Shown piece after piece: positions 1-64,000 of a stretch of 64,000 bases of DNA. This stretch comes from Natronosalvus vescus. GTDB lineage: Archaea > Halobacteriota > Halobacteria > Halobacteriales > Natrialbaceae. The number at the start of each line of letters is the position of its first letter. The stretch's first letter is position 1. The translations under genes and the position numbers were made by a program. The stretch is from assembly GCF_023973145.1 (NCBI RefSeq), contig NZ_CP099546.1:1860001-1924000 (forward strand), written 5' to 3'. Under the pieces are notes generated by a model. That model had not been told where the DNA came from, did not search any database, and worked only from the letters and a program-made list of their open reading frames with translations.

Positions 1-691
1 GCCAGACGAAGGTGATGATGACGGCGATGGTGACCGAGAACGCGACCGGTGGCCGAGAGAGCACCGCAACCAGCGGCTCGAGGCGAAACTGCTCGCGCAC
101 CTCAAGGTCGGGTTTCCGGGGCGGCGTCGGTCGAACGTACCGGTAAAAGAGGACGAAGACGGGGACGGCGACGATGGCACCGATGGCGACTGCCGGCCGC
201 CAGCCGATGCGGACGGCGATCCAGGCGGCGAGAATGGGGCCGATGAGGCCGCCGCCGGTGCCGCCGAGGGTGTGCAAGCCGATGGCCGTCCCGACGTCAT
301 CGTACGTGCGGGTGAGCAGCGTGGTCGCGACGCTGAAGTGTAAGCCAGCGAGCGAGCCGAGGACGATGGTCGCGAGCGCGAAGAGGACGAACGTGGGTGC
401 GATGGCGATCAGCGCGCTGCCGAGTGCGGTGCCGAAAACGGCGATCAGGATGATCGGCCGTTCGCCGTACCGATCCGCGAAGACGCCGCTCGGGTACTGG
501 GCGAGCCCGTAGGCCAGCCACATCCCGGTGAGAGCGAGGCCCACGGCCGCGTTCGTGACGCCGAAGTCGGCCATGATCGCGGGCACCAGCGGACTGATCG
601 CTAACCGGGCGACCATCGTCGCGAGCAGGGCGAACGTACACAGCGTGAGGACGGTGTGGCGATAGGGCCACCGCCTCGAGGCGGTCGTCAT
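1..691 (-). CDS. MFS transporter, N-terminal part (runs off the window)
   Basis: Reads in from the left edge on the minus strand; 230 N-terminal codons are visible and the C-terminus lies outside. The start is the ATG whose complement ends at 691. The chain shows about six hydrophobic helices, and between helices 2 and 3 it has the major-facilitator motif A (GVFADRYGERP, residues 69-79) followed by the usual small-residue-rich helices. A cytoplasmic loop near residues 186-206 is Pro/Arg/Glu rich, as expected for the central loop. This is an inner-membrane secondary transporter; the substrate cannot be told. The 0.3 kb upstream region holds its promoter. Confident of the family, not of the function. 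Confidence 0.85.
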   Translation of the reverse strand, partial: MTTASRRWPYRHTVLTLCTFALLATMVARLAISPLVPAIMADFGVTNAAVGLALTGMWLAYGLAQYPSGVFADRYGERPIILIAVFGTALGSALIAIAPTFVLFALATIVLGSLAGLHFSVATTLLTRTYDDVGTAIGLHTLGGTGGGLIGPILAAWIAVRIGWRPAVAIGAIVAVPVFVLFYRYVRPTPPRKPDLEVREQFRLEPLVAVLSRPPVAFSVTIAVIITFVW

Positions 692-1010
692 CGACGTCGA
701 CTCCTTTCGGTTACGTGTTCTGGGGGAACGCCAAGGGTGTATCGTTCGCGGAACCGGCGGTGAGTACTCACGAGCGGGGTGTACGTCTGGCGAAATTCGA
801 ATGGAGCACACGAAACGTTCGCGGCTCGAGGGTACACCAACGGTTGACCACCTCCGGTGTGGTATAGTAACAACTGAAACGATTTATACGCCGATCGCGG
901 ACACGTTTTGCGATAGGACGTGTATTGACTTTCAGTGGCTACTATAGTTCACTCCACGCTGGAACTACCAAGCCGTGATTTCATCCGACACGGCGGAGAT
1001 ATCCGACAAT
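692..1010. other. intergenic region between divergent genes
   Basis: About 320 bases with no convincing gene. It lies between a minus-strand MFS gene and a plus-strand holin-like gene. AT-rich stretches around 885-900 (atttatac) and 930-955 look like archaeal TATA-type promoter material for either direction. Confidence 0.4.
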
Positions 1011-1322
1011 ATGAGTGACTCACATTCCTCGTTCGGAGAGCGGATCCGCAGTTCCCAGGACGGATCCCCCGAGGCCGCAGGCAGGGTCGATCCACGTGCA
1101 CTCGGTCTCACGGCCGGGATCGTGTGGGGTTCAGCGGTCGCCTTCTTCGAACTCGCAGCCGGGACGCGGTACGGTGAGCGCTGGCGACTGTTGCTGGCCG
1201 ATCTCTACCCAGGGTACAGCCACGAACCGGGCGATCTCGTCTGGGGAACGGTTCTGGGGTTCATCGACGCCTTCGTTCTTGGGTACCTGTTCGGAAGGCT
1301 GTACAATCGCCTGGCGAAATGA
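1011..1322 (+). CDS. small two-helix membrane protein, holin-like haloarchaeal family
   Basis: 103 residues from the ATG at 1011 (an in-frame start at 975 would add 12 residues). The first 27 residues are polar; hydrophobic segments follow at about 30-50 and 77-97, separated by an acidic/aromatic loop with LLADLYPGY. This layout matches the haloarchaeal proteins usually annotated as bacteriophage holin, which are chromosomal and not linked to phage genes; here too there are no phage neighbours. The actual role is unknown. I place it in the cytoplasmic membrane. Confidence 0.7.
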   Translation: MSDSHSSFGERIRSSQDGSPEAAGRVDPRALGLTAGIVWGSAVAFFELAAGTRYGERWRLLLADLYPGYSHEPGDLVWGTVLGFIDAFVLGYLFGRLYNRLAK

Positions 1323-1472
1323 ACGATCCATCCGGTTTCGGCTGCATCGCCACGAGAATACGGGTTTTGACTGAATTGGCACTGCTCGGTTCATAACGGC
1401 TGCGTGCCAAAGCTGTCCCTCGAGTCGAAACCGACTACAGAGAACGCTCGCCCCACCTGATCCCAGTCTGGC

Positions 1473-2717
1473 TCAGGCGAACAGTTGCCGCGCGCTGTCG
1501 ATCGCATCCACCAGCGCGTCAATCTCCTCGCGGGTGTTGTAGACGTAAAACGATGCGCGGGCCGAGGCGGCGACTCCCAACTTGTCGTGTAGCGGCTGCG
1601 TACAGTGGTCGCCCGCCCGGATCGCCACCGCGTGGTCGTTCATGATCGAGGCCAGGTCGTGGGCGTGGACGGATGCGAGGTTGAAGCTCACCAGCCCGCC
1701 CCGGTCGGGCCCTGGTTCGGGGCCGTAGATGTCGACGTCACCCTCGGCGGCCAGTCGCTCGTAGGCGTAGGCCGCCAGCTCCTCCTCGTGGACGCGAACG
1801 CGCTCCATCCCGATCTCCTTGAGGTAGTCGATCGCGGCCTCGAGGCCGACGGCTTCGGCGATCGGCGGCGTACCGGGTTCGAACTTCCAGGGGAGTTCGG
1901 CCCAGGTGGAGTCCTCGAAGGTTACCTTCTCGATCATGCCGCCGCCGTAGAGGTACGGGGTGAGCGCCTCGAGCAGTTGTCGCTTGCCGTAGAGGACGCC
2001 GATGCCGGTGGGGCCGGCCATCTTGTGGCCCGAGAACGCGTAGAAGTCGGCGTCGATGGCCTGGACGTCGACGGGACGGGTCGGGACGGCCTGGGCACCG
2101 TCGACGAAGATGTAGGCGTCGTGGTCGTGGGCGATATCGGCCAGATCGGCCACGGGGTTGACCGTACCGAGCGTGTTCGAGACGTGGACGACGCTCACCA
2201 TGGCGGTGTCGTCGGTGATACACTCGCGGGCGTGCTCCATGTCGAGGCGGCCGTCCTCGCCGACCCGGATGTACTTCACGTCCGCGCCGGTGCGGTTGGC
2301 GATCTGTTGCCACGTCACGAGGGAGGCGTGATGTTCCATCTCCGTGAGGACGACCTCGTCGCCGGGGCCGAGTTCCTGGAGGCCCCAGGAGTAGGCGACC
2401 AGGTTCTCGCTCTCGGTGGTGTTTTTCGTGAAGATGACTTCCTCACGACCGTCAGCCCCGATGAATTCGGCGACCCGGTCGTGGGCCTCCTCGTAGCGAA
2501 TAGACGCCTCCTGACTGAGGTGGTGGATGCCCCGATGGACGTTCGAATTGTACTGGCGGTAGTACTCGCTCATGGCGTCGACGACTTGATCGGGCGTGTG
2601 GGTCGTCGCTGCGTTGTCGAGATAGACGAGTTGATTCCCGGCAAACTCGCGCTCGAGGATCGGGTAGTCGTCCCGAATCTGCGCGACGTCGAGGGGCTCG
2701 ACCTGCTGATGGCTCAT
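1473..2717 (-). CDS. sufS: cysteine desulfurase SufS
   Basis: 414 residues, normal length for a SufS/CsdA-type PLP enzyme that takes sulfur from L-cysteine for Fe-S cluster assembly in the cytoplasm. The PLP lysine is K232 in FSGHKMAGPTG; the catalytic cysteine is C372 in RAGDHCTQPLH, the place and context of the SufS group (short active loop). N-terminal YLDNAATTHTP and the NVHRGIHHLS stretch are also characteristic. No sufU/nifU scaffold gene is adjacent; the 150 bases downstream are empty. The ATG at 2717 is the first of the conserved N-terminus. High confidence. Confidence 0.95.
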   Translation of the reverse strand: MSHQQVEPLDVAQIRDDYPILEREFAGNQLVYLDNAATTHTPDQVVDAMSEYYRQYNSNVHRGIHHLSQEASIRYEEAHDRVAEFIGADGREEVIFTKNTTESENLVAYSWGLQELGPGDEVVLTEMEHHASLVTWQQIANRTGADVKYIRVGEDGRLDMEHARECITDDTAMVSVVHVSNTLGTVNPVADLADIAHDHDAYIFVDGAQAVPTRPVDVQAIDADFYAFSGHKMAGPTGIGVLYGKRQLLEALTPYLYGGGMIEKVTFEDSTWAELPWKFEPGTPPIAEAVGLEAAIDYLKEIGMERVRVHEEELAAYAYERLAAEGDVDIYGPEPGPDRGGLVSFNLASVHAHDLASIMNDHAVAIRAGDHCTQPLHDKLGVAASARASFYVYNTREEIDALVDAIDSARQLFA

Positions 2718-2835
2718 TGTGTACTACGAGGAACCGGAGACAAAACACTCCTTCGGTCGTTTCCGCGTTTACCGGTGTCGATGACGAGGACTTGGGGTGT
2801 TGACGACGAGGAGGTTCGCGGATTTACACACCCGA

Positions 2836-3696
2836 TCAGGCGTCGACCTCGAGCAACCGCGCGCCACAGTCGTCGCAGGTGATCGCGTACACCTCGTAGG
2901 AGCGACAGCAGGATTCGACGGTGTCGGTGTCGATCGAGATATCACCATCACAGTCGGGACAGAACTCGAGGAACGCGCGCATCCCGTTGGCGAGCTGGCT
3001 TCGCTGGTCGAGCGGATACGCCTCCCAGTCGGGCAGGCGCTCGCCGAGCACCTCGAGGGCGGCGAGGTCGGCGACGAGCGCCGGCGGTGACTCCCAGTGG
3101 GCCATGAACTGACCGTCGACGTGAACTCTGACGTGGTCGCCGCTATGGGGACTTGTCACGGCGACGCTCTCTGGATCGGTCTCGAGGAAGGCCGCGAGTT
3201 CTCGTTCGCGGTCGCCGTCGCGAACGGCGTGCATCCGCGCCCGCCACATCGCTTCGACGTCTTCGTCGAGACAGAGGTCGTCGCGGTCAGCACACGGTTC
3301 GACGACGTCGGCCTCGAGCAACACTGCTTCTGGATCGAGTCGGCTCTCTCGGTCTTGCATCGGATCGGGGCCGTGTTCGGACTGTTGTTTGGCCTCGAGG
3401 CCGTCACCGTCGACGCCGTAACCGGGTGGCGCCTTTTCGAACTTCGCCAGTACCCAGTCGGGGAAGTACCGTTTCGTGAGCGTCGGCGTTCCGGGGATCA
3501 GGTAGCCCCGGAAGTAGATCGCGAGTATCGAGAGGACGAAGGCCGCGACGCCGATCGGTGGCGAGACGATACCGATCGCGACGCTACCGATTGCGGCGAT
3601 GACGACGTTGACCGAGGTACACGGGATACATCGGTTCTCGCCGGTGTACTCCGGCTGGCGTACCCGTTCGAGCGCTCGAGCGAGACCTGATTGCAT
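2836..3696 (-). CDS. conserved membrane protein with C-terminal zinc ribbon
   Basis: 286 residues from the ATG at 3696; the frame stays open further upstream but that part has no coding character and overlaps the divergent promoter. Residues 23-26 are a CIPC pair, then two hydrophobic helices at about 29-47 and 48-64. A long acidic cytoplasmic region follows, and the end carries a zinc ribbon: C246/C249 and C274/C277 with two more cysteines at 263-264. I do not recognise a named function; it looks like a haloarchaeal membrane protein with a metal-binding tail. Divergent from the winged-helix gene at 3861. Confidence 0.65.
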   Translation of the reverse strand: MQSGLARALERVRQPEYTGENRCIPCTSVNVVIAAIGSVAIGIVSPPIGVAAFVLSILAIYFRGYLIPGTPTLTKRYFPDWVLAKFEKAPPGYGVDGDGLEAKQQSEHGPDPMQDRESRLDPEAVLLEADVVEPCADRDDLCLDEDVEAMWRARMHAVRDGDRERELAAFLETDPESVAVTSPHSGDHVRVHVDGQFMAHWESPPALVADLAALEVLGERLPDWEAYPLDQRSQLANGMRAFLEFCPDCDGDISIDTDTVESCCRSYEVYAITCDDCGARLLEVDA

Positions 3697-3860
3697 ATCT
3701 GTGGGGTTCGACGGTATGATAAAAAGCACATCGGTATTGCAGGCTGCTATCACAGACCGTGTTCTCGTTTCGTCGTTCCTATCGGGCCACAATCCGGTAC
3801 ACCGACGGGGGAACCGTTTTTCTCCCCTCCCAACGAGTATCACGACGACGCGTGCATTCG

Positions 3861-4766
3861 ATGGATCCGGCGTCGGCGTTCGCCATCCTCGCCGACGAGA
3901 CGCGACTCGCCATCCTTCGAGCGGTTGCCGAGGCTGAACGGGAGGCACAATCGTTAACCGGAACGCCGACGCTCTCCTTCTCGGAACTCTACGACCGGGT
4001 CGACGTCTCGAACTCCTCCCGGTTCGCCTACCACCTCGAGCAACTCACGGGTACGTACCTCCGAAAAACCGACGACGGCTACGCGTTCACCTACGCCGGC
4101 GAGCGTGTCGTTCGGACGATCATCTCTAATTCCTACAGCGAACCGGCCACGTTCGATCCCGTCGCCGTCGCCGGTCGCTGTCCCACCTGTCGAGAGCGCC
4201 ACCTCGAGGCGCGAGCCGAGGCTGTCCAGTTACGGATCCGCTGTACGGGTTGCGGGCAGGGCGTCGGTTCCCATCCGCTGACGCCCGCGCTGGTCGTCGA
4301 CCGCGACCCGCAGGAAATCGTCGACACCGTCGACCGAAACATGCGAGCGATGGCGGTTCGCATGCAGGCGGGTATCTGTGACGAGTGTGGCGGGGCGCTC
4401 GAGCAGGCCGTTCACGAGACCGAGATCGTCGAGAACGACCCCTACCTGGTCGTGTGTCGATGTCGGCAGTGCTGGATGCGTTTTACGATGCCGCTGTCGA
4501 TGCAGGTACTCGTCCACCCGGCGACGACGTCGTTCTACTGGGAGCGCGGTATCGACGTTCGAACCCGGTCGTTCCGGTGGCTGCTCGACGCGCTGGCCGA
4601 GGATCGCTGGTGCGTCGATCCAATCGACGAGCAAAATGCCGCGGGCGACGGCACGTATCGCGTCACGATCCGAGAGCAGGGCGACGAACTACGCGTCGTC
4701 CTCGAGTCGGATCTCACCGTGGTGCAGGCCACGCGTGTCGTCAGCGATCGAGGACGACGTAACTGA
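3861..4766 (+). CDS. winged-helix (ArsR-like) regulator with two zinc ribbons
   Basis: 301 residues. The N-terminus (MDPASAFAILADETRLAILR) is the haloarchaeal ArsR-type winged helix, with recognition-helix region around residues 47-62. Two zinc-ribbon modules follow: C107/C110 with C128/C131, and C173/C176 with C201/C204, then a C-terminal alpha/beta region. It is probably a DNA-binding regulator; the ABC exporter pair begins 255 bases downstream on the same strand, so it may control that, which is inference. The start at 3861 gives the normal N-terminus; a GTG nine bases upstream is possible. Confidence 0.75.
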   Translation: MDPASAFAILADETRLAILRAVAEAEREAQSLTGTPTLSFSELYDRVDVSNSSRFAYHLEQLTGTYLRKTDDGYAFTYAGERVVRTIISNSYSEPATFDPVAVAGRCPTCRERHLEARAEAVQLRIRCTGCGQGVGSHPLTPALVVDRDPQEIVDTVDRNMRAMAVRMQAGICDECGGALEQAVHETEIVENDPYLVVCRCRQCWMRFTMPLSMQVLVHPATTSFYWERGIDVRTRSFRWLLDALAEDRWCVDPIDEQNAAGDGTYRVTIREQGDELRVVLESDLTVVQATRVVSDRGRRN

Positions 4767-4960
4767 TACGAGGTGAACGATACGCAGTCGACGACCGCGG
4801 AGTGACGAGAATCGACGAATCTGTCATCGGTCGTGCTCAACGCTGGTTGAGTGGGCAGCGACCTCGAGCGATTCCTCGCCCCGAACACCCCCGGATTCGA
4901 GTGCGCTGGCTCAACGACGTTTGTGTACGGATTGGGACACGTGTTCTTTCCACAACAACT

Positions 4961-5014
4961 TTTATTTGCGTGGGTTCCGCGAGTGGAGGGCATGACCGGG
5001 AACGAAGGGAGGGG
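4961..5014 (+). promoter_or_regulatory. promoter and ribosome binding site of the ABC operon
   Basis: A TATA-like tttattt begins at 4961 in an otherwise GC-rich region; a transcript starting about 26 nt later would have a leader of some 30 nt. A strong Shine-Dalgarno (GGAGGGG, 5008-5014) lies six bases before the ATG at 5021. A good SD is uncommon among the genes in this window, many of which look leaderless, and it fixes the start of the ATPase gene. Confidence 0.5.
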
Positions 5015-5020
5015 AAATCG

Positions 5021-6025
5021 ATGAGTGCGATAGAATGCCACGATCTCACGAAACGGTTCGGTGACGTTACCGCTGTCTCGGGCCTCGATCTCTCGATCGA
5101 AGAGGGCGAAGTGTTCGGCTTTCTGGGCCCCAACGGTGCCGGGAAATCGACGACGATCAACATGCTCCTCGATTTCACCCGGCCGACCAGGGGATCGGCG
5201 ACGGTACTCGGCTACGACGCCCAATCGGAGGCGGACGCGATCAGTCGGCGCGTCGGCGTCCTCCCCGAGGGGTTCGGGGTTTACGAACGTCTGACCGGCC
5301 GCAAGCACCTCGAGTTCGCGATCGAGACGAAAGGCGGCGACGACGATCTCGAGGTGCTCCTCGCGCGGATCGGTCTCGATCCGGACGCCGCGGATCGACC
5401 GGCAGGCGGCTACTCGAAGGGGATGCGCCAGCGCCTCGCGACGGGGATGGCCCTCGCCGGCGACCCCGACGTACTCATCATGGACGAACCGTCGACGGGG
5501 CTCGATCCGACCGGCATCCGCGAGATGCAAGCGCTCGTCCGCTCCGAAGCCGATCGGGGTACGACGATCTTCTTCTCGAGTCACATCCTGGAGCACGTCG
5601 AAGCCGTCTGTGACCGCATTGGCGTCCTCAACGAGGGCGAACTCGTCGCGCTCGATACGCTCGAGGGGTTACGCGAGTCTCTCGGCAACGGGGCGACGAT
5701 GACCGTCACGTTCGCTGAACCGGTTGCGGACGCCGCCGACCTCGTCAGCGCCATCGACGGCGTCGAGAACGTCGCGGTCGCCGGACGCCGCCTCGAAGCG
5801 TCGGTGATCGACCCGACCGCCAAAGCGACCGTCGTGACGGCGCTCGACGGGGCTGGAGCGACGATGACGGACGTTCGAATCGAGGAGACGTCGCTCGAGA
5901 CGATGTTCTCGAGGCTGGTGGGTGGCGAGGTCGGCCACCCGGGGTCACAGTCCCAGCCGGGTGCACCACCCGAGGCGACGAGACAGCCATCGGCGAACGC
6001 GCCACCCGTGGGGGCGGACGAATGA
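5021..6025 (+). CDS. ABC transporter ATP-binding protein
   Basis: 334 residues. Walker A is GPNGAGKST (36-44), the signature is YSKGMRQR (131-138), Walker B is VLIMDEP (151-157) and the switch histidine is H188. About 120 residues follow the ATPase core, an extension typical of ATPases that pair with ABC-2/NosY-type permeases (drug or Na+ export, membrane biogenesis). It overlaps the permease gene by four bases (ATGA), so the two are translationally coupled and surely form one exporter. The last ~35 residues are Pro/Gly/Ser-rich and look unstructured. Substrate unknown. Confidence 0.92.
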   Translation: MSAIECHDLTKRFGDVTAVSGLDLSIEEGEVFGFLGPNGAGKSTTINMLLDFTRPTRGSATVLGYDAQSEADAISRRVGVLPEGFGVYERLTGRKHLEFAIETKGGDDDLEVLLARIGLDPDAADRPAGGYSKGMRQRLATGMALAGDPDVLIMDEPSTGLDPTGIREMQALVRSEADRGTTIFFSSHILEHVEAVCDRIGVLNEGELVALDTLEGLRESLGNGATMTVTFAEPVADAADLVSAIDGVENVAVAGRRLEASVIDPTAKATVVTALDGAGATMTDVRIEETSLETMFSRLVGGEVGHPGSQSQPGAPPEATRQPSANAPPVGADE

Positions 6026-6897
6026 GCGGCCACATCGGGACGGTCGCCCGCAAGGACTTCGCCGACGCGGGGCGGTCGAAACTCCTCTGGGCGATCGTCG
6101 GTCTGCTCGTCGCACTCACCAGCATCGGCTACGTGGCCGTCTGGGCGACCGTCGACGACGTGAGCGGCGGCGACGTCCTCGGGTTCGTCGCCCTCCCGCT
6201 GAGCGTGCTGTTGCCGGTCGCCGGACTCATCGTCGGCTACATGGCCGTCGTCGGCGAGCGGCGATCGGGCAGCCTCAAACTCCTCCTCGGGTTGCCGCCG
6301 AATCGGACGGACGTCGTCCTCGGGAAACTTATCGGGCGAATGGCCGTCATCACGACGGCGGTCGTCCTCGCGTTGCTGGTCGCCCTCGTCCTGAGCATCG
6401 TTCTCTTCGGTTCGATTCCGCTGCTCGAATGGGCCGGCTTCGGTGCGGTGAGTGTCCTGTTCGGCCTGACCTTCGTCGGTCTCGCGGTGGGCGTCTCCGC
6501 TGGCGTCGCCACCCGTGGCCGGTCGATGGCGATCGTCGTCGGCATCTACATGGTGTTTCTCGGCCTCTGGGAGCTACTGACGGCCGGGGTGTACTACGTT
6601 CTCTACGACGAGACGCCCGCCGTCGCCGCAGAGACGTGGTACCTCTTCGTCCAGCAGTTCAACCCGCTTTTGACGTACGCCCACCTCTCGAGTACAATTC
6701 TCGACCAAGAGGTGTTCCCGTTCCTCTTCCGGTACGGTCTCGAGCCGTTCGAGGCACAGGGACTGACTCCGGCTGAGCGCTACACCGGCGAGGCGCCGTT
6801 TTACCTCCAGGAGTGGTTCGGTGCCGTCGCGATGGTGTTCTGGATGGTCGTGCCGATCGCCATCGGCTACTACCGGTTCCAGCGGGCCGATCTCTGA
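6022..6897 (+). CDS. ABC-2 type permease
   Basis: 291 residues with about six hydrophobic helices (roughly 21-41, 54-76, 108-130, 139-161, 169-190, 268-285). After helix 2 comes GERRSGSLKLLLGLP, the coupling-helix region typical of NosY/ABC-2 permeases that contacts the ATPase. Coupled to the ATPase gene by a 4-base overlap. A long polar stretch between helices 5 and 6 (about 195-265) is presumably outside the cell. Works with the preceding ATPase as an exporter of unknown substrate. Confidence 0.88.
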   Translation: MSGHIGTVARKDFADAGRSKLLWAIVGLLVALTSIGYVAVWATVDDVSGGDVLGFVALPLSVLLPVAGLIVGYMAVVGERRSGSLKLLLGLPPNRTDVVLGKLIGRMAVITTAVVLALLVALVLSIVLFGSIPLLEWAGFGAVSVLFGLTFVGLAVGVSAGVATRGRSMAIVVGIYMVFLGLWELLTAGVYYVLYDETPAVAAETWYLFVQQFNPLLTYAHLSSTILDQEVFPFLFRYGLEPFEAQGLTPAERYTGEAPFYLQEWFGAVAMVFWMVVPIAIGYYRFQRADL

Positions 6898-6966
6898 GCC
6901 GGCTTGGGGAGCTCTCTACGTTGCTGGTAACCTACTTGTAGGGGCGACAGATCAGCCGACCCACTC

Positions 6967-7506
6967 TCACATCCGCAAGAACTGGGCGTGTCTCGTCCCC
7001 TCGAGTTCGAGGACGTTCCCCTCCTCGACGAAGCCGGCCTCGATGGCGACGGCGACCGTCTCGTCGCCTACGAGGTTCGCGACGCTCGCTCTCGCGAGGC
7101 TGTCGACCACCGTCTCGTCGTCGACGGCATCGGCTCCGTCGCCGTAGAACTCCTCGGAGACGGTCAGGGACGCCTCGCCCGTCTCGGCGTCGAAGGTCTC
7201 GCCCAGCACGTCCCGATCACAGACCGAGACGAGCAGCCCCTTTGGCGTCTGGCGTTCGACGAGTAACAGGGGGCCGTCCTCGTCCCCGGATTGTTGGCTG
7301 TCGCCTGCGGTGTCGCTCGTCCGTTCGTCCTCGCTCGAGGGGGTTGTCTGGCTGCCATTGCTCGAGGAGGTTGTCTGGCCCCCGTCGTTCAGGGTGTCGG
7401 CCGTCCGGTCATCGTCACTCGACGTGTTGGAAACCCGGTCGTCGTTCGCTTCCGTACCCCGACCGGCCATCGGCACCTCGTCAGCGAGTGGATGCTCCCC
7501 GGTCAC
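6967..7506 (-). CDS. DUF424 family protein with low-complexity N-terminal extension
   Basis: 179 residues from a GTG at 7506, two bases after the stop of the TPR gene, so probably co-transcribed with it. Residues ~78-179 form the DUF424 domain of archaea (LLLVERQTPKGLLVSVCD, then EEFYG and SRLARASVAN-like helices, ending HAQFLRM). Family members I know start near residue 78; here about 77 Asp/Ser/Thr/Gln-rich residues precede the domain. An ATG at 7470 is an alternative start inside that extension. Function of DUF424 is unknown. Confidence 0.75.
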   Translation of the reverse strand: MTGEHPLADEVPMAGRGTEANDDRVSNTSSDDDRTADTLNDGGQTTSSSNGSQTTPSSEDERTSDTAGDSQQSGDEDGPLLLVERQTPKGLLVSVCDRDVLGETFDAETGEASLTVSEEFYGDGADAVDDETVVDSLARASVANLVGDETVAVAIEAGFVEEGNVLELEGTRHAQFLRM

Positions 7507-7508
7507 GG

Positions 7509-8306
7509 CTACTCACGCATCTCTTCGCGCTCCTCGACGAGTCGCTGTTCGGCCCGCTCGCGGAGTTCGTTCGCTTCCTCGGCGAGTACGTTCGCCTCGT
7601 CGTATTCGCCCAGTTCCTCGAGAATCCGAGCCTTTTCCTCGAGCACCTGGGCGTTCCGCAGGCCGAGTCTGATCGCGTTGTCGATACAGTGCAGCGCCTC
7701 TTCGTTGAGGCCACGGTCGGCGAGGAAGAACGCCCGGTTGTACCACCCCTCCGCAAAGCGATCGTCGACTTCGACGGCGCGTTCGGCGTGCTCCAGTGCC
7801 TGGGACGTGTCACCGAACTCCCAGAGGGCGTAGGCGAGGTTGGTGTGAGCGGTCGCGGTCTGTTCGGGGGAGGCGCGATCGTACTCGCCAGCGTCTTCCT
7901 CGGCCTCGCGGGCGATTCGGAGCGCCTCCTGGTGGGAACCGATCGCCTCGTCGTACTCCTCGAGTTCGGCGTGGGCGACGCCCTTGTTGACCCAGGCCTC
8001 CTGCTCGAGGGCGGGGTCGTCGGTGAAACGGGCGACGCGTTCGAACGCCTCGGTCGCCTGTTCGTAGCGGTTGATCTGCATGTAGCTCAGGCCGACGTCT
8101 AGCAGTTCCTGGGCGTCGACGGCGTCCGTGCCGAGCTGGCGCTCGTCGAGCAGGTCGGTCAGCGCGCGGGAGTCGATCGGGTCGACCAGCGAGGGATCGA
8201 CACCGAGTTCTGGCGGGTCGAGGTCGAACTCCTCGTAGGATTCGTCGAAGCCAGCACCCGAAGAGAATCGGTGCTCGCGAGACGACTCCTCGTTTCGGTC
8301 GGTCAT
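7509..8306 (-). CDS. TPR-repeat protein
   Basis: 265 residues; the ATG at 8306 opens an acidic, coding-like N-terminus. From about residue 90 on it consists of tetratricopeptide repeats: helix pairs with the W/LG-Y-A-A-P spacing, for example YMQINRYEQATEAFERVARF, AWVNKGVAHAELEEYDEAIG, AHTNLAYALWEFGDTSQALE and GWYNRAFFLADRGLNEEALH. The end is a charged coiled coil. A protein-interaction scaffold of unknown partner, likely cytoplasmic. Divergent from thpR and upstream of the DUF424 gene in one transcript. Confidence 0.85.
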   Translation of the reverse strand: MTDRNEESSREHRFSSGAGFDESYEEFDLDPPELGVDPSLVDPIDSRALTDLLDERQLGTDAVDAQELLDVGLSYMQINRYEQATEAFERVARFTDDPALEQEAWVNKGVAHAELEEYDEAIGSHQEALRIAREAEEDAGEYDRASPEQTATAHTNLAYALWEFGDTSQALEHAERAVEVDDRFAEGWYNRAFFLADRGLNEEALHCIDNAIRLGLRNAQVLEEKARILEELGEYDEANVLAEEANELRERAEQRLVEEREEMRE

Positions 8307-8408
8307 TACCGCGAGTTGGGGAGCCGACGGGTTAAGACCTGCGTTCGACAGCCTGCAGACGGCGCGGTCGCCCGACCATTCAAGCCTGCGAAGCGCCGAG
8401 AGAACGGT

Positions 8409-8966
8409 ATGCGTCTGTTCGTCAGCGTCGACCTTCCGGACGCCCTCGCCGACTCGATTCGTTCCCTGCAGGACGACCTCTCGGCGGCGTCCGGCCTTCG
8501 GCTCACGGATCCAACGCAGGTACACGTGACGCTCGTGTTCCTGGGGGACGTCGACCCGGAGCGTCTGCCAGCCCTGAAACGCGAAATTCGGGCTGGCGTC
8601 GACGACGCAGACCTCGAGCCCTTCACGGTTCGCTTCGGTGGCCTGGGCGTGTTCCCCAGCCTCGAGTACATCAGCGTGGTCTGGCTGGGCGTCGAGGCGG
8701 GCGGCGACGTGCTCACCGACCTGCAGACATCGATCGAGAACCGAACGACGGCGATGGGATTCGAATCGAACGACCACGAGTTCACCCCGCACGTCACCCT
8801 CGCACGGATTGATCACGCGGGCGGCAAAGCCCACGTACAGTCGCTCGTCCGCGAGCGATCGCCGACGGTCGGGACGATGGAGGTGACGTCCGTGACCCTC
8901 ACCGAGAGCACGCTCACCCGTTCCGGATCGGTGTACGAAACGGTCGAGGAATTCTCGCTCGAGTGA
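8409..8966 (+). CDS. thpR: RNA 2',3'-cyclic phosphodiesterase
   Basis: 185 residues of the 2H phosphoesterase superfamily. The two HxT catalytic motifs are H39-V-T41 (HVTLVFLG) and H128-V-T130 (HVTLAR), spaced as in ThpR/LigT. The family opens 2',3'-cyclic phosphates and was first described as a tRNA 2'-5' ligase. The ATG at 8409 gives the usual MRLFVSVDLP start. Divergent from the TPR gene with about 100 bases between starts. Confidence 0.93.
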   Translation: MRLFVSVDLPDALADSIRSLQDDLSAASGLRLTDPTQVHVTLVFLGDVDPERLPALKREIRAGVDDADLEPFTVRFGGLGVFPSLEYISVVWLGVEAGGDVLTDLQTSIENRTTAMGFESNDHEFTPHVTLARIDHAGGKAHVQSLVRERSPTVGTMEVTSVTLTESTLTRSGSVYETVEEFSLE

Positions 8967-9216
8967 CCGTCATCGTTCGGTGTCTGTTCGACTCTCGAGA
9001 CACTCTCGAGAAACAATCTGTTTGGTGATACGTAATGTGTTATATGAATTGAAACTGACTTCCCTACTTGTTGTTACAGGCTGTGTAATTGGTGTTATCG
9101 TGGAAATACAGTCCGAACAGTAATATCGGATTCTGTTGTAACATTTTCGGTATGACGGGGACAGAACCGAGGATGCAGGCCGATGGTGAACGCCCGGCCA
9201 GTGTGGGTGAAATGAT

Positions 9217-9292
9217 AGCGGTTCCTGGAAGTCCTGAGACCCTCGAGCGTGACCGTCTCCGCTCGAGGGTCTCGACAGTTCCAGGAATCGCT
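9217..9292. repeat. long imperfect inverted repeat (hairpin)
   Basis: Arms 9217-9248 and 9261-9292 are complementary at 27 of 32 positions around a 12-base loop; the inner 12 bases (agaccctcgagc / gctcgagggtct) and the segment ttcctggaa / ttccaggaa are perfect. It sits in a 382-base gap (8967-9348) between thpR and the exported metzincin-like gene, 57 bases before the latter's start. The part of the gap at 9020-9160 is unusually AT-rich. It could be a transcription terminator for thpR, a leader structure for the next gene, or a mobile-element relic. Confidence 0.7.
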
Positions 9293-9348
9293 GTGACGGC
9301 AGGTGTGGATGGGGGCGACGAGCACCCCTTCCGTCTCCCCTGGAGGTC

Positions 9349-10305
9349 ATGACCGCGCCGGACGACCAGGACACCACCCAGGTGCCGTCCACGGGCGACG
9401 TCGTTACCCGCAGAGAGGTGCTGGCAGCCCTCGGCGGGGCAACCGTCCTCTCGTCGACGACCGACACCGTGACTGCTGTCGGTGGGGGAACGGTTCACGT
9501 CCGCATGTACCCGGGGACGATTCCGACCACCGGCTGGGCTCGATACGGTTGGCAGGGCGTCACCACGGGCTGGGCGCCGCCGTTCGAGGACGCCCTCGAG
9601 GCTGTCCGCGAGGCGTTCGAACAGGTACAGCGGTACGCGTGGGCGGACGGACGGCTCGAGGACGTCGACGTCGTGATCGAACGTGGCGGTCGGGTCGACC
9701 TCTCGCTGGCGTCGATCTCCTCGCCGCGTGAGGCGGTCGCGCCGAGCCAGCAGGAACTCCTCGACGCCTTCCGTTCGACGCTCCTGGATCGGGGGGCGAT
9801 CACCGGTACCTGCTCGCACCTCCTGTGCTGGTGGGGGCCGCTCCACTACAACGTCGGCTACGGCGGGACGCGACGGCCGAACGGACACGTCGCTGCCGTC
9901 GACGGCGAGGGGGCCCAGGTCGTCGCGAACCTCGGTGCCACGGAACTGTGGGACTCCCGTGCAGTCACCCGCAACATCGCGATCCACGAGGTGCTCCACA
10001 CCTTTCTCTCGTCGTCGGTCGTCGAGAGCGTGATCGACAGCCGCTGCGATCACGACCTGGGCACCGCCGTCCGCACCGACGATCGGACGCTCGAGGTCTC
10101 GCCGATGGCGACCGCCTACGCGGGCCCGGAGGAGTTCGGTGGCGGCACCCGGTTTCACGGCACCGCCTGTTACGACCACGACGCGTTCGCCCAACACGAC
10201 GGCTACGACGGCGTCGAGAGCTGGGTGTACACCCCGACGCTCAGCGACGCGACCCTCGAGGCGGTGACCCGATACGTCGAACATCGGTTGCTCGATGATG
10301 GGTGA
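9349..10305 (+). CDS. Tat-exported protein with metzincin-like zinc protease motif
   Basis: 318 residues. The N-terminus has a twin-arginine-like stretch (TRREVLAALGG, 20-30) and a short hydrophobic core, so it is probably exported by Tat. A zinc-protease HExxH lies at 213-217 (AIHEVLHTFL). Candidate third ligands are H235 or D236-L-G (RCDHDLG), and the SPMATAY stretch at 251-257 resembles the Met-turn that follows the metal site in metzincins. Two cysteine pairs (C155/C160, C233/C274) may form disulfides. I do not recognise the family; protease activity is inferred only from the motif. Followed 160 bases later by another Tat-exported gene. Confidence 0.6.
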   Translation: MTAPDDQDTTQVPSTGDVVTRREVLAALGGATVLSSTTDTVTAVGGGTVHVRMYPGTIPTTGWARYGWQGVTTGWAPPFEDALEAVREAFEQVQRYAWADGRLEDVDVVIERGGRVDLSLASISSPREAVAPSQQELLDAFRSTLLDRGAITGTCSHLLCWWGPLHYNVGYGGTRRPNGHVAAVDGEGAQVVANLGATELWDSRAVTRNIAIHEVLHTFLSSSVVESVIDSRCDHDLGTAVRTDDRTLEVSPMATAYAGPEEFGGGTRFHGTACYDHDAFAQHDGYDGVESWVYTPTLSDATLEAVTRYVEHRLLDDG

Positions 10306-10464
10306 GACACGTTTCCCGTGGACGTGGGCTGTGTCTCGAGCGCCTGACAGCGCGCCTCGAGACGCGCTCGTGTGGCCGACCAGCGGTGATCGCATGAACG
10401 TCCCCTTCGGTTCGATGGCCGACGTCACAACACATTTGATCGATCGATTCGAAGGGGGTGACGA

Positions 10465-11529
10465 ATGGATCTCGATTTGACCCGGCGACAGTTGCTGGCC
10501 GGCATCGTCGGCGGCGGTGCCGTCGTCGGGGGCGGTCGAGCGACGTACAACGTCTTCCTCGGCTACGATCGCTTCACCGGCACCAACCTCAAACGACAGG
10601 ATCTCGATCCACTGGTCGCCCAGCGGCTTCGCCCGTCGGATGCCGATATCGCCACCGTCGACGGCCACCGCCTGGCCTACAGTTCGGGTGTCGTCTCGAC
10701 CACTCCCGAGACCGAGAACGACGACGGCGCCACAGTCTCGATCGTGGACGATCCGGCCGACGCCGCCGCCCTCGACGACGAACTCGGCCTCGAGGACGCC
10801 CCGCTCGAGCAGCTCGTCGCCGACCTCGGCGCGATCGATGCGCTCGAGCTGGGCACGGGTGAACCCGGCGAACTCGACGAATCCAACGAACCCGGCGAAA
10901 CCAGGGAGGTACGTTTCACGTACCACAGCTATCCCGACTTCTTCGCGTTCGTCGACGCCCACGAGACCCGCCCGTACACGGTGAACGCCCTCCGGGGATA
11001 CAAGACGGCCGACCCGGCGCTGATCGAGGCGTTCGCCGACGCCGACCCCGCCGATCCGAAGGCGGTCGCCGAGGGACTCGTCGACGGCTTCCGCGAGCAC
11101 ACCAGCTACGACATCCCGCGGTACGTTGCCGGCTCGATCGAGGACAACGTGCTCTTTCGAACGCGCGATCTCCGCCAGTACTTCGAGACGCCGACCGACT
11201 TCGACGCGATCCTGGCGGACGAGGACACCGGCCTGTTCTGTTACGAACTCACGCGCCGCTCGGTGGAGGCGCTCCAGGCCGTATCGGCCCTCGAGCAGAC
11301 GACCCCCGTCTTCGGCGGCTTCGTGAAGAACACCCGCCACAAACACGTCTACACGATTCTGGCCAGCGTCGTTCGGGACGAATATGGGGGTCTCGTCGTC
11401 CCCGTAACGTTCCTCGATTACACGCACACGACGCTGTACGACGATTTACGAATCCGGCGGCTGACGGGCGAGGGACTCGATGCCTACGACAGTCGCCATC
11501 GGGCGACATCTGTCGCCTGGTATCACTGA
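10465..11529 (+). CDS. Tat-exported protein of unknown function
   Basis: 354 residues. It starts MDLDLTRRQLLAGIVGGG, a classic twin-arginine signal; there is no lipobox cysteine. The rest has no motif I recognise: an alpha/beta-looking body with acidic loops, a Glu/Pro/Gly stretch near 132-150, and a conserved-looking end (TRHKHVYTILASVVRDEYGG, then YDDLRIRRLTGEGL). Same strand and close behind the metzincin-like gene, so the two may be expressed together. Likely located outside the membrane. Confidence 0.65.
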   Translation: MDLDLTRRQLLAGIVGGGAVVGGGRATYNVFLGYDRFTGTNLKRQDLDPLVAQRLRPSDADIATVDGHRLAYSSGVVSTTPETENDDGATVSIVDDPADAAALDDELGLEDAPLEQLVADLGAIDALELGTGEPGELDESNEPGETREVRFTYHSYPDFFAFVDAHETRPYTVNALRGYKTADPALIEAFADADPADPKAVAEGLVDGFREHTSYDIPRYVAGSIEDNVLFRTRDLRQYFETPTDFDAILADEDTGLFCYELTRRSVEALQAVSALEQTTPVFGGFVKNTRHKHVYTILASVVRDEYGGLVVPVTFLDYTHTTLYDDLRIRRLTGEGLDAYDSRHRATSVAWYH

Positions 11530-11673
11530 TACGGTCAATTGTAGTCGCTTACCGGTGGTTTTCGACCCGTAAGGGAATCACCGATAATCCGGTACAACAG
11601 TCCGTACGAACGAGTTCGCCTGCTACCACTGAACACGGCCCGTTCGCCGTTCCTGGGGCACACAGATGGACAA

Positions 11674-11681
11674 GATTTTAA
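11674..11681 (+). promoter_or_regulatory. TATA box of the ribosomal gene cluster
   Basis: gattttaa centred about 30 bases before the ATG at 11708, in a GC-rich setting. The spacing fits a nearly leaderless transcript for L39e and the genes behind it. Confidence 0.5.
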
Positions 11682-11707
11682 GCCAGCGTGGGCTACGTGC
11701 GTCCACT

Positions 11708-11860
11708 ATGGGTAAAAAATCGAAGGGCAAGAAGAAGCGTCTTGCCAAACTCGAGAACCAGAACAGTCGCGTTCCCGCGTGGGTCATGCTCAAGACCGAC
11801 ATGAACGTCCAGCGAAACCCCAAGCGACGCAACTGGCGTCGGAACGACACTGACGAGTAA
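11708..11860 (+). CDS. rpl39e: 50S ribosomal protein L39e
   Basis: 50 residues, standard length. Begins [20 protein letters not shown] and ends in the basic [14 protein letters not shown] tail typical of halophilic L39e, a small extended protein lining the exit tunnel of the large subunit. One of the few basic proteins in the window. First gene of the L39e-L31e-IF6 cluster, two bases before the next start. Confidence 0.97.
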
Positions 11861-11862
11861 GC

Positions 11863-12141
11863 ATGAGTGCAAGTGATTTCGAGGAACGCGTCGTTACCGT
11901 TCCGCTGCGCGACGCGAAGAAACGCCCCAACCACGAGGCCGCCGACTACGCGATGACGCTCGTCCGCGAACACCTCGCGAAACACTTCGCCGTCGACGAG
12001 GAAGCCATCCGACTCGATCCCTCGATCAACGAGACGATCTGGTCGCAGGGCCGTTCGAACCCGCCGCGAAAGCTCCGCGTTCGTGCCGCCCGGTTCGACG
12101 ACGCCGGCGAGGCGGTCGTCGAGGCCGAGGTCGCCGAGTAA
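11863..12141 (+). CDS. rpl31e: 50S ribosomal protein L31e
   Basis: 92 residues. [20 protein letters not shown] and the [20 protein letters not shown] stretch are diagnostic of archaeal L31e, which sits at the exit of the peptide tunnel. Starts two bases after L39e and is followed, one base after its stop, by the TTG start of IF-6, so the three are one transcript. Confidence 0.97.
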
Positions 12142-12142
12142 C

Positions 12143-12808
12143 TTGCTTCGCGCCGCCTTCGGCGGGTCGTCGTACATCGGCGTCTTCGCCCGTACGACCG
12201 ACACGCACCTGTTCGTTCGCCCCGACGCCGAGGACGACCTCGTCACCGACCTCGCCGACGAACTCGACGTCGAGCCCGTCCAGACGACCGTTGGCGGCTC
12301 CTCGACCGTCGGCGCGTTAGCTACGGGTAACGAAAACGGCGTCCTCGTCAGTTCGCGCGTGCTCGAGTACGAGCGCGAACGACTCGAGGAGGCCCTCGAT
12401 GTCCCCGTTACCGAACTGCCCGGCAGCATCAACGCCGCCGGTAACGTCGTGCTGGCGAACGACTACGGGGCCTACGTCCACGCCGACCTCTCCCGGGAGG
12501 CCGTCCAGGTCGTCAAAGAGGCTCTCGACGTGCCGGTCGAACGCGGCGATCTCGCTGGCGTCAGGACGATCGGAACGGCCGCCGTCGCGACCAACACCGG
12601 CGTACTCTGTCACCCGAAGGCGACCGACGCCGAACTCGACCACCTCGAGGCGGCGCTGGACGTACGAGCGGACGTCGGGACGATCAACTACGGCGCCCCC
12701 CTCGTCGGCTCGGGGTTGCTGGCGAACGAGCACGGCTACGCCGTCGGCCGCGATACGACGGGGCCGGAACTCGGCCGCATCGAGGACGCGCTGGGCTACA
12801 TCGACTGA
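12143..12808 (+). CDS. eif6: translation initiation factor IF-6 (anti-association factor)
   Basis: 221 residues. The conserved N-terminus ([15 protein letters not shown]) forces a TTG start at 12143, one base after the L31e stop; no ATG or GTG fits. Repeated GNxxG/LANxxG blocks ([42 protein letters not shown]) are those of the five-fold pseudosymmetric IF-6 ring, which binds the 50S subunit and blocks joining to 30S. Same cluster as the ribosomal genes. Confidence 0.95.
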
Positions 12809-12950
12809 CGGCTTTTCTTGCCCTTCGCTGCTGCTGACACCGTCTGATACGTCGAAATCCGGGCCACCGGTACGTCCATCTCGAGCGATAGCGGTTCGCT
12901 CCAGACGTCAAAAGGCGAACTACTTTCACCGGCGGCCTCGAGGGGCCGCT

Positions 12951-13394
12951 ATGAACGCTCAGTACTGCCCCGACTGCGGCGCGGAGGTCGCTACCGGCAG
13001 TCGATACTGTTCGAACTGTGGAGAACGAATTACGGCGGTCACGCAGTCACCGACGCAGACGACAGACCCTGGTTACGCGCATGCTGCCGAAAAAGACACC
13101 ACCTTTGCCGCCATCACGCACGTTCTCGCATTGTTCACGTGGGTGCTCGGCCCGCTGATCGTGTTGCTCGTGACCGACGACGCCTTCGTCCACGAGAACG
13201 CCCGGAACGCGTTGAACTGGCAGATCATGTTCACGGTGTACATGATCATCTCGGGGATTCTGGTTTTCGTCCTGATCGGGATTCCGCTCATCATCATTAT
13301 CCCGTTGCTGGACATGGTGTTCTGCATTATCGCGGCCCTCAAGGCGAACGAGGGGGAGGCCTGGCGGTATCCCGCGACCCCCGATATCGTTTAG
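12951..13394 (+). CDS. zinc-ribbon protein with DUF4870 membrane domain
   Basis: 147 residues. An N-terminal double CxxC zinc ribbon (YCPDCGAEV...YCSNCGERI, residues 5-27) precedes a membrane domain of the DUF4870 type: TFAAITHVLALFTWVLGPL, then FVHENARNALNWQI, then a long hydrophobic pair of helices and a final EGEAWRYP. Function unknown. It lies inside the normally conserved IF6-to-prefoldin cluster and converges with the ASCH gene, sharing four bases at their stops. Confidence 0.85.
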   Translation: MNAQYCPDCGAEVATGSRYCSNCGERITAVTQSPTQTTDPGYAHAAEKDTTFAAITHVLALFTWVLGPLIVLLVTDDAFVHENARNALNWQIMFTVYMIISGILVFVLIGIPLIIIIPLLDMVFCIIAALKANEGEAWRYPATPDIV

Positions 13395-13720
13395 TCGCCG
13401 GTGGAATCGCTCACCCGTTCGAACCGGTGGCGAACGATCTCGCTCTCGTCGTGCCACTCGAAGTCGTCGTGGGCGCGCTCGAGCAACTTCCGGTAGGCCT
13501 CGAGATCCGGCACCCCCTCTTTTTTGGCGTCCTCGTCGGTCAGATCGCCGAGTCGTCGCTCGGTGATGGAGGTGACTTCGAACTGTTCGCCCTCGACGGT
13601 GAACGTATCGCCTTCCTCGGCGTAGGCGTGTCCGCGGTGGATCTGGCTTACCTCGCCCTCGAGCGCCTGGGTTCGCATTCTGGGCGACGGCAACAGGGTG
13701 TCTGGATCGAGTTCGGTCAT
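13391..13720 (-). CDS. ASCH-domain protein
   Basis: 109 residues. The central part (VSQIHRGHAYAEEGDTFTVEG, then FEVTSITERRLGDLTDEDAKKEG and an HDDFEWHDESEIVRHRFERV end) is the haloarchaeal form of the ASCH fold, a beta-barrel related to PUA domains and thought to bind RNA. Opposite orientation to its neighbours; its stop overlaps that of the DUF4870 gene by four bases. A role in RNA metabolism is family inference. Confidence 0.82.
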   Translation of the reverse strand: MTELDPDTLLPSPRMRTQALEGEVSQIHRGHAYAEEGDTFTVEGEQFEVTSITERRLGDLTDEDAKKEGVPDLEAYRKLLERAHDDFEWHDESEIVRHRFERVSDSTGD

Positions 13721-13864
13721 AGCCGTTCGTTCGCCGGGGAGCGCAAAAACGCTTGAGCCTACTCGGCGCTCGCTGTTTCGCCGTCCGATTCTTGCTGGGC
13801 TCGAGGAGCGCTCGCACGACTGGGGAAGGGAACATTCTTCCGACTGCCTGACGGACGGCTAGCC

Positions 13865-13933
13865 ATGCGAACAAACACGAGCTACGAGGCGACGCGTCCA
13901 GTCACTGCCGCTCGAACCGAGGTGGCCGAGTGA
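13865..13933 (+). CDS. possible 22-residue leader ORF before prefoldin alpha
   Basis: ATG at 13865 to TGA at 13931-13933; the stop overlaps the ATG of prefoldin alpha by one base, the same junction type other archaea have between the L18Ae/LX gene and prefoldin. The 22 residues (ending RTEVAE) are basic to neutral and unlike LX except perhaps for the last few. It may be a coupled leader peptide, a relic of LX, or chance. Confidence 0.2.
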   Translation: MRTNTSYEATRPVTAARTEVAE

Positions 13934-14394
13934 TGGGTGCCAGCCAACAGCAGCTCCAGGAACTCTCCCAGCAGCTACAGGAGATCCAGGAACAGATCGA
14001 ACTCCTTCGAGAGGACGTCGAAGCCGTCCGCGACCAGCAGGACGCCGTCGACGAGGCGACCGACGCGATCGAACAGCTCGAGTCCGGCTCGACGGTGCAG
14101 GTACCCCTCGGCGGCGGTGCCTACGTCCGGGCGACGATCGAGGACATCGACGAAGTGATCGTCGAACTCGGCGCCGACTACGCCCTCGAGCGCGATCAGG
14201 AGGGTGCTATCGAGACGCTCGAGCACAAGAAGGATCGACTCGACGACCGTATCGAGGAGCTCGAAGACCAGATCAGCGAGCTCGAAGCCGAGAGCGGCCA
14301 GCTCGAACAGCAGGCTCAGCAGCTCCAGCAGCAGGCGATGCAACAGCAGATGCAGCAGATGCAGCAGGGTCAAGAACAGAGCCCTGACGAGTAA
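13933..14394 (+). CDS. pfdA: prefoldin subunit alpha
   Basis: 153 residues. Two long coiled-coil helices (about 4-50 and 96-145) flank a beta-hairpin segment (TVQVPLGGGAYVRATIED), the shape of the alpha subunit of the alpha2-beta4 prefoldin jellyfish that hands unfolded proteins to the thermosome. The C-terminus is a Gln/Met-rich run. A GTG immediately before the ATG is also in frame. Followed 14 bases later by ftsY, the conserved order. Confidence 0.95.
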   Translation: MGASQQQLQELSQQLQEIQEQIELLREDVEAVRDQQDAVDEATDAIEQLESGSTVQVPLGGGAYVRATIEDIDEVIVELGADYALERDQEGAIETLEHKKDRLDDRIEELEDQISELEAESGQLEQQAQQLQQQAMQQQMQQMQQGQEQSPDE

Positions 14395-14408
14395 GGGAGC
14401 CGACGCCC

Positions 14409-15704
14409 ATGTTCGACAACCTGAAGGAGAAACTCGGGAGCTTCCGGAAGGAAGCCGAAGCGGCCGCCGACGAGAACGTCGAAGATGTCGACGAGTCCGA
14501 ACTGGAGGACAACGACCTCGAGGAGCCGGTCGATGCCCCGGCCGACGATGCGCCGGTCGACGAGGTGACTGCGGACGAACCGACCACTGACGCATCGGAT
14601 GCCCCGTCGGAAACGGCAAGTGCTGGGGCAGCCGATGCCCAGGCGGCCCCGACGAGCGTTGATGAGCGAGCGTCGGCGAGCGTCGGCGACGAACTCGAGC
14701 GTGCCGACGACGTGGCCGAGCGCGATCCTGTCGATGCTGCCGATGTGCCCGCCGACGACGGTGGCGACGAAGCCGATGTCGCTGGCGACACCGACGAAAC
14801 TGACGACGACAACGGCACCGGCTTCGGCCGCAAAGCCCGCTCGCTCGTCCGCGGGAAGTTCGTCATCGAGGAGGACGACCTCGAGGGGCCCCTGCACGAA
14901 CTCGAACTCGCCTTGCTCTCGAGCGACGTCGAGATGGGCGTCGCCGAGGAGATTCTCGACAACATCCGCGACGAACTGATCGGTGAGACGCGGACGTTCA
15001 CCACCTCGACGGGGGCCGTCGTCGAGGAAGCCCTCCGCGATGCGATTTACGACGTGATCAGCGTCGGCCAGTTCGACTTCGACGAGCGGGTCGCCATCGA
15101 GGACAAACCCCTCGTCATCATCTTCACGGGCGTCAACGGCGTCGGCAAGACGACGTCGATCGCCAAACTCGACCGCTATTTCGAGGAGCGGGGCTACTCG
15201 ACCGTGATGGCCAACGGCGACACCTATCGGGCCGGGGCGAACGAACAGATCGCCGAACACGCCCGGGCGCGGGACACGAAGCTCATCGCCCACGACCAGG
15301 GGGGCGACCCCGCTGCGGTGCTGTACGACGCCGTCGAGTACGCCAACGCGAACGACATCGACGTCGTCCTCGGCGACACGGCGGGTCGTCTTCACACGAA
15401 CGAAGGCCTGATGGATCAACTCGAGAAGATCGGCCGCGTGGTCGATCCCGACATGACGCTGTTCGTCGACGAGGCCGTCGCCGGCCAGGACGCGGTCAAC
15501 CGCGCTCGCGAATTCAACGAGGCCGCCGAGGTCGACGGCACGATTCTGACGAAAGCCGACGCCGACTCGAACGGCGGCGCGGCCATTTCGGTCGCCCACG
15601 TGACCGGAAAACCGATTCTGTTCCTGGGTGTCGGCCAGGGCTACGACGACCTCGAGCGCTTCGACCCCGACACGATGGTCGATCGGTTGCTCGCTGACGA
15701 GTAG
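14409..15704 (+). CDS. ftsY: signal recognition particle receptor FtsY
   Basis: 431 residues. A long, very acidic N-terminal region (about 15-140) is followed by the NG domain: P-loop GVNGVGKTTS (241-250), DTYRAGANEQ, DTAGR (323-327) and TKADADSNGG (from 381). It is the SRP-GTPase receptor that docks ribosome-nascent chain complexes at the membrane. The acidic A region is normal for halophiles. srp54, often next to ftsY in archaea, is not here; a minus-strand DUF502 gene follows. Confidence 0.96.
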   Translation: MFDNLKEKLGSFRKEAEAAADENVEDVDESELEDNDLEEPVDAPADDAPVDEVTADEPTTDASDAPSETASAGAADAQAAPTSVDERASASVGDELERADDVAERDPVDAADVPADDGGDEADVAGDTDETDDDNGTGFGRKARSLVRGKFVIEEDDLEGPLHELELALLSSDVEMGVAEEILDNIRDELIGETRTFTTSTGAVVEEALRDAIYDVISVGQFDFDERVAIEDKPLVIIFTGVNGVGKTTSIAKLDRYFEERGYSTVMANGDTYRAGANEQIAEHARARDTKLIAHDQGGDPAAVLYDAVEYANANDIDVVLGDTAGRLHTNEGLMDQLEKIGRVVDPDMTLFVDEAVAGQDAVNRAREFNEAAEVDGTILTKADADSNGGAAISVAHVTGKPILFLGVGQGYDDLERFDPDTMVDRLLADE

Positions 15705-15814
15705 TGGTTGCCCCGATTTCCACTCGAGATACGATCATACGGTCATTTGTCGTTTCTTCCCGGTGAGACCCAATACCGTGTGTGGCTACCGGTAAGCAGG
15801 TACACCCACTCGTA

Positions 15815-16450
15815 TCAATTCTCGTCGACGTGATTCGACGCGACCCCGAGCGTCGCCGTAATCCGAACGGCCTCCTCGACGCTGATGTCGACGTCGTAGA
15901 CGCTGTCGGCGGGGGCGTGGACGATGAACCCGTTCGTCATCGGGTTCGGACCGAGCGGGATCATGACCGTCTGCATCTCCGTCGAGTTCACGGAGGCTTC
16001 GATCGCCGCGGGGGTGTCGGCGGTCAGAAACCCGAGCACGTAGGTGTCCTGGTGGGGGAACTCGACGAGTTTGACGTCCTCGAACTGATCGACGTCGTCG
16101 TCAACCAGGACGTTGCTGGCCTGGCGAACGCTCGTGTAGATCGTCCCCACGCCCGGAATCGTCTCGATCGTTCGGTGGAACCACCGGGAGAGGTATCGAC
16201 CGGGCGTGTACTCCGCGGCGAACCCGACGAGGAGGAAGAAGGCGATCAGCGACCCGACCGTCACCGCCTGCATGACCTCTCGCGGCGGCTCGTTGGCCCA
16301 GACGTAGTCGACGCCGGCGACCACCGGCGAGAGCAGGCTGAGAACGAACTCGAGGACGACGAGCAGGACGATGAGCGTGACGATGATCGGAATCGTGATC
16401 ACGACCCCGTTGACGAACCAGCGTCGCAGCCGCGACGACAGCGCCTTCAT
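15815..16450 (-). CDS. DUF502 membrane protein
   Basis: 211 residues from the ATG at 16450; a start six codons earlier is possible. Two helices (about 12-40 and 63-85) with the DUF502 hallmarks RRWFVNGVVITIPIIVT and a glycine-proline segment TIETIPGVGTIYTSVRQ, then a soluble beta-rich end containing MIPLGPNPMTNGF. Family function unknown; found across bacteria, archaea and plants. Convergent with ftsY. Confidence 0.88.
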   Translation of the reverse strand: MKALSSRLRRWFVNGVVITIPIIVTLIVLLVVLEFVLSLLSPVVAGVDYVWANEPPREVMQAVTVGSLIAFFLLVGFAAEYTPGRYLSRWFHRTIETIPGVGTIYTSVRQASNVLVDDDVDQFEDVKLVEFPHQDTYVLGFLTADTPAAIEASVNSTEMQTVMIPLGPNPMTNGFIVHAPADSVYDVDISVEEAVRITATLGVASNHVDEN

Positions 16451-16659
16451 ATGCCCGGCGTTCAACACCTACCTATGAAATTCGTTCGGCCTGGTGTGAA
16501 TCGGCCTGTCGACATGAATGTGCCGGCGAGCGCTGCCGTGTCGACAAGCCGACGAATGCGGCTGCGTCGATTACGGTAGGCGGTAGGCAGTCTCTAATCG
16601 AGCGTCGCCGCTGTAACTCAGGGAACAGCTCTTTTGGCCGCCACCTCGTCAATTGACGT

Positions 16660-17031
16660 ATGTCGGAGACGCCTCCGCGACTCGTGTACGACGACGACTG
16701 CGGCTTCTGCACCTGGTGTGCCGAGTACGCCGACGCTCGTGGGGAGTTCGAACTCGTCGGCTTCGAGGAACTCAGCCCCGACCAGCTCGCCCGCCTCCCC
16801 GACGACTACGAGAACTGCGCCCACCTTCTGACCGAGGATCGGGTGTACTCCTGTGGCGAAGCCCTCGAGGAAGCGGTGGCTCGCCTCGAGTCCCCGTCGA
16901 AGTACGCGGCTCGGGGGCTTCGCCGACTGCCGGCCCACGAGCGGATACGGGAACGGGGGTATCGGCTCGTCGCGGACAATCGCGTGTTGTTCGGGAAGGT
17001 CGCCAGGCGGGATCCGCCGGCTCGTCAATGA
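16660..17031 (+). CDS. DCC-family thiol-disulfide oxidoreductase-like protein (DUF393)
   Basis: 123 residues. The N-terminal LVYDDDCGFCTWCAEYA is the DxxCxxC motif (C14/C17, plus C20) that names the DCC family, a thioredoxin-like fold presumed to act in redox chemistry. Cysteines at about 54 and 65 are also present. The C-terminal RGYRLVADNRVLFGKV is common in the family. Stand-alone gene with intergenic regions on both sides; no partner visible. Confidence 0.88.
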   Translation: MSETPPRLVYDDDCGFCTWCAEYADARGEFELVGFEELSPDQLARLPDDYENCAHLLTEDRVYSCGEALEEAVARLESPSKYAARGLRRLPAHERIRERGYRLVADNRVLFGKVARRDPPARQ

Positions 17032-17148
17032 GTCGGTGATCCGGACGCTCGATGTCATCAATACTGGAAGCGGTATCGTCCTCTAAAACTCCAAACTCTA
17101 TATCAAATAACTACAGATTCTATACCACGTGGTCGCCTCGAGGTAAGC

Positions 17149-18018
17149 TCACGCGGTCGGTGTCGTCTCCGTAACCTGCGCCAGAAACGTCCGAATCCGG
17201 TCGGTAACGCGCTCGTCCTCCTCGATGAAACAGCCGTGGGAGCCCCCCTCGAGTTCGAGATACTCGCTTCCCGGCACGCGTTCGGCGAGCAGCCGGCCGT
17301 TCTCGACCGGCACGATGCGGTCGTCCGTGCCGTGGATGACCAGCGTCGGCACGCGGAGGCGTTCCAGCCGGTCGTGCACGTCCATTCGCTCGAGCGCGCC
17401 GAGCTGGGCCTCGAGCGCCGGATCGTCGGGATCGTGGACGAGCCGCCACTCGACGAGGCGATCCATGAGGTGAGGGTTGCGGTTGGTGAAGCGCTCGCTG
17501 AAGAACGGCCGCGTCCGCTCGCGGATCGCCTCCCGTTTCGAGCCCGACGTGGCGAGTAGCCGGTCACGAACGTCGTCGTCCATCGCGACCGCATCCTCAC
17601 CACCAGGAGTCGTCCCGACGAGCGTCAGCGAGGCCGCCCGCCGGTACTCGAGCGCGTAACGCTGGGCGATCAGCCCGCCGAGGTCGACCCCGACGAGGTG
17701 GGCATTGTGTACGCCGGCGTCCTCGAGCACGGCTTCGAGGTCGGCAGCGAGGGTGTCGCCGTCGTAGCTGAACCGGCCCCGGAGGAGCGGCGAGCGAAGC
17801 CGCCGGGGCAGGCTGGGGAAAACCGGGGGGAGACCGGCGTCCGATCGACCCGTGCCGCGCGTGTCGGGGGCGAACAGGTCGTATCCTGCCAGCCCCTCGC
17901 GCTGCCAGCGCCACTGCCAGCGACCGGTACCAACTCCCTGCAGGAAGACGACGGGATCGCCTTCGCCGCGATCGTGATCGTAGTAGATGGACACCCCATC
18001 TCGCGTGACGGTTGGCAT
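17149..18018 (-). CDS. alpha/beta hydrolase
   Basis: 289 residues of the alpha/beta-hydrolase fold: oxyanion region VVFLQGVGTGRWQW (about 23-36), FAPDTRGTGRSDAG (49-62), nucleophile elbow LVGVDLGGLIAQ (108-119), late acid in VIHGTDDRIVP and the histidine in EGGSHGCFIEE. The elbow has Asp112 where most relatives with this pattern have Ser; an Asp nucleophile is known in epoxide hydrolases and haloalkane dehalogenases. Substrate unknown. Divergent from priL. Confidence 0.88.
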   Translation of the reverse strand: MPTVTRDGVSIYYDHDRGEGDPVVFLQGVGTGRWQWRWQREGLAGYDLFAPDTRGTGRSDAGLPPVFPSLPRRLRSPLLRGRFSYDGDTLAADLEAVLEDAGVHNAHLVGVDLGGLIAQRYALEYRRAASLTLVGTTPGGEDAVAMDDDVRDRLLATSGSKREAIRERTRPFFSERFTNRNPHLMDRLVEWRLVHDPDDPALEAQLGALERMDVHDRLERLRVPTLVIHGTDDRIVPVENGRLLAERVPGSEYLELEGGSHGCFIEEDERVTDRIRTFLAQVTETTPTA

Positions 18019-18102
18019 ACCTCCACTGAGGATCCGAGCCCTCTTGAAAGCTCGAGACGGTAATCCGTGTGTTTATCCACTCCCGGTTGAATGTTCGGAG
18101 TG

Positions 18103-19191
18103 ATGAAACGGCTCCACGCGCGATACCCGTTCCTCGAGGGGGCTCGCGAGGCCGTCGCCACCGAAGCGGTCGACCTGGCGACGGTCGTCGAGCAGGACGA
18201 GGCGGTCGTCGACCGCGCCCGTGAGCGGGTGCTCGCCGCCATCGAGGACGGCGACGTGGGCCAGCCGAGCCGGGATACCCGCATCGAGTTACTCTCCTAT
18301 CCGGTCGCGCGGGTACTCGTTTCGCTGGTCGCCGAACGGGTGTTGATCCGCAGGTACGCGCGGGCAGAGGCCGAGACGGCGTTCGACCGGTTCACGGCCG
18401 ACTTCACCGACACGACCGAACTCAAGAGCGTCGAGTCGACGGGCGTCTCCCTCGAAACCCTGCTCTCGGAGTTCGACCTCGAGAACGCGGTGCGTCCGGT
18501 CGAGGAGGAGGGATCGGCCGACTACCGGATCGACGTCGGCACCTACCTTCCGCTGGCGGGCGACCTCTGGGAGGACGAGTGGCGACTCGTCAATCGGGCG
18601 CTCGCCGACGGCGAGGTGCCGGTGACCGAAGCCGAACTCCTGACGCTCGTCCGGGAAGCCGTCCGCACCCGCGTCGAAGACGGCCTCCCGTTCGACGTCC
18701 CCGACCCGATCGCCACGGTGCTCGAGGACGACGCCGAGGAGATCCGGGAGGTACTGGCCGACCTGGATCTCACCCGCGAGATCGACACTGTCGTCCCCGA
18801 CCTGTTCCCGCCGTGTATGAAGGCGCTGCTCGACGACATTCAGAAGGGCGAGCATCTGCCCCACCACTCCCGGTTCGCAATCACGGCGTTTCTGACGAGC
18901 ATCGGGATGGACACCGACGAAATCGTCGACCTCTACCGCGTCAACTCGAGTTTCGGCGAGGAGATGACGCGCTATCAGACCGACCACATCCGCGGCGATA
19001 GCTCGCCGACGGAGTACTCGCCGCCGTCGTGTGCGACGATGCAGTCCTACGGCGACTGCGTGAACAAGGACGACCTCTGTGAGCGGATTCCACACCCGAT
19101 GGCCTATTACGAAAACCGTCTCGACGACGCGGACGAGGACGACCTCGAGGACTGGCGCGAGGGGCGGGCCGAGGCGTCCGAGAGCGACTGA
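18103..19191 (+). CDS. priL: DNA primase large subunit PriL
   Basis: 362 residues. Begins MKRLHARYPFLEGAREAV, the common start of haloarchaeal PriL; a TATA-like tttatc at about 18071 lies 30 bases before this ATG, which favours it over the ATG at 18091. Four conserved cysteines for the 4Fe-4S cluster can be seen in PPCMKALLDD, PSCATMQSYGDC and LCERIPHPM. PriL regulates and anchors the catalytic subunit PriS in primer synthesis; priS is not in this window. Confidence 0.94.
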   Translation: MKRLHARYPFLEGAREAVATEAVDLATVVEQDEAVVDRARERVLAAIEDGDVGQPSRDTRIELLSYPVARVLVSLVAERVLIRRYARAEAETAFDRFTADFTDTTELKSVESTGVSLETLLSEFDLENAVRPVEEEGSADYRIDVGTYLPLAGDLWEDEWRLVNRALADGEVPVTEAELLTLVREAVRTRVEDGLPFDVPDPIATVLEDDAEEIREVLADLDLTREIDTVVPDLFPPCMKALLDDIQKGEHLPHHSRFAITAFLTSIGMDTDEIVDLYRVNSSFGEEMTRYQTDHIRGDSSPTEYSPPSCATMQSYGDCVNKDDLCERIPHPMAYYENRLDDADEDDLEDWREGRAEASESD

Positions 19192-19203
19192 CCCGGTTCC
19201 CGC

Positions 19204-21222
19204 TCACCGGTCCGTGACGACGACCTGTTTGCCGGTCGTGACGTCGAATCTGGCGCCGCCAGTGGCGCTCTCACCGACCTCGATTCGCCAGCCGTGCACT
19301 TCGACGACGTCGCGTACGATCGACAGGCCGAAGCCCGTTCCGTCCTCGGTCGTCGTGTGTCCGCGCTCGAACACGAGCTCTCGAGCACCCGGCGGAATGC
19401 CGACGCCGTCGTCTTCGACGACGAACCCGCTGTAGGGGTCGTCTTTCGGATGTCGCACGCGAACCGTTACCGCCGCGTCGTTGTGCTCGGCGGCGTTGCG
19501 AAAGAGGTTCTCGAAGCAGTGGAGCAACTGGAATCGGTCGCCGACGACCGTCCACCCCGCCTCGAGGTCGCACTCGAGACCGGCGTCGCCCGTCGGGGTC
19601 GCGGCCCACGCCCGTTCGACGATCGCCCTCACGTCTACCGGCGTGGGCTCGTCGAGGGTCGTCCCGGTGCGAGCCATCGTCAGGAGGCTCGTGATCATCT
19701 TCTCCATTCGATCGTGGGCCTTCTCGAGCGCCCGAAAGTCGTCGTTGTCGGCGGTTTCTTCGGCGAGCTGTGCGTAGGTTCGAGCGAGGTGTAACGGCGT
19801 TCGCAGGTCGTGACTGAGGACGCCGGCGAACTCGTCTAGCCGCCGGTTGGTTCGCTCGAGTTCGCGCGCTCGTTCGTTCCGCTCGGTGACGTCCCGTGAG
19901 TTGATGACGATGCCGTCGACGATGTCGTTCTCCAGGAGATTCGCGGCGACGCCCTCGAGGACGACCCAGAAGCCGTCGCGGTGGCGAACCCGGTACTCGA
20001 AGCGTGGCTCGTCGCCCGGATGCTCGAGGAGGCGTTCGAACGCGTCGGTCGCATCCGGGCGGTCGTCGGCGTGGACGACCTCGAACAGCGACCGGCCCGT
20101 GAGTGCGTCCGGATTGTACCCGACGACCGTGCGCATCGAGGGACTGGCGTAGGTGATCGTTCCGTCCTCGTCGACGACGGTCACTACGTCGGAGACGTTC
20201 TCGATGAGCGCCTGAAAGCGTTTTTCGGCCCGGCGCTGCTCGGTGACGTCCCGGAGCATCAAGACCAGCCCGTCGGTTCGTTCGTCCCGCACCCGGGAGA
20301 CGCTCGCCGTGACGACCGCATCGTTTCTGGTGAGCGTCATCGTCTGGGCGTCACCCCACAGAAGGGGTCGGCACTCGGGCAACACGTCGTCGATCGAGTT
20401 TCCGACGACGTTCGCGTCGCCGAGGAAGGCTCGAGCGGCGGGGTTCAGGTCGACGATGCGCCGTTCGTCGTCGACGACGAGGTAGCCGTCGCGCATCCCC
20501 TCGATGACGCTGTCACGGGCGATGGGGACGAGGTCGAGCCAGCGGTAGCGATACAGTGCCAGGGCGATCAGCGCGCCGGTAGCGCCGAACCCCCACACGG
20601 AGTAGTTGATCGCCGTCAGTTCGGTGTGGGCGAAGACGTTTGTGACGCCCGGGATCAGTGGGGCCAACACGACGAGTCTCGCCTGTTTGTGGTAGACGCC
20701 GCTTCCCCTGGCGTCGACGTACTCGTGTGCGAACACGTAGATCCCTGCGCCCGAGAGCCCCCAGTTGTAGAGGACGTACAGCCAGTACACTGGGGTCTGG
20801 TAGGCCTCAATCGGGAGGAGCACCGTCGTGAACGTCGTTGGTTCGTGCATCAACCCGTGGGCGGGGTTCGTCCAGGTCAGGACGACCCAACCAGCAGTGA
20901 CGAGGTAGACGACCGCGAGCCGTCGCCGCTCGAGCCAGGGGGTGCGACCGGAGTACGCCATCGCGAAGTGGAACAGCCCGGTCGACATGACGACCGCGCC
21001 CGAGTCGACCGCTTTCGCGAGGACGAACCCGACGGTGGGGTCGGTTTCGACGAGGAGGAACCCCTGTGGAATCGTCCAGGCAGCGATTCCGCCGAGAAAA
21101 ATCGCCAGCGGAAGTACGTCCTCTCGTGGCCGGATTCGGGGGACGAGAACGGCGAGTACGAGATTCAACACGCCGATCGCGACGAGCGTCAGGGCGTGCA
21201 TCGTCGTGAATTCCGCCGCCAT
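19204..21222 (-). CDS. PAS-domain sensor histidine kinase with 7-helix N-terminus
   Basis: 672 residues. About seven hydrophobic helices occupy residues 1-225 (the his-kinase N-terminal 7TM domain). A PAS domain follows (SVIEGMRDGYLVVDDERRIV), then a second PAS with PAC (RFQALIENVSDVVTVVDEDG). The H-box is in GVLSHDLRTPL, the N-box in HCFENLFRNAAEHN, the G boxes in VVEDDGVGIPP and TGFGLSIVRD. A membrane sensor that autophosphorylates on His; no response regulator is adjacent. The ATG at 21222 is chosen over a TTG nine codons upstream. Confidence 0.92.
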   Translation of the reverse strand: MAAEFTTMHALTLVAIGVLNLVLAVLVPRIRPREDVLPLAIFLGGIAAWTIPQGFLLVETDPTVGFVLAKAVDSGAVVMSTGLFHFAMAYSGRTPWLERRRLAVVYLVTAGWVVLTWTNPAHGLMHEPTTFTTVLLPIEAYQTPVYWLYVLYNWGLSGAGIYVFAHEYVDARGSGVYHKQARLVVLAPLIPGVTNVFAHTELTAINYSVWGFGATGALIALALYRYRWLDLVPIARDSVIEGMRDGYLVVDDERRIVDLNPAARAFLGDANVVGNSIDDVLPECRPLLWGDAQTMTLTRNDAVVTASVSRVRDERTDGLVLMLRDVTEQRRAEKRFQALIENVSDVVTVVDEDGTITYASPSMRTVVGYNPDALTGRSLFEVVHADDRPDATDAFERLLEHPGDEPRFEYRVRHRDGFWVVLEGVAANLLENDIVDGIVINSRDVTERNERARELERTNRRLDEFAGVLSHDLRTPLHLARTYAQLAEETADNDDFRALEKAHDRMEKMITSLLTMARTGTTLDEPTPVDVRAIVERAWAATPTGDAGLECDLEAGWTVVGDRFQLLHCFENLFRNAAEHNDAAVTVRVRHPKDDPYSGFVVEDDGVGIPPGARELVFERGHTTTEDGTGFGLSIVRDVVEVHGWRIEVGESATGGARFDVTTGKQVVVTDR

Positions 21223-21407
21223 CCCTCTCGAATGGGACGGTAGTGTCAAATACGTTGTGCCGAGGTGGCGCCGATTCGATTGTCGGTTCGGACTCGAAAG
21301 CGTACGAATCCGGATCCGAACTACCGACCAGTGACGCCCCTCGAGGGGTCACTCCCGATCTCTCGAGGCGTTATCCCAAGACCGGCCACGTACTTTGCCG
21401 TGACGAT

Positions 21408-21662
21408 TCAGGCCGCGTTTTCGGAACCGTCCTCAGTCTCGAGGCCGTCTTCCGGGGCGTTCGTCAGGTACGCGAGGACGATGCCGACGACGAACATGAG
21501 GACGACGAAGCCGATGACGGCACCGACGAGCGCCTGTCCCCCTTCGGCCGTGAGATCCCCGTTGGTCGCGTACCTCTCGCCGATGGTCATCATCGCCCCG
21601 ATCATGAGGGCGACGACCGGGATGGCGATCGCGATTTCGATGAGCCGCTCGCGCTCGAGCAT
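21408..21662 (-). CDS. small two-helix membrane protein
   Basis: 84 residues from the ATG at 21662. Helices at about 8-27 (LIEIAIAIPVVALMIGAMMT) and 44-67, with an acidic C-terminal tail. No known motif; composition and codon use are typical of its neighbours, so it is likely a real haloarchaeal membrane protein. It lies between the kinase and the Sec61-beta gene, divergent from the latter. Confidence 0.65.
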   Translation of the reverse strand: MLERERLIEIAIAIPVVALMIGAMMTIGERYATNGDLTAEGGQALVGAVIGFVVLMFVVGIVLAYLTNAPEDGLETEDGSENAA

Positions 21663-21811
21663 GATACCCAGGCTTTCGTGGCACCGGGCAAAAGCGCTTC
21701 GAAGGGCTGCTGAACGGGTGTCGGTGGTGGCTGGGGTCTCGAGGATGGGCGATGTCGGGTAGGGCGCAATCGGGTCGAAAGATTTAGTGCCGCCCCCACA
21801 CAACGACGGGT

Positions 21812-21973
21812 ATGGACAGAGGACAGAACACGGGCGGATTGATGTCCAGTGCCGGACTCGTCCGGTACTTCGACTCCGAGGACTCGAACGCCATCCGTAT
21901 CGATCCCAAAACGGTCATCGCGTTCGGCGTCTTGCTCGGCGTGCTGGTACAGCTCCTGACGTTCGTCGCGTAA
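21812..21973 (+). CDS. secG: preprotein translocase subunit Sec61-beta
   Basis: 53 residues with a single C-terminal transmembrane helix. The cytosolic part ([21 protein letters not shown]) and the helix entry [17 protein letters not shown] are those of archaeal Sec61-beta, the small tail-anchored subunit of the SecYE-beta channel. The stand-alone position is usual for this gene. Confidence 0.92.
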
Positions 21974-22055
21974 GGCATCACCCGTTCGATTTCTCGCGGC
22001 GACTCCTTCGAGGAGCGACGGCATTCTGACTCGAGCACCGGGAGTCGAACACGGA

Positions 22056-22095
22056 TATCGAACGATGTCGAGCACCGGGTATCGAACGATGTCGA
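22056..22095. repeat. short direct repeat
   Basis: tatcgaacgatgtcga occurs at 22056-22071 and again at 22080-22095 (24-base period); cgagcaccggg also recurs just upstream. It fills the non-coding region between secG and pdxT. Probably simple duplication. Confidence 0.5.
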
Positions 22096-22217
22096 ACGAG
22101 AGAGCGTGACGACTCGTCGTCGATGCGTCTCACGTCGCGTCTCATCGTGATCGGATCCTCTCGCCGCTCCCATCCTATGGCGCGGCACTTTTCTACGTCC
22201 CCAGCCTCTGCTCGGCT

Positions 22218-22796
22218 ATGTCACTGGTTGCCGGGGTCATCGGGGTTCAGGGAAACGTCAGCGAGCACCGCGACGCCATCGAACGGGCGTGCACCGCTCG
22301 CGGGGATGACGTCGTCGTCCACGAAATCCGAACGGCCGGAGTCGTCCCCGACTGTGATCTGCTCGCGATGCCAGGCGGGGAGTCGACGACCATTTCACGG
22401 CTCATCCATCGCGAGGGGATCGACAGGGAGATTATCGATCACGTCGAGGCCGGGAAGCCGCTGCTCGCGACCTGTGCGGGGCTGATCGTCGCCGCCAGCG
22501 ACGCTCAGGACGACCGTGTCGAGACGCTCAACGTCGTCGACGTTCACGTCGAACGCAACGCATTCGGGCGGCAGAAGGACAGCTTCGAGGCCCCACTCGA
22601 GATTTCGGGCCTCGAGGATCCGTTCCACGCAGTGTTCATTCGCGCGCCACTAATCGATCAGGTTGGGGACGTCGAGGTGCTCGCGACCTGGGATGGCCGT
22701 CCGGTCGCCGTCCGGGACGGGCCGGTCGTGGCGACGTCGTTTCACCCCGAGTTGACGGACGACGACCGGATTCACGCGCTAGCGTTTTTCGAGTGA
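22218..22796 (+). CDS. pdxT: pyridoxal 5'-phosphate synthase glutaminase subunit PdxT
   Basis: 192 residues, class I glutamine amidotransferase. The family GGES motif is at 53-56 (MPGGESTT), the nucleophile is C86 in ATCAGLIV, and the His/Glu partners are H176 and E178 (SFHPE). It releases ammonia from glutamine for PdxS, the synthase that builds PLP; pdxS is not adjacent. PLP is the cofactor of SufS elsewhere in the window. Confidence 0.95.
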   Translation: MSLVAGVIGVQGNVSEHRDAIERACTARGDDVVVHEIRTAGVVPDCDLLAMPGGESTTISRLIHREGIDREIIDHVEAGKPLLATCAGLIVAASDAQDDRVETLNVVDVHVERNAFGRQKDSFEAPLEISGLEDPFHAVFIRAPLIDQVGDVEVLATWDGRPVAVRDGPVVATSFHPELTDDDRIHALAFFE

Positions 22797-22912
22797 CCTG
22801 TCGATCGAGCGAACTGGAATTGACGACCGCGACCGACGACCGACGAGGGATCGACCGCCCACCCGCGCGCTCGAGGCAACCACTTTTCTCGCCGGCCGTC
22901 GTGAGGTGGCGT

Positions 22913-23380
22913 ATGAAGGCATCGATAGACGCGGTTCGCGTCGCTGGAACACCACAGGGGCCGGTGCCGGTCGTCGTACTCGCCGTGGAGGGGGAGAGCG
23001 ACGTGGTACCGATCTTCATCGGCTTCGAGGAAGCGACCAGCATCGCTCGCGGCCTCGAGGCCGAGGACATCGGGCGGCCGCTGACCCACGACCTGTTGCT
23101 CGACGTGATGGAGGAGCTGGGCGGGCGAATCGAGCGGGTCGTCGTCAGCGAGATTACCGAACGCGACGACGGGCAAGGTGGTACCTACATCGCGGACTTG
23201 CACGTCCAGACGCCCAGAGACACGGTTGTGGTCGATGCCAGACCCAGCGACTCGCTGGCGCTCGCCGCACGGACGAACGTCCCAATCGAGATCACTGAAG
23301 ACGTGTTCGAATCCGGCCGAGACGACAGGGAGAAGTTCGAGGAGTTACAAGACGTGCGTGAGATGCCTGGTGACTTCTAG
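22913..23380 (+). CDS. bifunctional nuclease family protein (DUF151)
   Basis: 155 residues. MKASIDAVRVAGTPQGPVPVV, PIFIGFEEATSIARGLE, RPLTHDLLLDVME and DARPSDSLALAARTNVPI are the hallmark blocks of the DUF151/BFN family, first described in plants as having DNase and RNase activity. The ATG at 22913 gives the standard start. hisE begins one base after its stop, so the two are probably co-transcribed. Confidence 0.93.
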   Translation: MKASIDAVRVAGTPQGPVPVVVLAVEGESDVVPIFIGFEEATSIARGLEAEDIGRPLTHDLLLDVMEELGGRIERVVVSEITERDDGQGGTYIADLHVQTPRDTVVVDARPSDSLALAARTNVPIEITEDVFESGRDDREKFEELQDVREMPGDF

Positions 23381-23381
23381 G

Positions 23382-23666
23382 ATGGACGGGACGCTTGCGG
23401 AGTTGTTTGCCGTAATTGAAGAGCGAAAAGCGACGCTGCCGGAGGATTCCTACACCGCCTCGCTGTTCACCCACGAGAAAGGCGAGAACGCGGTACTCGA
23501 GAAACTCGGCGAGGAGACGACCGAACTCGTCCTGGCGGCGAAAGACGACGACACCGACGAGATTGCCTACGAGGCAGCCGACATCGTCTATCACCTGCTC
23601 GTGTTGCTCGCGATGAAGGACATGGAACTCGCGGATCTCGAGGCGGAACTCGAGGCTCGACGATAG
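23382..23666 (+). CDS. hisE: phosphoribosyl-ATP diphosphatase HisE
   Basis: 94 residues, the all-alpha MazG-like fold. ENAVLEKLGEETTELVLAAK and the metal-binding EIAYEAADIVYHLLVLL are diagnostic. It hydrolyses phosphoribosyl-ATP to phosphoribosyl-AMP in histidine synthesis. Not fused to HisI and not near other his genes, as is common in haloarchaea. Starts one base behind the DUF151 gene. Confidence 0.95.
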   Translation: MDGTLAELFAVIEERKATLPEDSYTASLFTHEKGENAVLEKLGEETTELVLAAKDDDTDEIAYEAADIVYHLLVLLAMKDMELADLEAELEARR

Positions 23667-23980
23667 TACCGATAGTTGAGTGTTCCCGGAGGCACTTCCT
23701 CTGTTCTCGGCCGTTGATCGATCGGCGTTCCCGTTCTACTTGTTGTAGATGACGGCCTGCGGTAGATGACGGCTTGGATCACACGCATTCGATGGAGTGC
23801 GATACTCGACAACGGGAACGAAAAACGGGAACCGAACGCAACGGCTCACTCGAGTGACTGTAAATCGGTTCAATCCAAGGAACGATCGGTAGGGTCGTGT
23901 GAAAACGAATCGATCAGCGATCGGTCAAACGCGGTTCCGCGATGAGTCGGGTATGGAGCGGTGTGGCTTCCGGACGAGGC
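23667..23980. other. intergenic region between hisE and the thermosome
   Basis: 314 bases between convergent genes with no gene I can support. It contains a 17-base-period direct repeat of gtagatgacggc (23745 and 23762) and an inverted pair cgttcccg / cgggaacg around 23727-23819, which could act as terminators. Confidence 0.35.
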
Positions 23981-25645
<1,665 letters not shown>

Positions 25646-25670
25646 AGTCGGTCGAATCATTGTTTGGCCT

Positions 25671-25680
25671 TCTATAAAAA
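25671..25680 (-). promoter_or_regulatory. TATA box of the thermosome gene
   Basis: tctataaaaa on the plus strand reads TTTTTATAGA on the gene strand, 26-35 bases before the ATG at 25645. A textbook haloarchaeal TATA element; the transcript would be leaderless or nearly so. Confidence 0.6.
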
Positions 25681-26018
25681 GATATTGTTTTCACGGAGGT
25701 TCGAGCACCGTTCGACTCGCCATTCCCTGTGAGGAAACCTCTGGAAGGCGGTGGGGTAGCTCGCCTTCTATGTGATTCGATACCATTCGACTTATGTGGG
25801 GTTGATATGGGTTGTTCTCCACTTTTTAAATACTGGCTTCCGCTGGTGGTTCGCCGAGCGAACGGGTCAAACGAGGTGTCGACCCCGTCCAACACCGCTG
25901 AACCAATCGTTCGACGGCTCGAGACCCAGCCGACCGTCGAAGCACCATGTGCCGAACGTCGTGGACTCTCTCGTGACGAATCTCATCTGCCGACGAGTCG
26001 TCCAGAAGCAACAGCCAG
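25681..26018. other. intergenic region upstream of the thermosome
   Basis: About 340 bases without a supportable gene. It carries the rest of the thermosome promoter region and an isolated AT run (ctttttaaatac near 25822) that could be a second TATA element or a terminator tail for the minus-strand gene that ends at 26019-side. Heat-shock control sites are expected here but none can be named by eye. Confidence 0.3.
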
Positions 26019-26849
26019 TTAGCGTCGACGCCGGTTCGAGGTGCGGACACGAAAGAGCAGCCCAGATCCGAGGAGTCCGACAACCCCAACGAGTGGGCCG
26101 AATCCCGGGATCGAGTCCGCATCGTCTGTCGACGGTTCCTCGCTGTCACCGCTCCCGCGGTTCTCGCTTCTGTTTTCGTCGTCCGTCCCCGTGCCACCAT
26201 CCTCGCCATTTCCTGATCCGCTCGAGTCGTCCGGTTCGTCCTCGTCATTTGACCCCGTATTGGCGTCCTCTTCGACCTCGTCATCGGGATCTCGCCACTG
26301 GACGTAGATCGGCACCGTCATCTCGAACGTCCGTTCCTCGAGTACGTACGTCGCGTCGACGGCGGCCGGCGTCACGGCGGCGAGATCGTCCTGGTCAATC
26401 GAATCGTCGCGAACCGTGACGATCGCGGCGCGGTCTCGATCCGGAACCCGACCCGTGATCCCGTAGCCAACCCCGTCGATCCCGTCACCGAGTTCGTCGG
26501 CAAGGTGGTCGGCAGCGACCTCGGCCGCCGCCGGAAGACAGCGGGTTTCGCCCCACCGTTCCCACGACGAGGTGGCAAATTGGGATGGCTGACGCTCGCC
26601 GTCTTCGTCGCTCGAACCCCACGCCGCGACGTACCGCACCTCGTCGTCGTCCTCGAGGTACTCGACGTGTTCGTTGTCTTCGACGAGGCGTACCTCGAGG
26701 TCGATCTCGAGTTCGCCGCGAACGGGCCCCGTCGCGTGGACGGTCTGGTACGCGTCGTCGTGATTGGCCGCTGCGACGGAGTGGCTGGTCGGGGCGGCGA
26801 TTCCGACCACAGCGATCCCGGCTGCTGTGAGGTACGAACGACGGTTCAT
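26019..26849 (-). CDS. exported surface protein with PGF-CTERM-like anchor
   Basis: 276 residues from the ATG at 26849. An N-terminal signal peptide (MNRRSYLTAAGIAVVGIAAP, with a twin arginine) leads to an acidic extracellular domain of about 170 residues with no known motif. Then comes a long Asp/Glu/Ser/Gly/Asn linker (about 205-248) and a C-terminal IPGFGPLVGVVGLLGSGLLF followed by arginines: the PGF-CTERM arrangement, recognised by archaeosortase A, which swaps the helix for a lipid anchor. Likely cell-surface; function unknown. Confidence 0.75.
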   Translation of the reverse strand: MNRRSYLTAAGIAVVGIAAPTSHSVAAANHDDAYQTVHATGPVRGELEIDLEVRLVEDNEHVEYLEDDDEVRYVAAWGSSDEDGERQPSQFATSSWERWGETRCLPAAAEVAADHLADELGDGIDGVGYGITGRVPDRDRAAIVTVRDDSIDQDDLAAVTPAAVDATYVLEERTFEMTVPIYVQWRDPDDEVEEDANTGSNDEDEPDDSSGSGNGEDGGTGTDDENRSENRGSGDSEEPSTDDADSIPGFGPLVGVVGLLGSGLLFRVRTSNRRRR

Positions 26850-26938
26850 ACGCTTCGTGGGTCGAGATCGAGTAAATTCTTTCTGCAAACTGAAATCATC
26901 GTTTTACCATCCATTGGCACTCGACGCTCATCGAGCAT

Positions 26939-27313
26939 TCATTCGCGACGGCTCTCGAACGCGAGGGTGCCGGCTGTGAGTACGCCAACGAGTATCGGAA
27001 CGAGCACCATCCCCAGCAGCACGTACTGAAGGACGCTACCGGCCTGGCTCGGCGAGATCGGCCATTCTCGATCGAGAGCGAAGTACGGAATCGCGGTGGC
27101 TAGCAACAGGAACGACCCGAGAACGAACAGCGTGAGTGATGCGACGCCGGCTTTCGTCACGGTTGCCGGCCAGGAGACGGTCGACTCGTCGTCGTATCTG
27201 TGTGACCGACGCTCGAGGGAACGTTCGGCCACTGACGTCGCATACAGCGAGCAGGCACCCAGGAGACACGCCAGTGCCACCACGAACGGGACGTCGGCGA
27301 TCGGATCGGACAC
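26939..27313 (-). CDS. membrane protein, possibly N-terminally frameshifted
   Basis: 124 residues from a GTG at 27313 (MSDPIADVPFVVALACLLGA as written). Three hydrophobic helices are visible (about 7-27, 46-70, 86-114). Just upstream, another frame encodes a run that reads like the missing first helix (VTAVLLGTAAV), and a one-base insertion near 27352 would join it to SLGLWRLALHRSV in this frame. A minus-strand TATA-like ttttata near 27450 fits the longer form. Function unknown. It could be intact from the GTG, or a recent pseudogene, or carry a sequence error. Confidence 0.5.
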   Translation of the reverse strand: MSDPIADVPFVVALACLLGACSLYATSVAERSLERRSHRYDDESTVSWPATVTKAGVASLTLFVLGSFLLLATAIPYFALDREWPISPSQAGSVLQYVLLGMVLVPILVGVLTAGTLAFESRRE

Positions 27314-27537
27314 GGAACGGTGCAGCGCCAGCCGCCACAGTCCAAGCGAACCGCAGCGGTTCCGAGCAGGACAGCGGTCACTGGTCGCGTGAACCGTCCG
27401 TGTACTCGCTCCAGGGTCGCTATCAGTTCCGGACGTCGCGCCGATACTATAAAATGTGTAGCAAGACCCCACCCTGCACGCACGGTACGCCTTCCAACCA
27501 CCTACCTGCCCTGCACGCTCGGCACCCCTCCAATCGG

Positions 27538-28302
27538 TCACCCCTCGAGCGGTTCCACCAGCGAGGGCTCGTCGACCGACGGGCTGTTCACGGCCGCCGA
27601 CACCGGATACGCCCGCATCTCCTCGGCCGGGTACGGCTCGAGCAACCCCGCCGGATCGTCGGCCGTTAGCCACTCCCGTTCGTGAGCCGGCTCGAGGATC
27701 GCCGCCATCCGGTTGTGGAGGTCGTCGACCACCGCGTTCGGCTCGGTGGTCACGACGGTGAACGTCTCGATGACGTCGGGTTCTGGGTCGTCCGCGGCAT
27801 CGCTCGTCCCGCCGCCGAACGACTCGAGGCCGGTCTGGGTCGTCTCCCGCTCGGGTTTCCACCGTTCCCACAGGCCGGCCATCGCGAACGGACGGTCGTC
27901 CGCGAACGCGACCCTGTATGGTTGTTTCCCCGCGTCCGTTTCGACCCACTCGTAGAAGCCGTTGGCCGGTACCAGACAGCGTCCTGAAGCGAGCCGTCTG
28001 GCTCCGCTTCCGGACGATTCGTCTCCCGCTTTGAGTGCGTACGCTGTCCGGAAACTCCGCTTCTCGGCCACCGTCTCCGCCCGCGCGTTGATGATCCCGG
28101 AGGTCTCCTCGTCGGCCCAGGCGGGCCGCAGCCCCCACTCGAGTCGCTGGAACGCGCCCGGTTCGTCGTGGGTGATTACGGGCAGGCGCTGGCCGGGCGA
28201 CACGTTGTATCGCGGCTCGAACGAGTCGTCGTCCGGGAACCTGGCGTCGAAGCATTCCTCGAGGTTGCCCCGCTCGAGAAACAGGGTGTACCGTCCACAC
28301 AT
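27538..28302 (-). CDS. SOS response-associated peptidase (SRAP/HMCES/YedK family)
   Basis: 254 residues starting MCGRYTLF: after removal of Met the catalytic Cys2 is N-terminal and forms the thiazolidine crosslink to abasic sites. Other conserved blocks: PRYNVSPGQRLPVI, LEWGLRPAW, INARAETVAEKRSFR, RCLVPANGFYEW and the histidine-containing HNRMAAILEP. Protects abasic sites in single-stranded DNA. A Gly/Ala/Asp/Ser-rich insert lies around residues 160-180. Start fixed by the Cys2 requirement. Confidence 0.95.
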   Translation of the reverse strand: MCGRYTLFLERGNLEECFDARFPDDDSFEPRYNVSPGQRLPVITHDEPGAFQRLEWGLRPAWADEETSGIINARAETVAEKRSFRTAYALKAGDESSGSGARRLASGRCLVPANGFYEWVETDAGKQPYRVAFADDRPFAMAGLWERWKPERETTQTGLESFGGGTSDAADDPEPDVIETFTVVTTEPNAVVDDLHNRMAAILEPAHEREWLTADDPAGLLEPYPAEEMRAYPVSAAVNSPSVDEPSLVEPLEG

Positions 28303-28498
28303 ACGTGAGCCGATGCGGGCCGTCACCAAACCGATGTCGCCTGCGTGGAACTGCGAGACGGCGAGGCCTGAAAACCGTCGACCGCAGCTGCCGAACGATC
28401 GACGTAACCCATCGAAAAACACCGTAATTACCCCTTACCGCTCCGTTTTTGGGAGTAGTCGGGTCGTACTGATAGGGGTCGCTGTGGCCGAACGTGGT

Positions 28499-28624
28499 AT
28501 GTCATCCGATTCCGGACGCGCCTACGAGGCACTGTTCACCAAAGACGGGCAACTCGAGATCCGGGAACACGACCAACCCGAGCGCTGGATCGCGACGGAT
28601 TCGCCGGTGGAGTGTCACCGCTAG
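28499..28624 (+). CDS. 41-residue acidic haloarchaeal protein
   Basis: ATG at 28499, stop at 28622-28624, overlapping the stop of the convergent MFS gene by four bases. Codon use and composition (EALFTKDGQLEIREHDQP, then RWIATDSPVE) look coding. Similar tiny proteins of about 40 residues with a W-I-x-[ST]-D motif are common in haloarchaea; I believe this is one of them, function unknown. Confidence 0.6.
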   Translation: MSSDSGRAYEALFTKDGQLEIREHDQPERWIATDSPVECHR

Positions 28625-29787
28625 CTGCCAGTCGCCTTTTTTCTACCGTCGACGGGAAACGCCCGAAGCCGCCAGACGACGACGGTCAATCCGGCCGCGA
28701 GCACGACCGGCAGCCACATCGCGAGCGCGATCGACCAGCGTTCGGCGACGACCCCCATCACCACCGGAACGGTCGCGATACCCCCGTAGGTGCCCGCCGT
28801 GGCCAGCGCGCTCACCGGGCCGCTGTAGGCCGGGGCGACCTCGACGCCGTAGGCCGAGAGCAACGGGAACAGCGCCGAGATGGCGAGCCCCGCGCCGAAG
28901 GCCGCGAGCAGGAGGCCGGCACTCGAGCGCGTCCAGGCTACTCCCGCGAGCAAGGGAATCGCGAGGCCCGCGGTGACCACCGAGAGCCGGAGGTACGACA
29001 CTGAGTCGATCGCTTTCGCGTAGGCGTAGCGGCCAGGGACGTACGCCAGTAGGTACGCCGAGAGCGCGAGCGGGGCGAGCGTCGGCTCGAGAAACGTCCC
29101 CGCGTAGTAGGGCAACCAGGTGAAGATCGCGCCTTCGATGCTGCCGACCAGGGCCATTCCGGCGATGGTGCCGCGAATTTCCGGCTTCGCGAGCAGGGAA
29201 CGGAGGGCGTCGACCTCGAGCGGTTCTTCGTCCCACTCGGTCGGCGTCTCCGCGCGCCAGACGGCGAGTACGATGGGGACGAACAGGAGGCCGAGCAGGA
29301 CGTACACAATCTCCCAGCCGGCGACCTGCAGGACGACGCTGACGAGCACCGGCCCGGTGACGGCCCCCAGCGCCCACGCGAGTCCGTAGAGGACGAACAC
29401 CCGACCCAGCCGCTCGGGGTAGAGGTGACTCAGGAGGGGGCGATCGACCGCGCGAAACACCCCGGCGGCGGCTCCCTGGGCGAGCAGGGCGAGCAGAAAC
29501 AGCCAGTAGACGGGGGCGACGGCGATGGCGAACAGGAACGCGACCATTGCGCCGGCCCCGACGACCATCGTGAGCCGGACGTCGAGTCGGCCGGCGAGCA
29601 GCCCCAGGAGGACGATCGCGGCGACGAAGCCGACGGTGCCGGCGGGAGCGACCAGTCCCAGGAGCGACTCCGAGACGCCGAAGTCGGCTTCGAATCGGGC
29701 GAGCAAGGCGCCTCGAGATTGCATGGCCATTGCGTCCCCGGCGACGAAACAGAAGGCGGCGAGTAGCCAGCGGCGGCGGTCGGTCAC
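28621..29787 (-). CDS. MFS transporter
   Basis: 388 residues, twelve hydrophobic helices. It starts MTDRRRWLLAAFCFVAGDAM and has MFS-type motifs after helix 2 (LAGRLDVRLTMVVG) and a short acidic central loop (ETPTEWDEEPLEVD). Each half has the Gly/Ala-rich helices of the superfamily. A membrane permease of unknown substrate. Upstream, on the other strand, is the decayed arlJ. Confidence 0.88.
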   Translation of the reverse strand: MTDRRRWLLAAFCFVAGDAMAMQSRGALLARFEADFGVSESLLGLVAPAGTVGFVAAIVLLGLLAGRLDVRLTMVVGAGAMVAFLFAIAVAPVYWLFLLALLAQGAAAGVFRAVDRPLLSHLYPERLGRVFVLYGLAWALGAVTGPVLVSVVLQVAGWEIVYVLLGLLFVPIVLAVWRAETPTEWDEEPLEVDALRSLLAKPEIRGTIAGMALVGSIEGAIFTWLPYYAGTFLEPTLAPLALSAYLLAYVPGRYAYAKAIDSVSYLRLSVVTAGLAIPLLAGVAWTRSSAGLLLAAFGAGLAISALFPLLSAYGVEVAPAYSGPVSALATAGTYGGIATVPVVMGVVAERWSIALAMWLPVVLAAGLTVVVWRLRAFPVDGRKKATGS

Positions 29788-29900
29788 GGGCGACTCGAGG
29801 TCATGGTCGCTTCTATATCCGGTGGTTCCGGAGGGGTTTGCGATTGGTTCGTGTCTCGAGGGTGTGTGTTGGATTTTGGATTTTGGTCTCGTGGTCGGGG

Positions 29901-30510
29901 CTCGAGTCTTCTATCGAGAGCCTGCGCCACAAGGACTTCGGCTCGCTGACGAAGAACGTCGACGCCCTCTACAAACGGCTCAATATGCGGATCGACGACG
30001 TTCGCTCCTGGCGGCTCTTCGCAGCGGAAACACCTCATCCAGAAGTTCGGGGACATGTACGTCGTCGGCCGGCAGATGGGTGGGGATCCGAAACTCCTCG
30101 GGCAGGTCATCAGCAAGAATCAGAACCAGGTGCTCAAGGTACGAGAGAAGCGCCAACAGGCGACGACGACGCTTATCGGCGTCCTCTACGGCATCTCCGC
30201 CTCGAGCGTCTTCGCCTTCTTCATCGGCCTCGAGGTCGTCGAGATAATGATGGAGATCACGGGCGAGATGGATCTCGACCAGGAACTCGTCGGGAGCCTG
30301 CTGCACACCGAACAGTACAACCTCGCCGTGATCGAGTACCTGCTGATTATGACGATCTTCATCAACGCGATGCTCTCGGCGATCATGATTAGGCTGACCG
30401 ACCGTGGCCATCTGCTCAGCGCGCTCGTTCACTTCGTCTTCATGTCGTGGATGGGGGCGGTCGTGGCTGCGGCGACGACCTACATCGTTAATGCCGTGGT
30501 GGCAGTCTGA
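29901..30510 (+). pseudogene. arlJ: remnant of archaellum assembly protein ArlJ (FlaJ)
   Basis: Only the C-terminal part of the membrane platform protein of the archaellum motor is present. From about 29913 it reads IESLRHKDFGSLTKNVDALY up to SWRLFAAE, breaks at 30030-30033, and resumes one frame over as LIQKFGDMYVVGRQMGGDPK through the TM-rich C-terminus to a stop at 30508-30510. Comparison with the usual AAETGSxLIQ sequence implies an 8-base deletion between two 'ac' dinucleotides. The N-terminal ~350 residues are missing and no other arl gene is near. The 152 codons from the ATG at 30055 remain open, so a fragment might still be translated. Confidence 0.82.
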
Positions 30511-30547
30511 TGCCGTGGTGGCAGTCTGATGCCGTGGTGGCAGTCTG
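30491..30547. repeat. three perfect 19-bp tandem repeats
   Basis: The unit atgccgtggtggcagtctg is repeated three times without mismatch (30491-30509, 30510-30528, 30529-30547). The first copy contains the last codons and stop of the arlJ remnant; the next two lie in non-coding DNA. Recent slippage expansion is the simplest explanation. Confidence 0.95.
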
Positions 30548-30822
30548 GTTTCTGACATCGGTCAAACGCCATGGTGGTGTGGTCGACGCCTCGAGTGTAA
30601 AGCTGGAGGCCGGCTCTCGACCCCTAGTACTGGTACTATCCGTCTCAAACTGCGGCGGTGGTACGATCCGTGACGAAGCCTCTCTTCGAAGCGGGCGACC
30701 CGCTCGAGGGTGAATTCTCCTGTCTCATTTCGGCCCGTGAGCGGTAGGGAACCGGCCCGTGGGCGACGCGTTACCGACGTCAAGTCCCTCGGTGGTGGTC
30801 GAGTGACGTTCCTGGGTCGCTG
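30548..30822. other. non-coding region after the arlJ remnant
   Basis: About 275 bases with no supportable gene or recognisable further archaellum sequence. Confidence 0.4.
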
Positions 30823-30969
30823 CTACAGGAGCAACGAGAGGACGGCCAGTGCCAGGAAAATCAGTACCAGCCACTTCGCGATCGACATCGTCAATCCGGC
30901 GACACCACCGGCTCCGAGTGCACCGGCGATGATCGCGATCACGAAGAACAGGATTGCTAGTTCGAGCAT
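30823..30969 (-). CDS. DUF1328 small membrane protein
   Basis: 48 residues, almost entirely two hydrophobic helices: [20 protein letters not shown], then the loop [12 protein letters not shown] and a second helix. The sequence matches the DUF1328/YtjA family of bacteria and haloarchaea (function unknown, some members stress-induced). The ATG at 30969 gives the family start. Confidence 0.92.
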
Positions 30970-31063
30970 GGAGCCATAGCAAAGTCGAGAGCGAGGATAC
31001 GGATTCGGCCTGCAGGCGAAAGGGACACCCCAGGGGAGCGATATATTGGGGCGTAGAGTTTGC

Positions 31064-31858
31064 CTACTCGAGGGGTTCCGGCGACGGGGGAACCGTTCGT
31101 TTGTGAGCGCTGGCCGCGTACAATCCACGAACCATCTCGACGGTGTCGGGGTCGACCTCGAGTCGGCGGGCTGTGGCCCCGACCGAGAGTGGGCCGTCGA
31201 CGTGGGTCACGAGGATCGCGTCGAGGGTGTCGTAATCGATGCCGAGTTCGTCCTCGTCGGTCTGGTCGGCCCAGAGTTCGGCCGTCGGGGTTTTCGTAAC
31301 CAGGTTCTCCGGGACGCCGAGCGAACGCGCCAGTTGTCGTATCTGCTGTTTGTACAGGTTCCCGATCGGGTGGCAATCGACGGCCCCGTCGCCGTACTTG
31401 GTAAAGTAGCCGACGGCGGCCTCGCTGCGGTTGCCGGTGCCGAGGACGAGTCGGTGTTCGTGGTTCGCGACGAGGTAGTTGAACACCGCCCGAACGCGGG
31501 CTCGGGCGTTGCCGACGGCTTCGTGATCCCCCTCGGCCTCGGGGTAGGCCTCGAGGAAGGCATCCACGACGGGTTCGACTTCGATCACGTCGTAGCCGAT
31601 CTCGAGGTCGCGGGCGACGCGTTCGGCATCGCTCATGTTTTCGTCGCTGCTCACTCGAGCGGGGAGCACGAGGCCGTGTACCGCGTCGGCGCCGAGGCCC
31701 TCGACGGCGAGGTACGCCACGGTCGTGCTGTCGATCCCGCCTGAGAGCCCGAGGACGACGCCGTCGACGCCGGCCGCCTCGACCTGTTCGCGAATGAAGC
31801 CAGTTATGTGGTCGCGTCGCGCCTCGAGTTCCGATTCGGAAAACCGTAGGTCGATCAT
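31064..31858 (-). CDS. nadE: NH3-dependent NAD+ synthetase
   Basis: 264 residues without an amidase domain, so the ammonia-using short form. The P-loop of the adenylating PPi synthetase family is LSGGIDST (38-45); [20 protein letters not shown] and [15 protein letters not shown] are diagnostic. It converts deamido-NAD to NAD. The end ([12 protein letters not shown]) is typical. Stands alone between DUF1328 and tRNA-Gly. Confidence 0.96.
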
Positions 31859-31982
31859 CAGGCAGTCGTTGGCTCGAGAGCGACTAATAGCCTTGCTTGT
31901 GGTGAAAAAAGTGGACGATCGTTAGATTTGGGGGCCTGCTCGAGAGGACACTGTGACGCTCGAGATGTTGGTTGCCACAGAA

Positions 31983-32053
31983 TGCGCGGTCCGGGAATTG
32001 AACCCGGGCTATTAGCTTGGGAAGCTAATGTCCTACCACTGGACCAACCGCGC
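31983..32053 (-). tRNA. tRNA-Gly (CCC)
   Basis: 71 nt. Perfect 7-bp acceptor stem (GCGCGGT / ACCGCGC) with discriminator A, D arm GGTCCAGTGGTAGGACA, anticodon stem TTAGC/GCTAA with loop TTCCCAA (anticodon CCC), and T arm GGGTTCAATTCCC with intact pairing. No intron and no encoded CCA. Confidence 0.95.
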
Positions 32054-32190
32054 TCACCGCCCCCTATGTCGTTCTCCGTTAAGTGCGTTCCTTTCTGGGG
32101 CGATACTCGAGGGCTGTCCGAAACTCAGACACCACCACTCAGCTGACGCCGTGGCGACGCATTCGAGTACACCGAGCGCGGAGCACCCGT

Positions 32191-32967
32191 ATGCGCGAAC
32201 TACTCGAGGCCGTGGCTGCCGGGGAGCGCTCTCCCGCGGAAGCCGAGGCCGAACTCAGGGGGTACGTGACCAGCGAGGACGGCCGATTCGACGCCGCCAG
32301 ATCGGATCGCCGGGGGATTCCGGAGGCGATTCTGGCCGAGGGTAAAACCGCCGACCAGGTCGCCAATCTCGCGACGACCGCCATCGAGACGACCGGCCGA
32401 GCGCTGGTCACTCGCCTCGACCAGGCCCAGACAGAGGTGCTCGAGGAGCGACTCGAGACGGATTTCCCGCAGGCGACGGTCGACCGCAGACGGTCGACAC
32501 TGCTGGCAACGTCCGCGGCCCACGACCGCCCGACGCTCGTGACTCGCGTCGCCATCGTCACCGCGGGGACGGTCGACGGGCCGGTCGCCGACGAAGCCGA
32601 ACTGGTCTGTCTCGACGCCGGTATGACGATCGACCGCATCGAGGACGTCGGCGTCGCCTCCCTGACCCGCATACTCGACCAGCGCGACCGACTTCGAGAG
32701 GCGGACGTCATCATCGTCGCCGCCGGTCGGGAAGGGGCGCTGCCGACGGTCGTCGCCGGGTTGGTCGACACCCCCGTCATCGGGGTGCCGGTCTCGAGTG
32801 GCTACGGCCACGGTGGAGACGGCGAAGCAGCCCTCGCCGGGATGCTCCAGTCGTGTACGGTGCTCTCGGTCGTCAACGTCGATGCCGGATTCGTCGCCGG
32901 AGCCCAGGCGACACTCATCGCTCAAGCGATCGATGTTGCCGTCAACCCCAAGAACGAGGCCGACTGA
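32191..32967 (+). CDS. larB: nickel-pincer cofactor synthesis protein LarB
   Basis: 258 residues, AIR-carboxylase-like fold. ALVTRLDQAQTEVLEERL, TAGTVDGPVADEAELVCLDAG, DVIIVAAGREGALPTVVAGL and PVSSGYGHGGDGEAALAGML are the LarB blocks. LarB carboxylates and hydrolyses nicotinic acid adenine dinucleotide, the first step of the cofactor of lactate racemase; substrate NaAD is made in the same pathway as the product of the nearby nadE. larC and larE are not in view. Confidence 0.92.
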   Translation: MRELLEAVAAGERSPAEAEAELRGYVTSEDGRFDAARSDRRGIPEAILAEGKTADQVANLATTAIETTGRALVTRLDQAQTEVLEERLETDFPQATVDRRRSTLLATSAAHDRPTLVTRVAIVTAGTVDGPVADEAELVCLDAGMTIDRIEDVGVASLTRILDQRDRLREADVIIVAAGREGALPTVVAGLVDTPVIGVPVSSGYGHGGDGEAALAGMLQSCTVLSVVNVDAGFVAGAQATLIAQAIDVAVNPKNEAD

Positions 32968-33071
32968 CGAAAGAAAACATCTCCTATAGCAAACTCTTAA
33001 CAGCGTTTGGGAAAGCCTATTTAACTAATCGGCGACTAGTCCCCAGTGCCGGTCGTCGTACCGGCGAGATC

Positions 33072-33221
33072 ATGCCAACGTGTACCCACTGCGGCGCGCA
33101 CGTCTCCGAACGCTTCGCACGCGTCTTCGCCGACGAAAACGGCGACGTTCACGCCTGTACCAGCTGTTCGGCTAACGCTGGAATCGCAGAAGTAGCGAGA
33201 GAGCGCGCTCGAGGTACCTGA
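33072..33221 (+). CDS. small zinc-finger protein (DUF7563-like)
   Basis: 49 residues with two CxxC knuckles: C4/C7 (TCTHCGAHVS) and C29/C32 (ACTSCSAN), enough for one zinc. Short haloarchaeal proteins with this pattern are numerous and mostly uncharacterised. A TATA-like ctatttaac at about 33020 lies upstream in an AT-rich patch. Function unknown. Confidence 0.75.
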   Translation: MPTCTHCGAHVSERFARVFADENGDVHACTSCSANAGIAEVARERARGT

Positions 33222-33344
33222 GACACGGCCTCGTGTACCGCCGCAACCGAGCATGCTGTCGACGCCCGTCGACACGTCACCACCGACCACCGGCTGACCC
33301 CTACTGCCCGAGGCTTTTTGTGTCGCCGTTCGTATCACCGAGCG

Positions 33345-33614
33345 ATGAGTGCCCACGTCGTCTACGTCCTCGAGTGTGCCGACGGGACGCTGTACACTGG
33401 CTACACGACCGACCTTGAGCGACGGGTCGACGAACACAACGACGGAACCGGGGCGAAGTACACCCGCGGGCGGACTCCCGTGTCTGTCGTCCACACCGAG
33501 CGCTACGGGACGAAGTCGACTGCACTGTCCAGGGAGTACGAGATCAAACAACTCTCTCGCGTGCAAAAAGAGCGATTGGTCGGTCCCGAGTGCGGTACTG
33601 ATGGCCAGCCTTGA
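33345..33614 (+). CDS. GIY-YIG nuclease family protein
   Basis: 89 residues, the minimal UPF0213-type GIY-YIG domain. [20 protein letters not shown] holds the GIY and YIG equivalents (YVL, YTG), followed by RRVDEHN with the catalytic arginine, and [13 protein letters not shown] with the metal-binding glutamate. Family members act on DNA, but the role of this short form is unknown. The ATG at 33345 gives the standard start. Confidence 0.92.
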
Positions 33615-33651
33615 GTGCGGTACCGAAGGATGGCTCAGTAGCGAGTTCTCG

Positions 33652-34422
33652 CTATGGTTTCCTGGCGCACAGCGAGATACTTTTCACACCGTATTTCTGA
33701 CACGCGTTTGCCGCTCGATCCGAGGTGAAATGGTACTGGGTGTTTTCCCGCACCTCTTCTAGTTCGAACCCAGCGGTTTCGACGAGCGACGTGTAGCTGT
33801 CGACCTGCTCGGCCCCACCGATACAGGCGGCCCAGAGATCCGCGTCGTTCTTGATGCTCTCGGGCATCTGTTGTTCGCTGATGATGTCGGCCAGTGCCAA
33901 CCGGCCACCCGGTTTGAGTACCCGGTTAGCTTCCTCGAAGACGCGGTCTTTCTCGGCGGAGAGGTTGATCACGCCGTTCGAGATCACGGCATCGAACGAG
34001 TCGTCCTCGAACGGCAGCTCCTCTATGTACCCCTTGCGGAAGCTGACGTTGTGGAAGCCGTTGTTCGCCGCGAGGTCGCGGGCTTTCTCGACCTGTTCTG
34101 TGGTCATGTCGACCCCCGTCACCGTCCCGGTCTCGGTCACGTGCAATCCGGCGACGAAGGCGTCCATCCCCGAACCGCTGCCGAGGTCGAGGACGCTCGA
34201 TCTCGGCTGTAACTCCGCCAGATCGAAGTAGTATCCGACCCCGGCGAACGAATCGATCGCTGCCTCCGGGACGTACGTCAGATCGTCCGGATCGTAGCCG
34301 AGGCGCTCGGCGAGGTCACGGCCCGTCTCGAAGTGGAACTCGCCGTCAGCGGACTCCGCGACGTCCCGATACATGGACTTGACCTCGCGCTCGAGTTTTG
34401 CCGTGTCGAGTGATTTACTCAT
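33652..34422 (-). CDS. ArsM-like SAM methyltransferase lacking the usual cysteines
   Basis: 256 residues, class I methyltransferase. Motif I is VLDLGSGSG (77-85), then GVDMTTEQVEKARDLA and LPFEDDSFDAVISNGVINLS, as in arsenite methyltransferases. In ArsM that last motif is normally SNCVxNL; here the cysteine is Gly150. C200 (AACIGGA) matches the third ArsM cysteine, and no counterpart of the first is visible. So arsenite methylation is doubtful. It lies 12 bases after the OsmC gene on the same strand and is surely co-transcribed; the HTH gene is a little further upstream. Confidence 0.8.
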   Translation of the reverse strand: MSKSLDTAKLEREVKSMYRDVAESADGEFHFETGRDLAERLGYDPDDLTYVPEAAIDSFAGVGYYFDLAELQPRSSVLDLGSGSGMDAFVAGLHVTETGTVTGVDMTTEQVEKARDLAANNGFHNVSFRKGYIEELPFEDDSFDAVISNGVINLSAEKDRVFEEANRVLKPGGRLALADIISEQQMPESIKNDADLWAACIGGAEQVDSYTSLVETAGFELEEVRENTQYHFTSDRAANACQKYGVKSISLCARKP

Positions 34423-34434
34423 CAAGATCACCCG

Positions 34435-35040
34435 TTAGTCGTCGCCCGTCACCGTAGCGGGCGTGACGATATTCATTTCGACGTCTTGTGCAAGCGAGAC
34501 GAGCGTGTAGACGGGCGCTCGCCGTGCCCACTCGTCGATCAGATCCTGATCGATATCTTCGCCGTCAATCTCGACCTCGGCAGTCAGGTTCTCGTACACC
34601 GAGTCGGCTTCTTTGAGTTCTTCGAGGCTGAAGAGTACTGCTGGATCGAAATCGGTTCGAACGCGCGTCTGGAGTCGCTCGATGTCGACGTCGTTCGCGG
34701 CAGCGTTGATAGAAATGCCGACGTTGATGCAGGCGGCCAGCGCAGAGAGCGCGGCCTCGATCGGCTCGAGCCGGTCGGTAGCGCCGAGCCATCCGCCAGC
34801 GTCCATCACTTCCCTCCAGGCGCCGTAGGGAATCGTGTACTCGCGTGTCTCACGAGCGATCGTCTCGCCCCCGAGCTCGTAGCTATCGATTTTCGCCAGG
34901 CTGTGCGCGGCCGTCCCTTCGTACGTTGCGGTTGCTCCGAGGCCAAGCTGGACGGCTTCGGGATTCTCTTCTGCGTGTTCGGCAAAGCCCTCGAGCGTTT
35001 CGAGGTCGATGCCGTGTGCGGTATGCTGGTTGTCAGTCAT
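34435..35040 (-). CDS. OsmC-family protein with a single cysteine
   Basis: 201 residues. The OsmC core is clear: GWLGATDRLEPIEAALSALAACIN with C104 on the central helix, and RRAPVYTLVSLAQDVEMN near the end. Classical OsmC/Ohr peroxidases use two cysteines; the second would fall at Ala175 (RRAPVYT where CPVY is usual). The protein therefore probably does not act as a standard peroxidase. Upstream neighbour of the ArsM-like gene and downstream of the HTH gene. Confidence 0.82.
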   Translation of the reverse strand: MTDNQHTAHGIDLETLEGFAEHAEENPEAVQLGLGATATYEGTAAHSLAKIDSYELGGETIARETREYTIPYGAWREVMDAGGWLGATDRLEPIEAALSALAACINVGISINAAANDVDIERLQTRVRTDFDPAVLFSLEELKEADSVYENLTAEVEIDGEDIDQDLIDEWARRAPVYTLVSLAQDVEMNIVTPATVTGDD

Positions 35041-35217
35041 GGTGTGTCTCCTCCCGCCAGCGACAGTACGAACCCGGAGATGGTGTAGCTATTTTGTGCC
35101 ATCTCGGCGGCTCCTGCCGTGTTTGCACGTACTGCAAATCGGTCACCAACTGCTCGCTGCGGACTGCCGTCACCGAACCTCTTCTCCCGCACACCAGGAC
35201 ACGGTGAGCACGAAAAG

Positions 35218-36042
35218 TCACTCGACGATTCGTCGTGCTTCGACTGGTCGACCCTCGGCTTCGTAGCGTTCGTAGAGCGACTCTGCCCACTCGAGCACTG
35301 CCGGTGCATCGGTATCGATTAGCGCCTGAACCGTCCCGCTACCTGGCTCGAAACAGCTGATAGTGGCGTGTGTATCGAGGAGTCCGATTCCGTACGGAGG
35401 GAGGTCGTCGTGCGCGAGAACCGTGAAATTGTCCCGTTCCACCATCTCCGGGCTGTGCTCGGGGTACCTCGAGAAAAAGTACGTATGACAGGTTGGCCGA
35501 TCGATCAACGTGATGTCCACGCCGTCGTCGACCAGCCGTCGAAGGACGTCGAAACAGGGCTCCATCAGGGAGATTTCGGGCCGAAGGGATCGAACCGTCG
35601 TCGCCTCTCGGAGAAGCGACTCGAAACGGTTCACCGGCCGGTACGGGAAATCGGGATCGGCGACGGTGACGGTCAGCGCTGCCCACGTTTCGATTGGGAA
35701 CGCGCTCAGCTCGTCGGGGAGCCAGTGCCAGATGTGTCGTATTTTCCGCTCGGTTTCGATCCGCTCGATCAGACTCTCCACCCCAAACGCGACCTCCTCC
35801 CCCAGCCGTGTTGCCACGTACTGGTAGCCGTCTTTGCGGATCCAGATCCGGTCTTCGAACTCGTCCAGTGTCCGCCGCATCGTCGACGAGGAAACGCCGG
35901 TCAACTCACAGAGTTCAGAGCGACTCCGGGGACGCTCTGTCAGCGCGACGAGTGCTGGGACGCGGTGTTCGGATCGTGCGAGATAGGCTATATCGCCGAT
36001 CGGCGAATCGGGAGTGTGGTGTGCCACGTTACCAATGACCAT
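35218..36042 (-). CDS. HTH transcriptional regulator with FilR1-like domain
   Basis: 274 residues. An N-terminal winged helix (SEHRVPALVALTERPRSRSE, then TGVSSSTMRRTLDEFED) is followed by the middle domain seen in haloarchaeal relatives of the methanogen regulator FilR1 (LREATTVRSLRPEISLMEP, then ERDNFTVLAHDDLPPYGIGL). The C-terminal ~40 residues (ALIDTDAPAVLEWAESLYER) are typical. It sits upstream of the OsmC/methyltransferase pair, 177 bases away, and likely controls it and itself: a dyad covers its own start. Confidence 0.85.
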   Translation of the reverse strand: MVIGNVAHHTPDSPIGDIAYLARSEHRVPALVALTERPRSRSELCELTGVSSSTMRRTLDEFEDRIWIRKDGYQYVATRLGEEVAFGVESLIERIETERKIRHIWHWLPDELSAFPIETWAALTVTVADPDFPYRPVNRFESLLREATTVRSLRPEISLMEPCFDVLRRLVDDGVDITLIDRPTCHTYFFSRYPEHSPEMVERDNFTVLAHDDLPPYGIGLLDTHATISCFEPGSGTVQALIDTDAPAVLEWAESLYERYEAEGRPVEARRIVE

Positions 36043-36079
36043 ACACTGTGTATGTGACGAACGATCAAAACAATTTGTT
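36040..36079. promoter_or_regulatory. dyad over the start of the HTH gene
   Basis: catacactgtgtatg (36040-36054) is an inverted repeat with 7-bp arms around one base, and its left end is the start codon of the HTH gene. A second dyad, aacaatttgttt region 36069-36079 (5-bp arms), lies about 30 bases upstream of that start, where the TATA/BRE would be. Good candidates for an autoregulatory operator. Confidence 0.5.
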
Positions 36080-36321
36080 CATATTTCGAGACGATTTAGG
36101 AGGAATCAGTCGGATTGGCCCACGAAAATGACGCAGACGGGGCCTCAGCCTTCATATCCGATCCTTGGGCCGACGTGACTGCCTCTCGATCACTTTCAAA
36201 GATCCGAGGCTAGATCCAACGGGCCACCTGGCCCGTGGCCGGTGACCTCGAGCGAGCCAAGTCGGCGGAACCCGAATACGTTCGTCACGCCACGAGCAAA
36301 CAGATTCGCTGACGCGCCGTT

Positions 36322-36915
36322 TCAATCGTCGACCGCTGGCGCTTCCGGCGCGTTCACGTCTGGGGTGATGAACGCGTACTCGGTGAGCATCCGGCCCAGT
36401 TTCTCGACGCGCTCCTCGAGCTTCGGCTCGATGAACGCTCGTCCGTCGATCGCGTCGGGGTCAGCTTCGAACTTGTTCGACGCGTTCCGAAGGCCGACCT
36501 GGTGGGGGAGCACCCAGCCGTGGACGCCGCGGACGGTGATCCGGAGGTGATCGAGCGTCGAGCCGTAACTGCCGCCGCCGGCGGTCGCGAGCAGACCAAC
36601 GGTGGTGTCCTCGTACTCGTCCCAGCCGCAGTAGTCGTGGAAGTTCTTCAGCGCCCCCGAGTAGGATCCGTGGTAGACGGGGGTGCCCAGAGCGACGGCG
36701 TCGGCGTCGCGGACGATTCGCTTGGCGGCTTCGCTGTCACCCTGTCCCTCGATATCGGGGTCGTAGACGGGTAGATCATATTCGCGGAGGTCGAGGAGGG
36801 TCGTCTCCGCGCCAGCCTCAGCGGCTGCATGGAGGACGTATTTCAGCGCCGTTCGGGTGTAGCTCTCCTCGCGAATGCTTCCCGAGACGGCGACGACGTG
36901 GGGGGCTGCTGGCAT
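36322..36915 (-). CDS. NADPH-dependent FMN reductase-like flavoprotein
   Basis: 197 residues from the ATG at 36915. The flavodoxin-like fold shows the FMN phosphate loop VVAVSGSIREESYTRTA, LLDLREYDLPVYDPD, VALGTPVYHGSYSGALKNFHDY and LLATAGGGSYG, as in chromate/azo/quinone reductases of the SsuE-like family. It probably reduces FMN or quinones with NAD(P)H. Divergent from the phosphohexomutase. Confidence 0.9.
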   Translation of the reverse strand: MPAAPHVVAVSGSIREESYTRTALKYVLHAAAEAGAETTLLDLREYDLPVYDPDIEGQGDSEAAKRIVRDADAVALGTPVYHGSYSGALKNFHDYCGWDEYEDTTVGLLATAGGGSYGSTLDHLRITVRGVHGWVLPHQVGLRNASNKFEADPDAIDGRAFIEPKLEERVEKLGRMLTEYAFITPDVNAPEAPAVDD

Positions 36916-37085
36916 ACGTCGTTCTATCGTTTCGATTCGTAAAACCATCTCGGTAATCGGCACGTGTGTCGCTGTCCAGCCACGTCGGTCGGGCATATGC
37001 ACTCGAGCCCGTTCCATCGGGGTTTCACGCTCCACGACCTGCAGCCAGGCGGCGGTTTTTTCGCGACAGGCAACGACGACCGCGT

Positions 37086-38549
37086 ATGGATCGGGAGACG
37101 CCGGATTCTGAAACGGACGACGATATGTCGGCGATCAGTTTCGGGACGGATGGGTGGCGGGCCCAACTCGAGGTCTTCACCACGCCTCGGGTTCGGATGG
37201 TAGCGCAGGCGATTGCGACGACCCTGCGTGCGGACGGCCAGTCAACCCCGGTCGTCGTCGGCTACGACGTACGGGAGACGTCTCGGGGGTTCGCCGAGGA
37301 GGTGACGCGTGTGCTGTGTGCCAACGGCTACGACGTCCTCCTGAGCGAGCGCGACCGACCGACGCCGCTGTGTGCCCACGCTGTCGTCGACCGAGGATTC
37401 TCGGGTGCGGTCGTAATCACGGCTTCGCACAACCCGCCGTCGTACAACGGCATCAAGTTCATTCCAGAGGACGGCGCGCCCGCCCTGCCGTCCGTGATGG
37501 ACGCCATCGCCGATAACCTCGCCGAACCACAGCCCAGTCCCCAGGACGAGCACGGAACCGTTCGGGAAGTCGACCTAGTGGACGCCCACGCAGAGGCCTG
37601 TCTCGAGCTGATGGGATCGATCGTCGACACCGACACCGACACCGACTTCGATGTCGACACCCCATCGAACCCGCTCGAGGGGGTCACGGTCGCCTACGAC
37701 GCCATGCACGGCAGCGGCCGGGGGACGACTGACGCGCTGCTCGAGCGAGCGGGAGCTCAGGTCACTCGTCTTCGTTGTGAACGCGACCCCGAGTTTGGGG
37801 GTGGTGCACCCGAACCCGCCTCGGAGAACCTCGAGGCACTGATCGAGGCCGTCACCGAGGGTGAGGCGGATCTGGGAGTCGCGAACGACGGCGACGCCGA
37901 CCGGGTCGCTATCGTCACGTCCGAACGAGGGTATCTGGACGAGAACCTCTTCTTCGCCGCGCTCTACGACTTCCTGCTCGAGGCCGATTCCGGCCCGGCG
38001 ATCCGGACGGTGTCGACGACGTACCTGATCGACCGCGTCGGGGAGGCCCACGGTGAGTCCGTCCACGAGGTGCCCGTCGGCTTCAAGTGGGTCGCCGAGG
38101 CGATGGCCGAGCACGCCGCCCTCGTCGGCGGGGAAGAGTCCGGCGGGTTCACCGTCCGCGGCCACGTCCGCGAGAAAGATGGCGTCCTGATGGGGCTCCT
38201 CGCGACAGTCATGCATGCCGCAGAACCGATCGACGAGCGCGTCGACCGTCTGCTCGAGGATCACGGCGAAGTCGTCCAGGGGAAGATCAGCGTTCCCTGC
38301 CCGGACGACGAGAAGGCGGCGGTGCTCGCCGCGCTCGAGGACGAAATTCCTGAGACGGTCGCGGGGACGTCGGTCGCCGGCGTCAACACCGCGGACGGGT
38401 TCAAGCTGGCGCTCGAGGACGGCTCCTGGCTGTTGATCCGCCCGAGCGGGACGGAACCCGTCCTCAGGGTGTACGCCGAAGCCGAGAACGAAGCGCGCGT
38501 GGATACCCTGTGTGACGCGGGCGAGGCGTTGCTCGAGCCGTCGACGTGA
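37086..38549 (+). CDS. phosphohexomutase (phosphoglucomutase/phosphomannomutase family)
   Basis: 487 residues from the ATG at 37086; an ATG at 37125 would give the common MSAISFGTDGWRA start, and the 13 extra residues are acidic. The phosphoserine is S114 in ITASHNPPSYNG, the metal loop is NDGDADR (D268, D270, D272), the sugar loop is GGEESGG and the phosphate loop RPSGTEP. It interconverts hexose 1- and 6-phosphates, for nucleotide sugars and glycosylation. A short DTDTDTDFD run is inserted near residue 180. Confidence 0.93.
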   Translation: MDRETPDSETDDDMSAISFGTDGWRAQLEVFTTPRVRMVAQAIATTLRADGQSTPVVVGYDVRETSRGFAEEVTRVLCANGYDVLLSERDRPTPLCAHAVVDRGFSGAVVITASHNPPSYNGIKFIPEDGAPALPSVMDAIADNLAEPQPSPQDEHGTVREVDLVDAHAEACLELMGSIVDTDTDTDFDVDTPSNPLEGVTVAYDAMHGSGRGTTDALLERAGAQVTRLRCERDPEFGGGAPEPASENLEALIEAVTEGEADLGVANDGDADRVAIVTSERGYLDENLFFAALYDFLLEADSGPAIRTVSTTYLIDRVGEAHGESVHEVPVGFKWVAEAMAEHAALVGGEESGGFTVRGHVREKDGVLMGLLATVMHAAEPIDERVDRLLEDHGEVVQGKISVPCPDDEKAAVLAALEDEIPETVAGTSVAGVNTADGFKLALEDGSWLLIRPSGTEPVLRVYAEAENEARVDTLCDAGEALLEPST

Positions 38550-38710
38550 GCGTCGCTGAACGGGACGGTTCGTCGTACTGTAGGCACGACACGGTGGGTT
38601 CGAAGGGACGATACGTGCTGCCGTTCGAACGACCGGGCCGGGGGTGTTAGGGGGTCGTTACCCACCATCGGCAGGCCAAGGTTTTTGCAAACAGTCGGTG
38701 GCGATAGCCC

Positions 38711-38965
38711 ATGGCGGATACGACCACCTACAACGACACGCTGACGAGGGACGAAACGGCCGACCTGCTCCAGGAACTCGCCCGCGAACTGCGCGGTACC
38801 GGTGCTTCGAGGGTCACCGTCGGCAACAAGACCGTGACGCTTGAGCCCGCCGACGAAATCGACTACGACCTCGAGGTCGAGGAACGATCGCCGATGCTCG
38901 GTGGCAAACACGAGGAAATCTCGATCTCGATCGAGTGGGCTGTCAAAAAGGAGCCACAGGAGTAG
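38711..38965 (+). CDS. amphi-Trp domain protein
   Basis: 84 residues. TRDETADLLQELARELRG, VTLEPADEIDYDLEVEE and an ISIEWAV end near residues 71-77 with a single Trp define the amphi-Trp domain, a small amphipathic module frequent in haloarchaea and of unknown function. The ATG at 38711 gives the normal start. Confidence 0.88.
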   Translation: MADTTTYNDTLTRDETADLLQELARELRGTGASRVTVGNKTVTLEPADEIDYDLEVEERSPMLGGKHEEISISIEWAVKKEPQE

Positions 38966-39178
38966 CGAGGAAGCCGCTTGGGCTACCTGTCACTTCGGGG
39001 CAGTTCTGGCCTCCGTTTGCTCCAACCACCTCTACTCCACTGACTGCAACTACTCCACTGACCACCACCAGTTACACAACAACCTCGAGCGGATCTCTGG
39101 CTCAGTGCTCCCGATCCTTTGGCTCGAGGTTGCCATTTCCGGGTCGCTACCTTTCCCCGAAGGGGTCGTCGTTCACGT

Positions 39179-39547
39179 ATGGGACGAGGCGATACTGACG
39201 AGGCGGCGTTCATGGAATTGTCGTCGGATAGTTGGCACCAGGTCGACGAGGGAGGATACGCGATCGACTGCCCCGAGTGTGGATCGAAGGCGTCGCTCAT
39301 GGGCGTCGTCGAACACGGTCGGTGCAACGGCTTTCTCGACCGCCAGGAGGAGGGAGAGGACGCCGGCACGGACTGTACGGCCAAACTCTGGTTCGAACTG
39401 GGGTACAAGTCCGAGCCAGCGGAGTCGGACGCCGGCGAGGGGGGCAGGACGGCGGCCGGCTCGAGCGACGAAGGCGATGACGACATCGATGACAAACACG
39501 ACAAGCCACCGGGTACCGATGGCACGGTCGACGCCGACTCGCAGTAG
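39179..39547 (+). CDS. small zinc-binding haloarchaeal protein
   Basis: 122 residues from the ATG at 39179 (ATG at 39212 is an alternative). The core is about 60 residues with YAIDCPECGSKASLMGVVEH, then RCNGFL and DAGTDCTAKLWFELGYK: cysteines at about 31, 34, 49 and 66 can hold a zinc. The last 45 residues are an acidic Gly/Asp/Ser tail of low complexity. Function unknown. Convergent with the phosphoesterase gene. Confidence 0.65.
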   Translation: MGRGDTDEAAFMELSSDSWHQVDEGGYAIDCPECGSKASLMGVVEHGRCNGFLDRQEEGEDAGTDCTAKLWFELGYKSEPAESDAGEGGRTAAGSSDEGDDDIDDKHDKPPGTDGTVDADSQ

Positions 39548-39564
39548 CCTGCTGGTGTGGCGAC

Positions 39565-40230
39565 TCACTCGCCGCGAGCTAATCGGGTGCCGATCCGTTC
39601 GGGCAACCCAGCCTCTGTGACCGCCGCCTGCACGCGGTCGACGTCGTAGTCGACGCGATGGGTCTCGACCGTGAGCGTCTCGAGATCCAGGATTGCGTAG
39701 GCCGCTCGCGGATCGCCATCGCGGGGTTGCCCGACGCTACCGGGATTGACCACTATCCCCTCGGCGTAACGCTCGACGTGCTGGATGTGGGTGTGGCCGA
39801 GGACGAGGACGTCCTCGTCCTCGAGCAACCGTGGCGAGAAGTCCCGCGGGTAGGTGTAGCGATCGGGATCGGCTGGATGGCCGTGTATAAGCTTTAGTCG
39901 CCCGTCGAACTCGAGACGCTCTGTGGGTAACGAAGTCAGCCAATCCCGCTGAGGCTCGGTCACCTGCTCACTGGCGAGTTCGACTCCCGCGGCGGCCATC
40001 TCGTTGAATCGGAAGGTCGTTTCCTGGACGACCGCCCGGTCGTGATTGCCCATCACGGTCGGTACCTCGAGGTCGCGGAGCCTGTCGATACAGTCGGCGG
40101 GCCAGGGATTGTAGCCGACGACGTCACCCGCACAGACGATTGCGTCCACGGCCGATCGCTCGAGTTCCTCGAGCACGGCCTCGAGCGCCGGGAGATTGCT
40201 GTGGACGTCCGAGATGATGCCGACGTGCAT
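39565..40230 (-). CDS. metallophosphoesterase (YfcE/MJ0936-like)
   Basis: 221 residues of the calcineurin-like fold. Metal ligands in order: D8 and H10 (IISDVHSN), D36 (CAGDVVGYNP), N62-H63 (MGNHD), HGHP and GHTH, with NPGSVGQPRDGDPRAAYAIL near the end. Such enzymes hydrolyse phosphodiesters or nucleotides in vitro; the natural substrate is unknown. ATG at 40230 gives the exact family start MHVGIISD. Confidence 0.92.
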   Translation of the reverse strand: MHVGIISDVHSNLPALEAVLEELERSAVDAIVCAGDVVGYNPWPADCIDRLRDLEVPTVMGNHDRAVVQETTFRFNEMAAAGVELASEQVTEPQRDWLTSLPTERLEFDGRLKLIHGHPADPDRYTYPRDFSPRLLEDEDVLVLGHTHIQHVERYAEGIVVNPGSVGQPRDGDPRAAYAILDLETLTVETHRVDYDVDRVQAAVTEAGLPERIGTRLARGE

Positions 40231-40656
40231 GGCTCACAGTGAAGCCGTCGAGGGTCATGTATGTGGGGGATGAGGGTACCGGCCGTGTTCAGACTACCGC
40301 GAGTATGCGGAACGCGGTTCGAACCGGTTTCAGGCCAGTCAGCGTGTACGCTGAACGCCGTCGAGGGCACCCTGCCTTTGCGGTAGGGCCATCCAGCCAC
40401 GGAGCACACAGTCCGTGGTCGCTTCCACACGCGACATCGCTCCTACAGACGACGACACACCGCGTTGGACATCGACAGTGTTGTGCACCGACTCGACTCG
40501 AGGCTGGACGCTCACCTGGCGAATTTCGAAACCGAACCGGGCTGTGTGACTGCTGAAACGGCCACAACGATTATCGTGATCTGTTAGCGGCCGGAACAGT
40601 AAAGAAACAACCCGCCGACCTATCGCGTACGTCGGATTTCGTCCGTCGATAGAGCT
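40231..40656. other. non-coding region
   Basis: 426 bases between divergent genes without a gene I can support. A small perfect hairpin (ccacgga / tccgtgg, 40397-40418) is present; a structured RNA cannot be excluded but no known RNA was recognised. Confidence 0.35.
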
Positions 40657-41361
40657 ATGGAACCGAGTCTTCCCGAATCAGTCGACGCCCCATCGAACGT
40701 GTTGCTCGTCCACCGTACACACCGGGCAGCACCAGCCTGCCAGGAACTCTGTACATCCTGTGTGGACGCTGCAGAGCTTCGCGTGACGTTCGCCGATACC
40801 GAGCCAACGCGCGGCCCGATCGCCAGCGACGGCCCGGCGAAACTGGGCATCGTCTCCGTCGGGGACGTCCTCCGTGCAACGGAGACCGCGGCGGGCCCGG
40901 ATTACACCGCCCCGTTCGTCGTCGACGCCATCGACGACCCGACCGATCTCAGCACCCTTGGCGTGAAGATCAGCGAATTCTGCGAACACTGGGGCGACGA
41001 CTATCAGATCACGGTCTGTTTTCACTCCCTCGATATGCTGTTGCGCCACGCCACACCCAAGACGGTGTTTCAGTTCGTCTACGTTCTCACCAACCGACTC
41101 TCGAGCGTCGGTGCGCTCGCACACTTTCACCTCGACCCGACGGCACACGACGACCGCATTGTCTCGACGTTCGGCTCGATATTTGACGACGTCGTCGTCG
41201 ACGAGAGCGTCCAGGTCGATCTCCCTGAAGCGACGGACGAGGAAGTTGCCTCGCTGCTCGAGGAGTGGGACGATAGTGATGACGACGCGTGGGACACCAC
41301 GGCGGCCCAGGTGTCACAGGAAGCGACTGACGACGATATCGCTCGCTTGCTCGGCAACTGA
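40657..41361 (+). CDS. KaiC/RecA-like haloarchaeal protein without P-loop
   Basis: 234 residues. The body resembles a degenerate RecA/KaiC fold: VLLVHRTHRAAPACQELC at the start with no GxxxxGKT, a strand-helix pair ITVCFHSLDMLLRHATPKTVF, and ALAHFHLDPTAHDDRIVSTF. The last ~45 residues are two acidic repeats ending EEVASLLEEWDD and DDIARLLGN, which look like short interaction motifs. Many haloarchaea have several such proteins, some beside signalling genes. Function unknown; ATP binding is unlikely. Confidence 0.68.
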   Translation: MEPSLPESVDAPSNVLLVHRTHRAAPACQELCTSCVDAAELRVTFADTEPTRGPIASDGPAKLGIVSVGDVLRATETAAGPDYTAPFVVDAIDDPTDLSTLGVKISEFCEHWGDDYQITVCFHSLDMLLRHATPKTVFQFVYVLTNRLSSVGALAHFHLDPTAHDDRIVSTFGSIFDDVVVDESVQVDLPEATDEEVASLLEEWDDSDDDAWDTTAAQVSQEATDDDIARLLGN

Positions 41362-41511
41362 GGCTGCGTCGATGGTGTTTTGGGACGCGTTCGTCCGATC
41401 CTCGAGCGTGGCTCCACCTCGAGGGTGTTGGATGTCGCGTGCGTCCCGATGGCACGCACACCCGACGCCAAACGAAACCCTTTATCCACTCCGCCCAGAA
41501 GTGGGGGGTAC

Positions 41512-41584
41512 GGGATCGTGGGTTAGCCTGGTATACTTCGGGCCTTGGGTGCCCGTGACCCCGGTTCAAATCCGGGCGATCCCA
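41512..41584 (+). tRNA. tRNA-Pro (UGG)
   Basis: 73 nt. Acceptor stem GGGATCG/CGATCCC with discriminator A, anticodon stem CGGGC/GCCCG with loop CTTGGGT (anticodon TGG), and T arm CCGGTTCAAATCCGG. A TATA-like ctttatcc (41480-41487) lies about 28 bases upstream. No intron. Confidence 0.95.
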
Positions 41585-41733
41585 TCGTTTTGCTGTCCTC
41601 GCCGTCGTGAACGGTGGCTGATTCGTTCACCGCCCACTCGAGTACGTCTCGAGCTTCTTGAGTGGTTATTCCGCGGTACGTGATCGAGCCACGACCGGCT
41701 CAATCACGACCACTTCCAGTCTGCTATACGACC

Positions 41734-41740
41734 ATTTATA
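41734..41740 (+). promoter_or_regulatory. TATA box of the MCM gene
   Basis: atttata about 30 bases before the ATG at 41767, consistent with a leaderless or short-leader mRNA. Confidence 0.5.
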
Positions 41741-41766
41741 CCCCATGCCGACCCTAGCCCAGTGCA

Positions 41767-44700
41767 ATGGCGCAAGCGGGCAACTCCGAACTCGTCGATG
41801 CTTTCGAGCAGTTCTTCCGCAACTACTACGACAACGAGATCAAGCAGCTCGCCCAGCGGTACCCCAACGAACAGCGGTCGCTCTACATCGACTGGCAGGA
41901 TCTCTACCGCTTCGATCCGAACCTCGCCGACGACTTCATCAACCAGCCCGAACAGCTCCAGCGCTACGCCGAGGAGGCCTTGCGGCTGTACGACCTTCCA
42001 ATCGACGTCAGTCTCGGCCAGGCACACGTTCGCATCCGCGGACTTCCCGACACCGAGTCGCCGGAGATTCGCGACATTCGAGCCCGGTACATGAACAAGC
42101 TCGTGCAGGTTCGCGGGATCATCCGGAAAGCGACCGACGTCCGCCCGAAAATCGAGGAGGCCGCCTTCGAGTGCCAGCTCTGTGGCACGCTCAACCGCAT
42201 CCCGCAGTCGACCGGCGACTTCCAGGAACCCCACGAGTGTCAGGGCTGTGAGCGACAGGGCCCCTTCCGGGTCAACTTCGACCAGTCGGAGTTCGTCGAC
42301 TCCCAGAAACTTCGCATTCAGGAGAGTCCGGAAGGGCTCCGCGGCGGGGAGACCCCGCAGGCAATCGACGTCAACATCGAGGACGACATCACGGGCGAAG
42401 TGACCCCCGGCGACCACGTTTCGGCCGTCGGTGTGCTCCGCCTCGAGCAACAGGGCAACCAGCAGGAGAAGTCCCCCATCTTCGACTTCTACATGGAGGG
42501 GATGTCCGTCGCGGTCGACGAAGAGCAGTTCGAGGACATGGACATCACCGACGAGGATAAAAAGCAGATCTACGAAATCTCCCGCCAGGAGGACGTCTAC
42601 GAGCAGATGGTCGGTTCCATCGCGCCGGCCATCTACGGCTACGACGACGAGAAACTCGCGATGATGCTCCAGCTCTTTTCGGGCGTGACGAAACAGTTGC
42701 CCGATGGCTCGAGGATCCGTGGGGACTTACACATGCTGCTTATTGGTGATCCTGGTACGGGTAAGAGCCAGATGCTCAGTTATATCCAGAACATCGCCCC
42801 CCGATCTGTCTACACATCGGGGAAGGGTTCGTCCTCGGCCGGGCTTACCGCTGCAGCTGTGAGAGATGATTTCGGCGACGGCCAGCAGTGGACGCTCGAG
42901 GCCGGAGCACTCGTTTTGGCTGACCAGGGGATCGCGGCGATTGACGAGTTGGACAAGATGCGGTGTGTTACCGGTGACACGTTCGTTCACACTGGGAACG
43001 GGATCAAACAAATCCGTGAACTTGCACACGAGTCGGTAACTGAGGGCTCAATCGAAGAACTTCAGAACGGACGGACGATTCGCTATGTCGATACGGACGT
43101 CTGGACAATGACCGAGGACGGAAAACTCGTCAGACGCGACGTCCTTGCCATTCACGAATATGACGCACCAACTGAACTGTGTGAGGTCGAATTGGAGAGT
43201 GGAGAGAAGCTGACGACGACGGTTGACCATCCCTTCTTCGTTCTGGACGAAGGGTGCCGAACGGAGCGTCAAGCGCAGCATCTTTGCGAGAATGACTGGG
43301 TATACGTTCCGAGTACGATTCCAACAGAAATCACGGATGGCGGTGTCAGTGTGTTACCTGACCCCCATCCGGTGCCTGAGAAGAGCACCGTAACCGAGGC
43401 TCATGGTGCCGTTTTGGGTTATCTTGCAGGAGATGGAAATATCTTCTACAACCGACAGGCGGGGAGTTACGGCTTCCGCTTTACGAACAAAGAAGAGCAA
43501 CTCTTGAGCGACTTCGAAGCAGCTTGTGAGGATGCGTTCGATACACAAGCTGTCCGGCATCCAAGCGAGCAGCGGAGTGACGGCGTCGAAACGGTTCATG
43601 TTCACGGCAAACAGTACGTTGACGAACTCTTCGAATCGGGTGCGAATCTCGAAATTTTCGATGGAAAACGACTTCCGAAGGGGGTCACTACTGCCTCTCG
43701 AGAGACCAAAGCTGCCTTCGTTCGTGCCCTCGCGGATTCGGAAGGGACAATCGGCGAACGGGCCGTCAAAATCTATTCATCCAGCTATGAGCTACTCCTC
43801 GGAACGAAGATGCTCCTCCTCGAGTTTGGGGTCGCGAGCCAAATACAGACACGAGAGCGTGAAGACAAAAGAGATGTCTTCGTTCTCGCGATCACGGCTC
43901 ACCGGTCGCTTGCAGCCTTCAATCGACATATCGGGTTCACTCTCGACCGAAAACAGCGCGCGTTAGAGCGGGCATGTGAACGAACGACTGGGAATCGAAC
44001 GATCATAGACGTTCTTCCCGAATGCGGTGACTTGTTTGAACAGGCCCGTGGAGCCCTTCGTTTGTTCCAATCTGAGTGCGGTCTCGAACATGATTCGACG
44101 TACTGTAACTTCGAAAACGGTGATGCCAACGCCTCACTGCGACTTGCGAAACAGATACTCGAGACGTTCGAGGAGCGAAAGGAAGCTGCAGGTGAGCACT
44201 ACGATGAACTGGCCTCCCAAACTACGTGGAAACGACTCGACGAACTACGAGAACGATATCACGTCTCACAACGTGAATTGGTCGCAGAAATGTCTCTCTC
44301 CCAGCCGCACATATCCGCTTGTTGGGGACGTGATCCCGATCTCAGAGGACGAGTTCGTCACCGCCTGCGTGAGCTACTCGAAATCCCTGCGTCGGTCACT
44401 CTCGAGCCACTCCAGAACGTGATCGAGGCCGACGTGAAGTGGCGTCGAGTCGCGTCAGTTCGATCGGTTGACTCTGAAGCACATACAGACACGACGGTTC
44501 GGGTTCTCGAACATCGCCTCGCCGACGAACTTGGTATGAACAGTACGGAATCTGTTCGTGAGCAGGCACGTTCGTTGATCCAAAGCAATACATCGCCCGA
44601 AACGTGGGACGAACTCAGAGCGGAACTCGACGCGTATGGGATTTCATTCCAGCGCGTTGCAACGGAGATGGACGTGGCTGGGTCGACGGTATCCCGATGG

Positions 44701-45795
44701 TTCTCGGGTGCTGTCGATGTCAATAATTTCGCCACCGTTCAGTCTGTCTGTGACCAACTGATCGAGTCGAAGCGACAGCGTCTCACGGAGCTATGTGAAT
44801 CGATCGATCGAAGAGACCGCCCGCGAGTGTACGACCTCACAGTCGACGGGACGCACAACTTCATCGCGAACGGAATGGTCGTCCACAACTCCGAAGACCG
44901 CAGTGCCATGCACGAGGCCCTCGAGCAACAGAAGATCTCGGTCTCGAAGGCGGGGATCAACGCCACGCTCAAGTCCCGCTGTTCGTTGCTCGGCGCAGCG
45001 AACCCCAAGTACGGCCGGTTCGACCAGTACGAACCCATCGGCGAGCAGATCGACCTCGAGCCGGCGCTCATCTCGCGGTTCGACCTGATCTTCACGGTCA
45101 CCGACCAGCCCGACGAGGAGAAAGATCGCAACCTCGCCGAGCACATCCTGAAGACGAACTACGCGGGTGAGTTGACCACCCAGCAACAGCAGATGCCATC
45201 CCTCGACGTCTCGACCGAGGAGATCGAGTCGATGACGGAGAAGGTCGATCCGGTGATCGACGCCGACCTGTTGCGCAAGTACATCGCCTACTCGAAGCAG
45301 AACTGTCACCCGCGGATGACCGAGGAGGCCAGGGACGCGATCCGGGACTTCTACGTCGACTTGCGTTCGAAGGGAACCGACGAGGACGCGCCGGTGCCGG
45401 TCACGGCCCGGAAGCTCGAGGGCCTTGTCAGGCTGTCGGAAGCCAGCGCTCGGGTTCGCCTCTCGGACACGGTCGAACTCTCGGATGCGGAGCGGGTGAT
45501 CGAAATCGTCCGGTCGTGTCTCCAGGACATCGGCGTCGATCCCGAAACGGGGGAGTTCGACGCCGACATCGTCGAGGCCGGGACGTCGAAGTCCCAGCGT
45601 GACCGGATCAAGAACATCAAACAGCTCATCAGCGACATCGAGGAGGAGTACGACGACGGCGCCCCGATAGACGTCGTGCTGGAGCGGGCTGGCGAGATCG
45701 GGATGGACGAGTCGAAGGCCGAACACGAAATCGAGAAGCTCAAACAGAAAGGCGAGGTGTACGAGCCGAGCACGAACAATTTGCGGACGACGTGA
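41767..45795 (+). CDS. mcm: replicative helicase MCM, precursor with intein
   Basis: 1342-residue precursor; removing the intein (400-1041) leaves a 700-residue MCM, normal length. The N-terminal domain has a zinc-binding pair FECQLCG...HECQGCE (about 135-165). The AAA+ domain has Walker A GDPGTGKS (327-334), Walker B AIDELDK (391-397) and the arginine finger in ISRFDLIFTV; a C-terminal winged helix ends the chain. It is the hexameric helicase that unwinds DNA at forks. The intein interrupts the conserved block between DELDKMR and SEDRSAMHEALEQQ, so splicing is essential for function. Extein codons around 42727-42963 differ from the rest. Confidence 0.97.
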   Translation: MAQAGNSELVDAFEQFFRNYYDNEIKQLAQRYPNEQRSLYIDWQDLYRFDPNLADDFINQPEQLQRYAEEALRLYDLPIDVSLGQAHVRIRGLPDTESPEIRDIRARYMNKLVQVRGIIRKATDVRPKIEEAAFECQLCGTLNRIPQSTGDFQEPHECQGCERQGPFRVNFDQSEFVDSQKLRIQESPEGLRGGETPQAIDVNIEDDITGEVTPGDHVSAVGVLRLEQQGNQQEKSPIFDFYMEGMSVAVDEEQFEDMDITDEDKKQIYEISRQEDVYEQMVGSIAPAIYGYDDEKLAMMLQLFSGVTKQLPDGSRIRGDLHMLLIGDPGTGKSQMLSYIQNIAPRSVYTSGKGSSSAGLTAAAVRDDFGDGQQWTLEAGALVLADQGIAAIDELDKMRCVTGDTFVHTGNGIKQIRELAHESVTEGSIEELQNGRTIRYVDTDVWTMTEDGKLVRRDVLAIHEYDAPTELCEVELESGEKLTTTVDHPFFVLDEGCRTERQAQHLCENDWVYVPSTIPTEITDGGVSVLPDPHPVPEKSTVTEAHGAVLGYLAGDGNIFYNRQAGSYGFRFTNKEEQLLSDFEAACEDAFDTQAVRHPSEQRSDGVETVHVHGKQYVDELFESGANLEIFDGKRLPKGVTTASRETKAAFVRALADSEGTIGERAVKIYSSSYELLLGTKMLLLEFGVASQIQTREREDKRDVFVLAITAHRSLAAFNRHIGFTLDRKQRALERACERTTGNRTIIDVLPECGDLFEQARGALRLFQSECGLEHDSTYCNFENGDANASLRLAKQILETFEERKEAAGEHYDELASQTTWKRLDELRERYHVSQRELVAEMSLSQPHISACWGRDPDLRGRVRHRLRELLEIPASVTLEPLQNVIEADVKWRRVASVRSVDSEAHTDTTVRVLEHRLADELGMNSTESVREQARSLIQSNTSPETWDELRAELDAYGISFQRVATEMDVAGSTVSRWFSGAVDVNNFATVQSVCDQLIESKRQRLTELCESIDRRDRPRVYDLTVDGTHNFIANGMVVHNSEDRSAMHEALEQQKISVSKAGINATLKSRCSLLGAANPKYGRFDQYEPIGEQIDLEPALISRFDLIFTVTDQPDEEKDRNLAEHILKTNYAGELTTQQQQMPSLDVSTEEIESMTEKVDPVIDADLLRKYIAYSKQNCHPRMTEEARDAIRDFYVDLRSKGTDEDAPVPVTARKLEGLVRLSEASARVRLSDTVELSDAERVIEIVRSCLQDIGVDPETGEFDADIVEAGTSKSQRDRIKNIKQLISDIEEEYDDGAPIDVVLERAGEIGMDESKAEHEIEKLKQKGEVYEPSTNNLRTT
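42964..44889 (+). mobile_element. intein with LAGLIDADG homing endonuclease and HTH modules
   Basis: 642 residues (400-1041 of the precursor). Splicing residues are all present: C400 (block A, CVTGDTFV), the TVDHPFF histidine of block B, block F VYDLTVDGTHNFIANG, penultimate H1040, N1041 and +1 S1042. The endonuclease has LGYLAGDG (catalytic D556) and ALADSEGTI (catalytic E659), so both active-site acids are intact. Between endonuclease and block F are two similar HTH units (about 821-854 and 947-980). The DNA is visibly AT-richer than the extein and uses codons such as AGA, ATA and TTG. Likely a functional homing element. Confidence 0.95.
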
Positions 45796-45867
45796 GCGGG
45801 TTCGGTGACGATCACTTGCCACCCCCTCGAGAACGCGTTCCGATGCGCCCCGCCGCGCTGAGGGTGA

Positions 45868-46609
45868 CTACCTGTTCAACAGTTCGTGCACGAGTTCCGC
45901 CAGACCGAGGAGGATCACCACCGCTGCTCCATTGGTGACCAGAACCGAGGCTCCGAACGTGTAGATCGCGTACGAAGGAACGCCGACGAGCGAAAGTGCC
46001 GTTCCGACGACCCGGACGTTCGTCCAACGCGACCGCCCACTCCGTCCGTCCTCGGCTGAATCCGTCTCCGGGACGGTCACGCCCGCCCCGCGGAGCGCGT
46101 CGAACGTCGCCGGGAGCCGATCAGTCGGGACGAGAAACGGGTCTGACAGCAGGAACCGGGTGAAGAACGGCAGTGTGTGCCTCGATCCGGACGAGTGCCA
46201 CCGTTCCAACCGTCCGTACCGACACGGACTCGACGCGCTCGAGATCCACCGTCCGTTCGTGTCCGTTCCCGTATTCCGCAGTCAGCGTCCGGGTGGTGCT
46301 ATCGATCCGCAGACGTGTGTCGTCGTAGAGGTAGACGCCCGTCCACCACAGAATTAATGCGAGAAATCCACAGAGTCCGACGATCCCGTTCGAGAGTCGC
46401 GGGTCGATCCAGAGGCCCCCGAACAGGGCACCGACCGGGAGGGCCACGAAAATCGATAACCACCACAGCCGGCTCGTCGAACAGGTCGCGAGCACGAGTC
46501 GCGTGAGCGCTGGTGTCCCGTCGACTCGGTGTTCACCGTAGCCGATGATCCATCCGAAGGGCGCGAATGTGTGGACATACGCAGATTCAGTCCCCCTACC
46601 GAAGCACAA
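45868..46609 (-). pseudogene. frameshifted membrane protein with PH-like region
   Basis: Two overlapping minus-strand frames form one protein. The upstream part (TTG at 46609) has two hydrophobic helices (LWWLSIFVALPVGALFGGLW; then GIVGLCGFLALILWWTG) and a PH-like strand region ending TVGTVALVRIEAHT. Reading then must shift to LPFFTRFLLSDPFLVPTDRL, followed by two more helices to the stop at 45868. Adding one CA to the CACACA run near 46172 restores a continuous frame. Either a recent two-base slippage mutation or a sequencing error. Function unknown. Confidence 0.72.
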
Positions 46610-46899
46610 CTTTTTTCATACCTATAGCGATCGGATTTTCCTCGTCCACGGATCGATTCGGATGACTCGGTCGGGTGCCGAGCCGGCTCGCGGAAACGGC
46701 GTGGGATATTAGACATCGACAGCGTCGACGAGATGAGGAGTCGAGATTCTTCGGGAATGGCGGGATTCGTACTCGGCGTCTACTCGAAGAATTGGTGTCG
46801 ATCGGCCAGACTGTTGACCGCACCAGTCTCAGTGTCGGGATCCATTTGCGGCCATAAATCCCCACGTATTTGAGTAACTCGAGAGAACACACGGGCGTA

Positions 46900-47019
46900 A
46901 TGTCCGATTACGACACCGCTCGACGGTCGTCGATCACTCGAGCGGGATCGATACGCCAACACGGGATCGAGGCACGCGTGAACGATGAAGGCAGCTCAAC
47001 GGACGTGGTCGACGCGTGA
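46900..47019 (+). CDS. possible 39-residue protein coupled to the next gene
   Basis: ATG at 46900; TGA at 47017-47019 overlaps the GTG start of the following membrane gene by four bases (GTGA). A TATA-like tattt (46866-46871) about 30 bases upstream would give a leaderless mRNA. The product (MSDYDTARRSSITRAGS, ending STDVVDA) is polar with halophile-like composition. The coupling and promoter support it; no homology is known to me. The 290 bases before it (46610-46899) hold nothing I can name. Confidence 0.45.
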   Translation: MSDYDTARRSSITRAGSIRQHGIEARVNDEGSSTDVVDA

Positions 47020-47363
47020 CGCTCGTCAGTTCGCTGGTCGCGTTCTTCGTCGCGTTGCTCGTCGGCGGCCTGGCGATCTACTTCGCCGCGGGTGTCGTCG
47101 TCGACGCGGACAGCTACTCCCACGCGGTCGTTACCGCTATCCTCGGCGCGTTCGGCTGGGCGCTGACGGCCTGGATTCCGCTGTTCGGCCCGCTGATCGC
47201 TCTCCTCGTCTGGATCGGGGTCATCAACTGGCGCTACCCCGGTGGCTGGGTAACGGCGGCGATGATCGGCGGCCTCGCCTGGCTGTCGGCGCTCGTCATC
47301 CTGTTCGTACTCGACGGCGTACTCGGCCTCGGCGTCGGTGCGTTCGGGGTACCGGGCACGTAG
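47016..47363 (+). CDS. small membrane protein with four helices
   Basis: 115 residues from a GTG. Hydrophobic segments at about 3-27, 35-53, 57-71 and 77-103, with only a few charged residues (WIGVINWRYPGGW between helices). No known motif; looks like a conserved haloarchaeal integral membrane protein. Translationally coupled to the 39-residue ORF upstream, convergent with hsp20. Confidence 0.7.
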   Translation: MTLVSSLVAFFVALLVGGLAIYFAAGVVVDADSYSHAVVTAILGAFGWALTAWIPLFGPLIALLVWIGVINWRYPGGWVTAAMIGGLAWLSALVILFVLDGVLGLGVGAFGVPGT

Positions 47364-47416
47364 GTGTGTAGCGGCCGCTCGAGCGTGTTCGGTACAAAAA
47401 CGTCGCTCCGGTCGCG

Positions 47417-47833
47417 TTACTCGATGTCGATCTGCCGCGAGTCGTCGGACTCCTCGAGTTTCGGCAACGTCACGGTCAGCACGCCGTTGTTGTAGGTTGC
47501 GGAGACGTTCTCCTCGTCGACCGGCTCCGGGAGGTGGAGCCGTCGAGTAACCGAGCGACGCGAGCGCTCACGCCGAAGGTACTGGTCGTGTTCCTCGCTG
47601 GTGTCGGTTTCGTGGTCGGCCTCGAGTCGGAGCGTCCCCTCCGAGAGCGTTAGTTCGATGTCGTTGGTCTCGAAGCCCGGGAGGTCGGCAGTCACGACGT
47701 ATTCGTCGACGTTGTCGACCACGTCGACGGCGACCGAGCCGGGAACGGAGAGGTCGCCGCCGACGCCCGCTTCGATCTGTTTGCTGACACGGTCGAGCAT
47801 CTCTTCGAGGTCGTCGAACGGATTTCGTCGCAT
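47417..47833 (-). CDS. hsp20: Hsp20/alpha-crystallin family small heat-shock protein
   Basis: 138 residues. The alpha-crystallin domain spans about 33-125: VDNVDEYVVTADLPGFETND, LRLEADHETDTSEEH, the conserved RRLHLPEPVDEENVSATYNN and GVLTVTLPK. ATP-independent holdase that stops aggregation, upstream of the thermosome system in protein quality control. Upstream of its start lie two copies of a GGTACC-centred repeat. Confidence 0.95.
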   Translation of the reverse strand: MRRNPFDDLEEMLDRVSKQIEAGVGGDLSVPGSVAVDVVDNVDEYVVTADLPGFETNDIELTLSEGTLRLEADHETDTSEEHDQYLRRERSRRSVTRRLHLPEPVDEENVSATYNNGVLTVTLPKLEESDDSRQIDIE

Positions 47834-47900
47834 GGGCGACGGTACACGCTCGACGGAGATAAAATCTGCCCCCTGCGTAACGACAGAACCGTTGATCGAT

Positions 47901-47960
47901 CGAGGTCGTCGGTACCGACAGTACGCGTGACCGCTCGAGGTCGCCGGTACCGACGATACG
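47901..47960. repeat. two 25-bp direct repeats with palindromic core, upstream of hsp20
   Basis: 47901-47925 and 47936-47960 match at all but about three positions, 35 bases apart. The core is gtcggtaccgac (a perfect 12-bp palindrome, 47908-47919) and gccggtaccgac (47943-47954). They lie 70-125 bases upstream of the hsp20 ATG and between hsp20 and pheA. Possible paired regulator sites. Confidence 0.6.
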
Positions 47961-48034
47961 TGCGCCCGCTCGAGCGCACGGAATTCGAGTTCGAGCGTGG
48001 CGCCACGACACCGAGTGTGACGCCGCGTCGACCG

Positions 48035-48841
48035 TCAGTCGACGACGTGCTCGAGGTCGTACGACCCGAGGCGGCGAACCCATCCCTTATCGGCGAGCGT
48101 TTCGAGTTCCTCGAGCGCCGCCTGCGTTCGATCCTCGTAGAGTCCGCCGGCGATGTCGATGTGGAAGACGTAATCGCCCAGGCGCTCGCCGCTGGGTCGA
48201 GATTCGACGCGGCTCAGGTTGATGTCACGCTCGGCGAAGGGCTTGAGCAACTCGAGCAACAGACCGGGGTAGTTCGCGTTCGGATAGACGACGAGTGAGG
48301 TCTTGCCCCCGGCAGTCGAACGATGGGCGACTGGCGCGACGGCGAAAAACCGCGTCGCATTCGAGGTCTGATCCTGGATGTCGGCGGCGAGCACCTCGAG
48401 GCCGTTGCCGGCGTTGTCGGGGTGGCCGATGCCGGCGACGGTGGGATCCTCGCGGGCGTACTCGACGCCCTGGGCGGTGCTGGCCACGGCCTCGAGGGTG
48501 GCGTCGGGATGCTCGCGCTCGAGGTAGGTGCGACACTGAGCCAGCGCCTGGGAGTGGCTGGCGATGGTCTCGAAGTCGCGATCCTGTGCGAGCAGGGCGT
48601 GGCGGATCGGCGTGACGATCTCGCGGACGACGGCGATGTCGTACTCGGCGACGGCGTCGAGGCTCTCGGTGACGCTCCCTTCGATGCTGTTCTCGATGGG
48701 GATGACGCCGCGCTCGAACTCGCCGCTGGCGACGGCGGCGACGATGTCGGTGACGGACTGGCGAAAGACGATGTCGTCGTCGATCGCTCGCGTGGCGCGA
48801 TGGGAGTAGGTACCTTCGGGCCCAAGCGTGACGGCTGTCAT
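48035..48841 (-). CDS. pheA: prephenate dehydratase
   Basis: 268 residues. The PDT domain has TLGPEGTYSHRAT, GVIPIENSIEGSV and the catalytic TSNATRFFAV (TRF motif); the ACT domain follows from about 185 with LLLELLKPFAERDINLSRVESRPS. It turns prephenate into phenylpyruvate for phenylalanine synthesis; the ACT domain is the phenylalanine sensor (ESRP motif). Mono-functional, as usual in archaea. Confidence 0.96.
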   Translation of the reverse strand: MTAVTLGPEGTYSHRATRAIDDDIVFRQSVTDIVAAVASGEFERGVIPIENSIEGSVTESLDAVAEYDIAVVREIVTPIRHALLAQDRDFETIASHSQALAQCRTYLEREHPDATLEAVASTAQGVEYAREDPTVAGIGHPDNAGNGLEVLAADIQDQTSNATRFFAVAPVAHRSTAGGKTSLVVYPNANYPGLLLELLKPFAERDINLSRVESRPSGERLGDYVFHIDIAGGLYEDRTQAALEELETLADKGWVRRLGSYDLEHVVD

Positions 48842-48970
48842 AGGTGGTGCTACCGGGGGCAGGTCGGAAAAGCGTGCCGACAGTGGAGATATTGGACGTG
48901 TTAGGTGTTCGAGGTCGGGGTGGTGGTTCCGATCACCCTCGAGCGCCCTGACCTGCTAGGCACTCGAATT

Positions 48971-49040
48971 TCGTCGTGTTCCGCCCTGTTCCGCCCTGTT
49001 CTGCCCTGTTCCATCTTGTTCTGTCGTGTTCCGCCCTGTT
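48971..49040. repeat. 10-bp tandem repeats
   Basis: Seven consecutive 10-base units of the form (c/t)(c/t)gccctgtt, each ending in tgtt, between pheA and the AI-2E gene. Three copies are identical (ccgccctgtt). It lies in the non-coding gap 48842-49057, just past the end of the minus-strand AI-2E gene, and is pyrimidine-rich on the plus strand. Confidence 0.85.
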
Positions 49041-49057
49041 TCGTTCTCCCGTCCCGC

Positions 49058-50062
49058 TCACAGGTCGTCGTAGTGTTCGTTAAATATCGAGAGGGTGGCG
49101 ACGAGCGCACCGAGGAGGACGGGGCCGAAAAACAGCCCCATCAGGCCGAACGCGGTGACGCCGCCCAGGACGCCGACGATGATCACGGCCGGATTGAGGT
49201 CGGCGTACCGGTCGACGACGATCGGTCGCAGGTAGTCGTCGGCGACGCCAACGACGATGGCGCTGTAGACGGTGAGCGCGACCGCGAGCACGGGTTCACC
49301 GATCACAAGGAGGTAGATGGCTGCCGGCCCCCAGACCAGAAACGCGCCGACCAGCGGGATCAGCGAGAGGACGATCATCACCATCGTCCAGAACAGCGCG
49401 TTCGGAATGCCCGTCGCGAACAGGGCGATCCCCGCAATGGAGCCCTCGATGATCGCGATCAGGACGTGTCCCGCGAGCACCGCCCAGGTCACCTCCTCGA
49501 GTTCGTCGAACAGCTCCTGCTGGACGGGCTCCGGAATCGGCGTGACCTCTTTCAGCCACGCGAGGAGGTCGTCGCCGTCTTTCAGGAAGTAGTAGAGGAG
49601 AAAGAGCGCCAGTCCGATCCCGATCATGATATGGGTGACTCCGGTGACGACCTCGAGGCTGCGTTCGGCCGCCATCGCGCCGACGTCCCTAGCACTGTCG
49701 AATATCGCCGCCTCGAGGTCGATTCCGAACCGCTCGGCGAGGCTCTCGAGGGGTTCCGGTGGGAACGCGTCGGGGTCGGCCTCCTCGAACACCCGCAGTG
49801 CGTCCTGAGCGACGACCGCGATGACCACGAGCACGGGGAGGATGAATCCGAGCAACGCGAGGATCACGAGCGCAAATGCCGCGATCGTCGGGGAAACCCG
49901 CCCCTCGAGACGTCGCTGGAGCGGCGACAGGACGAACGCGAGCAAGACGGCTGCCAGCACGTACTGCAGGTACGGCAAAATGAGCTGTGCCGACAGCACG
50001 ACCAGGATCGCGATGAAGACCAGCAGCGTCCCTCTCGAGCGGTTCACGACCCGCCGTCCCAC
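49058..50062 (-). CDS. AI-2E family transporter (TqsA/PerM-like)
   Basis: 334 residues from a GTG at 50062. About eight hydrophobic helices: two N-terminal pairs, a central amphipathic region (about 95-150), then the conserved LGLALFLLYYFLKDGDD, GHVLIAIIEGSIAGIALF and a final block VVDRYADLNPAVIIVGVLGG. The family was named for AI-2 export; several members are Na+(Li+)/H+ antiporters, so the substrate is open. Alternative GTG six codons in. Confidence 0.9.
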   Translation of the reverse strand: MGRRVVNRSRGTLLVFIAILVVLSAQLILPYLQYVLAAVLLAFVLSPLQRRLEGRVSPTIAAFALVILALLGFILPVLVVIAVVAQDALRVFEEADPDAFPPEPLESLAERFGIDLEAAIFDSARDVGAMAAERSLEVVTGVTHIMIGIGLALFLLYYFLKDGDDLLAWLKEVTPIPEPVQQELFDELEEVTWAVLAGHVLIAIIEGSIAGIALFATGIPNALFWTMVMIVLSLIPLVGAFLVWGPAAIYLLVIGEPVLAVALTVYSAIVVGVADDYLRPIVVDRYADLNPAVIIVGVLGGVTAFGLMGLFFGPVLLGALVATLSIFNEHYDDL

Positions 50063-50430
50063 GCCGCAGCCGATAAAGTGAGGGCTGGCAACGGACGATT
50101 GTGCCGTGAAACGGTAGCTCGTTTGCCTCGAGCGTCGTCTACGAGGGGTAGATGCTCGTCACATCCGGGCAGCTCCCCGTCACGGCCGATTTGATCACCA
50201 CTGGCCGAAATACGACCGTAGAGGTGACAAACGTTAGCACTAACTGTGACGATTCACACACCGGTCGTGGGCTCGTTTTGTGATCGGATGTACAGCGACG
50301 GTCAGCGGCTCCTGTACTACTCTCGACCCCTCCTCAATCACTCCCAAACCGGCGCGTAACGTATTCTTCGTGGCGACTGTCGTCTCCGACGTAACACGGA
50401 TTCAAGAGTCTGGTACGCCAAGTACGTCCT
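50063..50430. other. intergenic region between divergent genes
   Basis: 368 bases with promoter function for the AI-2E gene (left) and the DUF547 gene (right) presumably, but no clear element or gene. Confidence 0.35.
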
Positions 50431-51147
50431 ATGTCGACGCAGCTCGATCCGCTCTCGATATCGGGCGACCTCCTCTATACGGTGAAGACGGGCGGCGACC
50501 GCTCTGCACTTCGGGATCGGCTCGCGGCGTTCGACCGCTCCCAGCTCGAGCGAGCGTTGCGGGGTCGACCCCAGAAACTCGCGTTCTGGCTCAACTGTTA
50601 CAACGCCTACGTCCAGATCCTGCTCGAGGACGACCCCTCGTTGCTCGACGGCTCCGCCCTCGACCGATGGCGTTTTTTCGCCCGCGACCGCATTCCGATC
50701 GCCGGCGTCTGGCTCAGCCTCGACGACATCGAACACGGTATGCTTCGGTCGTCGAAACACCCCTGGGGAATGGGGTATCTACCCCGGCTCTTTCCCTCGA
50801 CGTTCGAACGTCGGTTCCGCCTCGAGTCGGTCGACCCACGGATTCACTTCGCGCTCAACTGCGGCACCGAAAGCTGCCCACCGGTTGCGGTCTACTCGCC
50901 GAGCGACGTCGAGTCCGAACTCGAGATCGCGACCGAGTGGTTCCTCGAGGAGAACGTGAGCTACGATTCGGACGAGGGTGTCGCTCGCGTCCCACGGGTG
51001 TTCCTCTGGTATCGCGGCGATTTCGGGGGCTCTGACGGAATTGGGTCGTTCCTCGAGCGGTACGACGTGATTTCGGGGGACGCAGATCCGGCGATCGAGT
51101 ACGACGAACACGACTGGTCGATCGAGCTGGGCGATTATCGCCAGTGA
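50431..51147 (+). CDS. DUF547 domain protein
   Basis: 238 residues. The DUF547 domain is clear: FWLNCYNAYVQILLEDDPSL, the conserved ARDRIPIAGVWLSLDDIEHG, HPWGMGYLPR, and FALNCGTESCPPVAVYSPSD with the conserved Cys-Gly and Cys-Pro pairs. The family is widespread and may be related to papain-like or transglutaminase folds; function unproven. No signal peptide; probably cytoplasmic. Confidence 0.9.
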   Translation: MSTQLDPLSISGDLLYTVKTGGDRSALRDRLAAFDRSQLERALRGRPQKLAFWLNCYNAYVQILLEDDPSLLDGSALDRWRFFARDRIPIAGVWLSLDDIEHGMLRSSKHPWGMGYLPRLFPSTFERRFRLESVDPRIHFALNCGTESCPPVAVYSPSDVESELEIATEWFLEENVSYDSDEGVARVPRVFLWYRGDFGGSDGIGSFLERYDVISGDADPAIEYDEHDWSIELGDYRQ

Positions 51148-51225
51148 CGTCGTGGGTGTGGTGTCGGCGATCTCGTGGGGTCGTGACGCGACACGCTATC
51201 GCCCGAGTATCGTGAAAATGAGAAG

Positions 51226-51314
51226 CGGAAGGGGTGGGATTCGAACGCCACGAGGCCATACTGGCCGCCACGTGTCGAAGACGACGTGGTGCTCTGCCGC
51301 TGAGCGACCCTTCC
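51226..51314 (-). tRNA. degenerate tRNA-like sequence (possible tRNA pseudogene)
   Basis: 89 nt. The acceptor stem (GGAAGGG/CCCTTCC) is perfect, and the D arm (GCTCAGCGGCAGAGC) is normal. The anticodon arm is not: CCACG and CGTGG enclose 12 bases (TCGTCTTCGACA), which themselves can pair as an inner TCG-CGA stem, so no 7-base loop or clear anticodon exists. A GGCC/GGCC variable arm and a T arm GTGGcGTTCGAATCCCAC with one bulged C follow. Could be a pseudogene, an intron-like variant, or an unusual tRNA-like RNA. Confidence 0.55.
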
Positions 51315-51554
51315 GTATCCCACTCGAGGGGCCACCGCCTGATTGTAATCGAGCAGCTACCCCGGTGTATGTCGGAGATACTGGCTGTAAGCGTGGGCTA
51401 CACGCGATGGAGGATGTCGTTCACTCGAGCGGTTATGTCTCCCTGCGAATCCACCTTCCGTGGCCGACGACCCGACAAGCCCTTGTGACATCCCGGACGC
51501 TGCACCGCGAGCGACACTCCGCAGCCTTTAGGACGACGCCCGCCGGTGACTCGA

Positions 51555-53459
51555 GTGGTGCATCCAGACCGGATCTTCGAGGCGTTCCCCGCGCCGAGTT
51601 ACCGAGGGAACCAGGAACAGGCCCTTCGGGACATTCGCGACGCCTTCCAGGCAGGAAACGACGTCGTCTTGGTACGCGCGCCGACGGGTAGTGGCAAGTC
51701 CCTGCTGGCGCGCGCCGTCGCGGGCTGTGCCCGGACGGTCGACGAAGCCGAGCCGAGCGAGGCGACCGGTGCCTACTACACGACCCCGCAGGTCTCCCAG
51801 CTGGACGACGTGGCCGGCGACGACCTCCTCCAGGATCTCAACATCATTCGGGGCAAGTCGAACTACACCTGCATCCTCCCCGGCGAACTCGACACGCCGG
51901 TCAACCAGGCCCCCTGCGTTCGCGAGCGGGGCTACGACTGTTCGGTACAACACCGCTGTCCGTACTTCTCGGATCGAGCCATCGCCTCGAACCGCTCGAT
52001 CGCGGCGATGACGCTCGCCTATTTCATGCAGACAGCTGGCAGCGAGGTGTTTCGCAAGCGCGACGTCGTCGTCATCGACGAAGCCCACGGCCTCTCCGAG
52101 TGGGCGGAGATGTACGCGACCATCCAGCTCGGCCCGCGAACGGTGCCGTTCTGGGACGACCTGCGCGTCCCCGAAGTCGATTCCGTCGAACGAGCCGCCC
52201 GCTACGCTGAAGCCCTGGCGCAGCGGTGTACCAGCCGTAAAGACGACCTCCTGGCGCAGGAGACGCTCACCCCTGGCGACGTCCGCGAGCGTGACCGCCT
52301 CCAGGAACTCATCGGCGAACTCGAGTTCTTCGTGAAGGACTACCGGGATCCGGAGAGTCCGACGACGTGGCTGGTCGATCAGGGCGACGCCGATGGGGGT
52401 GGCGGAGTGGGCTCGAGTGGGAGCAATAATTCGGACGACGGCGGGGACGGCGAACCGCAGGGCGGCCCGCTCACGATCAAACCGATGGATCCCGAGCGCT
52501 ACCTCCGCTACACCGTCTGGGATCGGGGCAACAAGTTCGCGCTGCTGTCGGCGACCATCCTCAACAAGGACGCCTTCTGTCGCCACGTCGGCCTCGAGCC
52601 CTCCCGGGTCGCCCTGGTTGACGTCGGCCATACGTTCCCCGTCGAGAACCGGCCGCTGTACGACGTCACGCAGGGAAAGATGACCTACGAACACCGCGAG
52701 GAAACCCTCCCGAAGATCGCCCGGACGATCGTCCGGATCATGCAGAACCACCCCGACGAGAAAGGGCTGATCCACGCCCACTCGTACGCGATTCAGGACG
52801 AACTCGAGTCGCTGCTCACTGACTTCGGGGTCGGCGACCGGGTTCGCTCCCACAGCCGGGACGACCGGGATGCCGACCTCGAGGCCTGGAAGGCCAGTTC
52901 GGATCCGGACGTCTTCCTCTCGGTGAAGATGGAGGAGGCCCTCGACCTGAAGGGCGACCTCTGTCGCTGGCAGGTGCTGTGTAAGGCCCCGTTCCTGAAC
53001 ACGAGCGACTCCCGGGTAGCCCACCGACTCGAGCAGGGCCAGTGGGCGTGGTACTACCGGGCGGCCCTGCGGACGGTGATCCAGGCCTGCGGCCGGGTCA
53101 TCCGGGCACCCGACGATTACGGCTCGACGTACATCGCTGACTCGAGTTTGCTCGACCTGTTCGAGCGCGCTCGAACTGATATGCCCGACTGGTTCGCCGC
53201 CCAGGTCGACCGGCTCGAGGAACCCGATCTGCCTGCGTTCGAGCCACGGGCGGCCTCTGACTGTCACGCTCGATCGAGATCCGACGGCGATGGCAGGGGG
53301 TCGAGTGGGAACGACGGAAAAAGCGACACCTCGAGCACTGACGCTGGTACCGCCTACACCCGCACTCGGGACACCGGCCGCACGAACTCGGGGTCGAGCC
53401 GGGGCCGACGCTCACGATCACGTAGCCCGCTCGCCGACGTCTGGGACACCGACGGCTAG
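51555..53459 (+). CDS. XPD/DinG-type Fe-S helicase (superfamily 2, Rad3 branch)
   Basis: About 634 residues. Walker A is APTGSGKS (42-49), the DEAH box is at 175-178 (VVVIDEAHGL), and four cysteines C106, C121, C129 and C135 match the 4Fe-4S domain of XPD/DinG. Motif VI-like LRTVIQACGRVIR is near the end, followed by a Ser/Arg/Gly/Asp-rich tail of about 80 residues; a Gly/Asp insert lies near 275-300. A TATA-like cctttagg near 51526 suggests the GTG at 51555 or 51558; a GTG at 51546 is also in frame. Role: DNA repair or R-loop/fork handling. Confidence 0.9.
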   Translation: MVHPDRIFEAFPAPSYRGNQEQALRDIRDAFQAGNDVVLVRAPTGSGKSLLARAVAGCARTVDEAEPSEATGAYYTTPQVSQLDDVAGDDLLQDLNIIRGKSNYTCILPGELDTPVNQAPCVRERGYDCSVQHRCPYFSDRAIASNRSIAAMTLAYFMQTAGSEVFRKRDVVVIDEAHGLSEWAEMYATIQLGPRTVPFWDDLRVPEVDSVERAARYAEALAQRCTSRKDDLLAQETLTPGDVRERDRLQELIGELEFFVKDYRDPESPTTWLVDQGDADGGGGVGSSGSNNSDDGGDGEPQGGPLTIKPMDPERYLRYTVWDRGNKFALLSATILNKDAFCRHVGLEPSRVALVDVGHTFPVENRPLYDVTQGKMTYEHREETLPKIARTIVRIMQNHPDEKGLIHAHSYAIQDELESLLTDFGVGDRVRSHSRDDRDADLEAWKASSDPDVFLSVKMEEALDLKGDLCRWQVLCKAPFLNTSDSRVAHRLEQGQWAWYYRAALRTVIQACGRVIRAPDDYGSTYIADSSLLDLFERARTDMPDWFAAQVDRLEEPDLPAFEPRAASDCHARSRSDGDGRGSSGNDGKSDTSSTDAGTAYTRTRDTGRTNSGSSRGRRSRSRSPLADVWDTDG

Positions 53460-53542
53460 AAAATAGTCGCTGCGCCCCAGGCGACCATCGAGGTAACCAT
53501 CAACAGCGCGAAGAGCGCCGCGATGATCTGGTTCAGGTTCAT
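53456..53542 (-). CDS. 28-residue membrane peptide
   Basis: ATG at 53542, TAG at 53456-53458, so the stop overlaps that of the helicase gene by four bases on the other strand. The product begins MNLNQIIAALFALLMVTSMV and ends in a short Trp/Gly/Ala stretch: a single hydrophobic helix. The codon choice is clean and the convergent overlap resembles other real junctions in this window. I know of no function; it could be a subunit of a larger membrane complex. Confidence 0.55.
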   Translation of the reverse strand: MNLNQIIAALFALLMVTSMVAWGAATIF

Positions 53543-53632
53543 ACACGGTTTTCTCACTGGGGAAGTATGAATTTGACGTCCATATGTTGTGAGTTTGGCT
53601 CGACGAGGGTTTTGCTCGAGGCCGATCGGGCA

Positions 53633-53705
53633 CGTTCCTGACGAGGGGTCGATCGATTCGGTGCGTTCCTGACGAGGGGTCGATCGATTCGGTGCGTTCC
53701 TGAAG
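53633..53705. repeat. 31-bp tandem repeat
   Basis: Two full copies and a partial third of a 31-base unit containing gttcctgacgaggggtcgat and ttcggtg, period 31. It lies in the gap (53543-53732) between the membrane peptide gene and the Taw2-like gene. Confidence 0.85.
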
Positions 53706-53732
53706 AGGAGTGGTGTGTCTCTGCCGTGGGTG

Positions 53733-55049
53733 TCACCTTACGCGAGCGTCCACCACCACGTGTTCGACGCCCGCGCTGTGGGATTTGACGCGTCGCGTCT
53801 CGAGCACCTCGAGACTCCGCCCAACCCGCTCGACGGCGGCCTCGAGCCGACCGATCGGTCGCTCCCACAGCTCCGCCTCGGGCGTCGCCTCGTGATAGTG
53901 GATCACCCCGCCGGGCTCGAGCGCCTCGAGGGCCGCGGGGAGAAAGTCGACGGCCTCGTCGGATCTCGCGCCGTGGCCCTCGTCGTCGACGCCATCGGCG
54001 ACGCCGTAGTAGCCCATGACGACCCGGTCGGCGGTGACGTCCGCCGCCAGATCGCGACAGTCGCTGTGGTAGGCGTCGACCTGTCTCGAGACCTCGTTGG
54101 CCATCGCGTTCTCGAGCAGGTAGCGAAACGCCGTCGGGTTCAGTTCGGTCGCGGTCACCCCTGCTCCCGCCCGCGCCATCGGGAGCGTGAAGTAGCCGAC
54201 GCCGGCGAACATGTCGAAGACGCGTTCGTCGGGCTCTACGACCGTCGCCATCCGTCGACGCTCGGCCTGGTTCCCCGGCGAGAACATCACCCGTGTCGGG
54301 TCGAGGGCGTAGTGCGTGCCGTCCTCGACGTGCACCGTTTCGGTGTCCCTCGAGCCCGCGAGCAGACGCGTCCGGGGTTCGCGGTAGGTGCCGCTCTCCG
54401 CCTCGTTCGCGATTCCGTCGTCGGCCAGCACGGTCTCGGCCTCGCCGTGCAACTCGAGCAAGGCTTCAGCGACCTCGGTTTCGTCGTGGCACTCCGGAGG
54501 CAGCCGAACGAGGATCACCGAGCCGACGACGGCCCACGACCCCGGTGCCGTCTCGAGGTCGGCGTCGCTCCACCCGCGCTCGCGGAGGTGGTCGGTGAGG
54601 TCGCGGGTACGATAGTCGGGGTCGACCTGACGGATTACCTCGAGGACGGCCGTGTCGGCGGGTGGCTCGAGCACCGGCAGCGCGACCGTTTCGGGGCCGT
54701 ACTCCCGCACCCGGCGGTCGTCGTCGTAGACGCCCTCGGCTTGCAGGGATTCGATCGCGGTCTCGGATCGTGACTTCTCGACGACGACGGCCAGGGGGTG
54801 TAGGTTCGACTCGAGGGTTGGGTCGCTGGAGTCTGTGTGCTGGGTCGGGACGGCTTGGCTCGAGTTCGTGTCCTGATTCAGGTTCTCCGGGCTCGAGTCG
54901 GCGTCCCGGTTCGAATCGCCATCGCTCTGCGATTCCCTATCTTCCTTCGCTACAAAACCTGTAGCTTCAACTTCAGAATCCGTAGTAACTTCACTATCCG
55001 TACCGTTGGACTCGTTCTCGCCTCGAGCCCCCTCGTCTTCCTCACGCAT
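53733..55049 (-). CDS. Trm5/Taw2-family tRNA-modifying enzyme
   Basis: 438 residues from the ATG at 55049, overlapping the end of the NMD3 gene by eight bases. The first ~80 residues are low-complexity Asp/Ser/Glu/Asn. A SAM-binding domain follows: FDMFAGVGYFTLPMARAGAG, TELNPTAFRYLLENAMANEV, DRVVMGYYGVAD and PGGVIHYHEATP. The last motif suits Taw2 (aminocarboxypropyl transfer to the wyosine base of tRNA-Phe, position 37) rather than the methyltransferase Trm5; I think Taw2 more likely. About 20 residues (around GVDDEGHGARSDE) are inserted before the final motif. Confidence 0.8.
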   Translation of the reverse strand: MREEDEGARGENESNGTDSEVTTDSEVEATGFVAKEDRESQSDGDSNRDADSSPENLNQDTNSSQAVPTQHTDSSDPTLESNLHPLAVVVEKSRSETAIESLQAEGVYDDDRRVREYGPETVALPVLEPPADTAVLEVIRQVDPDYRTRDLTDHLRERGWSDADLETAPGSWAVVGSVILVRLPPECHDETEVAEALLELHGEAETVLADDGIANEAESGTYREPRTRLLAGSRDTETVHVEDGTHYALDPTRVMFSPGNQAERRRMATVVEPDERVFDMFAGVGYFTLPMARAGAGVTATELNPTAFRYLLENAMANEVSRQVDAYHSDCRDLAADVTADRVVMGYYGVADGVDDEGHGARSDEAVDFLPAALEALEPGGVIHYHEATPEAELWERPIGRLEAAVERVGRSLEVLETRRVKSHSAGVEHVVVDARVR

Positions 55050-56169
55050 CGTTCTCCGGGAGGACGTGGAGGCCGGCGCGACTCTTGAGGGTGGGAACCG
55101 TCTCAGTGTCGGGATCGACGTAGTCCGGTCGAGCAATTGTCTTCGCCTGGAAGGTTTCGGGATCGAGCACCTGGATCGAGCGCTCGTCCTCGACGGTGAC
55201 GACGGTCGTCTCGACGGCGTCGTCGTGCTCGCCGAGTTTGCGCGCATCGGGAGCGTTCCCCTCTTCGTAGCTGGCTTCGTAGCGCTCGCCGGTCGTGAGC
55301 CGAATACCCTTGAGGTTGCCGTGGGCGCTACTGACGAGGACGGGCCCGCCGTCGTCGTACGCGAGATCGATCACGTCGCCGGGGACGTACGGGGGGAGTC
55401 GGACGGCGAACGTGACGCGGTAGACGCCGTTGCCGTCTTCGTCCTCGGTGACGAGCGTTTCGGCGTCGTTCACGGTGCCGCCGAACTCCTCGACCATCTT
55501 GTTCGCGATCTTCTTGCCGATCTTGTTGGTCGAGACCCGCATGTTGAGGCCGTCGTCGGTCTCGGTCGTCTCGGTGATGAAGGCGTTGCGGTCGCCCGTC
55601 GCCTCCATGTCGGCGACGATGTCCTCGGCGATCACCTTCGCGCGTTCGATCTCTTCGGTCGTGGGGGTTCGATCCTCGGCGCGGATCTGGACGATGCTGG
55701 CGTAGTAGTCGCCGGCGATCCGGCCACACCGGGTACAGGTCTGGCGGGCGATCTTTACGGGTACCATCACCTGTTCTTCGACGGGTGTGCCACGGACGAT
55801 GCCGGTGAAATAACTGTGCATCCGTACCGTATTCGGGCCGACTTCCTCGGGTTCGACCTGCCAGGCGACGTCGTCGACGTCGACGTGGACGGCGAGCGCC
55901 TCGCTCACCTCCTCGATGGCGACGTCGGTGTAATCCTGGGCACCGACGTCGACCCAGCGGCGACCCCGGTGGACGGCCCCACACTGGGCGCAGACGCGGA
56001 CGTCGATCCGGTCTGGCGCGTCGATGAACTCGAAATCGTCGAAGTAACAGCTATCACAGAGGTCGACCTCGGCGCTCGGGCGCAACGGGTCGACGGCAGC
56101 GTCGTCGTCCTCGCGTCGATCCGGGACTGGATCGCCACAGCGAGGACAGAACGCACGCGAATCGGTCAT
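55042..56169 (-). CDS. NMD3-related protein
   Basis: 375 residues. Zinc sites C8/C11 with C38/C41 (FCPRCG, LCDSCY), then VCAQCGAVHRG and QTCTRCGRIAGDYY. The archaeal NMD3 core with YFTGIVRGTPVEEQVMVPVK and NKIGKKIANKMVEEFGG is clear. In eukaryotes Nmd3 is the adaptor for 60S export; in archaea it likely binds the 50S subunit with IF-6, also encoded here. Overlaps the Taw2-like gene. Confidence 0.93.
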   Translation of the reverse strand: MTDSRAFCPRCGDPVPDRREDDDAAVDPLRPSAEVDLCDSCYFDDFEFIDAPDRIDVRVCAQCGAVHRGRRWVDVGAQDYTDVAIEEVSEALAVHVDVDDVAWQVEPEEVGPNTVRMHSYFTGIVRGTPVEEQVMVPVKIARQTCTRCGRIAGDYYASIVQIRAEDRTPTTEEIERAKVIAEDIVADMEATGDRNAFITETTETDDGLNMRVSTNKIGKKIANKMVEEFGGTVNDAETLVTEDEDGNGVYRVTFAVRLPPYVPGDVIDLAYDDGGPVLVSSAHGNLKGIRLTTGERYEASYEEGNAPDARKLGEHDDAVETTVVTVEDERSIQVLDPETFQAKTIARPDYVDPDTETVPTLKSRAGLHVLPENDA

Positions 56170-56260
56170 GTCCCCTCGTTTGGGTCTGAGAGAGTTAAGC
56201 GCCGCGTTCGACTGACGCCCCCCCAGACGCGAGTCGACGGTGAGCCCCGAACGCAGTCGA

Positions 56261-57706
56261 CTACTCTACCGGGTCGTCCAATCCGTCAGCTCGACGACGT
56301 AGCCACTCGAGGGTGAGCGCCCCGCTAACGACACCTGCGCCGGTCGTGAACCCGGGCATCCCGTCGTCCTGCTCGTCCGTCCCGTCGTCCAGTTCGGTAC
56401 CGAAGACGACGTCGTCATCCTCGTCCGATTCTCCGTCGCCTTCGTCCGTTTCCGTTTCTCCGTCGTCCGTTTCATCATCGTCGTCAGCTCCGTTCTCGTC
56501 GTCAACCGATTCCGCGTCGTCACCGTCGTCGCTTTCGTTCGCCTCGCCATCGTCTTCGTCCGGATCGTCGACTCCGTTCTCGCCTCCCCCGGATCGGATC
56601 GCGAGGAGTCCGTCGTCGCTGGCGAAGACCGTCCCGTCGGCGAACGCGAGATCCGTCGGGCGCGACTCGGTTTCGACGACCCACTCGAGGTCGTCCTCGA
56701 CGACGTCGAACGCGGCGACACCCGTCCCCTCGCTCGAGTCGTCGATGCCGACGTAGACGGTCGGGCCAGCACCCACCGGCATGCCGAACGTCGCGTCCTC
56801 GATCGTCGACCGCCAGTGCTCCTCCCCCGTCTCGTGATGGTAGCCGACGATCCCGTCCTCCGCCGCCATGTAGACGTGTTCGCTTGTGGCCAATCCGACT
56901 GCAGACCCCGATTTCCCCCAGTTGAGTTCGCCTGTGTCCGTCTCGTAGACAGCCACCAGGTCGTCACCGCCGGCCTGGGTCGAGACGGCGCGGTTGGTCG
57001 CAACGATGAGTTGCGCTCGATACTCCCCGTGGTCGTTCGTCCACCGCTCGCTCCCGTCGTCGATCTCGGTTGCGTACAGCGTCTCGCCGTCCGTCGTGAA
57101 GACGGCCCCGTCGCCAGCGGCGACGGGCTGTTCGATCAGCGAGCCGTCGTCGGGTTCGAACGTCCACGCCTCGTCCCCGTCGTCGGCCTCGATCGCGTAG
57201 AGCGTTCCATCCGCGACGACGAACACCGTTCCCTCGACGACGGTCGGAGACGGAACGGCGTCGTCGGGCTCGAGGTCGATCTCCCAGCCGACCTCGTCGT
57301 TGCCGATATCGATCGCGGTCAACCGGTCGCCACCGACGTAGAGCGTGCCGTCGACGACGGCCGGCGTGCCACCAGCCCCAATGTCGTTGGTTTCTCCGAG
57401 CAGTTCCCCGCTGTCCGCGTCCAGTGCGTGGATCGCCCCGTCGACGGTCAGGAAAACGATCCCGTCGACGACGGCGACCGGGCCGCCGTGGTCGTACTCC
57501 CAGGCGACGGCGGCAGATGCGTCCGGCCCGCTCTCATCCGGTACGTAGGCGGTGTTGCCCGCGTTTCCGCGGATGGACGACCAGCCAACAGCGGACGCCC
57601 CGTTCGAGCCGCTATCGGCAGTTGCCGGGCGCGTAGAGAGAATCCCCCCGACGGCAACTGTTAGCCCGGTGTACTTCAACACGTGCCGTCTCGTCGTATT
57701 CGTCAT
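56261..57706 (-). CDS. Tat-exported PQQ-like beta-propeller surface protein
   Basis: 481 residues. A Tat signal (TTRRHVLKYTGL) is followed by seven or so propeller blades with the repeated [DG]GT-[LV]-[YF]-A-[IL]-[DE]-x-[DA]-[DT]-G-x-[EL] pattern (e.g. DGTLYAIEADDGDEAWTFE, DGETLYATEIDDGSERWTND). Then comes an Asp/Glu-rich linker (about 375-440) and MPGFTTGAGVVSGALTLEWL followed by arginines, a PGF-CTERM-like anchor signal. Probably a cell-surface binding protein; no ligand can be named. Confidence 0.82.
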   Translation of the reverse strand: MTNTTRRHVLKYTGLTVAVGGILSTRPATADSGSNGASAVGWSSIRGNAGNTAYVPDESGPDASAAVAWEYDHGGPVAVVDGIVFLTVDGAIHALDADSGELLGETNDIGAGGTPAVVDGTLYVGGDRLTAIDIGNDEVGWEIDLEPDDAVPSPTVVEGTVFVVADGTLYAIEADDGDEAWTFEPDDGSLIEQPVAAGDGAVFTTDGETLYATEIDDGSERWTNDHGEYRAQLIVATNRAVSTQAGGDDLVAVYETDTGELNWGKSGSAVGLATSEHVYMAAEDGIVGYHHETGEEHWRSTIEDATFGMPVGAGPTVYVGIDDSSEGTGVAAFDVVEDDLEWVVETESRPTDLAFADGTVFASDDGLLAIRSGGGENGVDDPDEDDGEANESDDGDDAESVDDENGADDDDETDDGETETDEGDGESDEDDDVVFGTELDDGTDEQDDGMPGFTTGAGVVSGALTLEWLRRRADGLDDPVE

Positions 57707-58212
57707 GATCGCGAGTGTGGTAGAACCACCGGCACTTTCCTATGGGCACGTTAGCATCGTCCCACCCGGGTAAAGCGTTCCGATCGATCGTTCGAGCAGC
57801 GCAACTGTACGTCCAAACCCCCGTTGGATCCTTTGCTCGTGGTGAAACGATACCCGTTCTCACCGTGGGTCACGAGATCCCGGTTCCAGGCGAAACGAGG
57901 GGGTGTTCCGATCACGGTTTGTTCGCCCTTCGATTCGAGACCAATCCGACTTCCTCCGACCATCAGCGCAGCCTGTTGCGATTTTAGTTTCTCGACCTCG
58001 AGGCACGTCCGATCGTTCTCGTTCCTGACCCTCGTCTCGAGTGGAGTCCCAGCCGACCGTCGGCCATACGTCAGACGCCCGTCATACACCCACAACTGTT
58101 GACGTGTCAGACGTGCTACCTCCTCGTGATCTCCATGCGAAATGAGGGGGTTTACACGCGAGCGGTTGAAACGACAGAAAATTGATTTTCTACGGGTCGT
58201 GTCGCCAGTAGA
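57707..58212. other. intergenic region upstream of the beta-propeller gene and htpX
   Basis: About 500 bases between divergent genes, the longest empty stretch in the window. No gene can be supported; the open frames in it have no coding character. It must hold promoters for both sides. Confidence 0.4.
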
Positions 58213-58219
58213 ACTTATT
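58213..58219 (+). promoter_or_regulatory. TATA box of htpX
   Basis: acttatt centred about 28 bases before the ATG at 58244, so that the mRNA would begin at or next to the start codon. This is the reason for choosing 58244 over the in-frame ATG at 58142. Confidence 0.5.
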
Positions 58220-58243
58220 CAGCCAGACCCCCTCTATCGAACC

Positions 58244-59128
58244 ATGGACTGGAAACCGGACTGGGGACTTCGATTTCGGATGTTCCTGACGATGTTTCTG
58301 CTGTTCGCCCTCTACATCGTGTTCGCGGGGGTGCTCACCGCCTATCTCACTGGCGGGGCGAATCTGCTCGTCTTCGCGATGCTCTTTGGTGGAATGTCGT
58401 TCGTTCAGTACTACTTCAGCGACACGCTGACGCTCAAGACGATGGGCGCGAAGAAGGTCTCCCCTCAGGAGTATCCGCAGCTTCACAGTTCGGTCGAACG
58501 CCTCTCCCAGCAGGCTGATCTCCCGAAACCGAAAGTCGCGGTCATCGATTCGAAGGTGCCGAACGCGTTCGCAACGGGCCGGAACCAGAAAAACGCCGCC
58601 GTCGCCGTCACCACGGGGCTGATGGGAAAACTCTCTCGCGAGGAACTCGACGGTGTGATCGCCCACGAACTCGCCCACGTCAAAAACCGGGACATGATGG
58701 TGATGACCATCGCCTCGTTCCTCTCGACGGTCGCGTTCATGATCGTCCGCTGGGGCGCGTTATTCGGCGGTCGCGGCCGCGGCGGACGGGGTGGTGGCGT
58801 CGTCGTCGCCATCCTCGTCTCGCTGGTCGTCTGGATCATCAGCTATCTCCTCATTCGGGCGCTCTCGCGGTACCGGGAGTTCGCCGCCGACCGAGGTGCT
58901 GCAGCGATTACCGGGAACCCCGCCGCCCTCGCCTCGGCGCTCATGACCATCTCGGGGGAGGTGGACAAGATTCCGGACAAAGATCTGCGCGAGGAGGCCG
59001 AGATGAACGCGTTCTTCATCATCCCGCTGAAGTCGGGCGTCGTCGGTCGCCTGTTCTCGACCCATCCACCGACCGAGCGCCGCGTCGAGCAGTTGCGGGA
59101 ACTCGAGCGGTCGATGGAAATGGTCTGA
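58244..59128 (+). CDS. htpX: HtpX-type M48 membrane zinc protease
   Basis: 294 residues. Two N-terminal helices (about 12-33, 40-56), then HELAH (141-145) with the following NRD, and the third zinc ligand in SRYREFAADRGAA; a glycine-arginine loop (GGRGRGGRGGG) precedes two further helices. The end THPPTERRVEQLRELE is standard. A membrane quality-control protease for misfolded membrane proteins. The pspAB gene follows 83 bases later, as is usual in haloarchaea. Confidence 0.96.
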   Translation: MDWKPDWGLRFRMFLTMFLLFALYIVFAGVLTAYLTGGANLLVFAMLFGGMSFVQYYFSDTLTLKTMGAKKVSPQEYPQLHSSVERLSQQADLPKPKVAVIDSKVPNAFATGRNQKNAAVAVTTGLMGKLSREELDGVIAHELAHVKNRDMMVMTIASFLSTVAFMIVRWGALFGGRGRGGRGGGVVVAILVSLVVWIISYLLIRALSRYREFAADRGAAAITGNPAALASALMTISGEVDKIPDKDLREEAEMNAFFIIPLKSGVVGRLFSTHPPTERRVEQLRELERSMEMV

Positions 59129-59211
59129 GGCGCTGACTCGAGCAATCTGGCATTCCAGGACTCCGAGGAGAAAACGCGAGCTTTCAAACCCTCGCCACCC
59201 AACTGGGGAAC

Positions 59212-59817
59212 ATGGGACTCCTGGACGGACTCCGTGCCGTCCTCGGCATACGCGCGGAATCGGACGCCAGCCGGGACGCCGACCCCGACGACCTCTTCGG
59301 GATGAGCACCGCTTACCTGACGATGGAAGCCGACCTGGGCTACGACTCCGTCGACGCCGGTGCCCTCTGCTTCGCGGGCGTCGACTCGAGTAGCTTTCGC
59401 GATGCCGTCGACGAGGTCGAGGCCATCCTCGAGGCCGGCCGCGAGGACACGGGCACCGACTTCCGGGTCACCGAGGACGACCACGGCTATCACTGGGTCG
59501 TCCTCGAGGACAGCGACCCCGAGGATCTCATCACGAGCCTCCACTTCGCCGCGGACACGTTCATCGAGCGAAGCTACGGCTCGCGGCTTCTGGCGGCCGT
59601 CTTCGGCTACGAGCGCGACGGCGACCCGGCCTACTGGATCTACTCCTTCCGCCGGGGGGCCTACTACCCCTTCGCGCCCCGACCCGGCCGGGAACGGGAC
59701 TCGAGTATGGAGTTCAAACTCGAGTCCGTCCTCGACGGTGAACTCGAGATCGAACCAGACAAGGAGTACTGGTACCCGTTGTGGCCCGGCTCGAGCGGCA
59801 GCCACCCCTGGGAGTGA
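59212..59817 (+). CDS. pspAB: PspA-associated protein PspAB
   Basis: 201 residues. MGLLDGLRAVLGIRAESDAS, DDLFGMSTAYLTMEADLGY and the HGYHWVVLEDSDPEDLITSLHFAAD-type centre are those of PspAB, which in haloarchaea is found next to htpX or pspA and is thought to act in envelope-stress response. A tail of Trp/Pro/Gly (WYPLWPGSSGSHPWE) is characteristic. I recognise the family by sequence; a biochemical role is not known to me. Confidence 0.88.
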   Translation: MGLLDGLRAVLGIRAESDASRDADPDDLFGMSTAYLTMEADLGYDSVDAGALCFAGVDSSSFRDAVDEVEAILEAGREDTGTDFRVTEDDHGYHWVVLEDSDPEDLITSLHFAADTFIERSYGSRLLAAVFGYERDGDPAYWIYSFRRGAYYPFAPRPGRERDSSMEFKLESVLDGELEIEPDKEYWYPLWPGSSGSHPWE

Positions 59818-59924
59818 CCGGACAGCTGTCTCGTGTCGGGTTCTGGGTGGAACACCCCCGCGTGCGACCCCCACCCGAGAACGGGGCGTGACCTTTTTCT
59901 CGTCTCGGCGGGACGTGCTGGCCG

Positions 59925-62012
59925 ATGGAGACCAATCTCGAGTCGATTCCGGGCGTCGGCGAGAAAACCGCCCGCGCACTGGCTGAACTCGACGACCCCG
60001 AAACCGCGCTCGAGACCGGTGACGTCGCCGCACTCGCACGCGCACCCGGGATCACCGTCGGCCGCGCGGCCCGCATCGCCCGCGGCGCGATCCGCCAGGA
60101 ACACGACGACCCCGGCGGCTTCCTCGCCACCGACCGCACCCGGGAGATCTACCGGACGGTGCTCTCGCTGTGTCAGGAACGGACGGTAACCGACTACGCG
60201 GCCCACCGCCTCGAGACGCTGTACCCGAGCCCCCGGCGCTCGCGCATCGAGGAGGTGCAGTCGTTCACCCGCCGCGCGCTCGAGCGCGACCCCGACCCGG
60301 CCGTCCTCGAGGCCCTGGAGGGCGTCGAACCGCTCGAACGACCCGGCGACGTCCGCGTCCGCGACCGGTGTTTGGCGACGACCGACGCCGAACGCTACAG
60401 CGAAGCGCGGGCAGCGATCCCCGAACTCTCTGTCGAAATCGTCGAGGACGCCCAGGGGCTGGCCGAGCTAGCCAGAGGCTACGCGACCGTGATCGCTATC
60501 GACGAGTCGTTCGCCGGGATCGACCTCGAGGGTGACGTTCGGGTTCGCCCCGACGCCCTCGAGGAACCGGCGTCGATCGTTCCCGAGCGACCGCTGGCGT
60601 TTTTCGCCCGCAATCGGGAACGGCTGCGGGCGGCGGTAGCGGTGCATCGGGCGCTCGAGGGGGACAAAAACGACGGTTTCGAGGGCGGCGACGAGCACGG
60701 CGAGGACGGAACCGGCATCGTGGACGTCGACACGGACGTCGATATCGATCTCGCGGCACTCGAACGCGGCCTCGAGCGCCTGGACGACGACGGCACCGTC
60801 GCGGGCGACGACGAACTCGATCGACTCACCGTCGCCGTCGACGATCTGGATACGGTGGTCGGCGTCGCCGAGAGCGTGGCGAACGACCGCCTTCGGGAGG
60901 CGATTCAGGAACAGGACGTCACCATCGAGGGCGCCGACCTGCTCTCGCTGGTCGAACGCGGCGCCGGTGTCGACTCCTTGCTCTCGCGGGAGCTCGCCGA
61001 CGAGTACGCCGCGGCCGTGACGGCCGCTCGAGAGCACCTGACCGACGCGCTGGATCTCGACGTCGGGGAGGCGGAGTTCGCCCAGCGAATCTTCCGCGAC
61101 GAGCCGACGTTCCCGGTCGAGCGCGACGAGAACGCCGTCTCCCGCCTGCGAGAGGAACTCGTCGCCGCCCGTGATCGACGGGCCGCCACACTCAAGCGCG
61201 ACCTCGCGGCCGACCTGGCCGCCCAACGCGAGGGAGCACAGGAACTCGTCCGCACGGCTCTCGAGTTAGACGTCGAACTCGCCATCTCTCGGTTCACCCG
61301 GGATTTCGCGTGTACGATGCCCGAGTTCGTCTGGGACGCCGACGCCAACGGCAACAACAACGGAGCGACCGTCGGCTTCGCGATCGAGGGCGGCCGCTCG
61401 CCGGTACTCGAGGAGCCCCTCGAGGCGATCGATCCCGTCGACTACGAGGTATCGGGCGTCACCCTCCTTTCCGGGGTCAACAGCGGCGGGAAGACCTCGA
61501 CGCTGGATCTGGTCGCGAGCGTCGTCGTGTTGGCCCACATGGGTCTGCCGGTGCCAGCCGAACGCGTCCGTCTGCGCCGCTTCGACGACGTCCACTATCA
61601 CGCCAAGAGTCAAGGCACCCTCGACGCGGGGGCGTTCGAGACCACCGTCCGGGAGTTCGCCGACCTCGCCGCCGGCGGCGAGGGCTCGCTCGTCCTGGTC
61701 GACGAACTCGAGAGCATCACCGAACCCGGCGCGAGCGCGAAGATCATCGCGGGTATCCTCGAGGCGCTCACCGAAAACGGGGCGACGGCGGTGTTCGTCT
61801 CGCACCTGGCGGGGGAGATCCGCGAAACGGCGGACGTGGACGTGGCCGTCGACGGCATCGAAGCCGTGGGGTTGGTCGACGGCGAACTCGTGGTCAACCG
61901 GTCGCCGGTGACCGATCACCTCGCCCGCTCAACACCGGAGTTGATCGTCGAGAAACTGGCCGGCGAGGACGACACCCAGTTCTACGAGCGATTGCTCGAG
62001 AAGTTCGAGTGA
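59925..62012 (+). CDS. MutS-family ATPase with N-terminal helix-hairpin-helix
   Basis: 695 residues. The N-terminus is a helix-hairpin-helix pair (ESIPGVGEKTARALAELDD, then LARAPGITVGRAARIARGA). The long middle is helical (MutS core/clamp-like) with an acidic insert (about 244-262). The ATPase has Walker A GVNSGGKTS (517-525), LVLVDELESITEPG as Walker B, and the signature/D-loop region TEPGASAKIIAGILEAL. It lacks the mismatch-recognition and Smr nuclease domains, so it resembles MutS5-like archaeal proteins rather than MutS1 or MutS2. Likely acts on branched DNA; the role is inferred. Confidence 0.85.
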   Translation: METNLESIPGVGEKTARALAELDDPETALETGDVAALARAPGITVGRAARIARGAIRQEHDDPGGFLATDRTREIYRTVLSLCQERTVTDYAAHRLETLYPSPRRSRIEEVQSFTRRALERDPDPAVLEALEGVEPLERPGDVRVRDRCLATTDAERYSEARAAIPELSVEIVEDAQGLAELARGYATVIAIDESFAGIDLEGDVRVRPDALEEPASIVPERPLAFFARNRERLRAAVAVHRALEGDKNDGFEGGDEHGEDGTGIVDVDTDVDIDLAALERGLERLDDDGTVAGDDELDRLTVAVDDLDTVVGVAESVANDRLREAIQEQDVTIEGADLLSLVERGAGVDSLLSRELADEYAAAVTAAREHLTDALDLDVGEAEFAQRIFRDEPTFPVERDENAVSRLREELVAARDRRAATLKRDLAADLAAQREGAQELVRTALELDVELAISRFTRDFACTMPEFVWDADANGNNNGATVGFAIEGGRSPVLEEPLEAIDPVDYEVSGVTLLSGVNSGGKTSTLDLVASVVVLAHMGLPVPAERVRLRRFDDVHYHAKSQGTLDAGAFETTVREFADLAAGGEGSLVLVDELESITEPGASAKIIAGILEALTENGATAVFVSHLAGEIRETADVDVAVDGIEAVGLVDGELVVNRSPVTDHLARSTPELIVEKLAGEDDTQFYERLLEKFE

Positions 62013-62091
62013 GTTTCTGTGGCCGTGGCTCCAGTGGGGCGGTTTTTCGTGGGAGCCGCTCACGCCGAAGCATTTCACTCGAGCCCCGCAC

Positions 62092-62544
62092 TCACGACGA
62101 CGCCTCGAGTGAACCAGCCTCTCGAGCGCTCAAGTCGTCTCCGACGGCTCGCATCCCCCTGTAGCCGCCGACGGTGACGAGCGCGCTCGCGAGGAACGCG
62201 ACGAAGATGCCGGGTTCGGGGGAGACGGTGACGTAGTGTGCGGGGTACCCGGCGGCGAAGACGTTCTCGAGGGAGGTGTAGAGCACCCCGAGCGAGAGCA
62301 CGGTCAGTGCGCCCACTGCGGTGGTCACTTTCGTCTCGAAGGCTGTCCACTCGCGCATGTAGACGACCCAGAGACTGATCGCGCCGGCGAGCGGGGCGAG
62401 ATACCCCATGCCGGAGAACCCGTTCGACGTCGTGGTCGTGCCGAGGACGTCGATGCTCGCCCAGGGCAGGAAGGCACTCGCAATGAGGAGGGCACCACCA
62501 ACGACAGCCAGCCGTTCGTTTCCGTCGGAGGGAATGTCGATCAT
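62092..62544 (-). CDS. four-helix membrane protein
   Basis: 150 residues from the ATG at 62544, 28 bases after a very clear TATA element. Hydrophobic helices at about 12-31, 44-60, 71-92 and 112-131, with the conserved-looking FLPWASIDVLGTTTTSNGFSG loop after helix 1 (written as two halves FLPWASID and TTSNGFSG), common in haloarchaeal membrane proteins of unknown function. Divergent from orc1/cdc6. Confidence 0.75.
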   Translation of the reverse strand: MIDIPSDGNERLAVVGGALLIASAFLPWASIDVLGTTTTSNGFSGMGYLAPLAGAISLWVVYMREWTAFETKVTTAVGALTVLSLGVLYTSLENVFAAGYPAHYVTVSPEPGIFVAFLASALVTVGGYRGMRAVGDDLSAREAGSLEASS

Positions 62545-62566
62545 CACGCCGTTCTGGCCCCGTTTT

Positions 62567-62577
62567 CCTATATAAAC
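62567..62577 (-). promoter_or_regulatory. TATA box of the four-helix membrane protein
   Basis: cctatataaac on the plus strand reads GTTTATATAGG on the gene strand; centre 28 bases from the ATG at 62544. The leader would be at most a few bases. Confidence 0.6.
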
Positions 62578-62691
62578 TCGGGGACGATCCGAGGCCGTCG
62601 TTCCGGGACGCCTCGAGTGCTCGCGCTTCGATCCGAACCCGCCGAAACCGACCGCAAACAACTAAGTAGCTTCGAGAGCGTGGTGAAAGTG

Positions 62692-63822
62692 ATGACTGGC
62701 GACCCCGAGGAGGGGATGTTGTCGTGGGACGAGTCGGTGTTCCGCAACGAACACGTCTTCGAGATCGACTACGTCCCCGAGACGTTCCGCCACCGCGATT
62801 CGCAGATGCAGAGTCTCACCTACGCGCTGCGACCGGCGGTTCGGGGGTCGCGTCCGCTGAACGTGATGGTACGTGGTCCACCGGGCACCGGGAAGACGAC
62901 CGCCATCCAGAAACTGTTCGACGAGGTCGGTGCCCAGACCCGCGACGTCCAGACGATCCGGGTCAACTGCCAGGTCAACTCGACGCGGTACTCCGTGTTC
63001 TCGCGGCTGTTCGAGGGCTGTTTCGACTACGAACCGCCCTCTTCGGGCATCTCTTTCAAGAAGCTCTTCGGCCAGATCGCCGAGAAACTCGTCGAGGACG
63101 ACCGGGTGCTCATCGTCGCGCTCGACGACGTCAACTACCTGTTTTACGAGAACGAAGCGTCGGACACGCTGTACTCGCTGTTGCGCGCCCACGAGGAACA
63201 TCCCGGCGCGAAAATCGGCGTCGTCGTCGTCTCCTCGGATCCGGCGCTCGAGCCGATCGACGAACTCGACACGCGCGTCCAGAGCGTGTTCCGCCCCGAG
63301 GACGTCTACTTCCCGATGTACGACCAGCCCGAAATCGCCGACATTCTGCACGAGCGCGTCACGCGCGGCTTCCACGACGAGGTGGTCGCCACCGACGTTC
63401 TGGATCGCGTCGCCGCACTGACCGCCGAAAGCGGCGATCTCCGGGTCGGAATCGACCTCCTTCGGCGGGCAGGGCTCAACGCCGAAATGCGCGCCAGCCG
63501 CACCGTCGAACTCGAGGATGTCGAGACGGCTTACGAGAAATCGAAGTACATCAACCTCTCGCGCAGCCTCAACAACCTGGCCGAAAACGAGCGCAACTTG
63601 CTCGCGGTACTCGTCGAACACGACGGTGCCCAGGCGGGGGACGTCTACGACCTGTTTCACGACGAGACGGGACTCGGCTACACCAGGTATTCAGAAATCG
63701 TCAACAAACTCGATCAGTTAGGGCTGATCGACGCCGAGTACGCCGAGATCGACGGTCGCGGCCGGTCTCGAGCGCTCTCGCTGGCGTACGAACCCGAGGC
63801 GATTCGGGATCGGCTCGAGTGA
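62692..63822 (+). CDS. Orc1/Cdc6 replication initiator
   Basis: 376 residues from the ATG at 62692. AAA+ with Walker A GPPGTGKTT (62-70), Walker B VLIVALDDVN (139-148; the usual ALDEx is ALDDV), and sensor VVVSSDPALEPIDELDTRVQSVF. The C-terminal winged helix is around 300-376 (LLAVLVEHDGAQAGDVYDLF). It binds origin boxes and loads MCM; haloarchaea have several paralogues. No origin-recognition-box pair was seen in the 147 bases upstream, so this copy does not obviously sit beside an origin. Confidence 0.93.
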   Translation: MTGDPEEGMLSWDESVFRNEHVFEIDYVPETFRHRDSQMQSLTYALRPAVRGSRPLNVMVRGPPGTGKTTAIQKLFDEVGAQTRDVQTIRVNCQVNSTRYSVFSRLFEGCFDYEPPSSGISFKKLFGQIAEKLVEDDRVLIVALDDVNYLFYENEASDTLYSLLRAHEEHPGAKIGVVVVSSDPALEPIDELDTRVQSVFRPEDVYFPMYDQPEIADILHERVTRGFHDEVVATDVLDRVAALTAESGDLRVGIDLLRRAGLNAEMRASRTVELEDVETAYEKSKYINLSRSLNNLAENERNLLAVLVEHDGAQAGDVYDLFHDETGLGYTRYSEIVNKLDQLGLIDAEYAEIDGRGRSRALSLAYEPEAIRDRLE

Positions 63823-63862
63823 TCGCCGACCGTTTTGGTGCCCGCCGAATGTGGTGTGACTT

Positions 63863-64000
63863 TTACTCCAGCGGCTCGGTCACTTTGGCGGGATGATTCG
63901 GCCGCGAGAGCTGGATACGTCCATCGCCGATGACGGTGATCCGGTACCCCTCGTAGACGAACTCGAACGTCTGGCCGGGGCTGCGTTCGGCGGTGCCGGA
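63863..64000 (-). CDS. C-terminal end of an unidentified gene
   Basis: The last 45 codons of a minus-strand gene whose start lies beyond the right edge: FEFVYEGYRITVIGDGRIQL, then PNHPAKVTEPLE and a stop. The composition is coding-like (beta-rich, GxIxL). No family can be named from this piece. Convergent with orc1/cdc6. Confidence 0.5.
   Translation of the reverse strand, partial: SGTAERSPGQTFEFVYEGYRITVIGDGRIQLSRPNHPAKVTEPLE

What the first reader, a model, noticed from the sequence alone, without database searches (positions are those of the whole stretch)
51226..51314. Unusual tRNA-like RNA with expanded anticodon hairpin and extra arm
Acceptor and D arms are perfect, yet the anticodon arm is an extended hairpin with no usable 7-base loop, the variable arm is class-II-like, and the T stem has a bulged C. 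It could be a tRNA pseudogene, or a functional tRNA-like molecule with an odd intron. Because the perfect acceptor stem is preserved while the rest deviates, decay is not the only explanation.
Basis: partly seen in the sequence, partly recalled or inferred. Interest (0 to 1): 0.58.

Follow-up and report, generated by a model that had tools for sequence, protein, structure and literature searches.

The report
Anticodon-free tRNA-like RNA of haloarchaea
The window holds one copy of a previously unnamed RNA gene, kept in about half of the salt-loving archaea examined, that is shaped like a transfer RNA but has no anticodon, so it cannot read the genetic code and probably carries an amino acid (or another load) for a job outside protein synthesis.

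Summary
It is neither a decayed tRNA nor an intron-containing one. It belongs to a conserved RNA family of Halobacteriales: an exact pattern finds it in 186 of 392 genomes of the order and in 0 of 241 genomes of the phylum outside it. All 134 distinct members keep an intact tRNA elbow and a one-base bulge in the T stem. The anticodon arm is a variable hairpin held together by compensatory changes; only 1 of 134 could form a normal anticodon arm. A TATA-like AT peak lies where it lies for ordinary tRNA genes. There are two forms. The two-hairpin form (the window's) has a serine-tRNA-like variable arm and always G73, the anticodon-independent serine identity set. The single-hairpin form lies behind sdhA and has G73 or A73. 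In 16 of 24 genomes with a two-hairpin copy a PF13480 gene lies within 25 kb (chance 1.3); the one modelled folds like FemX/FemA, ligases that use aminoacyl-tRNA. Best reading: a translation-exempt aminoacyl (probably seryl) carrier for surface-polymer ligases. Conservation and the lack of a usable anticodon are shown; charging, exclusion from translation and the ligase partnership are inferred, without expression data.

The parts
51226..51314 (-). whole tRNA-like RNA, 89 nt, 5' end at 51314, discriminator G73 at 51226, no CCA encoded
   Evidence: fold; 134 distinct relatives; model R1 hit 94.2 bits
51308..51314 (-). acceptor stem, 5' strand GGAAGGG
   Evidence: invariant in all 38 aligned members (most of these were selected on it); penultimate pair G2-C71
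51227..51233 (-). acceptor stem, 3' strand CCCUUCC
51291..51305 (-). D arm GCUC-AGCGGCA-GAGC, with A14, G15 and G18G19 kept
51268..51289 (-). hairpin in the anticodon position: 9 bp, one bulged C, triloop UUC; no anticodon loop
   Evidence: 8 of 9 pairs show changes on both sides across 38 relatives
51254..51266 (-). class-II-like variable arm GGCCA-GUA-UGGCC, followed by UC before the T stem
   Evidence: type-N arms closer to own tRNA-Ser than tRNA-Leu arms in 95 of 99
51234..51251 (-). T arm GUGG[C]G-UUCGAAU-CCCAC; bulged C at 51247
   Evidence: extra base on the 5' side of the T stem in 134 of 134 distinct members
51340..51351 (-). CGATTACAATCA, promoter-like motif at about -37 to -26 of the RNA
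   Evidence: Natrialbaceae-type consensus CGATTACAAATACG at -38..-25; AT peak at -30..-27 as for 43 own tRNA genes
51546..53459 (+). context: divergent DinG-like helicase gene; the same neighbour stands next to the RNA in 45 of 81 loci examined, the window included
   Evidence: helicase name recalled from sequence, not from a domain search

Best explanation
SHOWN: a conserved, non-decoding, tRNA-shaped RNA gene family of Halobacteriales, with a promoter-like element placed as for tRNA genes, an intact elbow, an invariantly bulged T stem, no usable anticodon, and two forms. INFERRED: the transcript is trimmed by RNase P and tRNase Z and receives CCA. The two-hairpin form (the window's) is charged with serine by the ordinary seryl-tRNA synthetase, which reads the variable arm and G73 and ignores the anticodon. 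The bulged T stem keeps the charged RNA away from elongation factor 1A and the missing anticodon keeps it off codons, so the amino acid is reserved for a FemX/FemA-like ligase that adds it to a cell-surface glycan, peptide or lipid.
For: Structure kept by covariation: 95.3% of cells paired, 70 both-side changes against 23.8 in shuffles (0 of 500), slid controls 37-54% paired. No anticodon: 133 of 134; inconsistent ARAGORN isotypes. T-stem bulge in 134 of 134. Promoter-like AT peak. Ser identity set: G73 in 65 of 65 two-hairpin members found without selecting on G73, against 8 G and 13 A in the single-hairpin form; arm closer to own tRNA-Ser than tRNA-Leu in 95 of 99. The review PMC9976931 (passages) states that serine identity rests mainly on the variable arm, is independent of the anticodon, that G73 is a strong element in archaeal SerRS and a barrier to LeuRS in H. 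volcanii. FemX link: a PF13480 gene within 25 kb in 16 of 24 genomes, 1.3 expected; in G002 and G007 the shared stretch is the RNA plus a FemX-like gene 223-305 bp away, with the flanks otherwise not matching. That protein models at pLDDT 85, and the first 22 rows of the VIA list and 23 of the Foldseek list are aminoacyl-tRNA-dependent or MprF-type ligases (FemA Z 25.2, FemX 24-25, Sbb17/Sba18 23, MprF about 17). The review PMC4052509 (passages) reports S. aureus tRNA-Gly species that avoid EF-Tu through T-stem changes, and G2-C71 as essential for FemX; this RNA has G2-C71.
Against: No transcript, charging or binding data. In the window's own genome the nearest PF13480 gene is 919 kb away. FemX-like genes occur in 116 of 125 genomes of the family, including ones that lack the RNA. 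A third close copy of the paired gene (G007:975954) has no listed RNA nearby, and the second RNA copy of G006 has no such gene next to it. Outside Natrialbaceae both sit in the same surface-glycan regions, so their closeness may be shared residence. The D arm is not tRNA-Ser-like. The invariant acceptor stem is not explained by SerRS, whose own tRNAs vary there. The single-hairpin form lacks the serine identity set.
Confidence: 0.42

Rival explanations
1. An uncharged regulatory or scaffold RNA: the tRNA-like body gives exact ends, stability and binding to tRNA-handling proteins, and the variable hairpin or a partner protein does the work.
For: The single-hairpin form has no aminoacylation identity set and G or A at 73; Haloarcula-like copies share an apical UGCCAGAA motif; the RNA is patchy among relatives, so dispensable.
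Against: Loop sequences vary widely within families, so no conserved antisense target is visible; the acceptor end and elbow are the most conserved parts; strict G73 in the two-hairpin form is not explained.
Confidence: 0.35
2. A processing signal (t-element-like) or transcript-end element cut by RNase P or tRNase Z to mature a neighbouring transcript, for instance the sdh mRNA.
For: H. volcanii has a tRNA-like element before 5S rRNA that tRNase Z cuts (PMC4326828 passages); single-hairpin copies lie just behind sdhA on the same strand.
Against: In Natrialbaceae-type loci the upstream gene is divergent, so there is no upstream transcript to process; no rRNA was found anywhere in the window; the RNA has its own promoter-like element.
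Confidence: 0.1
3. A tRNA pseudogene in decay.
For: Ordinary tRNA finders miss it.
Against: Conserved across families with compensatory changes, fixed T-stem bulge and promoter-like element.
Confidence: 0.02
4. A decoding tRNA whose anticodon appears after splicing of an odd intron.
For: One member (L093) can form a 5-bp/7-nt arm with U33.
Against: 1 of 134; its congener L123 cannot; ARAGORN isotypes disagree; the own genome already has 43 other tRNA genes; the hairpin shows one single-base bulge, not a bulge-helix-bulge.
Confidence: 0.02
5. A Y-RNA-like (YrlA) partner of a Ro60 protein, whose tRNA-like module carries a stalk in the anticodon position.
For: Overall shape resemblance (recalled).
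Against: TROVE (Ro60) proteins in only 9 of 100 relatives and not in the own genome, while the RNA is far commoner.
Confidence: 0.01
6. Kept only as an attachment site for integrating elements.
For: Partial 3' copies of 29 bases lie near the RNA in G017 and G043.
Against: The 3' 20-mer occurs once in the own genome at up to 2 mismatches; no match in viral contigs by exact pattern or in phages by blastn; attachment use would not maintain compensatory pairs in the hairpins.
Confidence: 0.02

Closest known systems
S. aureus tRNA-Gly isoacceptors used for peptidoglycan bridges (PMC4052509, PMC4810233, passages)
   Same: Dedicated tRNAs that supply FemX/FemA/FemB and are weak EF-Tu binders through T-stem changes.
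   Different: Those are tRNA-Gly isoacceptors (so with an anticodon); this RNA has none, has a bulged T stem, and charging is not shown.
tRNA-Sec (RF01852)
   Same: Long variable arm and G73, serylated by SerRS, T/acceptor features that exclude the ordinary elongation factor (PMC9976931 passages); best weak Rfam match.
   Different: 19.5 bits against a cut-off of 47; no UCA anticodon, a 7-bp acceptor stem, a 4-bp D stem.
t-elements of Haloferax volcanii (Hoelzle et al. 2008, 2012; seen only as cited in PMC4326828 and PMC7714728)
   Same: tRNA-like elements in a haloarchaeon.
   Different: The characterised one is a processing signal before 5S rRNA; this is a stand-alone gene with its own promoter-like element. 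The 2012 paper, which (recalled) lists further predicted elements, is not held, so whether any of them is a member could not be checked.
tmRNA tRNA-like domain, mascRNA/menRNA, bacterial YrlA (recalled)
   Same: tRNA acceptor, D and T parts with the anticodon arm replaced.
   Different: No tag frame and no G3:U70; not part of a longer RNA as far as seen; no Ro60 partner in the own genome.

Membership tests
canonical decoding tRNA | 5-bp anticodon stem with a 7-nt loop | tested here: not met
   not in the window copy; 1 of 134 distinct members
canonical decoding tRNA | one conserved anticodon among orthologs | tested here: not met
   of 36 loci scanned ARAGORN calls the element in 13, as Gln, Gly, Lys, Arg, Cys, Glu, Val or undetermined
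canonical decoding tRNA | intact elbow (U8, A14, G18G19, UUCRANY T loop) | tested here: met
   (D loop lacks A14 in 1 of 134, GATGGAA)
tRNA-Ser (as SerRS substrate) | long variable arm plus G73 | tested here: met
   two-hairpin form 65 of 65 G73 without selection; arm closer to Ser in 95 of 99
tRNA-Ser (as SerRS substrate) | tRNA-Ser-type D arm and anticodon | tested here: not met
   4-bp D stem with a 7-nt loop, unlike the four own tRNA-Ser; no anticodon
tRNA-Ser (as SerRS substrate) | serylation | not testable with these tools
   needs aminoacylation assay
tRNA-Sec RF01852 | Rfam gathering score | tested here: not met
   19.5 of 47 bits
haloarchaeal 5S t-element | position directly before 5S rRNA | tested here: not met
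   no rRNA in the window
tmRNA | tag reading frame and G3:U70 | tested here: not met
   ARAGORN finds no tmRNA; pair 3-70 is A-U
YrlA/Ro60 RNP | Ro60 (TROVE) in the genome | tested here: not met
   0 in own genome, 9 of 100 relatives
FemABX ligases (the neighbour gene of G002/G007) | tandem-GNAT FemX fold | tested here: met
   pLDDT 85, FemA Z 25.2, FemX Z 24-25
FemABX ligases (the neighbour gene of G002/G007) | curated family cut-offs | tested here: inconclusive
   PF13480 over cut-off in 5 of 5; PF02388 FemAB over cut-off in 1 of 5; TIGR03019 hits all under cut-off
FemABX ligases (the neighbour gene of G002/G007) | aminoacyl-tRNA-dependent activity | not testable with these tools
   needs enzyme assay

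The most novel reading that the evidence does not exclude
Haloarchaea possess a dedicated class of tRNA that has lost its anticodon altogether: a seryl carrier, made by the ordinary SerRS, barred from translation by a bulged T stem, that feeds FemX-like ligases decorating surface polymers. It would be the first natural tRNA fully freed from decoding and the first tRNA-dependent surface aminoacylation system described for archaea (to be checked against the literature not held here).
Probability: 0.3. Interest if true: 0.9.

Novelty: new variant of a known kind. Interest (0 to 1): 0.7.

Why it matters
tRNA-shaped RNAs without decoding function are known (recalled) mainly from bacteria, eukaryotes and plant viruses. 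A free-standing, conserved, anticodon-free tRNA gene in archaea with cultivable and genetically tractable hosts (Haloferax species carry the single-hairpin form) makes it directly testable which parts of a tRNA are needed by synthetases, elongation factor and non-ribosomal ligases. If it is charged, it is a natural orthogonal amino-acid carrier. It also shows that a standard tRNA finder misses, or mislabels with arbitrary isotypes, a gene present in about half of the haloarchaeal genomes searched.

Tried and rejected
Pseudogene, intron-tRNA, tRNA-Sec, tmRNA, 5S t-element, YrlA/Ro60 and attachment-site readings were tested and set aside. Model R1 at E <= 0.001 hits 363 of 392 genomes, but the inspected hits under about 54 bits are ordinary tRNA-Ser or similar (the own tRNAs score up to 39.7), so that tally is not used as a census; the exact pattern is used, and it misses variants. 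The genome-contig scan gave 87 stretches; one (L084, Falkowbacteria) looks like a chance match to a bacterial tRNA and was dropped, and that scan required G73, so G73 counts are given only for members found otherwise. Two U-bulge members, L212 and L219, were counted with the two-hairpin form by an automatic rule and moved to the single-hairpin form by synteny. The co-occurrence in the family (FemX-like homolog missing in 1 of 83 genomes with the two-hairpin RNA against 6 of 14 without; counted by eye; Fisher p 2e-5) rests on two genera and is not independent evidence. Own-genome control: 2 of 43 tRNA genes lie within 25 kb of a PF13480 gene. The shared gene families of the eight glycan regions are not used as evidence for the FemX link, because seven of the eight regions were chosen for having PF13480. 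Paper searches for an earlier description (and 84 for an archaeal FemAB/tRNA link) found none in the listings of the held library; most subscription papers are not in it.

Full report
What is there. On the minus strand of 51226-51314 the sequence folds as a tRNA without an anticodon. It has a 7-bp acceptor stem with G73, U8, a 4-bp D arm with A14, G15 and G18G19, a 9-bp hairpin with one bulged C and a three-base loop where the anticodon arm should be, a GGCCA/UGGCC variable arm, and a T arm with the normal UUCGAAU loop but an extra C in its stem. The fold is better than all 200 shuffles (z -3.0). ARAGORN and Rfam report only tRNA-Gly(CCC) and tRNA-Pro(UGG) in the window; the best weak Rfam match is tRNA-Sec. 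The own genome has 43 tRNA genes by Rfam, and none has this acceptor stem. The 3' 20-mer occurs only once in it.

It is a family. Blastn finds it in 54 of 100 relatives, three of these only over about 30 bases. An exact pattern on its two ends gave 87 stretches in named genomes: mostly Natrialbaceae (Natrinema, Natronorubrum, Natronococcus, Halopiger, Natrialba and others), but also Haloferax, Haladaptatus, Halorussus, Halorientalis, Halegenticoccus, Halogranum, Halobium, Halorubellus and Halomicrococcus. In the phylum draw it is in 24 of 294, and in 0 of the 241 that lie outside the order. It was not found in viral contigs by the exact pattern or in phages by blastn; one plasmid record has it, pHOS100 of Halorientalis sp. 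IM1011. Several whole genera lack it, so it is dispensable or was lost repeatedly.

The fold is under selection. On 38 diverse members, 95.3% of the cells of the named structure pair. 70 cells have changes on both sides against 23.8 in shuffles (0 of 500 reach it), and sliding the partners drops pairing to 37-54%. The hairpin in the anticodon position varies most: 8 of its 9 pairs have both-side changes. The acceptor stem never varies in this set, but most of these members were found with its sequence, so this is partly selection by the search. The covariance model, which does not demand it, returned above about 54 bits, among the loci inspected, almost only members with the same stem; L218, with GAAAGGG/CCCUUUC and no bulge, may be a divergent member, and L224 is an ordinary-looking tRNA.

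It does not decode. Of 134 distinct members one (L093) can form a 5-bp stem with a 7-base loop. ARAGORN scanned 36 loci and called the element in 13, as Gln, Gly, Lys, Arg, Cys, Glu, Val or undetermined. All 134 have six bases against five in the T stem: GUGG[C]G in 77, GCG[U]GG in 54, GUG[U]GG in 2, GCG[C]GG in 1.

It looks transcribed. In the Natrialbaceae-type set the motif CGATTACAAATACG stands at -38 to -25 (the window has CGATTACAATCA at -37 to -26), and A+T peaks at -30 to -27 there, in the other members, and in the own genome's 43 tRNA genes. This fits a start at or just before the RNA's first base. No transcript data were available.

Two forms. The two-hairpin form (type N, the window's) has a variable arm. 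The single-hairpin form (type S) mostly lies directly behind sdhA on the same strand: 20 of 55 loci tested for neighbours show sdhA, three of them second fetches of the same place. Type N lies beside a divergent helicase gene in Natrialbaceae (45 of 81 loci) and in surface-glycan gene regions in other families (gene names read from sequence, not from domain searches). Some genomes have both forms or two type-N copies.

Serine-like identity of type N. Among members found without selecting on the discriminator, type N has G73 in 65 of 65, type S 8 G and 13 A. The type-N arm (often N-GGC-loop-GCC-UC) is closer to the own genome's tRNA-Ser arms than to its tRNA-Leu arms in 95 of 99. In the window copy the margin is small (0.53 against 0.47). 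A review (PMC9976931, passages seen) says that serine identity rests mainly on the variable arm, is independent of the anticodon, that G73 is a strong element for archaeal SerRS, and that G73 repels LeuRS in H. volcanii. Against this: the D arm is not Ser-like, and nothing was assayed.

A ligase nearby. In G002 and G007 the second type-N copy stands 223-305 bp from a gene of 344 codons. Between the two genomes the RNA with roughly 70-90 bp on each side and this gene match, and the surroundings do not, apart from two matches of about 30 bases. Pfam gives PF13480; a PDB profile search gives FemA/FemX-type chains. The AlphaFold2 model (pLDDT 85, pTM 0.85) has as its first 22 VIA rows FemA (Z 25.2), FemX (about 24-25), Sbb17/Sba18 aminoacyl-tRNA-dependent peptide synthases (23) and MprF-type enzymes (about 16-18); other tandem GNATs follow at about 16 and lower. 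Over 24 genomes with type N, a PF13480 gene lies within 25 kb of it in 16 (family f17 10 of 11, f7 2 of 2, f4 2 of 2, f1 2 of 7, f5 0 of 2), 1.3 expected. These are not independent events, and shared residence in glycan regions could explain the non-Natrialbaceae cases. The own genome's nearest such gene is 919 kb away; a third close copy of the paired gene in G007 has no listed RNA near it; the second copy in G006 has no such gene next to it.

How it most likely works. Shown: gene, fold, conservation, lack of anticodon, bulge, promoter-like element. Inferred from known biology: end trimming and CCA addition; serylation of type N by SerRS; exclusion from EF-1A by the bulged T stem, as S. aureus cell-wall tRNA-Gly and tRNA-Sec use T-stem features to avoid EF-Tu (PMC4052509 and PMC9976931, passages); transfer by FemX-like ligases, whose W. 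viridescens member needs G2-C71, present here (PMC4052509). I hold the RNA being functional and non-decoding at about 0.95 and the seryl-carrier mechanism at about 0.3-0.4. The main rival is an uncharged regulatory or scaffold RNA; it is the better guess for type S.

Novelty. No description was found in the held library (search listings, and passages of four of the papers). The nearest precedent, the t-elements of H. volcanii, was seen only as cited, and the 2012 paper could not be read. I class it as a new variant of a known kind (tRNA-like non-coding RNA); if charging is shown it would deserve a higher class.

Noticed in passing
   Followed up: partly
one search matches in family f4 (for example G079:C14:97014-97114): Haloarcula-like copies (genus name inferred) share an apical loop motif UGCCAGAA in the anticodon-position hairpin, unlike the free loops elsewhere.
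   Followed up: no
L218 (G155:C1:3077147-3077231, minus): A divergent relative with acceptor GAAAGGG/CCCUUUC and an unbulged T stem, behind a gene that looks like a UDP-sulfoquinovose synthase (name recalled).
   Followed up: partly
G017:C1:495697-495725 and G043:C17:52262-52290: 29-base partial copies of the RNA's 3' end lie about 100-270 bp downstream of the intact RNA, as left by integration at tRNA genes.
   Followed up: no
L238 (pHOS100 of Halorientalis sp. IM1011, record 58771-58860): A two-hairpin copy on a plasmid, 600 bp before an orc1/cdc6 replication gene and amid glycosyltransferase genes.
   Followed up: no
downstream of L053, L077, L111, L209, L219, L220 and others: A recurrent sequence like GCGAGGAACGGACGTGACGAG follows many non-Natrialbaceae copies; it may be a terminator or an extragenic repeat.
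   Followed up: no
window 53733-55247 (-) and 55042-56169 (-): Genes that look like a Trm5/TYW2-type tRNA methyltransferase and NMD3 lie near the RNA and stay near it in other Natrialbaceae (clusters 3 and 5; names recalled).
   Followed up: no
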